Virus record (IMG/VR): IMGVR_UViG_3300046008_000691
Span: 1 to 30,652 of that record
DNA: 30,652 nt
Source: a virus
Reading direction: 5' to 3' (one strand)
The notes under the pieces are model-generated. The model did no database searches and was not told the DNA's origin. It saw only the letters and a list, made by a program, of their open reading frames with translations. The position numbers and the translations under genes were made by a program. Shown here piece after piece: positions 1 to 30,652 of this stretch (its first letter is position 1; each line of letters begins with the position of its first letter).

Positions 1-63
1 TATGCGTCATGCACTGCTATTTCTGGCACATCCGCAAAAGTTCGCACAACAATCGGAGCATAA
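1..63 (+). CDS. C-terminal end of an upstream phage gene (partial)
   Basis: Frame 1 is open from the first base to a TAA at 61-63 and gives a 20-residue tail that includes ASCTAISGTSAK. The stop lies one base before the ATG of the next gene, the tight spacing seen throughout this operon. The motif resembles the end of the next protein (ATCATASTGT), which suggests two related neighbouring genes. The start is outside the window, so function cannot be read. Confidence 0.5.
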   Translation, partial: YASCTAISGTSAKVRTTIGA

Positions 64-64
64 C

Positions 65-757
65 ATGGGCGCAATAAATGTTACACGCGCTGGTGGTTCG
101 GACGTAATCGTAACAACGTGGGCAAGTCGTCCAGCGATTAGCTCGTTAGTGCCTTTCACCGATAAAGTCATCTTTACCGACATCGGCATGGGCGGCAGTG
201 AATGGTATAGCGATGGAGTTCGATACAGGGCTGTTGGTGGGAGTGTTGTTTTAGACGCATTGAGAACTACAGACACAATACCGACGGCATCTTGGTCAGC
301 AAGCACAGGCATACAAGATATTGCGCTTCCGTATAGCGTACCTGCGGGGATATTGCAAGCAGGTGACATTATAGAACTGGAAGGGTTGGCAAATTGCTCC
401 GCTGGAACATCTCTAAACTCAATGTTTATGAACTGGCGCGTTGGCGGGAAGAATGTATCACAATTAAATGCAGTAACACTAACTTACCAAGCCAACGTTA
501 ATGGCGTTAATTCATCAAGCCGCGCAAGTTTCCTGGGTGCTGCAAGACTTGATAGCAACACGCAAATATCTAGCATCAGACCCGCAAGTCCAAGTGGCTA
601 CGGAACACAGAGTGGTACGCAAGTAGCCAGACAAGATACAGTTGTAAATGTAAGCACAACTGCGCTGCCGATTGACATTAGAGCGACGTGTGCAACAGCG
701 TCAACAGGCACATTAGCAATTGAATCTTTCACCGTCACACTTAGAACCTGCGGCTAA
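65..757 (+). CDS. Small phage structural protein, fibre- or decoration-like (230 aa)
   Basis: Starts at the ATG at 65 because GGAG at 55-58 sits six bases upstream; an in-frame ATG at 2 overlaps the previous gene and has no visible ribosome binding site. The N-terminus (MGAINVTRAGGSDVIVTT, then a GGSEWYSDGVRYR segment) is the type seen at the start of many phage tail or fibre proteins, followed by Ser/Thr-rich sequence likely to be beta structure. No enzyme motif is seen. The stop overlaps the terminase start (TAATG). Function is inferred from position and style only; a tail-fibre or capsid-decoration role is equally possible. Confidence 0.6.
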   Translation: MGAINVTRAGGSDVIVTTWASRPAISSLVPFTDKVIFTDIGMGGSEWYSDGVRYRAVGGSVVLDALRTTDTIPTASWSASTGIQDIALPYSVPAGILQAGDIIELEGLANCSAGTSLNSMFMNWRVGGKNVSQLNAVTLTYQANVNGVNSSSRASFLGAARLDSNTQISSIRPASPSGYGTQSGTQVARQDTVVNVSTTALPIDIRATCATASTGTLAIESFTVTLRTCG

Positions 758-2172
758 TGAATAAGCTCGAAATTTTAGCGTTGCTCGAAGAAAAAGAATT
801 GCGCAAATCAAGACGTAAGATTTTGTCGTATTTTCCTGACACGGGCGAACTAAGACGCGAGCTTTACACGAAACATACGTCATTTTTTGAAGCTGGCGCG
901 ACATATCGTCAACGCTTAATGCTTGCGGCGAACCGCGTAGGTAAAACGGAATCCGTTGGTTGTTATGAACTCACATTGCATTTAACGGGCAATTATCCCG
1001 ATTGGTGGGTTGGTAGACGTTTTGACCGTCCGATTAAGGCGTGGGCGGCTGGCGATACGGGTAAAACAGCCCGTGATATTTTGCAACAGAAGTTATTAGG
1101 CAATACAGGCAGTTACGGCACAGGTTTAATCCCATTTGATAACTTGATTGATACCAAAGCTAAATCGGGTATTGCTGACGCAGTAGAGATTATTCTGGTC
1201 AAACACGTTAGCGGTGGTACATCGACACTAAATCTAAAATCTTATGACCAACGTCGCGAAGCTTTCCAAGGTAGTGAACAGGATGTAATTCTACTCGATG
1301 AAGAGCCACCGTTAGACGTTTATACTGAATGTCTTTTGAGAACAATGACTAACAACGGAATGTTAATGCTGACTTTTACACCTCTAATGGGTATTTCAGA
1401 AGTGGTTTTAGCATTTTTGCCAAACGGTCAACTCGCCGAACAAAATGACGGCAGTAAGTTCGTGGTCATGGCAACATGGGACGACGTGCCGCATTTGAGT
1501 GACGCGGTAAAAGCCGAACTACTGGAATCTATCCCACCGTTTCAACGTGATGCACGCTCGAAAGGTGTGCCGCAATTAGGGGCTGGTGCAATTTATCCTG
1601 TACCCGAAAGTGACATTGTTGTGGATGATTTTCCAATCCCCGAACACTGGGCGAAAGTCTATGGCATGGACGTTGGTTGGAATCGCACGGCGGTAGTGTG
1701 GGGCGCAATTGATAGAGATACCGATACGGTTTATTTGTTTAGTGAACATTATCGTGGACAAGCCGAGCCAGTTATCCACGCAGATTCAATTAAATCACGC
1801 GGCGAATGGATAAACGGCGTTATCGACCCAGCGTCACGAGGTCGTAGTCAAGTAGACGGAATGCAGTTGTTTGAGCAATACGTTCAACATGGTTTGTCGC
1901 TGCAACCTGCGGTGAATGCGCGTGAAGCAGGTTTATATGCAGTTTGGCAACGGTTATCCGCTGGCAAGCTAAAAGTCTTTAAGTCGATGTCGAATTGGTT
2001 GAGCGAGTTCCGTTTATATCGGCGCGACGAAAAAGGCAATATCGTAAAAGAGAACGACCATATCATGGACGCAACACGCTATTTAATTATGTCGGGCGTT
2101 GATATAGCGACAACAGAACCAAAGAAAAGAACAACTGATTACTCGCCTCATGCGGGTGGGTGGATGGGATAA
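757..2172 (+). CDS. terL: Terminase large subunit
   Basis: ATP-driven DNA packaging motor with a nuclease that cuts the concatemer during head filling. The 471 residues fit the family. The ATPase half has a Walker A-like ANRVGKTE (about residues 59-66) and Walker B DVILLDEE (about 175-182). The nuclease half has acidic residues in GMDVGWN (about 303), IDPASRG (about 356) and DHIMDATRY (about 434), the expected three-metal-ligand pattern. It overlaps the previous stop (TAATG) and is followed by portal, scaffold and coat, the P22-like order. The small terminase subunit is not adjacent and was not recognised with confidence in the window. Confidence 0.93.
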   Translation: MNKLEILALLEEKELRKSRRKILSYFPDTGELRRELYTKHTSFFEAGATYRQRLMLAANRVGKTESVGCYELTLHLTGNYPDWWVGRRFDRPIKAWAAGDTGKTARDILQQKLLGNTGSYGTGLIPFDNLIDTKAKSGIADAVEIILVKHVSGGTSTLNLKSYDQRREAFQGSEQDVILLDEEPPLDVYTECLLRTMTNNGMLMLTFTPLMGISEVVLAFLPNGQLAEQNDGSKFVVMATWDDVPHLSDAVKAELLESIPPFQRDARSKGVPQLGAGAIYPVPESDIVVDDFPIPEHWAKVYGMDVGWNRTAVVWGAIDRDTDTVYLFSEHYRGQAEPVIHADSIKSRGEWINGVIDPASRGRSQVDGMQLFEQYVQHGLSLQPAVNAREAGLYAVWQRLSAGKLKVFKSMSNWLSEFRLYRRDEKGNIVKENDHIMDATRYLIMSGVDIATTEPKKRTTDYSPHAGGWMG

Positions 2173-2211
2173 TCTGTACACACACTGCACGGTGCGTGGA
2201 CAAAAAAATTA

Positions 2212-2226
2212 CTGTCGTGATGACAG
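2212..2226 (+). promoter_or_regulatory. TGA-loop hairpin ahead of the portal gene
   Basis: CTGTC GTGAT GACAG forms a perfect 5-bp stem around GTGAT, or 6 bp with a G-U pair around TGA. It lies 24 bases before the portal start. It is one of five hairpins in the window with different arms and nearly the same loop (others at 4355, 5257, 12748 and 30124 minus), so it is probably an RNA element. Confidence 0.6.
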
Positions 2227-2250
2227 CAAACTCCGTTACGGATTTATGCA

Positions 2251-4302
2251 ATGGCAAATATCGCAATTAAAGAAAACGAAGATGAAGATTCAGTTGAGGA
2301 TATTCTCGAAGATGCCAAAGAGTTGTTCGAGCGTGCCGCAGAAGTTGAAGCCGACAATCGCAAAGCAGGACTTGAAGATAAGCGTTTTGCAAGACTTGGA
2401 GAGCAGTGGGACGATTCGGTTAAGCATCAACGTGAAATCGACGGCAGACCATGCCTGACAATCAATAAATTACCAGCGTACATTCGCCAAGTAGTGAATG
2501 ATTCGCGTCAAAACAAACCCGCAATCAAATGTCATCCTGTCGATTCTGAATCCGACACGGACACGGCTGAGATTCTAAACGGGTTAATCCGCAACATCGA
2601 ATACACATCAAACGCAGATATTGCCTACGATACAGCCTTAGAAGACGCTGTGACAATGGGCTTTGGTTATTGGCGCGTGAACATCGAACATGCACACGAC
2701 GATACGTTTGATATGGATTTGTGTATTGAGCGCGTGGCTAATCCATTTTCTATTTATGCTGACCCTGATAGTGATTGTGCTGATTCAAGCGATTGGAATT
2801 GCGCGTTTGTGACTGAGCTTGTCACGAAAGACGAATTTGAACGTCGATGGAAAGACAAAGAACAAGCCAATTGGGACTCTTATGAACATCTAGCTGAACC
2901 CTGGATTGATAGTGAGAAAATCCTTGTCTGCGAATACTGGGAGCGAAAACTAAGCAACAAAACAATTGTCCAATTATCAGACGGCACAGTTTTAGACGAA
3001 GACGCATACAAAGAACATCAAGAAATTTACGACGTTTTGGGTATCACTGTTACCAACACACGCGAAGTTGAATCACATAAAGTCATGCAACACATTTTGA
3101 CAGGCGCGGAGGTGCTTGAATCAAAAGAATGGTCGGGTCGTTACATCCCGATTATTCCCGTGTATGGCGATGAGGTGAACATCGAGGGCAAGCGTTATTT
3201 TCGTTCATTGATTCGTGATGCAAAGGACAGTCAACGTCAGTTTAATTTTTGGCGTACTAATGCTACAGAAATGATGGCACTTGCACCAAGAACGCCATTT
3301 ATCGGTAAAAAAGGCGCGTTTAACTCTGACATTGAAAAATGGAATACAGCTAACGTTAAGAATCATCCGTTTATTGAATACGACGGCATCGAGCCACCAA
3401 TGCGTCAACCGTTCCCGCAACCGCCAGTAGGTATGATTCAAGAAGCCATGAATGCAGCGGATGATATTAAATCAATCATCGGCATTTTTGATGCAGGAAT
3501 GGGAGCGCAAGGCAACGAAACCAGCGGCAAAGCGATTCTAGCGCGTCAACGTGAGAGCGACACTTCAACGTTTCATTTCATCGACAACTTATCGCGTGCA
3601 ATCCGTCACACGGGCAGAATCTTAGTTGACCTAATTCCTAGCGTGTACAACGGTCAACGCATTGTGAGGATTTTGGGCGAAGACAAAAAACCGACTAACG
3701 TACCACTTGGAACACCAACAACCACGCCAAAAGGTGTGGAAAAAATCTTTGATTTAACTGTTGGCAAGTATGACGTAACCGTTGAAACAGGCGCGTCATT
3801 TAGCACTAAGCGCGAAGAAGCGGCAAATCAAATGCTCGAGCTCATCCGCGTTATGCCACAAGCGGCTGGGCTGATTAGTGACTTACTCGTTAAAAATCTT
3901 GATTGGAACGGTTCTGAAGAAATATCAGAACGTTTGGCAATGATGTTACCGCCAGAAATCAAAGGTCAAAACCCGCAAATGCAAGCGATGCAACAACAGC
4001 ATCAACAGCAAATACAAATGCTACAAGCGCAATTATCACAAGCAAGTCAGCAGTTACAGGCGTTACAGCTTGACCATTTGATTGACGCTGAAAAATTAAA
4101 AATCGACGGCTTCAAAGCTGAAACAGACCGATTAAAAATCATGCAACCTGCTATGCCGCCTGACCAATTACAGGCGTTGGTGTTGCAAACAGTTCAACAA
4201 GTTTTAAGCAGTCCCGATGTTTTGGGTAATCAACCGATTGTCCCAGCGATACAACCGTATCAACCACCGCCACCTGTGAACATGAACCCACCAGTGCGGT
4301 AA
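2251..4302 (+). CDS. Portal protein, P22-like
   Basis: Forms the dodecameric ring at one capsid vertex through which DNA is packaged and ejected. At 683 aa it is long, as in the P22-like portal family (P22 gp1 is about 725 aa). The segment around CHPVDSESDTDTAEILNG followed by DALEDAVTMGFGYWR-type sequence is typical of that family. The C-terminus is Gln-rich and helical (about residues 560-640, QQQHQQQ), then Pro-rich. The start at 2251 has only a weak CGGA at 2239-2242; an out-of-frame ATG sits at 2246. Position between terminase and scaffold supports the call. Confidence 0.9.
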   Translation: MANIAIKENEDEDSVEDILEDAKELFERAAEVEADNRKAGLEDKRFARLGEQWDDSVKHQREIDGRPCLTINKLPAYIRQVVNDSRQNKPAIKCHPVDSESDTDTAEILNGLIRNIEYTSNADIAYDTALEDAVTMGFGYWRVNIEHAHDDTFDMDLCIERVANPFSIYADPDSDCADSSDWNCAFVTELVTKDEFERRWKDKEQANWDSYEHLAEPWIDSEKILVCEYWERKLSNKTIVQLSDGTVLDEDAYKEHQEIYDVLGITVTNTREVESHKVMQHILTGAEVLESKEWSGRYIPIIPVYGDEVNIEGKRYFRSLIRDAKDSQRQFNFWRTNATEMMALAPRTPFIGKKGAFNSDIEKWNTANVKNHPFIEYDGIEPPMRQPFPQPPVGMIQEAMNAADDIKSIIGIFDAGMGAQGNETSGKAILARQRESDTSTFHFIDNLSRAIRHTGRILVDLIPSVYNGQRIVRILGEDKKPTNVPLGTPTTTPKGVEKIFDLTVGKYDVTVETGASFSTKREEAANQMLELIRVMPQAAGLISDLLVKNLDWNGSEEISERLAMMLPPEIKGQNPQMQAMQQQHQQQIQMLQAQLSQASQQLQALQLDHLIDAEKLKIDGFKAETDRLKIMQPAMPPDQLQALVLQTVQQVLSSPDVLGNQPIVPAIQPYQPPPPVNMNPPVR

Positions 4303-4305
4303 AAA

Positions 4306-4341
4306 CTATACATATCTGAACGTCCATTCACGTTTGTATAG
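4306..4341 (+). promoter_or_regulatory. Nested inverted repeat after the portal stop
   Basis: CTATACA (4306-4312) pairs with TGTATAG (4335-4341), and inside it AACGT pairs with ACGTT around CCATTC, giving an interrupted stem just after the portal stop codon. There is no T tract, so a processing or stabilising RNA structure is more likely than an intrinsic terminator. Confidence 0.4.
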
Positions 4342-4354
4342 ATAAATCTTTAAC

Positions 4355-4369
4355 CCGTCTTGATGGCGG
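4355..4369 (+). promoter_or_regulatory. TGA-loop hairpin ahead of the scaffold gene
   Basis: CCGTC TTGAT GGCGG pairs over five positions, one of them G-U, around TTGAT. It is followed by AGAGGATTTACAAAATG, where AGAGGA is the ribosome binding site. The loop keeps the central TGA of the family although position one is T rather than G. Confidence 0.55.
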
Positions 4370-4396
4370 CAACTTTTCCCGTAGAGGATTTACAAA

Positions 4397-5245
4397 ATGG
4401 AAGACAACGACCAAGTCGAAGGCTTAGAACCTGAAGCAGTCGAGGAAGACGACGATACACAAATTGAATCAGAGTTAGATTCGGACGACGAACAACCTGA
4501 CGACGATTCGCAACCCGAAGAAGACGACGACGAAGAAGTCGAACACGACGGGCAGAAGTACAAAGTCCCAAAAGCCTTAAAACCGCTTTTGATGATGCAA
4601 GCCGATTACACGCAAAAAACGCAATCGTTAGCTGAACAACGCAAAGCCTTTGAATCAGAGCAAACTCAAACGCAACAAGCGATTCAGCAAAACATTCGTG
4701 AAATTGCGAAAGTCGCGGCAATTGATGAACGCCTCCAGCAATTCCAAAAAGTGAACTGGCAGTCGTTATCAAATGAAGACCCGTTGCAAGCGCAACAACT
4801 TTGGTTTGAGTTTCAGAATTTAAAAGAAACACGCGGTCAAACCGTCCAGCAAATCCAGCAAAACGACGCACGCCGACAAGCAGAAACGCAGCAACGCCTA
4901 GCGACTGCATCAGCAGAAGGCAACGCAGTTTTAGCAAAAGAATTGCCAGGCTGGGGGCAAGAAATGGCAACCAACATTTTGACGTTTGCACACAAAGAGT
5001 TGGGTTACGCGGTTGAAGATTTACAAACAATCACTGACCCGCGAATTGTCAAGACGTTGCACGCGGCAATGATTGGTCATCAAGTGTTAAACAAAAAAGC
5101 AGTACCAGCGAAAAAACCGACAACACCCGCAACACCAGTGAAAACCGTCGGCAAATCTGCACCCGCAACTAAAAATCCTGAACGAATGACAACGGACGAA
5201 TGGATGCGTAGCAGAAATCAGCAGTTACGAAAAAAACAACGTTAA
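4397..5245 (+). CDS. Capsid scaffold protein
   Basis: 282-aa internal scaffold that guides coat assembly. The N-terminal 50 residues are extremely acidic (runs of Asp and Glu), the middle (about 60-170) is a Gln- and Glu-rich helical, probably coiled-coil region, and the C-terminus is basic (ends QLRKKQR). Scaffold proteins commonly bind coat through a basic C-terminal helix. It sits between portal and coat with a good ribosome binding site (AGAGGA). There is no sequence motif that proves the role; composition and position carry the call. Confidence 0.8.
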   Translation: MEDNDQVEGLEPEAVEEDDDTQIESELDSDDEQPDDDSQPEEDDDEEVEHDGQKYKVPKALKPLLMMQADYTQKTQSLAEQRKAFESEQTQTQQAIQQNIREIAKVAAIDERLQQFQKVNWQSLSNEDPLQAQQLWFEFQNLKETRGQTVQQIQQNDARRQAETQQRLATASAEGNAVLAKELPGWGQEMATNILTFAHKELGYAVEDLQTITDPRIVKTLHAAMIGHQVLNKKAVPAKKPTTPATPVKTVGKSAPATKNPERMTTDEWMRSRNQQLRKKQR

Positions 5246-5256
5246 AAACAACTTTC

Positions 5257-5271
5257 TCGCCGTGACGGCGA
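5257..5271 (+). promoter_or_regulatory. TGA-loop hairpin ahead of the coat gene
   Basis: TCGCC GTGAC GGCGA; the loop-closing G and C can also pair, giving a 6-bp stem with a TGA triloop. It is followed by AGGATTATCAAAATG, almost the same leader as the scaffold gene. It lies 13 bases ahead of the coat ATG. Confidence 0.6.
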
Positions 5272-5284
5272 CAGGATTATCAAA

Positions 5285-6487
5285 ATGGCAAATACAGTAT
5301 TAACATCCAGTATTATTACCAAAGAAGCACTTCGTGTTCTCCACAGTAAGTTAACATTTATCGGAAACATCTCAAGAACTTACGATAGCTCGTTTGCAAA
5401 AACAGGCGCGAAAATTGGTGATACGCTAAAAATCCGCTTCCCAAACCAGTACACAGTTCGCACGGGCAAAACATTAAGTACACAAGACACGACCGAAACT
5501 AACACTACTTTGCAAGTTGCAACGCAAAAAGGTGTGGACGTGAATTTCTCAAGTGCTGAATTGACGCTGTCACTTGATGATTTCAGTTCGCGTATTCTTG
5601 ACCCTGCGCTGTCAGTCTTAGCGGCTAACATCGAGGCGGATGCGCTCACGATGTACAAAGACATTTACAATTCAGTCGGTACAGCAGGCACAGTTCCAAC
5701 TGGCACGGATGCACTCAAAACGTACTTACAAGCACGTCAAAAATTAAACGAAAGTTTAACGCCGATGGACAACAACAGAACGATGCACTTGTTGCCGATT
5801 TCGACAGTTGAAATTGTGAACTCGTTAAAAGGATTGTTCCAAGATTCTAAAGCGATTACGGAACAATACCGTGAGGGCGAAATGGGACGTACCGCTGGCT
5901 TTGACTGGTACGAAAACACCTTGTTACCAACACACACAATTGGTAACAAAGTAGCATCGTTGACCGTTTCGGGCGCGACGCAAACAGGTTCGTCTTTGGT
6001 AATTGGCGGCACTGCGAACAACGATACATTCAAAGCAGGTACAGTATTTACTATCGCTGGCGTGTTCCAGGTTCATCCAGAATCAAAAGCGGTCATGGCA
6101 TCGTTACAGCAATTTGTCGTTACGGCAGATTTAACAGCAACCACCACAACTGCAACAATCGGCATTAGTCCACCAATCGTAACAAGTGGCGCAGCACAAA
6201 ACGTTAATGCGTCACCTGCCAACAGCGCGGCGATTACGGTCGTTGGTTCAGCAAACACAGGTTACGGTCAAAACTTAGCATTCCACAAAGATGCGTTCAG
6301 CTTTGCAACGGCTGACTTAGTGATGCCACAAGGCGTTGATTTTGCGCGTCGTGAAGTGTTCGACGGTATTTCAATGCGTATTGTTCGCGCGTATGACATT
6401 AACAACGACAACTTACCTTGCCGTATTGATGTGCTTTACGGCTACAAAACGATTCGCCCACAAATGGCGTGCCGTGTGACTAACTAA
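5285..6487 (+). CDS. Major capsid (coat) protein, P22 gp5-like
   Basis: Main shell protein, 400 aa (P22 gp5 is 430). The N-terminus (ITKEALRVLHSKLTFIGNIS, then a GAKIGDTLKIRFP segment) and the stretch VDVNFSSAELTLSLDDFS are characteristic of the P22 coat-protein family with an HK97 fold. Residues about 210-310 form a Gly/Thr/Ala-rich insertion with beta character. AGGA at 5273-5276 is the ribosome binding site. High expression is expected; it directly follows the scaffold as in P22. Confidence 0.92.
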   Translation: MANTVLTSSIITKEALRVLHSKLTFIGNISRTYDSSFAKTGAKIGDTLKIRFPNQYTVRTGKTLSTQDTTETNTTLQVATQKGVDVNFSSAELTLSLDDFSSRILDPALSVLAANIEADALTMYKDIYNSVGTAGTVPTGTDALKTYLQARQKLNESLTPMDNNRTMHLLPISTVEIVNSLKGLFQDSKAITEQYREGEMGRTAGFDWYENTLLPTHTIGNKVASLTVSGATQTGSSLVIGGTANNDTFKAGTVFTIAGVFQVHPESKAVMASLQQFVVTADLTATTTTATIGISPPIVTSGAAQNVNASPANSAAITVVGSANTGYGQNLAFHKDAFSFATADLVMPQGVDFARREVFDGISMRIVRAYDINNDNLPCRIDVLYGYKTIRPQMACRVTN

Positions 6488-6495
6488 ACCCGTTA

Positions 6496-6517
6496 GGGCG
6501 TGGTTTCGGCTACGCCC
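6496..6517 (+). promoter_or_regulatory. Strong hairpin after the coat gene
   Basis: GGGCGTGG pairs with GCTACGCCC-side bases (8 bp, one G-U) around TTTCGG, nine bases after the coat stop, and is followed by GTTTTG. It could be a partial terminator that lowers expression of downstream genes, or a 3' stabiliser of coat mRNA. AAGGAGA for the next gene follows directly. Confidence 0.5.
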
Positions 6518-6536
6518 GTTTTGAAGGAGATTAAAA

Positions 6537-6776
6537 ATGATTGAATATCCAAAAGCCGTATATCAAGGCGAAAACCAAAGCAGTTACATTGCAAAAATAG
6601 TTAATGATTCGGACGAAGAACTTTTGGCGCAAGCAGAAGGTTTTGTTGATTATTACGATTTAGGTAAAGCAAACAAAAAATCCAAAAAATCAAACACTGT
6701 TGAGGCGGTAGACAATGGCAATAACGAATTACTCGACACTTCAATCGGCGATAGCGAATTGGCTGCACCGCAATGA
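6537..6776 (+). CDS. Small phage protein of unknown function (79 aa)
   Basis: Has a textbook ribosome binding site (AAGGAGA, seven bases before ATG), so it is very likely translated well. The sequence begins MIEYPKAVYQG and contains a Lys/Ser-rich patch (KANKKSKKS) followed by an acidic C-terminus. Nothing in it is recognisable. Its last 62 bases overlap the adaptor gene in another frame. Position between coat and adaptor suggests a head-completion or head-tail joining accessory role, which is inference. Confidence 0.65.
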   Translation: MIEYPKAVYQGENQSSYIAKIVNDSDEELLAQAEGFVDYYDLGKANKKSKKSNTVEAVDNGNNELLDTSIGDSELAAPQ

Positions 6777-7341
6777 TTTAACGGAAACAATCCCTGACTT
6801 TATCGCGCTGGCAGAATCACGGATTAACCGTGTTTTTTCAGCGCGAGGGACTGAAACCGAAGCGTTATTAACGGCAACGCCACATAGCGAATTTGTTGAT
6901 TTACCGTCTGATTTTGGCTCGCCAATCGTGCTATGGCTTGAATCATTTGTGCCGCGTCAAGAATTGATATTAAAGCAAGCAAGCGAACTAGATTACTCAC
7001 CGATTGAATCTTACCCGAACTTTTGGGCAGTTAAATCAAATCAAATTCAGTTCGATAGGATTGCAAGTGACGGCTATCCGCTACGTTTGCGCTATGTTCA
7101 AACTATCAATATCGCCACGACTGACACCAATTACATTTTGACAAACTACCCCGATATTTATTTGTTCGGGGCGTTGGTTGAAGCGGCGGTGTTTATTCGG
7201 GACATGGAGCAAATGCAAGTCTGGCAACAAAAACTCGATGTGGCAATGATTGAAGCGCAAGGCAGTGAAAACACGGTGAAAAACTCATTATTAACTTGTG
7301 AAAACGTCACAAAATCACGTTTTAGTATTATCGCGGGGTAA
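6715..7341 (+). CDS. Head-tail adaptor protein
   Basis: 208 aa resembling phage adaptor proteins of the SU10/P22-like type that dock under the portal and connect it to the tail. The N-terminus (MAITNYSTLQSAIANWLHR, then DLTETIPDFIALAESRINR) is the typical opening, and the C-terminal half is helical. The start ATG at 6715 has GAGG at 6702-6705 inside the upstream gene. It is placed directly after coat plus one small ORF, as expected. It also fits the gp4-like connector role in P22-type virions; the exact structural position is inferred. Confidence 0.75.
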   Translation: MAITNYSTLQSAIANWLHRNDLTETIPDFIALAESRINRVFSARGTETEALLTATPHSEFVDLPSDFGSPIVLWLESFVPRQELILKQASELDYSPIESYPNFWAVKSNQIQFDRIASDGYPLRLRYVQTINIATTDTNYILTNYPDIYLFGALVEAAVFIRDMEQMQVWQQKLDVAMIEAQGSENTVKNSLLTCENVTKSRFSIIAG

Positions 7342-7343
7342 GC

Positions 7344-7787
7344 ATGGCACTCGAAACAGCAACATTTATCAACGAATTAAACGTTACAAATCCGACACCA
7401 GCCGACGCAAAATCGCAAGGCGACGACCACTTGCGATTGATAAAAAGCACGATTAAAAATACGTTCCCAAACATATTGGGCGCGGTTGTCGCGTCGCATA
7501 CCGCATTAAATTACACGGTAAATGTCACAAGTGATATTCAAATGCAATTTAATAATGAAACAACAGAAAGAAAAAGTGAGGATTTATTGCGTGGCCTTAT
7601 ATCTGGACAGTCATGGAGTGGAACGCATGATTTCACAAATACTTCACTTACCGTTCCTGCAAAAAATATCAGCGATAACTCCATGAGTGCAGCTTCAACT
7701 TCTTTTGTGCAAGCATTAATTCTTAATGCCTCATTGAGCAATCCTACCAATCGATTTGCCTACATTTTATCTTTAGCGAGCCTGTAA
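7344..7787 (+). CDS. Tail fibre-base protein (147 aa)
   Basis: The first 50 residues carry a motif widespread at the N-terminus of phage tail fibre and appendage proteins: FINELNVTNPTPADAKSQGD followed by DHLRLIKSTIKNTFPNI. In relatives this part attaches a fibre to the tail and is followed by a receptor-binding shaft. Here the protein is short and the shaft is lacking, so the receptor-binding function may be supplied by the next gene, which begins two bases later. The C-terminal half is unremarkable. Confidence 0.7.
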   Translation: MALETATFINELNVTNPTPADAKSQGDDHLRLIKSTIKNTFPNILGAVVASHTALNYTVNVTSDIQMQFNNETTERKSEDLLRGLISGQSWSGTHDFTNTSLTVPAKNISDNSMSAASTSFVQALILNASLSNPTNRFAYILSLASL

Positions 7788-7789
7788 AT

Positions 7790-9499
7790 ATGACCGCACC
7801 AACTACAATTTCGGAATTTAAGACACAATTTGCAACGAAAGCAAAAGAAAGCCTGTTGTCTGTTGATTTAAGCACAGCCACGACAGAACAGCTAATTACG
7901 CAAGGGGCAATTTTTAATCAATCGGTTAAGGTTGATGTTGATTATCCGTTATATACACACAATGATTTCTCTACCGATTTGAGCGATATTTATTCAACGG
8001 GCGGCGCAACTTTTATTAAGTCGGGCAACTGGGTTGATATTTCGAGCTTAGATACAGCGACAAAAGCTAATTTTGCAAGTGCTTTAACTGTCAATACAAA
8101 TCTAGCCGTCACTGATAGTGTAGCAACTGGATATTATTCAAATAACTGTATGCTGGACGGTATTTCACCTCCTGCAATCGTCGGAACAACACGCTGTATA
8201 GGTTTATCGTCAGCAGCAAATTCATCTGGTTGCTATTCAGCCACTATTAACGCAAGCGGGGTGCAAGTTATCAATAGTGGTCAAGTTGCTGGCTACACAT
8301 CAACAGCAGGAGCAAAAAGCGTTATAACATCAGACGGGACAAAATTTTGGCAGTGGACAGCGGCGAGCGCAACAGCATTTGGCGCATATTCATCAACTGA
8401 CGGCATCACTTGGACAGCCGAAACGCTAACAGGCTTACCAACATTTGCAGATTTAACTTCACTTCCGTTTTTTGGAAAAATAAGTACAGTCGTTGCGCCA
8501 ATTGGTGACGCAAATCAAAGCAGCAATGCACTATTTTCTTTGTATTGTGGCACAAGACATTTGTTAATTGGCACTGGCGCATCGTATTTAATCGCCGCAA
8601 CATCGACAAACGGGCTTGCGTGGACAGACGTAACAGCGTCAATGCTCGGCTCTACAACGGTTGCTAATGCCGCAAGCGCAATTAATTTTGTTTATAAAAA
8701 CGGCAATACAGTTGCCATTTTGCTTGATGGCGGTATTGGGCGATATACTACCGATGGTGGTGCTACATGGAGTGCTTGCACAGGTGTTCCCAATTTCGTC
8801 ATTGACCAACACGCTGTAAAAGCTGATGCCACCACACCAGCTAATCTTGTTATTTCGCACAATGGAAGCACAAACCTTTATGTGTCAAACGATAGTGGCG
8901 CAACGTGGACTAATAGAACAAATCCGTTAGGCAGTAACGTCGCCGTTACATCAATCAAAGGAGGGACGATTGTTGTCAGCAAAAACGGTGTAATTAAAAA
9001 ATCAACCGATAACGGCGCAACATGGTCCTCCGTTACGATTCCACAATCTATTGCCTCGTCAATAATCACGTCTGTTTATTGCGATGCCTATAGATGGTAC
9101 ATGGTTTCCAATTCGCAAATTGCCACATCGACAGATTTATCAACGTGGACACTTAGAACTATAAACAATCTAAATATTGCATTAGGCTTAATGAACGGCG
9201 TTTGTTCAATTGATGTAAACACGATTGTTATTTACGACTCGACAAAAATAGCAGTGTCATTAGATGGCGGCGTGACGTGGAATGTGATGTCAATTTTAAA
9301 TGTGGCAGTTAGCGGTCAACATAGATTATTACCAAATACAACAGGTACAAACTTAATCTTTAATGCTAATTCCTTGGGCTCTAATGGTAATCATACTATT
9401 GCAACAAAATCCGAACTGGCGAATGGCTTTAAACTCGCCAAAGTGACATTAATCGCTGCATCAAGCGCAGGTTTAGCCGCATTTTTGAGGATAGAATAA
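7790..9499 (+). CDS. Tail protein with Asp-box (BNR) beta-propeller, probable receptor-binding
   Basis: 569 aa. Seven Asp-box-like motifs (S/T-x-D-x-G-x-T-W) occur at about residues 200 (STDGITW), 272 (STNGLAW), 320 (TTDGGATW), 365 (SNDSGATW), 404 (STDNGATW), 446 (STDLSTW) and 489 (SLDGGVTW), spaced 39-72 residues. Such repeats build the blades of sialidase-like beta-propellers. The N-terminal 110 residues probably anchor it to the tail. No sialidase catalytic set was identified, so glycan binding is more likely than cleavage. The ribosome binding site is weak; translation may be coupled to the preceding gene. Confidence 0.72.
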   Translation: MTAPTTISEFKTQFATKAKESLLSVDLSTATTEQLITQGAIFNQSVKVDVDYPLYTHNDFSTDLSDIYSTGGATFIKSGNWVDISSLDTATKANFASALTVNTNLAVTDSVATGYYSNNCMLDGISPPAIVGTTRCIGLSSAANSSGCYSATINASGVQVINSGQVAGYTSTAGAKSVITSDGTKFWQWTAASATAFGAYSSTDGITWTAETLTGLPTFADLTSLPFFGKISTVVAPIGDANQSSNALFSLYCGTRHLLIGTGASYLIAATSTNGLAWTDVTASMLGSTTVANAASAINFVYKNGNTVAILLDGGIGRYTTDGGATWSACTGVPNFVIDQHAVKADATTPANLVISHNGSTNLYVSNDSGATWTNRTNPLGSNVAVTSIKGGTIVVSKNGVIKKSTDNGATWSSVTIPQSIASSIITSVYCDAYRWYMVSNSQIATSTDLSTWTLRTINNLNIALGLMNGVCSIDVNTIVIYDSTKIAVSLDGGVTWNVMSILNVAVSGQHRLLPNTTGTNLIFNANSLGSNGNHTIATKSELANGFKLAKVTLIAASSAGLAAFLRIE

Positions 9500-9912
9500 T
9501 GAATTATTTATTTGATGATTACGGACGTTTTGCGGGTACAAGTGACGCTGCTACAGAACGCAGTACAACGGTTGAACCGCACGAATTAACAAGTGACTAC
9601 AACTGGAATGACTACGCATGGGTTTATGTGCCAAACATCAACACCAGCCAAGCTATTGTAATTTCCAATCCTCCTGAGTTGATTTCAGAGCGAAAAATTA
9701 GCACGATTGATTTCAAATTGCGTTTTACCGCACAAGAGCGCGTTGCAATTTATGCAAGCACTGACGATTTTGTGATTGATTTTAGACAATTGCTTGATGA
9801 CCCACGATTGCAAAATGTTGATGTGCTATTACCGACAACAATTGATGCAATTGATTATTTGATTTCGCTTAATTTAATTGACTCGAATAGAAAAGATGAA
9901 ATTCTGGCTTAA
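9499..9912 (+). CDS. Small tail-associated protein (137 aa)
   Basis: Begins at the ATG overlapping the previous stop (TAATG). The C-terminal half (FKLRFTAQERVAIYASTDD, then DFRQLLDDPRLQNVDVLLP) matches a style common to short proteins encoded beside tail fibre genes in many phages, with no known function. Its N-terminus (MNYLFDDYGRFAG) is also typical of fibre-adjacent accessory proteins. No catalytic motif or membrane segment. It could be a fibre-assembly helper or a minor tail component. Confidence 0.65.
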   Translation: MNYLFDDYGRFAGTSDAATERSTTVEPHELTSDYNWNDYAWVYVPNINTSQAIVISNPPELISERKISTIDFKLRFTAQERVAIYASTDDFVIDFRQLLDDPRLQNVDVLLPTTIDAIDYLISLNLIDSNRKDEILA

Positions 9913-10216
9913 TGTTTTAGTCAGCCTTGACCAGTTAGCGAATACGTTAGCTGGCGGCAATCCTGACGTTACCGTTAGCGGGCATATCGGCTTGATGTCT
10001 GATAGAGAAATTTTCACGCATGGCAAGTGGGATAGACTTGCAAAGATGGTTGATAAAACCTTTGGTCCGATTGAATCAAATCATTGCGTTGAATCATTTT
10101 TAACAGATGATGATTTTGATTTAACCGAAAATTTTAACCGCGTTTTTGTTATCGCGTGCCTAGGCTGTGCCTTGCTCTACTTACCAATTCGGATTATTGC
10201 TTATGCCACTCGTTAA
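9896..10216 (+). CDS. Conserved small phage protein with C-terminal membrane helix (106 aa)
   Basis: The start at ATG 9896 is preferred over the TTG at 9878. The N-terminus (LVSLDQLANTLAGGNPDVT, then G-I-G) and a later NHC motif match a small protein family found near fibre or lysis genes in many phages, whose function I do not know. Residues about 84-103 (VIACLGCALLYLPIRII) form one likely membrane helix. A lysis-related role is possible because no holin was found, but nothing in the sequence shows it. Overlaps both neighbours. Confidence 0.65.
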   Translation: MKFWLNVLVSLDQLANTLAGGNPDVTVSGHIGLMSDREIFTHGKWDRLAKMVDKTFGPIESNHCVESFLTDDDFDLTENFNRVFVIACLGCALLYLPIRIIAYATR

Positions 10217-11753
10217 AATTCAAAATGCTGGTGCAATCGGCTTGAATCGTGACTTGTCCAATCATGAGTTACCACTAGGCGCGTGGACAGATTGCCAAAA
10301 CATCCGCTTTTTAGACGGTTACGCTTATCAATTCTTAGGACACGGTGAAGTTTATAATTCACCGTCTTTTGAGCCGCAACACGTTTTACCGTGCAACGTT
10401 GCTGGTGGTCGTTATTGGGTTTATTTAACACCGACTAAGGCGTTTGCAGTGACAAATAGCGCGGGCGTTTCAGTTCATACCGATATTACACACCTAACGC
10501 CACGCACGGGCGTGACAAACCAGTGGACGAGTACACTTTTATCAGGCGTGCCGATTGTGAACGCGGGTGATACGACTGCACCAATGGCATGGAGCTTATC
10601 GCTAGACGCAAAGTTTGTTGATTTGGCAAACTGGCAAGCGGGTTGCTCGTGCAAATCGTTACGCGCATTCAAGAATTTTTTGATTGCATTGAACATCACA
10701 AAAAGCGGCACGTCCTATCCTTACATGGTCAAGTGGTCACATCCTGCCGACCCTGGCGGATTACCGTCATCTTGGAATGAAGCGGATGCAACGAAACAAG
10801 CAGGTGAAGCCGATATAGCCGAAGGTTACGACCCGATAGTGGACGGGATGCAATTACGCGATTCGTTCATTATTTACAAAGAGCAGTCAGTATGGCGGAT
10901 GGATTTTGTCGGTGGTAATTACATTTTCAAATTCACAAAAGTGTTAGGCAAGTCTGGCGCGATGAATCGGAACTGTATTGCTGACATCGACGGCTATCAT
11001 GTGGTTTTAACCAATAACGACATCATTATTCATGACGGCAATCAGGCAGATTCAGTGCTTGATAAAGTGACGCGACGTTGGCTATTTCAAAATATCGACG
11101 TAAATAATTATGGCAAATGTTTTGTGTTTGCTAATCCGTTTTTCAATGAAGTTTATATTTGTTATCCGCAAATAGGTTCATCGTCATGTGACAAGGCAAT
11201 CGTTTATAATTACAAAGACAAAACCGTTTCGGCGCGTGATTTGCCAAATTTAAACCATGCCGCGTATGGCAGTGTTGATAATGGCTTGACGGGTAATTGG
11301 TCGCAAGATTCAGCACCATGGGATTCTGATTTGTCATTGTGGGACGGCGGCGATTTTGTCCCGTCATCAGCGCGGATTATTTCGGGAAGTGCCAATACAA
11401 AACTTTATATGCTCGATGCGTCCAGCTCGTTTGATGGTGTAATTCCAAACGCTTATTTAGAGCGACGCGGATTATCTTTCGATATGCCCGAAGCAATGAA
11501 GTTGGTAAAAGGTATTCGTCCACGCATTCAAGGTGGCACAGGTGAAACGGTACAAATTCAAGTGGGTTCACAAACTGACCCTTTTACCGAACCACAATGG
11601 GGAAGTGTTATGAATCATGTTATTGGTCAAACGATTGCAAACGACTGTCTGGTTCAAGGTCGGTATATTGCAATCAGATTTTCAACGGGAACGGCTTTTC
11701 AGTGGCGGCTAGATTCACTGGACATTGACGTTCAACAATCAGGAAATTGGTAA
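10203..11753 (+). CDS. Large tail hub/nozzle-type protein (516 aa)
   Basis: The start at ATG 10203 (MPLVKIQNAGAIGLNRDLS) is chosen over an upstream in-frame ATG at 10167 because it gives a short overlap with the previous gene and the usual N-terminus. The protein is rich in beta strands and aromatic residues, and the segments LPLGAWTDCQNIRFLDGYA and DGMQLRDSFIIYKEQSVWRM are typical of the large tail protein found in this position in P22-like podoviruses, corresponding to the gp10-type hub or nozzle that plugs the DNA channel. The stop overlaps the next start. The structural assignment is by family resemblance and gene order. Confidence 0.72.
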   Translation: MPLVKIQNAGAIGLNRDLSNHELPLGAWTDCQNIRFLDGYAYQFLGHGEVYNSPSFEPQHVLPCNVAGGRYWVYLTPTKAFAVTNSAGVSVHTDITHLTPRTGVTNQWTSTLLSGVPIVNAGDTTAPMAWSLSLDAKFVDLANWQAGCSCKSLRAFKNFLIALNITKSGTSYPYMVKWSHPADPGGLPSSWNEADATKQAGEADIAEGYDPIVDGMQLRDSFIIYKEQSVWRMDFVGGNYIFKFTKVLGKSGAMNRNCIADIDGYHVVLTNNDIIIHDGNQADSVLDKVTRRWLFQNIDVNNYGKCFVFANPFFNEVYICYPQIGSSSCDKAIVYNYKDKTVSARDLPNLNHAAYGSVDNGLTGNWSQDSAPWDSDLSLWDGGDFVPSSARIISGSANTKLYMLDASSSFDGVIPNAYLERRGLSFDMPEAMKLVKGIRPRIQGGTGETVQIQVGSQTDPFTEPQWGSVMNHVIGQTIANDCLVQGRYIAIRFSTGTAFQWRLDSLDIDVQQSGNW

Positions 11754-11905
11754 TGGCTGGGTTACTAGATTATTTAAACGAACAAAAAGAATCGGCAATG
11801 AAAGACTATACTGGATTGCTTGGAGCGTACCCAAACGCAAACAAGGCTTTAGGATTGCTTTTTTCTCAGATTGAAAATAATTTTCAGCCCGTTAGGTGTC
11901 GATAG
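11753..11905 (+). CDS. N-terminal part of a split small phage protein (50 aa)
   Basis: ATG overlaps the tail-hub stop (TAATG). The peptide starts MAGLLDYLNEQKES and ends at TAG 11903-11905. The opening resembles N-termini of phage internal or ejection proteins (compare MAGLLNFFEGMDKK at 16168). The reading continues sensibly only after a -1 shift near 11896, into the ORF that ends at 12051. Either this is a gene broken by an indel, two coupled small genes, or a frameshifted product. Confidence 0.5.
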   Translation: MAGLLDYLNEQKESAMKDYTGLLGAYPNANKALGLLFSQIENNFQPVRCR

Positions 11906-12051
11906 AAGACATGAAGGAAGATGCCTCTAAAAAAGCTCTTTCTTTAGCTGTCGATATAGGTCCACTTCGAGTAGCACGTCACGCGGGTTCTTTTTTGGAG
12001 AATCTATTAAAGGAAGCAACGAAAGAAGAAGTAAATAATGCAAGCAAATAA
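11896..12051 (+). CDS. C-terminal part of the split small protein (51 aa from GTG)
   Basis: Open from GTG 11896 (in-frame TAG just before it) to TAA 12049-12051. It contains KALSLAVDIGPLRVARHAGS, which has the look of a conserved phage segment, and a Lys/Glu-rich helix at the end. There is no usable ribosome binding site before the GTG or the ATG at 11911, which argues for an original fusion with the preceding ORF. It overlaps the next gene by 14 bases. Confidence 0.45.
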   Translation: MSIEDMKEDASKKALSLAVDIGPLRVARHAGSFLENLLKEATKEEVNNASK

Positions 12052-12310
12052 CAGCAACAGCGTTTTTTATTCTCCAGCACCTGTTCCGCTCAACACAGCG
12101 GATTTACCGCGCTATTTACAAAATGAATTTCAAGCGATTCAAAACGCGATTATGCAACTCGCAGCAGGTCATATTGATGTAACAAATGTTGCACCAGAAA
12201 AACCGCGAGAAGGTGATATTCGGTTAGCTGACGGGGTTAATTTCAACCCAACTGGCTTAGGCCAGCGTTTTGTCGGTTATCGCGGTGGCGCGTGGGTGGA
12301 TTTAGGATGA
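12038..12310 (+). CDS. Short tail-associated protein (90 aa)
   Basis: A 90-residue protein starting MQANNSNSVFYSPAP. It contains LPRYLQNEFQAIQNAIMQLA, a pattern common in short phage tail proteins located just ahead of the GNAT-like gene, then a glycine-rich C-terminal half (GQRFVGYRGGAWVDLG) resembling a small beta structure. A plausible weak ribosome binding site is AAGAAGAAG. The stop overlaps the next start (ATGA). Function unknown; position suggests a minor tail component. Confidence 0.65.
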   Translation: MQANNSNSVFYSPAPVPLNTADLPRYLQNEFQAIQNAIMQLAAGHIDVTNVAPEKPREGDIRLADGVNFNPTGLGQRFVGYRGGAWVDLG

Positions 12311-12735
12311 TGCAAATATATAAAGTTCCAAAAAACGATGTCGGTTTATATTGGTTTCAAATGCGCGACTTTTTAGACGACGCACTCAAAAAATATAATT
12401 GGCATCATCGCTTCCCACTAGATATGTTGCCCATAAAGTTAATGCAGGGCGATTACCAATCATTTTTGATTTACGACAATGCTACCAAAGTAGTTCTAGG
12501 TGCTTTAGTTACCGAAGTTATTAGCTATCCGCTTGGCGACGCGCTAAATATCTTTTTGCTAGGCGGGAATGAGATGCAAAAATGGGTTAGCGAATTGGAT
12601 ATATCGCTCACATTATACGCAAAAGAAATCGGCGCAAAATGGATTGATACAGGAACTAGACGGGGAATAGGTAAATTGTATTATCCAGCTATCGGATATA
12701 AAGAAATACAGACAAGCTACACAAAAGAAATCTAA
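12307..12735 (+). CDS. GNAT-like phage protein (142 aa)
   Basis: The start at 12307 (MMQIYKVPKNDVG) overlaps the previous stop as ATGA. The arrangement resembles GNAT acyltransferase-like phage proteins: a central segment YDNATKVVLGALVTEVISYP, a LNIFLLGG strand and the C-terminal part YAKEIGAKWIDTGTRRGIGK followed by LYYPAIGYK. Such proteins occur at the start of ejection-protein clusters, and T7 gp13 is a known GNAT-like virion protein. The acetyl-CoA loop (Q/RxxGxG/A) is not clearly intact, so it may be structural and not enzymatic. Confidence 0.6.
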   Translation: MMQIYKVPKNDVGLYWFQMRDFLDDALKKYNWHHRFPLDMLPIKLMQGDYQSFLIYDNATKVVLGALVTEVISYPLGDALNIFLLGGNEMQKWVSELDISLTLYAKEIGAKWIDTGTRRGIGKLYYPAIGYKEIQTSYTKEI

Positions 12736-12747
12736 CAAAAACAACTA

Positions 12748-12762
12748 ACGTCGTGATGACGT
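12748..12762 (+). promoter_or_regulatory. TGA-loop hairpin ahead of the 789-aa virion gene
   Basis: ACGTC GTGAT GACGT, a perfect 5-bp stem with the same GTGAT loop as the portal-leader hairpin but different arms. It is followed directly by AAGGAAAAATAAAATG, containing the ribosome binding site. Confidence 0.62.
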
Positions 12763-12775
12763 AAGGAAAAATAAA

Positions 12776-15145
12776 ATGAGCAAGGGCGGCGGTTCTAGCA
12801 ACACTACATCGACAGTAAAGCCAGACAAGGCTACGCGCGAACAACAGTCGGACGTTCGTCGTTATTACAACGACCACTTTACCGAAGAACAACAGGTAGA
12901 TACGGGCAAAAAAGATAAAAAAGGCAACCCGATTTACAAAACAAAACGGGTAATGAAAACGGATTTATCGCCCGAATTAGAAGCACTCAATAAGCAATAC
13001 GGTTTAAATTTAAGCGGTCGTCAAGATTTGCTCGATTATCAGTTTAATAATGCCACGTCGCTTTCTGACTTAATTAGCTCAGGCAAATTCGATTCAAATT
13101 TTGACCCGATTGAAAACGTTGGCGCACCAGAAAACTCAAATTACATCAACGCGTCAGTAGACGACGCGGGTAGTGCGGCAGGTGCAAAATATACTAATGC
13201 AGACGTAACAACACTCCCAGACTATCAAGCCGCCTCTGCTGCACAGTCAGCGGATTACCAAGCGGCAACACTTAGCGAAATAGCGGACTACGAGGCGGCA
13301 ACTGCACAAACAACACCGTACCAAGCGGCAATCGGCGGCACGGTTTCACCGTACCAAGCGGCAATCGGCGGCACGGTTTCACCGTACCAAGCGGCAACGC
13401 CTAGCGAAATAGCGTCTTATCAAGCGGCAACGCCCAGCGAAATAGCGGATTACCAAGCGGTAAACGCACAAACAACACCGCAGTATAAAAATGCAATTGC
13501 TCAACTTTCGCCAGAATATCAAGGCGCAAACACATCATTAAGTGATTTGACAGCCTCGCGTCAATCAATGGGGGAAGTTGACCCAACAACATCGTTACAG
13601 AAATTGCTTGGCGGCAAAATTGACAACCCTTATTTATCATCAATAAACCAAGCCAACATTAATCAGTCGATGCAAGGCTATAACGATATGCTTCAAAACT
13701 TGACGCAATCGACGATGCCACAAATTGGAAGTGATGCCTTTGCGGCTGGTCAATACGGAGGCTCGCGTCAAGGAATCGCGCAAGGTTTAGCATTACAACA
13801 AGCCGAAAGAAACGCGCGTGATTTAACGCAGTCAAATGTTGATTCTGGTAATCAATTATTTGGTCAAGCGTACCAAAACGCACAACAAAATATGTATGGT
13901 ACGGCAAACAGTTTGAACCAGTTAGCAGGTCAAAACGCGCAATTTAACGCAAGCGCATTAAACCAAGGCTCGCAATTTAACGCGGGTAATGAGTTGCAAC
14001 GCGGCTTATACGACACAAGCCAAGCAAACAATATGGCGCAGTTCAACGCAAATAATCAGTTGCAAAGCGACCAATACAACGCAGGACAAGTAAATAATAT
14101 CGCGCAACTCAACGCGAATAATCAGCTACAAAATCAGCAGTTTGGCACGTCGCAACTAAACAACCTGTCACAATTTAATGCTGGTAATCAATTGCAAAAT
14201 CAGCAGTTCGGCACGTCGCAACTAAATAACCTGTCACAATTTAACGCGAATAATCAACTTCAAAACCAGCAGTTTGACACATCGCAACTCAATAACTTGG
14301 CGCAATTCAACGCGGGTAATCAGTTGCAAAATCAGCAATTCGACACATCGCAGTTCAATAATTTAGCGCAACTCAACGCGAATAACCAATTGCAAAGCGA
14401 CCAATTTAGTATGTCGCAAATCAATGATATAGCTAAACTCAATGCAAATAACCAGCTACAAAACAGCCAATTTTCCACTGGACAAGCAAATAACATGTCG
14501 CAGTTCAATGCGGGTAATCAGATGGCAAACACGCAATTTAACGCAGGGCAAGCAAACAACATAGCGCAAACCAACGCAAATAATCAGCTACAAAGTGACC
14601 AGTTTAGTGCTAATGCTGAAAATACGATAAATCTCGCTAATACACAGAACCAAGCCAACATAGGGCAGTTCAACGCAGGACAAGCGAATAATATGTCCCA
14701 ATTCAACACGGGACAAACGAATAATATGTCCCAGTTCAACGCGGGTAATCAGTTGCAAAACAATCAGTTCAACGTCGGCAACGATATGACTACTGACCAA
14801 TTTAATGCCAATCTAGGCTTGCAAAACAACACGCAACAAGCAGGTCAAAATACGCAGAATTTGCAAAACGCATTAACTGGCGTTAGCACGGGTCAAACCG
14901 CACTAACGAATCTAACGGCTGGACAGGATGCGAACTATCAAAGCCAACTTGGATTAACGAACTTTAAAGATGCTAGAACGATTGAAAATTTAGGCATTCT
15001 CGGTCAGACGGCTAATCTGCAAACAGGGCAATCGTCATCTACTTACGGTGGTGGCGGTGGACTTGGTCAGCTAGCTGGACAGCTTGGCGGAACGGCATTA
15101 TCAGGAATGGCACTTTACAACATGGTTGGACCATCGGCGTTATGA
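12776..15145 (+). CDS. Asn/Gln-rich repeat protein, probable ejection or internal virion protein (789 aa)
   Basis: The protein has a charged N-terminal domain (1-130), an array of 11-residue units of the YQAATPSEIAD type (about 150-258), a central domain (about 260-388), a long array of 11-residue units alternating between QFNANNQLQNQ and QFGTSQLNNLS types (about 389-685), and a Gly-rich tail (GGGGGLGQL). Eleven-residue periodicity fits three helical turns per repeat, as in right-handed coiled coils. Gene order at the head of the ejection block suggests it is released with DNA at infection. AAGG is the ribosome binding site. Its enzymatic activity, if any, is unknown. Confidence 0.75.
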   Translation: MSKGGGSSNTTSTVKPDKATREQQSDVRRYYNDHFTEEQQVDTGKKDKKGNPIYKTKRVMKTDLSPELEALNKQYGLNLSGRQDLLDYQFNNATSLSDLISSGKFDSNFDPIENVGAPENSNYINASVDDAGSAAGAKYTNADVTTLPDYQAASAAQSADYQAATLSEIADYEAATAQTTPYQAAIGGTVSPYQAAIGGTVSPYQAATPSEIASYQAATPSEIADYQAVNAQTTPQYKNAIAQLSPEYQGANTSLSDLTASRQSMGEVDPTTSLQKLLGGKIDNPYLSSINQANINQSMQGYNDMLQNLTQSTMPQIGSDAFAAGQYGGSRQGIAQGLALQQAERNARDLTQSNVDSGNQLFGQAYQNAQQNMYGTANSLNQLAGQNAQFNASALNQGSQFNAGNELQRGLYDTSQANNMAQFNANNQLQSDQYNAGQVNNIAQLNANNQLQNQQFGTSQLNNLSQFNAGNQLQNQQFGTSQLNNLSQFNANNQLQNQQFDTSQLNNLAQFNAGNQLQNQQFDTSQFNNLAQLNANNQLQSDQFSMSQINDIAKLNANNQLQNSQFSTGQANNMSQFNAGNQMANTQFNAGQANNIAQTNANNQLQSDQFSANAENTINLANTQNQANIGQFNAGQANNMSQFNTGQTNNMSQFNAGNQLQNNQFNVGNDMTTDQFNANLGLQNNTQQAGQNTQNLQNALTGVSTGQTALTNLTAGQDANYQSQLGLTNFKDARTIENLGILGQTANLQTGQSSSTYGGGGGLGQLAGQLGGTALSGMALYNMVGPSAL
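13223..13549 (+). repeat. Tandem 33-bp coding repeats (YQAA-type, about ten units)
   Basis: Ten consecutive units of 11 residues (one of 10) begin with Tyr-Gln-Ala-Ala or a variant. Two units, 13319-13351 and 13352-13384, are identical at DNA level, which suggests recent duplication by slippage or recombination. In frame with the gene and so not a CRISPR array. Confidence 0.85.
13940..14830 (+). repeat. Tandem 33-bp coding repeats arranged as 66-bp pairs (Asn/Gln-rich)
   Basis: About 27 successive 11-residue units, most beginning Gln-Phe or Gln-Leu-Asn-Ala, often as a two-unit pair of 22 residues. Units with strong DNA similarity lie around 14130-14330. The reading frame is unbroken throughout. 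Confidence 0.85.
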
Positions 15146-15531
15146 ACGAAATCCAAAACATAGAGAATTTCATCAGCGTTATGCCAGACGTGATAACCGA
15201 CTTTGACGTTGAACATTATCAAATCGACGGCGTTTATGTTCGGTCGTTGTTTATTCCTAAAGATATGGTTTTGACTGGAAAAATTCATAATCACGAACAC
15301 ATTGCCATTTTGGCGCAAGGGACAATCCGCGTGCATAACGGTGAAGGATTTAAAGAAATTTCTGCACCTTGCACATGGATAGAAAAAGCAGGTGTTAAGC
15401 GGCTGGGTTACGCGCTCACAGATTGCACGTTTATCAACGTGATTCGCACCGACTTAAAAGATATTGCAGACATCGAAAACGAGGCGGTATCGAACACATT
15501 TGAAGAATTTGAACAACGGAGAATCGCATGA
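15142..15531 (+). CDS. Small cupin-fold phage protein (129 aa)
   Basis: Starts at ATG overlapping the previous stop (ATGA). Residues 47-60 (GKIHNHEHIAILAQG region) carry three histidines, H49, H51 and H53, spaced as in the first cupin motif, followed by Gly turns and PCTWIEKAGVKRLGYAL, the second-half strand pattern. A metal-binding beta-barrel is likely. It sits among ejection proteins, where similar small cupins occur in related phages; the role there is not established. The last residues are acidic and the stop overlaps the next ATG. Confidence 0.65.
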   Translation: MNEIQNIENFISVMPDVITDFDVEHYQIDGVYVRSLFIPKDMVLTGKIHNHEHIAILAQGTIRVHNGEGFKEISAPCTWIEKAGVKRLGYALTDCTFINVIRTDLKDIADIENEAVSNTFEEFEQRRIA

Positions 15532-16154
15532 GTTTTGCAATGGTAGGAACAACAGCGGCAAGTATTGCGGCGGCAATTGGTTCGGGAGCGAGTGCTGTCG
15601 GTGGTGCGCTTGCATCAGGCGCGGGCGCAATCGGTGGATTATTAGGTGGCGGCGCGGCGGCGGCTGGCGGAACTGCGGGAGCTGGAATCGGTGCGGCGGC
15701 AAGTGGCGCACTAGGCGCGGCTGGCGCAACAGGGGCAGGAGCTACGGCGGCAGGTGTTGGCGGCGGTTTGCTTGGTGCTGGAGCAGGTGCATCAGCAGGA
15801 CTAGGAACACTCGGCGCGGCTGGCACTTCTTTTGGTAGCTCAATGTTAGGCGGTGGTTTAGCCAGTGCTGGAGCTGGTGCAACTACAGCAGGATTAGGCG
15901 CAACAAGCACGGCGGCTGGTTTAGGCTCTGCAATGGGCGTTGCTGGCGCGGGTTCAGCGTTACCAATGGCAGCGAGTTTGGGCGGTACTGGTTTAGGTGC
16001 GACAGGCATGACAACACCACAAGCAATCGGCTTGTTAGGCACAGGCATGAAAATGATGGGCGGTAGCGGTCAACAACAAGCTGCACCACCTGCCCCGTCA
16101 ATGCCAGCACCACAACCGATGCCACGCCCACGCTTGAAAACTTACGGTCAATAA
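15528..16154 (+). CDS. Gly/Ala-rich virion protein, probably DNA-ejection associated (208 aa)
   Basis: Preceded by GGAG and overlapping the cupin stop (ATGA). About the first 165 residues are almost only Gly, Ala, Ser, Thr and Leu, a composition seen in membrane-active or channel-forming internal virion proteins. The C-terminus is Gln/Pro-rich then basic (PRPRLKTYGQ). The local DNA is much more GC-rich than its neighbours because of GGC and GCG codons, so a long minus-strand frame is open here by chance. Function is inferred from composition and position between repeat protein and muralytic protein. Confidence 0.7.
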   Translation: MSFAMVGTTAASIAAAIGSGASAVGGALASGAGAIGGLLGGGAAAAGGTAGAGIGAAASGALGAAGATGAGATAAGVGGGLLGAGAGASAGLGTLGAAGTSFGSSMLGGGLASAGAGATTAGLGATSTAAGLGSAMGVAGAGSALPMAASLGGTGLGATGMTTPQAIGLLGTGMKMMGGSGQQQAAPPAPSMPAPQPMPRPRLKTYGQ

Positions 16155-16167
16155 TTAGGAGATAAAA

Positions 16168-17769
16168 ATGGCAGGTTTATTAAATTTTTTCGAGGGAATG
16201 GACAAGAAAACGCAAATGGGTTTGCTTATGGCTGGAGCGCAAATGATGCAAACCCAGCGCGGTGATTCACCTTTCGCGGCAATCGGTAACGGTTTGCTCG
16301 GATTTGCAAATGGAATGCTAAACCAAGAACAACAAGCCAAAGAAGATGCACGACTTGCGAGAACTGACGCGCGGCAATCACGACTTGATGACGTTGATAT
16401 GCAACTCAAGCAAGCACAAGCGCAACGATACTTGACGGATGGCACAAAACAGCCTGACCCGTATTACACACCAATTCCAACACCAAACGGCGTTTATGGT
16501 TTTGATAATCGAAGTGGTAAAGTTCAGTTGGCGATTGATGAAAGCGGTCAGCCTGTTATTAAATCGAGCGATTCTATCCCGCTTCAATCGGGATTAGCTG
16601 GAGCAAAAAGAGCGGCTGAAAATTCAAACTCGTTTGTCGAATTGGATAATTCGGATGGCTCAAAATCTAAAATGCTTGGCGGTGCGGCTTTTCCTGAATT
16701 GTTACGACAACCAACGGATTTGTCGAGATTGCCGCAAGTGAACGGTAATAATTACGGCAACATTCGCCCAATTGGTGCAAATAAAGGCTTTCAACGTTTT
16801 GACACGCCAGAAGCAGGATTAGCGGCGATTGACCAGAATTTAGCGGCTTATGGTTCAAAACACGGTATCAACACGTTAGGCGGCGTGATTAGTCGCTGGT
16901 CACCACCGAACGAAAACGATACAAAATCGTTGATTGCAAACGCAGCAAGAGTCACAGGGTTAGACCCAAATCAACCGATTGATTTGTCCGACCCTAAAAT
17001 CCGCGCAATGATTACTCCTGCAATTGTGAAGCAGGAGCATAGCATTGATATAACCAATCCCATTACAAAACCCGCTGTGCTAGGAATGCAAATGGCGGCT
17101 AAAAATGGCGTATCACCACAAGAAGCTATCGACAAAGGTGTGGCAATCGCAGAACAAAGTGTCAGTGATTTAAAACGGGTTCAAGGCGCGGCGCACACGA
17201 TGTACAGAGGGCAAACGACATACAACAAACAAGCGGCAGAAGAACAAGCAAAACTAGATTATGAACCCAAAATTACTGCCGCCAAAAAAGAATCTGAAAT
17301 AAAAGCAGAATCAAAAGCGAATGCTGAAATCTCATTGCCGCAATCAAACTCAGATGCTGCATCAATCCTTGACACAATTAGCAAGTTGGAAGCGCATAAA
17401 GGACTTGATAAGGGGACGGGCGCGTCAAGTGTGTTTTTTAATAAAGTACCTGGAACGGATGCTTACGACTTCAAAAGCCTGCACGAACAGGCAACTGGAA
17501 AAGTGTTTATGCAAGCCTTTCAGTCATTAAAAGGCGCGGGCGCAATTACTGATAAAGAAGGCGAAGTTGCCACCAAAGCAATCTCAAGAATGGCGGATTT
17601 AAAGCAATCAAAAGAATCTTATTTAGGCGCATTGAATGATTTAAAAAGTGTGGTTTCTGGAACACTACAAAGAAAACAGGCGATGGCAGGTACACCACAA
17701 CCTGCACCACAATCACAAAAACTAAGCGGTGATGCGCTCGTTAATTTTTATCTTAACGGTGGTAAATAA
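16168..17769 (+). CDS. Internal virion protein with predicted muralytic domain (533 aa)
   Basis: An AGGAGA ribosome binding site lies just before the ATG. The N-terminal part (MAGLLNFFEGMDKKTQ) is helical and Gln-rich. Residues about 192-290 hold NNYGNIRPIGANKGFQRFDT, then TPEAGLAAIDQNL, NTLGGVISRWSPPNEND and AMITPAIVKQE, matching the pattern of phage structural lytic transglycosylase-like domains that open peptidoglycan during DNA entry. The C-terminal half is helical. It could be the only cell-wall-degrading activity in this window. Catalytic residues were not pinned down. Confidence 0.75.
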   Translation: MAGLLNFFEGMDKKTQMGLLMAGAQMMQTQRGDSPFAAIGNGLLGFANGMLNQEQQAKEDARLARTDARQSRLDDVDMQLKQAQAQRYLTDGTKQPDPYYTPIPTPNGVYGFDNRSGKVQLAIDESGQPVIKSSDSIPLQSGLAGAKRAAENSNSFVELDNSDGSKSKMLGGAAFPELLRQPTDLSRLPQVNGNNYGNIRPIGANKGFQRFDTPEAGLAAIDQNLAAYGSKHGINTLGGVISRWSPPNENDTKSLIANAARVTGLDPNQPIDLSDPKIRAMITPAIVKQEHSIDITNPITKPAVLGMQMAAKNGVSPQEAIDKGVAIAEQSVSDLKRVQGAAHTMYRGQTTYNKQAAEEQAKLDYEPKITAAKKESEIKAESKANAEISLPQSNSDAASILDTISKLEAHKGLDKGTGASSVFFNKVPGTDAYDFKSLHEQATGKVFMQAFQSLKGAGAITDKEGEVATKAISRMADLKQSKESYLGALNDLKSVVSGTLQRKQAMAGTPQPAPQSQKLSGDALVNFYLNGGK

Positions 17770-19733
17770 TGGCAACGAAAGAACAAATTATGATGGCGTT
17801 GCAAAACGCACATAATGCAGGTGACACCGAAGCTGCAACACAGCTTGCAAAAATGTATCGTGATGCTGATTCGCAAGAGCCGACACAACAAGAAAGCTAT
17901 GGCGATGTCGCGGCGCGAATGGGAGCGCGCGCATTAACGGGTTTAGGAGAATTAGCGGTTGATATGCCTTTATCGGCTGGTCAGTGGGTGGGTAATAAAA
18001 TCAATGATGCAATCGGACAACCGCACGCGGATTTCAACACACATCCTGTTCGCTCAATGACTGACGCAGGATTAAAGGCGATTGATGTTAATCCGCAATC
18101 TAGTGGCGCGGCTGAAAGCATTGCACAGGCTGGTATTTCGGCTTTAACAGGTTCGGGGATTACAAAAGGCTTAGGTGACGTTGCATTGTCGGCAATGCCA
18201 ATTCGTCAAGCTGTTGGCGCAATGTCGGGCGCAACGGCAAACGAATCACTAAAAGATTCGGATTTACCAGACGCGGCAAAAATGGCGTTAAGTCTAGGTG
18301 CGGGTATTGCAGGTTCAAATGTCGCTGGCGCGGTCGGTGGCATCGGTAAAGGTATCGGTGGCGCGGCAAAAACAGTGCTGACAGAAGAAGGTAGACGTGA
18401 AGCGGCGGGACGTGCGTTGTATCGACAAACAACCAATCCTGACCTAGTGATTGAACGTTTAAAAAATCAGAATCTACGCCAACAATACGTCCCGAATAGT
18501 GCACCGATTTCAGCCGAAATTGCACAGGACGGCGGCTTTTCAATGCTAGGCAAATCACTTGCGGCAAATCCACACGCGATTGCAACAGGTGCTGACCAAA
18601 TCCATAATCAGCGTATTGCGGATTTGTCGAACTCGCTTGAAAATTATTTAAACCGTGCAAACCGTGTTGCCACTGGTAGCGGTGACGATGCAATGGTTGT
18701 GCTGGATAGATTAAAGTCGTCAAAACTAGACCCGTTTTTAGCAGGAAATGATTTGCGAAATACGGCGGTCAATGGCGCGTCAATTATTCCCACGCTCGAA
18801 AGCCAATTTGCAAAGTTTGCAGGTAATGGCAAGGTTGAAAAGTTTATTGAGAAATCAGCTAAAAACCTTTTTCCAAACGCCAAAATCGAGCGCGTTAATG
18901 GTGAATTAAAAATCATTGACGCTGGTGATAGTCCAAACTTTAATCAGGCATGGAATGCTCGAAAAGGGATTGATGATTTACTTTACGATAAGAAAATTTC
19001 GCTCAATTCATCAGCCGAAACTAAAGGCGCGGCAAATGTCGCAGGTGGTGCAATTCGTACATCCATCAACGACGCATTAAAACAAGCCAATCCTGACTTT
19101 GAAGGCGTTTTAGGAACGCTTGCTAAAGCCAACAAAATGCAAACCGCATTACAAACGGGACGCGGGTTGCAGGACAAAATGAAAAACAGTGCCACAACTG
19201 CCGTGCAAAACGAGTACGACATGGTTGGCGTGAACAAATACAGTCCGTTTCAAGGCACTAAAATTGGCAAAGATTTAGTTAATTCACGCGGTCAGCCGTC
19301 CGATTTAGCGAAAAAAATGACCAAATCACAGCGCGAAGCATTTGAAAATGTAGCCAAAGAACTGGAACGCTCAAAAGCACTGGAATCGTTAGGCGCGTCT
19401 GTGGGTTCGCCTACTGCGTCTTATATTGGTCGTGGCGGATTATTAAAAGACGATATTCTTGATTCGATTTTGGGCGCGAGAAAACAAGGCGACAAACCAG
19501 GCTTACTACGCATGGCGGGACAGGGTTTAGGCGGGGCAATTGATAAAATCGGCATTACTGCCCCACTCGAAGAATCTGTCATGCAAAACATTAAAGCAGG
19601 TTTAATAAACCCAGACGAAGCCTTGACGTTGCTGGAAATGGGGAGGAGAACACAGCGCGGATTACTTGACGTTGGCGGTGGCATTAAAAAATCAACGCAA
19701 GCGGGTTTATTAGGCGGATTACTTGCGCGATAA
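17769..19733 (+). CDS. Large internal virion/ejection protein (654 aa)
   Basis: ATG overlaps the previous stop (TAATG). The N-terminal helix (MATKEQIMMALQNAHNAG) and the following motif TGLGELAVDMPLSAG, then Gly/Ala-rich hydrophobic stretches (about 115-205), resemble the last and largest ejection protein in P22- and T7-like clusters, which spans the host envelope. The C-terminal 400 residues are helical. No enzyme motif was recognised. It is the last gene of the late operon and is followed by a terminator-like hairpin. Confidence 0.7.
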   Translation: MATKEQIMMALQNAHNAGDTEAATQLAKMYRDADSQEPTQQESYGDVAARMGARALTGLGELAVDMPLSAGQWVGNKINDAIGQPHADFNTHPVRSMTDAGLKAIDVNPQSSGAAESIAQAGISALTGSGITKGLGDVALSAMPIRQAVGAMSGATANESLKDSDLPDAAKMALSLGAGIAGSNVAGAVGGIGKGIGGAAKTVLTEEGRREAAGRALYRQTTNPDLVIERLKNQNLRQQYVPNSAPISAEIAQDGGFSMLGKSLAANPHAIATGADQIHNQRIADLSNSLENYLNRANRVATGSGDDAMVVLDRLKSSKLDPFLAGNDLRNTAVNGASIIPTLESQFAKFAGNGKVEKFIEKSAKNLFPNAKIERVNGELKIIDAGDSPNFNQAWNARKGIDDLLYDKKISLNSSAETKGAANVAGGAIRTSINDALKQANPDFEGVLGTLAKANKMQTALQTGRGLQDKMKNSATTAVQNEYDMVGVNKYSPFQGTKIGKDLVNSRGQPSDLAKKMTKSQREAFENVAKELERSKALESLGASVGSPTASYIGRGGLLKDDILDSILGARKQGDKPGLLRMAGQGLGGAIDKIGITAPLEESVMQNIKAGLINPDEALTLLEMGRRTQRGLLDVGGGIKKSTQAGLLGGLLAR

Positions 19734-19750
19734 ATAACAATGTCTATAAT
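19723..19750 (+). promoter_or_regulatory. Possible promoter upstream of the DUF3102-like gene
   Basis: A perfect TATAAT at 19745-19750 has a weak -35 TTGCGC at 19723-19728 with a 16-base spacer. The expected start point near 19757 would place transcription within the following hairpin, giving a short leader. The weak -35 makes this uncertain. Confidence 0.35.
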
Positions 19751-19752
19751 CA

Positions 19753-19787
19753 CCTGCTTAGTTTTTAACATCTAAGCGGGTTTTTTT
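19753..19787 (+). terminator. Intrinsic terminator-like hairpin abutting a start codon
   Basis: CCTGCTTAG pairs with CTAAGCGGG (9 bp, one G-U) around a ten-base loop, then seven T bases at 19781-19787, then ATG at 19788. It fits an intrinsic terminator for the late operon that ends at 19733. The next gene has no Shine-Dalgarno sequence, because the T tract occupies that place. Confidence 0.75.
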
Positions 19788-20459
19788 ATGGCAGATTTAA
19801 CGATAAGTTCAGACAATTTAGCGGCGTTATCACTCGATGATTTAGCGGATAGGTTTGAAGCAATTGAGCAACAAGGGCAATTGCTACAGGGACGGATTTT
19901 ACTTGAGGCGCGTAATCGTTTTAAATCCGATAACGAGTTCGGCGCATGGATTGAAAATATCGGTGGAGCAATTTACTCCGCCAGCCGCCAACATCGAACT
20001 AAACTAATGAATCTTGCTCGTTTTTTTGAAGGTCGTGAATTAAATAAAATTGGCATTTCTGCCGCTTATGAAATCGCCGCGCCTGTGAATGCCGATATTG
20101 CTGTCGAAGTTTATGAATATGCCAAAGGGAAGAATCTGCCGTTAGCAGAAGTTAGAAAACAAATCGCAATACGAAAAGGTGAAAGTGTTTCGGTTGCTTT
20201 TACACAAACCATGCAAAAAATAGCCGATATTTCAACAGAAGAAAATGAACTCGTCCCCGTTCGAATTATTCCAACAGACAAACCTTTGATTACAGGTAGA
20301 CCGATTGAAGAAGAAAGGGAGAAAATAGAAAATGTATTTTCTCCCTCGCTGACAAGCGAAAAATCCAAACAAGATTTGATTATGGAAATTTTGGCAGGAT
20401 TGACAGGCGGAGAAGCTAAAAAGATTCTCCGCGACTGCTTACATCTTGTTAAGTGGTAA
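19788..20459 (+). CDS. DUF3102-like phage protein (223 aa)
   Basis: Starts MADLTISSDNLAALS directly after a T tract, with no ribosome binding site. Residues about 15-85 (DRFEAIEQQGQLLQGRILL, then EFGAWIENIGGAIYSASRQH) resemble the DUF3102-type region of phage and plasmid proteins, with a predicted helix-turn-helix-like stretch. It is the only plus-strand gene after the late operon and its last 11 bases overlap the convergent HNH gene. A DNA-binding or regulatory role is possible; the family assignment is tentative. Confidence 0.6.
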   Translation: MADLTISSDNLAALSLDDLADRFEAIEQQGQLLQGRILLEARNRFKSDNEFGAWIENIGGAIYSASRQHRTKLMNLARFFEGRELNKIGISAAYEIAAPVNADIAVEVYEYAKGKNLPLAEVRKQIAIRKGESVSVAFTQTMQKIADISTEENELVPVRIIPTDKPLITGRPIEEEREKIENVFSPSLTSEKSKQDLIMEILAGLTGGEAKKILRDCLHLVKW

Positions 20460-21051
20460 CAATCGAATTTATTTTCTTATCAATCGCGGCAATCGTTCTG
20501 ATAATTGGCTTTAAGTCTGGATGTTCATTTTTCCAGCCATAAACCTTTTGTAATCGCGTAAATTCGCCGCGAGGAATAAGCTCCAAATTATCAATTTCAC
20601 AGTTGGTTTTGTCGTTATCTTTAAACGAAACAATCATACCTTCTGGAATTTTCCCATGATGATTTTCCCAGACCCACCTGTGTTTAAGCTTGAAATTGCG
20701 TCGTGCGATTTTGTTTTCGTTTGTTACCTTGATAACAATAAAACCCTCTTTCATGCGCTCATGACCAACACCTTTTGTTAAGTGGTCGCTATTGGGTTTG
20801 AACCAACCCTTTTCACAACCTGGCGCGACATAGCCTTTTAAACCAGCATTCCAAGGAGTTGCCCCACGCGAAAATACAGTGCGATTAACCATTTTTAACC
20901 CTAGCTGTCTTCTACAATGATTTCTGATTGCATCATTGCTTTTTGATGTACCAAACTCACAATTAAAAAGAGCAGTGAGAATAACGCGGTCTAAAATAGG
21001 ATGCTTTTTTAAGAAGGCATCCTGTTCTTGTGTGTAAGTTCGCTTTCCCAT
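20449..21051 (-). CDS. HNH homing-type endonuclease (200 aa)
   Basis: The C-terminal part FKLKHRWVWENHHGKIPEGM, then DNDKTNCEIDNLELIPRGE, is the HNH_3 type motif with catalytic His and metal-ligand Asn/His residues. Upstream of it lies GATPWNAGLKGY, a segment commonly preceding HNH domains in phage endonucleases, and an N-terminal Myb-like or HTH helix region (TQEQDAFLKKH). It is the last gene of the leftward operon and overlaps the previous gene start-stop (TAATG). It is probably a free-standing, selfish or DNA-nicking enzyme; no intron was detected. Confidence 0.85.
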   Translation of the reverse strand: MGKRTYTQEQDAFLKKHPILDRVILTALFNCEFGTSKSNDAIRNHCRRQLGLKMVNRTVFSRGATPWNAGLKGYVAPGCEKGWFKPNSDHLTKGVGHERMKEGFIVIKVTNENKIARRNFKLKHRWVWENHHGKIPEGMIVSFKDNDKTNCEIDNLELIPRGEFTRLQKVYGWKNEHPDLKPIIRTIAAIDKKINSIVTT

Positions 21052-21275
21052 TACTGCAACAAAGGTGAGATTTTCACAACTTGCGGTAAATCATTCACGC
21101 GCGTTTGTGCATCAAGCATAAGACGTGCATTCTCAACAATGGTTCGCGCAACGCTATTGATGTTTTTTGAACGTTCCGTTTCAAACTGGAGCTTTTCTTG
21201 TGTTAAATCTTCATCACTCAATCGCTCCATTTGTGCAAAAAGATGATTGTGCAAATCAGTGAGTGTGTTTTTCAT
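21051..21275 (-). CDS. Conserved small phage protein (74 aa)
   Basis: Sequence MKNTLTDLHNHLFAQMERL, then SDEDLTQEKLQFETERSKNI and SVARTIVENARLMLDA, is the pattern of a widespread short phage protein of unknown function. It is predicted helical throughout. The stop overlaps the HNH start and the start overlaps the preceding gene (ATGA). Its position in the distal early operon is typical. No activity can be assigned. Confidence 0.7.
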   Translation of the reverse strand: MKNTLTDLHNHLFAQMERLSDEDLTQEKLQFETERSKNINSVARTIVENARLMLDAQTRVNDLPQVVKISPLLQ

Positions 21276-21661
21276 TCTGCGTTTCCCGTTGCTTTGGCGA
21301 TTGCGGCATGGGCATTGTCGATTAGATTGCTGCTAATGTCGGGCGCGATAAACGTACACAACTCAATCATTTCAATCAAAGCATCAAGCAAATCAGGCGC
21401 GGCGGCGGCTAAATACGCATCATGCTTATTCCATGCGCTAACGTAAGTGATTGGTTCGGGTTCGCTAACTGCAATTACTTGCCCGAAAATACTAACCTTT
21501 GCTTTCGCTTGTCCGTGTTCCCATGCTGTTTGCACAACATATTGTTTGTGTGTTCCTGCAATAGCAGGAATTATTCTCTCACCGAATTTTCTTTCAGGTA
21601 GTGAGAAAGGATGCTCAATCACTTTCACTTCCCACGGTGCAGGTGTAAATTTATTTGTCAT
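21272..21661 (-). CDS. Hypothetical early protein with TPAPWEV start (129 aa)
   Basis: The ATG at 21661 is chosen because GGAGG lies about ten bases upstream, whereas the longer frame lacks one. The N-terminus MTNKFTPAPWEVKV and the later HDAYLAAAAPDLLDALIEMIEL stretch match short phage proteins annotated only as hypothetical. That C-terminal motif is a helix found in several small phage proteins. The start overlaps the preceding 29-aa ORF (ATGA). Function unknown. Confidence 0.65.
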   Translation of the reverse strand: MTNKFTPAPWEVKVIEHPFSLPERKFGERIIPAIAGTHKQYVVQTAWEHGQAKAKVSIFGQVIAVSEPEPITYVSAWNKHDAYLAAAAPDLLDALIEMIELCTFIAPDISSNLIDNAHAAIAKATGNAE

Positions 21662-21747
21662 AAGCCCAATTCCTCCAACACGCATCCCCAAAACTTAACC
21701 GAACCTGTGAATCTATTTTTAATTTCAATTATTTCAACTGATTTCAT
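21658..21747 (-). CDS. 29-aa small ORF in translationally coupled series
   Basis: Encodes a peptide starting MKSVEIIEIKNRFTGSVKF after a GGGAGG sequence with an adequate spacer. Its stop overlaps the next ATG, and its start overlaps the previous stop. The first 19 residues resemble the N-terminus of longer pentapeptide-repeat phage proteins, so it could be a truncated remnant; it may also serve only to couple translation of the next gene. Confidence 0.55.
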   Translation of the reverse strand: MKSVEIIEIKNRFTGSVKFWGCVLEELGL

Positions 21748-21827
21748 TCTGAACCTCCCATGCTCCCAAACTTAGCAGCCAGATTGTCACAGAATGTGAC
21801 AGACTTAGCATTCAATTCAGTTTCCAT
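21744..21827 (-). CDS. 27-aa small ORF in translationally coupled series
   Basis: Starts METELNAKSVTFCDNLAAK after GGGAGGTGGTA, a good ribosome binding site, and overlaps the 101-aa gene upstream by 11 bases and the 29-aa ORF downstream by 4. A 17-bp palindrome (21785-21801) lies within it. Function unknown; existence rests on ribosome-binding and overlap evidence only. Confidence 0.5.
   Translation of the reverse strand: METELNAKSVTFCDNLAAKFGSMGGSE
21785..21801. promoter_or_regulatory. Perfect palindrome, possible operator or hairpin
   Basis: TGTCACA GAA TGTGACA is a 7-bp perfect inverted repeat with a 3-base centre. It lies inside the 27-aa ORF. It has the size of a dimeric repressor site, or an RNA hairpin. 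No promoter element is evident beside it. Confidence 0.35.
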
Positions 21828-22122
21828 TACCACCTCCCACGCGCGAAAAGAAAGCGAATTTCCATAGCCAAGGACGCAACGACATATAAGCAGGTAAAGC
21901 ACTTTTTGCGTACTTTTGAGAAACACAAAAATGCTCAAATTCTTCAAAAAATTCATCCTGTTCTTTAGGTGAAAAATGACTTAGAAATTCAGTATCAAAA
22001 GTTCCGTCATCGCTATTTTGCCCTCTTTCAAAACAAAAGATTAGCGTTGGTGGTTCATTTGAGCGCACATCATTTTTACGAAGCCGAACATCAAACAGGT
22101 CTTTAATGTTTAGTGTTGTCAT
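21817..22122 (-). CDS. Hypothetical early protein (101 aa)
   Basis: Reads MTTLNIKDLFDVRLRKNDV, then an aromatic and acidic helix (FSPKEQDEFFEEFEHF). It overlaps the previous gene by ATGA. No motif recognised. The short ribosome-coupled spacing and length support it as a real gene of the leftward operon. Function unknown. Confidence 0.6.
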   Translation of the reverse strand: MTTLNIKDLFDVRLRKNDVRSNEPPTLIFCFERGQNSDDGTFDTEFLSHFSPKEQDEFFEEFEHFCVSQKYAKSALPAYMSLRPWLWKFAFFSRVGGGNGN

Positions 22123-22355
22123 TCACTACCGCCTACACGCTGGAAATTTTCGTCTTTGTGTTTTTTAATTGATTTTTGATGGATTACTTTTCCCAACGCT
22201 TTAATCTGTGAATCACTAAGCACCACAACGATTGGCTCAACCTTGTTTTGCTCGAACCACTCGGTAAGCGTTTCTTTCATAAGCTCTAGGTTTGAAAATG
22301 GCGCGTGATGCTCACCAATTAGCTCAACTAAACTTTCAATCTGTTCTTTATTCAT
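22119..22355 (-). CDS. Hypothetical early protein (78 aa)
   Basis: Sequence begins MNKEQIESLVELIGEHHAP and ends with a Lys-rich helix. It overlaps its neighbours at both ends with ATGA-type junctions. The middle segment EPIVVVLSDSQIKALGKVIH is helical. No recognised motif. It could be a small regulatory or accessory protein of replication, which is only suggested by context. Confidence 0.6.
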   Translation of the reverse strand: MNKEQIESLVELIGEHHAPFSNLELMKETLTEWFEQNKVEPIVVVLSDSQIKALGKVIHQKSIKKHKDENFQRVGGSE

Positions 22356-22597
22356 TCCACCACCTCAATCATTTTATTCAAATACCACGATGCTTTTTTA
22401 AGCGATTCAACACCGCCTTTTTCTTCATAACGCCAAATGTACTTAAGGACGTTTCCTTTGCAATATCCTTTAAACGCTTCAATACTCATAGATGACTCAA
22501 TGCCGTCGATGCACTCAATATCGCCCTTTTTGTAGTGACTTGGACTGTTGACGTTGTCGCGTGGTGGAATGGCTCTACTTTCAAAATCTTCAAACAT
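22352..22597 (-). CDS. DUF3310 family protein (81 aa)
   Basis: The segments NVNSPSHYKKGDIECIDGIE and FKGYCKGNVLKYIWRYEEKG are diagnostic of DUF3310 (also described as SaV-like nucleotide-kinase-associated) phage proteins. The ribosome binding site GAGG precedes the ATG. The role is unproven; a nucleotide-metabolism or replication helper is often suggested. It follows the SSB gene by 12 bases in a compact early operon. Confidence 0.85.
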   Translation of the reverse strand: MFEDFESRAIPPRDNVNSPSHYKKGDIECIDGIESSMSIEAFKGYCKGNVLKYIWRYEEKGGVESLKKASWYLNKMIEVVE

Positions 22598-22609
22598 TTT
22601 TAATCCTCA

Positions 22610-23038
22610 TTAAAATGAAATGTCATCATCGTATGCGTTGCCATTCTGTGCCGCTTGATAAGCCGCGCCGCTGTGTTGCACTGGTGCTGCCGCCTGAACT
22701 GGAACGGGTGCAGGTTGTGCATCTTGTTTTTTGCCACCGACCAAGTCCAGCACAGTGACATTTAAAGCGAGTGCGGTTTTTGTTCCGCTACCGTCTTTCG
22801 CTTGATATTCGCGCGTAGTGAGTTCACCACTTACAAACACCGATTGACCTTTAAGCAAATACGGCGCGGCTTTAACGGCGCGTTGCCCCCAGAGCGTTGC
22901 GTCAATCCACAAGGTTGTTTTTTTATCGCCAAAACCCACTGAATTAGCGACTGCGAAATTCAACAAGTCCTGACCGTTGACGTTTTTTAATTCAGCATTT
23001 CTGCCTAAAGAACCCGTAAAACTAAATACATTTGACAT
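22610..23038 (-). CDS. ssb: Single-stranded DNA-binding protein
   Basis: 142 aa. Residues about 1-105 form an OB fold with the expected LGRNAELK, TLWIDATLWGQRA and LKGQSVFVSGELTTREYQ elements. A Gln/Ala/Pro-rich linker is followed by the acidic tip DDDISF, the contact point for other replication and recombination proteins. It belongs with the upstream ATPase, DUF669 and helicase genes for single-strand annealing and DNA replication. The gap before it is four bases, with a weak GGA as ribosome binding site. Confidence 0.93.
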   Translation of the reverse strand: MSNVFSFTGSLGRNAELKNVNGQDLLNFAVANSVGFGDKKTTLWIDATLWGQRAVKAAPYLLKGQSVFVSGELTTREYQAKDGSGTKTALALNVTVLDLVGGKKQDAQPAPVPVQAAAPVQHSGAAYQAAQNGNAYDDDISF

Positions 23039-23041
23039 AAA

Positions 23042-23389
23042 TTATCCATAAATTGAAAGTGAAGCGACGACACGCGCCGCGTAAGATTGCTCGGTTTGAG
23101 CATGAAAAGACTGTTTGTCTTTTAAGTACGAAATCAAATCGTATGAATCATGTTGCTTTTTCAGTTTTTCAAGCTCGATTTTGTTTCTTTGCATCGTTGC
23201 AATGCGTTTGTCTTGGAAGTTGTCTTGAACGGGGTACAAATACGGCAATATCTCCGTATAATCATAAAGAAAATTTTTGCCGTTTTTTTGTGAAACAGGC
23301 TTTATTTTGCCACGCAATATACGCGCTTTGAGAACCTTGTAAGTCAATCCATGTTGCTCACACACTTGTTTGACAGTAACTAGCATCAT
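23042..23389 (-). CDS. Helix-turn-helix protein of unknown role (115 aa)
   Basis: The start MMLVTVKQVCEQHGLTYKV is chosen because it overlaps the previous gene's stop. Residues about 4-50 look like a MerR- or Nu1-like winged helix (VKQVCEQHGLTYKVLKARI), followed by a linker and a long helix. Such an N-terminus occurs in small terminase subunits, but the location in the early operon argues for a regulator. Both readings are open. Confidence 0.55.
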   Translation of the reverse strand: MMLVTVKQVCEQHGLTYKVLKARILRGKIKPVSQKNGKNFLYDYTEILPYLYPVQDNFQDKRIATMQRNKIELEKLKKQHDSYDLISYLKDKQSFHAQTEQSYAARVVASLSIYG

Positions 23390-23859
23390 TGTTTTTTTCT
23401 TGCGTGACGTAATTCGGTTAATTTCTTGTTCCAGCCTTCGCGCCCCAGTTCTTCTATCTTCCTTGCAACATAAGCGCGTCTTTTCTCTTTCCATTCAGCA
23501 CGAACCGCATCAACTCCAGCAGTTTGTATTTTTAAATCAATGCGCTTTCTGTAACTTTTTCGATTTGTTACCAACAAACGATTCCTGAATTCTTCATTTG
23601 TTTTTCGCTTTGTGTTGTACCAAGCCTTCCATTTGAGATAAAAACGTTCCTTGTTTTTTGCCCTCCATCTAAGCGTATAAATAACCGCTTTCTTTTGTCT
23701 TATTTCATAATTTGATGGCGTTGCAGTAATGCCGATTTGCGACTGCTTTGTCACTTTAATAGCGCGATTCGTTAGTACACTCAAATCGTCATCAATAAAA
23801 GCAATCGGCCGTGTTTGTCGCTTAACTCCCATTCTTTCAACTAAGTGTGTGATACTCAT
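23386..23859 (-). CDS. Basic helical hypothetical protein (157 aa)
   Basis: Very rich in Lys, Arg and Trp, especially LRWRAKNKERFYLKWKAWYN and the C-terminal half (EWKEKRRAYVARKIEEL). No catalytic motif. Predicted helical and nucleic-acid binding by charge. Starts where the 56-aa gene stops (overlap ATGA) and stops where the HTH protein begins. Role unknown. Confidence 0.6.
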   Translation of the reverse strand: MSITHLVERMGVKRQTRPIAFIDDDLSVLTNRAIKVTKQSQIGITATPSNYEIRQKKAVIYTLRWRAKNKERFYLKWKAWYNTKRKTNEEFRNRLLVTNRKSYRKRIDLKIQTAGVDAVRAEWKEKRRAYVARKIEELGREGWNKKLTELRHARKKQ

Positions 23860-24026
23860 AAATGCGTGTCCATTGGTTCAATTCTGCCGCAGTCGATACA
23901 CACGCGACATTTTTTGCTGTGATATTGCGCCCACTTTTCATGTTTGCAGTTAATTTCATCGTGATACTCGACAGCCATAAGAATGAAAAAAATCAATCCG
24001 ACTATTAATAACATGGTCTCAATCAT
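23856..24026 (-). CDS. Small membrane protein with cysteine cluster (56 aa)
   Basis: Starts at the ATG at 24026, after GGAGAG. Residues 3-19 (ETMLLIVGLIFFILMAV) form a single membrane helix. The cytoplasmic-type tail has Cys27, His29, Cys40, Cys43 and Cys46 (CKHE, KKCRVCIDCG), a possible zinc site. It overlaps genes on both sides by four bases. Function unknown; not in any obvious lysis cassette. Too short for the longer open frames and easily missed. Confidence 0.6.
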   Translation of the reverse strand: MIETMLLIVGLIFFILMAVEYHDEINCKHEKWAQYHSKKCRVCIDCGRIEPMDTHL

Positions 24027-24184
24027 CGCGTTCTTCTCTCCGTAAAACTTGGGTAATCTTTTCCTGAATACTTGCTTTTGTAAGCACTGATAAAAGATTC
24101 GTTTGGAATGCCGCGAGCTAATTCACTGCAACGCGGCGTGTGTAGTTTGTGTGTTCTGTTTTGCTTACAAATTGGACATTTCAA
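24023..24184 (-). CDS. Small zinc-finger-like protein (53 aa, TTG start)
   Basis: The proposed start is TTG at 24184, giving MKCPICKQNRTHKLHTPRCS, because GGAG at 24193-24196 lies eight bases ahead; the ATG at 24214 has no such site. CPIC and a later Cys suggest a small zinc-binding motif. The rest is basic (ERRTR end). It overlaps the next gene (ATGA). Function unknown. Confidence 0.5.
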   Translation of the reverse strand: MKCPICKQNRTHKLHTPRCSELARGIPNESFISAYKSKYSGKDYPSFTERRTR

Positions 24185-24461
24185 GTTTAGAACTCCATTT
24201 TTCAAATAAGACATCAACGCCACCCGCCGCATGGGGATTTTTAGCTAAAGCGGATAAAAACCGTTTTATTTTTCCCTTGTGGTTTTCGCGTGCGCGTTGT
24301 TTTAATTCGCGTTGAATCGTTGAGCCATGGAGCAAACGGGCTATGTCTGCTTCACGAATAATATCGGCTGTTTTCATTTTGTCATCAGGCGACATGGCGA
24401 ACACCAAGCGCGACAGTTCAAGCGATTTCATTAGTACATGGTTGGTTTGTTGTTTGTTCAT
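24165..24461 (-). CDS. Hypothetical early protein (98 aa)
   Basis: ATG at 24461 is used; another start at 24431 is equally possible because neither has a clear ribosome binding site. The sequence includes ADIIREADIARLLHGSTIQR and KIKRFLSALAKNPHAAGGVD, helical and basic. It overlaps the preceding gene by 44 bases. No family recognised. Confidence 0.5.
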   Translation of the reverse strand: MNKQQTNHVLMKSLELSRLVFAMSPDDKMKTADIIREADIARLLHGSTIQRELKQRARENHKGKIKRFLSALAKNPHAAGGVDVLFEKWSSKLEMSNL

Positions 24462-24678
24462 AACGTTTATCAATTTCAATTGCCATTTCGTTAAGCGTTT
24501 TAATTGTGCTTTCAATGCAACATAACCATTCACTAACACTTTGTGGGGATAAATCTTCAAAACCTACGCGCTTAATTTGCGCCAACATGGTGCGCTGGGC
24601 GCGTTGGTAGTGACTGATTGCTTGCGAGTGGCGAATTTGTTTGTTGACCATCGAGTTAAGCGTTGGGTTAATTGCCAT
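24418..24678 (-). CDS. Hypothetical early protein (86 aa)
   Basis: Starts MAINPTLNSMVNKQIRHSQA after AAGGA. It is helical, with two Cys (WLCCIES) and an acidic C-terminus. A hairpin with a T run precedes its ribosome binding site. Function unknown. The next gene overlaps its end. Confidence 0.55.
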   Translation of the reverse strand: MAINPTLNSMVNKQIRHSQAISHYQRAQRTMLAQIKRVGFEDLSPQSVSEWLCCIESTIKTLNEMAIEIDKRYEQTTNQPCTNEIA

Positions 24679-24690
24679 AAATAAAATCCT

Positions 24691-24713
24691 TAAAAAACGC
24701 CGTCCTTGGCGTT
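24691..24713 (-). terminator. Hairpin with T tract inside the early operon
   Basis: On the minus strand AACGCC AAGGAC GGCGTT is followed by further T bases (GGCGTTTTTTAAGG) just after the 28-aa ORF and before the ribosome binding site of the 86-aa gene. It looks like a full or partial intrinsic terminator. Confidence 0.55.
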
Positions 24714-24717
24714 GTGT

Positions 24718-24804
24718 TTAATACAACTGTTTGATGTTTTTCCAGTGTTGCTTTTTCTTTTTCAACGCTAGTTTTCGTAGTGCTTTCGCTGTTTTATGTT
24801 GCAT
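24718..24804 (-). CDS. Tiny highly basic protein (28 aa)
   Basis: Encodes MQHKTAKALRKLALKKKK and ends HWKNIKQLY, with twelve Lys/Arg/His residues. AGG in GTGAGGC lies eight bases ahead of ATG and overlaps the Gp157 stop codon, as expected for coupled translation. It may bind nucleic acid; short basic peptides like this recur in phage early operons. No direct proof of translation. Confidence 0.55.
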   Translation of the reverse strand: MQHKTAKALRKLALKKKKQHWKNIKQLY

Positions 24805-24812
24805 TTTTTGCC

Positions 24813-25301
24813 TCACTTAATCATCAATGATTGATTTTGAACAACGATTGCACCATCACAACCGCCCGCCTGTTTGATGACTTTTTTATCAACTTCAAAT
24901 GTTATTTTTTGGCGTGTAAAATCAGCGGGTATCAGTTCCATATTTATGATTTGAACACTTGGCGGATTGGTTTTTAACGACACTTTGAAAAATTCACATT
25001 CAACGTTTTTAATCTGTGTAGCTTGCATATTCTGCAAAACATATCGCTTTACGTTTTCGATGCGCTTATCCATTGCAGATTTGCGCTTGAGCATATCGTC
25101 GGTGGCTTGTTTGATTGCATCAGATTGTGATTGCAGGTTTTTAATATACTTAGCACAATCAATCACTTTATCTTTAAATTCGTATTCGACCGATTCAAGC
25201 GTAGACACGATGGCGTCTTGCAATGATTCATCGTCTTGGTCGTGTTCTGCCATTTCTAACAAATCACGAAATTTATAACTCACTTCAAATAGCGTACTCA
25301 T
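24813..25301 (-). CDS. Siphovirus Gp157-like protein (162 aa)
   Basis: The ATG at 25301 is chosen, with GAGGAAG eight bases upstream; the longer frame runs into the helicase gene. Residues MSTLFEVSYKFRDLLEMAE, a long coiled-coil middle (about 50-110) and the ending KTNPPSVQIINMELIPADF fit the Gp157 family of phage recombination-module proteins, described in connection with streptococcal phage resistance. It overlaps the helicase stop by 17 bases. Its activity is unknown. Confidence 0.8.
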   Translation of the reverse strand: MSTLFEVSYKFRDLLEMAEHDQDDESLQDAIVSTLESVEYEFKDKVIDCAKYIKNLQSQSDAIKQATDDMLKRKSAMDKRIENVKRYVLQNMQATQIKNVECEFFKVSLKTNPPSVQIINMELIPADFTRQKITFEVDKKVIKQAGGCDGAIVVQNQSLMIK

Positions 25302-26913
25302 TTTCTTCCTCAAAAATAAATTCAACAATTTCATCAAACTTGCCGCGTGTATCAACCCAAATAGCAACAGGTTCAACGGGTTCTTCGATATAGTATTCAC
25401 CCTCACACCACACACGCATTTGCTCAACTGTTAAACCGCGCTTTCTGCACCATTCTTCAGCTTTTAAATATGGATAACTTCCCATTGGGTGATAAATACA
25501 AATATATTGACTTGCAATACGAACAGGAAACATTCCCACGTCATCAAAATAATCAACTCGCATTGATGGTTTTTTTTCTTTGTCCCAAGGCAAATGTTTT
25601 GAATACGTCACCCGTGAAACATTAAAGCGCGTGGGTTCATAATCACGACTAAACAACACTTTTTCACTCGGAACATGATGAATTTTTAACTCAGGCGGCG
25701 GGAATAAATAGCCACAATCGGGACATTCACGAATTGACGCATGACAAAACGATTCGCAACTTGGACAAACTTTGACAGGTGCATCGCCTGTGCCTTTCTC
25801 AACATCATCAGGCGCGTTCACTTGGTCAATACAGCCGTGATTTAAGATATTGCCCGCATAATCTAAAACTAAACAATTCGTTTTCCCTTCTGCGATTCGC
25901 AAACCACGCCCTAACATTTGCAAGTACAAGCCTTTTGATTGCGTGGGGCGTAACATGATGATGCAGTCTACGTTTGGCGCGTCAAAACCCGTTGTTAAAA
26001 CGTTCACGCTCGCCAAACAACGCAACGAACCGTTTTTAAATCGCTTCAATAAGTCGTCACGTTCTTTTTGTGGTGTTTCACCACAAACCACTTCGCAATC
26101 ATCGAGTAACGATGCAACATGGTTCGCGTGTTCAACCGTGACGCAAAAAATAATGATGCTTTTTCGCCCTTCGATTCGCGATTTTGCATCGCTTAAAGCG
26201 TCCTCGGTAACAGCATCAGCGGCTATCGACAACTCACTGACATTGAAATCACCACCGCTTTTTTTAACGCCTTTGGTGTCAATCACAATGCCCGTGCTTT
26301 TTGTGGTTAGTGGGCATAAATACCCAGCATCTAACAAAGTGTTAATGTCGATTTCGTGGGCAATGTCAGTAAATAATGCGCCTTCACCTTTGTGCAGTTT
26401 TCCGCTATCCATACGGTACGGCGTGGCGGTTAGCCCGATTATTGGAATGTTATTGCCACAAATAGAGCGCAAATCAGAAATCAGCGTGTTATACATTCCC
26501 GCGCCTCTTGAGGGTATCAAGTGGCATTCGTCAACGATTACCGCTTTGATGTTGCCGAACTGGTTGGCTTTGTTGTAAATAGACTGCACACCAGCAAAAA
26601 CAACCATATTGTCAGTATTGCGATAACCGATAGAAGCACTATAAATCCCCGCGTCAAGGTCAGGGCAAAGGGTTTTAAGTTTTTCATGGTTTTGGACAAT
26701 TAACTCTTTTTGGTGTGTGACAACTAAAACGCGGTATTTCCATTTTTGCGTTAATTCTTGAACGATTGCCGCAATAATGACTGACTTACCGCTTCCCGTT
26801 GGTGCAACCAGCAGTGGATTATGGACAACACCTCGAACCATATCCGCTTTGCGTTCTCGAAAGTATTGCCATAATGCACTTATTAACGCTGACTGATAAT
26901 CACGGAGCTTCAT
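25285..26913 (-). CDS. SF2 DEAH-type helicase (542 aa)
   Basis: The ATG at 26913 (MKLRDYQSALISALWQYF) is the typical start of phage SSL2-like helicases; an upstream ATG would overlap more of the preceding gene. Motif I is APTGSGKS (37-44), motif II DECH (128-131), motif III TATP (162-165), and motif VI GRGLR near residue 338. The C-terminal half has a Cys-rich finger, CPSC...CPDC (about 395-420). It unwinds duplex or branched DNA in replication or recombination; the DECH variant of DEAH is common in this family. Confidence 0.92.
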   Translation of the reverse strand: MKLRDYQSALISALWQYFRERKADMVRGVVHNPLLVAPTGSGKSVIIAAIVQELTQKWKYRVLVVTHQKELIVQNHEKLKTLCPDLDAGIYSASIGYRNTDNMVVFAGVQSIYNKANQFGNIKAVIVDECHLIPSRGAGMYNTLISDLRSICGNNIPIIGLTATPYRMDSGKLHKGEGALFTDIAHEIDINTLLDAGYLCPLTTKSTGIVIDTKGVKKSGGDFNVSELSIAADAVTEDALSDAKSRIEGRKSIIIFCVTVEHANHVASLLDDCEVVCGETPQKERDDLLKRFKNGSLRCLASVNVLTTGFDAPNVDCIIMLRPTQSKGLYLQMLGRGLRIAEGKTNCLVLDYAGNILNHGCIDQVNAPDDVEKGTGDAPVKVCPSCESFCHASIRECPDCGYLFPPPELKIHHVPSEKVLFSRDYEPTRFNVSRVTYSKHLPWDKEKKPSMRVDYFDDVGMFPVRIASQYICIYHPMGSYPYLKAEEWCRKRGLTVEQMRVWCEGEYYIEEPVEPVAIWVDTRGKFDEIVEFIFEEENEYAI

Positions 26914-27370
26914 AAACCACCCTGCCATTCTCAATTCCAACAACAAAACCAATTTCGGCATCTATCATTGAATCTGAATCAATCGACTTGAAGAATGAAA
27001 CGGAATAATCACTAACCAAATCTAACGCCACAAATTCACAAAAAATTCTTTTTAGAAAGCTAACAAAATAATCTCTGTTATCGTCCGTTAGCTTTAAATA
27101 GCGGTTTTCGCTAGTGTTATCTTCACAGTCTGATTTTTCTACAAATTCATACGGTTCAAAATCAATAACCTTGTTAGCTCTAACATCAAGCAAATTGGGA
27201 GTTGTGAAAACGCCGTCCCATTTAGGGTTTGCATATTTTTCTAACCAATCACGCGCCTTAATACTTCGTTTTTCAAATCTATTTTTTAGAATCGCACAGG
27301 TTGAATACCGTCTAATCATCAATTCACCATCAGACCTAGTTTGTAACGCTAGATAAACTGGAATTTTCAT
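26900..27370 (-). CDS. Hypothetical early protein (156 aa)
   Basis: Starts MKIPVYLALQTRSDGELMIR after GAGG. It contains a helical region (ILKNRFEKRSIKARDWLEKY) and an acidic middle. No recognised motif, and no catalytic pattern can be named. Its stop overlaps the helicase ATG by 14 bases, which argues for coordinated expression. Possibly a partner of the helicase, which is inference. Confidence 0.6.
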   Translation of the reverse strand: MKIPVYLALQTRSDGELMIRRYSTCAILKNRFEKRSIKARDWLEKYANPKWDGVFTTPNLLDVRANKVIDFEPYEFVEKSDCEDNTSENRYLKLTDDNRDYFVSFLKRIFCEFVALDLVSDYSVSFFKSIDSDSMIDAEIGFVVGIENGRVVYEAP

Positions 27371-27382
27371 AAAACCTCACAA

Positions 27383-27402
27383 AACCCGCCTTTCGACGGG
27401 TT
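27383..27402 (-). promoter_or_regulatory. GNRA-loop hairpin in the early operon
   Basis: On the minus strand AACCCGTC GAAA GGCGGGTT forms an 8-bp stem (one G-U) capped by a GAAA tetraloop, followed by a short T run and then the ribosome binding site of the 156-aa gene. The G-U pair exists only in the minus-strand RNA, which suits an RNA role on that strand. Confidence 0.55.
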
Positions 27403-27413
27403 AAATAGTCAAA

Positions 27414-27893
27414 TTAAAAAAACGGTACGTCGTCGCTCATATCTGACGTATCAACAGGATTTGCAGCCACTTTAGAAACAGGCGAATAACCGCTGATGTT
27501 GTTTCTGTAAGTTTTTTCGCCTTTTTGCTCTGTTTGATATTTGTCTAACTCAACAGTAACGTGAGCAATCAACGGTTTGTCGTGCAATTGACTTGAATCT
27601 GTGACCTGCTTTAGTCCCAATGATTCCGTGATTTGTTTTAACTTGGTTTGTGCAATGTTTTGAGCAACCACACTTGAATGCACAATGCACAAGTTATCAA
27701 AGATACTGCGGTTGTTTTCGAGCGTGACTTTTAACGCCAACATTTGACCGTTGCCGTTTTTTGTCGGATTGATTTCACTTGCGGTAATCGTTACAACATA
27801 ATCACCTTTTGGAATAACACTAAATTCTGTTTGCGTTGCAACCACTGTTGACGGGTCAAACGCGCCCCCTAATACACTTGATAAATTAGCCAT
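27414..27893 (-). CDS. DUF669 family protein (159 aa)
   Basis: The opening MANLSSVLGGAFDPSTV and the core IPKGDYVVTITASEI, NGNGQMLALKVTLE are characteristic of DUF669, a phage family typically encoded next to a Sak4-like ATPase and SSB. The C-terminus ends SDDVPFF, an acidic-hydrophobic tip like that of SSB. It probably binds DNA or replication partners during single-strand annealing. Overlaps the ATPase stop by eight bases. Confidence 0.85.
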   Translation of the reverse strand: MANLSSVLGGAFDPSTVVATQTEFSVIPKGDYVVTITASEINPTKNGNGQMLALKVTLENNRSIFDNLCIVHSSVVAQNIAQTKLKQITESLGLKQVTDSSQLHDKPLIAHVTVELDKYQTEQKGEKTYRNNISGYSPVSKVAANPVDTSDMSDDVPFF

Positions 27894-28752
27894 TTGCTAG
27901 TTCCATTTTGTTTTCGTTTTCGTTAGTTAAAATCAGTTCTTTTTGTTCGTTTTTAATGTGTTCGTATTGAGCGCGGTCAGATACAGGCATAGACATCCAG
28001 ACATCTTTTAATTCATCTAATGTTTGGCATTTTGAGATTTCAAGGAAATAATTAGGGGGTTCGATACCTAGGATTAACCAATCTTTGAGCATCAAACCTG
28101 TTTCAGTTGTGATTTTTTGAGGTGCTTTATCAGCAAATAAGCCCGTTCTGTCTTTTGAAACGGTTGCAAGGTGTCCGTCATGTGTTAAATCCAAAACAAC
28201 CGTGAATTCATACTCGAACCCGTCACGCTGCTCTGCCTTCATACCGAGCTTTTGAATTGTTTTTTTGCCCGTAATGGATTCTGATTGCACGGTTTCTGTT
28301 TTACTTCGCACTGTACAAATAATGTGCATTTTGGTTTGCAACATGGCATCTAAAAATGAACGATGTAATTTGCTGGTTTCATTCCATGCCGCATAAGAGT
28401 TGTTGCGGTATTTTGTTTGTGCCAGCAAATCATTGATTTCGAGGCATCCGCCTGAACCTTGCCATTCATGCGTCGCGCTATCAATTACTAATACGTCATA
28501 ACCTGATTTTTCAGCCGCTTTAATTGCAGCAATAAACGAATCGGGATGATAAGGCGCGGTTAGTTCTAATACGTCAAAATCGCCTAAATGGCTGTAAAGA
28601 CTTGCACTACCATTTTCAGTGTCAATCACGGCTACTTTTTCGCCGATTGAAAAAGCCGTTGTGAGTGCTGCGTAAGTTTTGCCGCTCCCACTTGCGCCAG
28701 CAATGCAAAGCCTTAATCTACTTTGCTTGCGTTCTGCTTTTTTAAACATCAT
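27886..28752 (-). CDS. AAA ATPase, Sak4-like recombination protein (288 aa)
   Basis: Walker A GASGSGKT (residues 19-26) and Walker B DVLVID (86-91) mark an AAA-type ATPase of the phage Sak4 kind. The sequence after Walker B (THEWQGSGGCLEINDLLAQT) and the strand HIICTVRSKTE are typical of that family. Sak4 proteins promote single-strand annealing with SSB. Start at 28752 (MMFKK) follows GGAGAAAGAAA and overlaps the previous stop. The C-terminus is Glu/Lys-rich. Confidence 0.87.
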   Translation of the reverse strand: MMFKKAERKQSRLRLCIAGASGSGKTYAALTTAFSIGEKVAVIDTENGSASLYSHLGDFDVLELTAPYHPDSFIAAIKAAEKSGYDVLVIDSATHEWQGSGGCLEINDLLAQTKYRNNSYAAWNETSKLHRSFLDAMLQTKMHIICTVRSKTETVQSESITGKKTIQKLGMKAEQRDGFEYEFTVVLDLTHDGHLATVSKDRTGLFADKAPQKITTETGLMLKDWLILGIEPPNYFLEISKCQTLDELKDVWMSMPVSDRAQYEHIKNEQKELILTNENENKMELANG

Positions 28753-28892
28753 TTTCTTTCTCCAAATTCATATTCAAACGAGTAGCCTTTTATATAGAAG
28801 GCTTGTTTTAAAATGGCAGGCTTTCCGATTCGTGCGTGATGCCGACCCAATAAATAAATCCTGTTTGACATCAGTGGTTGTCTTTGCCTCAT
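28749..28892 (-). CDS. Small basic early protein (47 aa)
   Basis: Starts MRQRQPLMSNRIYLLGRHH and ends EFGERK, basic at the N-terminus. It overlaps both neighbours by four bases. Its ribosome binding site is within the preceding gene (GAGG region before TATGAGG). Function unknown. Confidence 0.5.
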   Translation of the reverse strand: MRQRQPLMSNRIYLLGRHHARIGKPAILKQAFYIKGYSFEYEFGERK

Positions 28893-29053
28893 AGCACGCC
28901 CTCTGCTTTAAGTTTCTTTTCTAAGTTAATGATTTGTTGTGAAATCAAAACCTGTTGCTTAATAATTAAATCTTGTTGTGCATTCAAAACCGCAAGCTCT
29001 AAGAGCATTTCTTGTTGTTCGTGCGTTGGTAGTTCGCGCAATCCGTTTTTCAT
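28889..29053 (-). CDS. Small helical early protein (54 aa)
   Basis: Starts MKNGLRELPTHEQQEMLLEL after GGAG and is Gln/Leu/Ile-rich (QQDLIIKQQVLISQQIINLE), predicted to be one coiled-coil helix. It overlaps the 57-aa and 47-aa ORFs by four bases each. No known family. Confidence 0.55.
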   Translation of the reverse strand: MKNGLRELPTHEQQEMLLELAVLNAQQDLIIKQQVLISQQIINLEKKLKAEGVL

Positions 29054-29223
29054 ACCGCGCTCCGTTTTGGGTTCTGACGTTTAGCGAAAAGGGTTTTATT
29101 CAAAAGTGCATCATGTTTTCTTTCGCGTCGTGCTTGATTTCTTTCGTACTTAATGCAAAGACAGACAACCACGTCTGCAACTAAAAATGCGCCGACAATC
29201 AGCGTGTAAATTTGTTCATTCAT
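29050..29223 (-). CDS. Small single-span membrane protein (57 aa)
   Basis: Starts MNEQIYTLIVGAFLVADVV after GAGG with residues about 6-25 forming one membrane helix, then a basic tail (RNQARRERKHD). It follows a hairpin-T tract. Small proteins of this shape occur in phage early operons, where they may act at the membrane. It is not an obvious spanin. Confidence 0.55.
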   Translation of the reverse strand: MNEQIYTLIVGAFLVADVVVCLCIKYERNQARRERKHDALLNKTLFAKRQNPKRSAV

Positions 29224-29233
29224 AAACACCTCT

Positions 29234-29261
29234 AAAAAAATGCGCGGCGATTAAACCGCGC
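29234..29261 (-). terminator. Intrinsic terminator-like hairpin in the early operon
   Basis: On the minus strand GCGCGG pairs with CCGCGC around an 8-base loop, followed after one A by seven T bases, and then AGAGG for the next gene. It has the full form of an intrinsic terminator within an operon. Confidence 0.6.
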
Positions 29262-29297
29262 GAATGGGTTGCAGGAGAGTAGCAACGAGGTTAATTT

Positions 29298-29516
29298 TTA
29301 ATACACATAGCCGTAATAATCGGCGTGCAATTTCCAGTAATTTTCGTCCGTGAAGTACGCGACAAAATCATCGTATAAATTCGTAAAAATGGTTTTGAAT
29401 GCGTTGAAGTCGGTGTCTTTGGGTAGCATTTCTAAAAGCGTTTCTTCTGCTTTTACAATGCACTTTTCGAGAATGACCGTGTTTTCACTGTCAACATCTT
29501 CGTGGTCGTAGTTCAT
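29298..29516 (-). CDS. Acidic early protein (72 aa)
   Basis: Starts MNYDHEDVDSENTVILEKC and is acidic and aromatic (DDFVAYFTDENYWKLHADYY). It overlaps the 35-aa ORF. No recognised motif. Possibly a DNA-mimic or anti-restriction type protein because of the charge, but this is only suggestive. Confidence 0.6.
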   Translation of the reverse strand: MNYDHEDVDSENTVILEKCIVKAEETLLEMLPKDTDFNAFKTIFTNLYDDFVAYFTDENYWKLHADYYGYVY

Positions 29517-29620
29517 GACATCACCAAAGCGCGGAGTTTTTTTAAAAGTGTTTTTGTTTTGTACGTTTCAATCAAGCCTAAAGCGTGATAGTTGTTGTAG
29601 TTAATCGGTTTTCGTTTCAT
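29513..29620 (-). CDS. Basic leader protein of the early operon (35 aa)
   Basis: Encodes MKRKPINYNNYHALGLIETY and ends with a basic helix (KTKTLLKKLRALVMS). GAGG lies six bases ahead, and the stop overlaps the next ATG. It is the first gene after the early promoter. Function unknown. Confidence 0.55.
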   Translation of the reverse strand: MKRKPINYNNYHALGLIETYKTKTLLKKLRALVMS

Positions 29621-29644
29621 AATTGCCTCGATGTTTTTCTAATT

Positions 29645-29662
29645 AGCCCGTTCGCGCGGGCT
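29645..29662 (-). promoter_or_regulatory. GC-rich hairpin ahead of the first early gene
   Basis: AGCCCG pairs with CGGGCT around a 6-base loop, 24 bases upstream of the 35-aa ORF start on the minus strand. It is not followed by a T run in the minus direction, so it is a leader structure and not a terminator. Confidence 0.5.
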
Positions 29663-29679
29663 TTGTTGCTTGTAACTAA

Positions 29680-29705
29680 AAAGCCGACTTCTTCAAATCG
29701 ACTTT
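29680..29705 (-). promoter_or_regulatory. Leader hairpin with short T run (possible attenuator)
   Basis: On the minus strand AAAGTCGA pairs with TCGGCTTT (8 bp, one T-G) around ten bases and is followed by TT. It lies about 70 bases downstream of the predicted start point and could attenuate early transcription. Confidence 0.4.
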
Positions 29706-29781
29706 GAACTTACTTTTTACTTTCCATTTTGTTAAAGAACGTTTTGTGATGAAGAATCACTTTTGTGTTTCGACGGTTGTA

Positions 29782-29810
29782 ATTATAATCAAACTTATAT
29801 TTTTTTACAA
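29782..29810 (-). promoter_or_regulatory. Early leftward promoter
   Basis: On the minus strand TTGTAA (29810-29805), a 17-base spacer and a perfect TATAAT (29787-29782). The start point is expected near 29775, giving a leader of about 155 bases. It overlaps the inverted repeat that follows in this list, so it is likely to be repressed or activated through it. The -35 has four of six consensus bases. Confidence 0.65.
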
Positions 29811-29824
29811 TAAGTTTGATTATA
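29784..29824. repeat. Perfect 15-bp inverted repeat over the early promoter
   Basis: TATAATCAAACTTAT (29784-29798) and its exact reverse complement (29810-29824), with an 11-base spacer. It overlies the -10 and -35 elements, an arrangement expected of a repressor operator. AT-rich and therefore also able to melt or form a cruciform. Confidence 0.7.
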
Positions 29825-29862
29825 TTTCTAAACAAAAAAATTCCTGCCTAAATCACAGACAC

Positions 29863-29898
29863 AAAAAAACCACGCGAAAAATAAAACTTGCGTGGTTT
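29863..29898 (-). terminator. Intrinsic terminator ending the right-edge unit
   Basis: On the minus strand AAACCACGC pairs with GCGTGGTTT (9 bp) around 14 bases and is followed by a total of seven T bases (29869-29863). It stands just past the 32-aa ORF and separates the right-edge unit from the early promoter. Confidence 0.8.
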
Positions 29899-29914
29899 GT
29901 CGTTCGGTTATAAA

Positions 29915-30013
29915 TTAAAAGGCGATTGCTAAGATGATTTCTTGCAATTTTTCAATGCACTCAATAATTTTTTCAATCTTGGATAAGATTTTTAGGATAG
30001 TTTTTAACTTCAT
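29915..30013 (-). CDS. 32-aa amphipathic peptide
   Basis: Encodes MKLKTILKILSKIEKIIE and ends QEIILAIAF, an amphipathic helix with Ile/Leu every third or fourth residue. The ribosome binding site AAAGGAAAA lies about eight bases ahead of ATG. A hairpin with a CGTCG stem precedes it. Function unknown: candidates are a membrane-active peptide or toxin-like peptide, a small regulatory peptide, or a coiled-coil subunit. Confidence 0.55.
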   Translation of the reverse strand: MKLKTILKILSKIEKIIECIEKLQEIILAIAF

Positions 30014-30082
30014 GGGAATTTTCCTTTAAATAGGATGATGTCGTCGTCTCGACGTGAAAGTGATTTGTGTCGTGAAATTTTG

Positions 30083-30094
30083 TTAAGTTTTCAT
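30083..30094 (-). other. Four-codon mini-ORF with strong ribosome binding site
   Basis: AGGAG at 30104-30108 (minus) is followed at normal spacing by ATG AAA ACT TAA. Either the ORF is a regulatory leader or it is the start of a gene ended by an early stop: the same frame stays open for 18 more codons to the TAA ahead of the next ribosome binding site. Nothing else supports a product. Confidence 0.4.
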
Positions 30095-30123
30095 TTTGGT
30101 TTTCTCCTGTGGATAGGAAAATG

Positions 30124-30138
30124 CCGACATCACGTCGG
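30124..30138 (-). promoter_or_regulatory. TGA-loop hairpin in the right-edge unit
   Basis: On the minus strand CCGAC GTGAT GTCGG gives the same GTGAT loop as the hairpins in the late operon with another set of arms. It is followed by the AGGAG mini-ORF. This extends the family to the opposite strand and to a different transcription unit. Confidence 0.6.
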
Positions 30139-30145
30139 GTTGTTT

Positions 30146-30183
30146 AAAGCCGCGTTCCTTTACTCTTGGTTGCGCGGCTTTTT
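30146..30183 (+). terminator. Hairpin at the end of the secreted-protein gene
   Basis: AAAGCCGCG pairs with CGCGGCTTT (9 bp) around 18 bases. On the plus strand it is followed by five T bases; on the minus strand by only three. It begins right after the stop codon of the minus-strand gene, so it is probably a weak terminator in that direction and a better one in the other. Confidence 0.5.
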
Positions 30184-30565
30184 ATTGTTTTAGTAGTGTT
30201 CCTACGCCAACACCTCCGTTAAGACCAACCGCCATAACCTGACCAACCTTTAGATTTCGGTCAAAAACGACAGTAATATCAAGACCGCTTCCAAATGTAG
30301 CACCTGCAACACAGTCATTAACGAATGCGTATTGCGTCGATTGATTATCTGCGTAAAGTTGACCTTCGCCACACGATTCAACCAGCTTAATTTTTGCAAC
30401 GCCTTTTCCGTCAAAAAGTATCGTTCCAACGCCAGCGCATGATTTGCTATTAACTACGCCAGACACAAGCATTCCGTAACTTCCTTTAAGTGATTTAACA
30501 TCGCAGGCCGCATTTGCTCCAATGCTAAAAATAAACATCATTACAGCAAAAACCAGCTTTTTCAT
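30182..30565 (-). CDS. Small secreted four-cysteine protein (127 aa)
   Basis: The start at 30565 is chosen because AAGGAAAACAAA precedes it and it gives a classic Sec signal peptide: MKKLVFAVMMFIFSIGANA with likely cleavage before ACD (after about residue 19). The mature part has four cysteines and Gly-rich strands (LKGSYGMLVSGVV, CAGVGTILFDGKG, GVGVGTLLKQ), so a disulphide-stabilised beta fold is likely. It stands in its own transcription unit, like a phage-borne host-modifying (moron) gene. Function unknown. Could also be a prophage-flanking host gene. Confidence 0.7.
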   Translation of the reverse strand: MKKLVFAVMMFIFSIGANAACDVKSLKGSYGMLVSGVVNSKSCAGVGTILFDGKGVAKIKLVESCGEGQLYADNQSTQYAFVNDCVAGATFGSGLDITVVFDRNLKVGQVMAVGLNGGVGVGTLLKQ

Positions 30566-30652
30566 TTTGTTTTCCTTATTTTTTGCATGGATAAGCATAA
30601 AATAGTGCATTAGAAACGAATATATAGGCATTAGAGTTCCATTTATCTGGGT

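Follow-up and report, generated by a model that had tools for sequence, protein, structure and literature searches.

We read the 789-residue product of the open reading frame at 12776–15145 as the first ejection-protein-slot virion protein of a P22-type podovirus, in the position held by P22 gp7 and T7 gp14. Its long Asn/Gln-rich repeat array would be an extended module that has grown and shrunk in evolution as units were gained and lost, and that is ejected and probably serves as a helical conduit element. We give this reading as a whole a probability of roughly 40%. The features that bear on it are as follows.

10167..11753, + strand: gp10-like tail protein (phrog_3287), aligning to phage TL gp54 over 514 aa with 33% identity; marker on the upstream side
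12776..15145, + strand: array-bearing open reading frame, 789 aa; candidate virion/ejection-slot protein, from homologues and operon position
13223..13549, + strand: N-terminal array of the YQAAxxxxxxx type, aa 150–258, in 11-residue units; low-confidence and mostly coil in the AF2 model
13541..13951, + strand: conserved core, aa 256–392, with the signature DAFAAGQYGGSRQGIAQGLALQQAERNARDLTQSN; 63–79% identical in the three closest orthologues
13928..14818, + strand: Asn/Gln array, aa 385–681; 27 contiguous 11-residue units with a 22-residue super-repeat, proline-free
14819..15142, + strand: C-terminal segment, aa 682–789; conserved LQNNTQQ array exit, then a glycine-rich hydrophobic tail
15142..15531, + strand: short-tail-fibre/adhesin family gene, 129 aa (phrog_12032), kept beside the array gene
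15528..16154, + strand: Ala/Gly-rich hydrophobic protein, 208 aa, no family match; possible second candidate membrane-pore ejection protein
16168..17769, + strand: lysozyme-type internal-protein gene, 533 aa; matches endolysin/internal-protein profiles and phrog_2534
17769..19733, + strand: protein in the gp16-like position, 654 aa, no family match

The window (the whole stretch of DNA analysed, 30,652 nucleotides) is a 30.7-kb virus record with a P22-type module of terminase, P22_portal (E 2.5e-202), scaffold, P22 coat, gp4-like and gp10-like genes. The gp10-like gene and two small genes precede the array gene, and the adhesin-family, Ala/Gly-rich, lysozyme-type internal-protein (16168) and 654-aa genes follow it. 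At orthologous loci the array gene is flanked by a gp10-like gene, a 90-aa gene and often an adhesin gene. The family matched by the 533-aa product of 16168, phrog_2534, is described as 'released from the phage upon host infection'. P22 gp20 and this product match different parts of phrog_2534, so we do not claim homology to gp20. The 15142 and 16168 proteins have no useful similarity to their positional counterparts in phage TL, nor do the 16168 and 17769 proteins to phage CV-1-33. The 147-aa gene directly before the array gene (12292–12735) is related to phage TL gp52 (30% over 97 aa), and other podophages carry annotated acetyltransferases near its position. Just upstream of the tail genes, a 569-aa protein (7790–9499) contains BNR/Asp-box repeats and is a possible receptor-binding or sialidase-like tail component. 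The 208-aa protein at 15528–16154 consists nearly entirely of Ala and Gly and has hydrophobic stretches; the orthologous contig L002 has a similar neighbour.

The array and the rest of the protein

The array is in frame, and aa 385–681 can be written as 27 contiguous rows of 11 residues. Separate support comes from Tandem Repeats Finder, which reported 33-, 66- and 132-nt periods at 13987–14742. The units alternate between the consensus sequences QFNA(N/G)NQLQNQ and QF(G/D)TSQLNNL(S/A). The identity of the array with itself is 0.57 at lag 22, 0.55 at lag 44 and 0.23 at lag 11; 2000 composition-preserving shuffles gave at most 0.228 at any lag. The dominant, strict period is 22 residues, that is, two alternating 11-mers. 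The original prediction of about 27 alternating, Asn/Gln-rich 11-mers is thus real by the rows, by Tandem Repeats Finder and by self-identity above the shuffles. It had placed them at 13940–14830; the array is there, with a true start slightly earlier, at 13928. The 11-residue repeat it named holds for all 27 units, yet the 22-residue period is stronger, and the alternation breaks at around aa 616–660, where units of the same type adjoin.

Asn (74) and Gln (63) account for 137 of the 297 residues (46%), and only 2 basic and 11 acidic residues are present. The array has no proline, against 16 in aa 1–384. When units are compared, the fraction of differing nucleotides is 0.327 for codon position 1, 0.206 for position 2 and 0.448 for position 3. 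The excess at position 3 indicates that the amino acids were maintained while the DNA drifted, and hence that the array is not the outcome of DNA slippage only.

The 789-aa protein has no match to any PHROG family at E≤0.001, and none to a Pfam or NCBIfam family. Its core includes the sequence GQYGGSRQGIA, and the positions GQYG-SR-G-A-G are among those invariant in 10 of 10 aligned proteins. Upstream of the core, the same protein carries a second array, of the YQAA type, which the original prediction had overlooked (aa 150–258, lag-11 identity 0.49). In other relatives, this place is taken by repeats of the YQNA or GQATN type.

Relatives and the ejection slot

Orthologues of the array protein were found in the viral contigs L001–L003, L017 and L019–L023, and in one contig of a metagenome-assembled genome (L147). 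Their size ranges from 365 to 857 aa. L020, L021 and L023 have little or no array, L022 has four 22-mers, and L017 has the longest array with approximately 30 units (348 residues). The core is kept while the number of units varies, and the array looks like a module of adjustable length.

It is the array-poor orthologues that lead to a family. Four of them (L001, L020, L021, L022) match phrog_4287, 'DNA ejection protein' (E 4e-5 to 1e-3), and array-poor orthologues also match phrog_7477 (to E 1e-8). With hhalign, the family profile aligns to the Microcystis phage Mel-JY34 protein XAI96483 (E 1e-9) and to Bruynoghevirus TL gp51, a 'phage particle protein' (E 9e-7); phage TL also shares the gp10-like protein and the 147-aa gene that precedes the array gene. 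The phrog_4287/7477 proteins (TL gp51, Mel-JY34 XAI96483 and Chlorobiaceae phage CV-1-33 gene 42) have a GQYGSSR/GAFGGDR core, as the array protein does. They likewise sit after a tubeB/gp10-like gene and have a glycine-rich C-terminus, but measure approximately 290–313 aa and lack the Asn/Gln array. According to its annotation, a further relative of the core, phiM5 gene 27, was detected by proteomics of the particles; the genes of three internal virion proteins follow directly after it. A tblastn search of named phages with the full protein and with the core gave no clear relative. By its core and position, the 789-aa protein appears to belong with the phrog_4287/7477 ejection-slot proteins, a link that is indirect and runs through its orthologues, and we infer from the homologues that it is a virion protein. 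The placement among ejection proteins that had been proposed from the window finds support in this synteny and in the family of the array-poor orthologues.

P22 gp7 (phrog_598) and T7 gp14 share with the array protein the operon position before the other internal-protein genes and a low-charge composition rich in Ala, Gly, Asn and Gln. Both are approximately 200 aa and without an array, whereas the array protein has 789 aa. Ejection proteins of the gp14/gp7 type range from 181 to 240 aa, with a size variation below 30% (PMC8954989). Homology to P22 gp7 was not found: hhalign gave a probability of 0.1% (E 0.67) with no profile similarity; the gp7-family profile searched against the PDB returned nothing. 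The ejection reading is weakened by the lack of a direct family match and of gp7 similarity, by the larger size range, and by the solenoid model and missing 11/3 stripe described below. Another point against it is that the real membrane-pore protein could be the 208-aa Ala/Gly-rich neighbour.

The same slot might instead hold a protein that is not ejected but stays outside the virion as a trimeric tail fibre or a needle-like structure, with the array as its shaft. Several relatives that share the core motif and the slot (phiM5 gene 27, L104 and Octadecabacter DB virus 2 gp18) carry a C-terminal Peptidase_S74 chaperone domain, which is typical of fibres and speaks against ejection. The array protein of L074 (L074:2-2764, − strand) ends in an S74-like SDxRLK motif. 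This phage has a similar array and is a close relative of the window phage, with 55% identity in the portal and 60% in the coat; QFNA-type units are found in both L074 and L104. Depositors have labelled some relatives as tailspike or chaperone, an adhesin-family gene adjoins the array gene, and the coiled-coil needle of P22, gp26, is placed after gp10. However, Pfam finds no Peptidase_S74 domain in the 789-aa protein, whose array-poor orthologues match a 'DNA ejection protein' family. Internal-protein genes come immediately after the gene in phiM5 and shortly after it in the window, and separate fibre-type genes are located upstream (7344, 7790) and adjacent (15142). We consider a fibre unlikely.

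Fold of the array

The original prediction was a right-handed coiled-coil rod. When AF2 was run on the full protein with a 10-sequence alignment, long helices passed through the array (332–478, 503–565, 578–643 and 652–746) with zero strands, at a local pLDDT of 41–88 and a pTM of 0.27. When the array was run alone as a single sequence, strands appeared every 22 residues, which we read as a β-solenoid (pTM 0.52; pLDDT mostly 46–69 in this single-chain prediction). Both models are of low to moderate confidence. The helices of the first model would be compatible with the rod; the second yields β structure, one of the outcomes that the prediction had itself listed as refuting. As one straight helix at 1.5 Å per residue, 297 residues would measure approximately 45 nm. 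Foldseek found nothing below E 0.1 for the helical model.

The hydrophobic periodicity of the array is strongest at 131°, strong at 164° and weak near 98–100°. In terms of harmonics, 3/11 is weak, and 4/11 and 5/11 dominate, in a test for which the phiX174 H hendecads and an LRR stretch, used as controls, indicate limited power. The phiX174 H sequence, taken as printed in PMC7354561, is a genuine hendecad and was also not clean in the test; the CsgA (curli) control was uninformative. The pattern does not fit a canonical hendecad or a simple amphipathic helix, in a test that discriminates poorly. The helix, strand and turn propensities of the array are neutral (0.98/1.00/1.09); in two marine relatives, L057 and L099, the averages lean towards helix. 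For the fold as such, we assign about one half of the weight to helix and about one quarter each to solenoid and disorder.

In a β-solenoid, two 11-residue halves would form a 22-residue coil, and the array would be a stiff rod that Asn/Gln ladders stabilise. We consider this unlikely as an account of the array. The dominant period of 22 residues agrees with it, as do the 22-periodic strands of the array-alone model (pLDDT 55–69) and the hydrophobic periodicities of 2.75 and 2.2 residues. The positional match to 22-residue LRR units beats 99.6% of column permutations, and phmmer hits to LRR chains reach E 4e-10. The alignment-based model, however, is helical, and Foldseek of the solenoid model places no PDB entry under E 0.1 (the best match has E 0.15 and a TM below 0.4), with only weak viral matches. 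The conserved LRR residues Leu-4, Asn-9 and Leu-20 are replaced in the array by Gln/Asp, Ser/Gly and Asn/Gly, respectively, and there are zero Pfam LRR or curlin matches. In L051, among other relatives, the period is truly one of 11 residues, and in several relatives glycine drops to 1–2%. Disorder, by which the array would be a slippage-prone spacer whose composition and spacing stem from repeat expansion under weak selection, is in our judgement a rather improbable account. The Asn and Gln content, the low hydrophobicity, the neutral propensities, the low AF2 confidence in both runs and the wide variation in unit number would all be expected of such a chain. Set against these are the excess of differences at codon position 3, the absence of proline and the strict QFNA spacing described below.

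The phmmer match of window positions 14126–14600 is to the 22-residue leucine-rich repeats of a Rab-family protein. It is a resemblance of period and composition that could mislead automatic annotation. Membership of the array in the LRR class was rejected and the PDB LRR matches were set aside, as positions 4, 9 and 20 are polar or small and Pfam reports no LRR; no LRR fold was recognised among the best 50 PDB Foldseek matches listed.

Spread of the spacing and a possible role in DNA delivery

The DNA pattern for QFNA-x7-QFNA is found in at least 120 viral contigs. With spacings of 18–48 nt allowed, matches within 90 newly fetched loci were exactly 33 nt apart in 88 cases out of 94. Approximately 108 of these at least 120 QFNA contigs or ORFs form one blast-linked family, and the remainder are small groups or singletons. 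The spacing rule therefore stands, although the contigs do not count as independent cases. A member of the large family, L079, has a head-closure/gp10-like gene nearby, consistent with a podovirus. The strict spacing suggests a common and apparently undescribed design; our literature search found no description of such repeats in phage ejection proteins.

Large Gln/Ala/Asn-rich proteins of 1200–1400 aa with 11-residue periodicity, and with QFNA-type units at the end, were seen at L004:2437-6627, L097:7422-11198 and L099:845-4468. No family name was found for these three. The singleton L060:459-2645 (− strand) has a GAFGGSR core followed by a 22-residue array of different chemistry (Ala 24%, Asp 9%, Arg 8%; QF.A..NQFALD.A.R.DQA), so the same architecture here bears a charged array.

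A precedent for the proposed working is the DNA-delivery protein H of phiX174, in which Asn/Gln-lined hendecad helices guide DNA (PMC7354561). Of the 23 side chains that face its lumen, 18 belong to Asn, Gln or Arg, for which a drag on the DNA has been proposed (PMC7354561). The H tube and the array protein have in common 11-residue units (hendecads) and amide-rich side chains (PMC7354561). H differs in having charged residues and only three hendecads, and the tube that is established for H is conjectured for the array protein. No H chain appeared among PDB sequence matches at E≤10, and any likeness would be one of function between unrelated proteins. By these comparisons the array protein falls outside P22 gp7, phiX174 H, the LRR proteins and the S74 fibres, and the array is a novel part.

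On the ejection reading, the conserved core and the glycine-rich hydrophobic C-terminus would perform the basic job of the family, with the array inserted between them and evolving in length through gain and loss of units. Most likely, the protein would leave the capsid ahead of the DNA or together with it, by way of the portal and the tail. As an uncharged, proline-free and weakly folded chain, the array might thread the portal easily. Once ejected, it may make up or line a section of an envelope-crossing conduit, as an elongated, amide-rich and probably helical element, presumably oligomeric and in contact with DNA, along the lines of the H tube.

We understand only in part how short-tailed phages lengthen a channel to cross the envelope. 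In many environmental podoviruses, the Asn/Gln-rich 11/22-residue array of an ejected protein might assemble into an amide-lined conduit (or rod) of adjustable length that serves DNA passage across the host envelope. It would have converged on the design of the phiX174 H tube, and the number of units would tune its length; in this general form, we regard the proposal as speculative and quite improbable. The conserved ends and a countable array of almost zero to approximately 30 units provide a natural length series among the relatives. As the number of units can be compared with the rest held constant, a role as ruler, conduit or spacer is directly testable.
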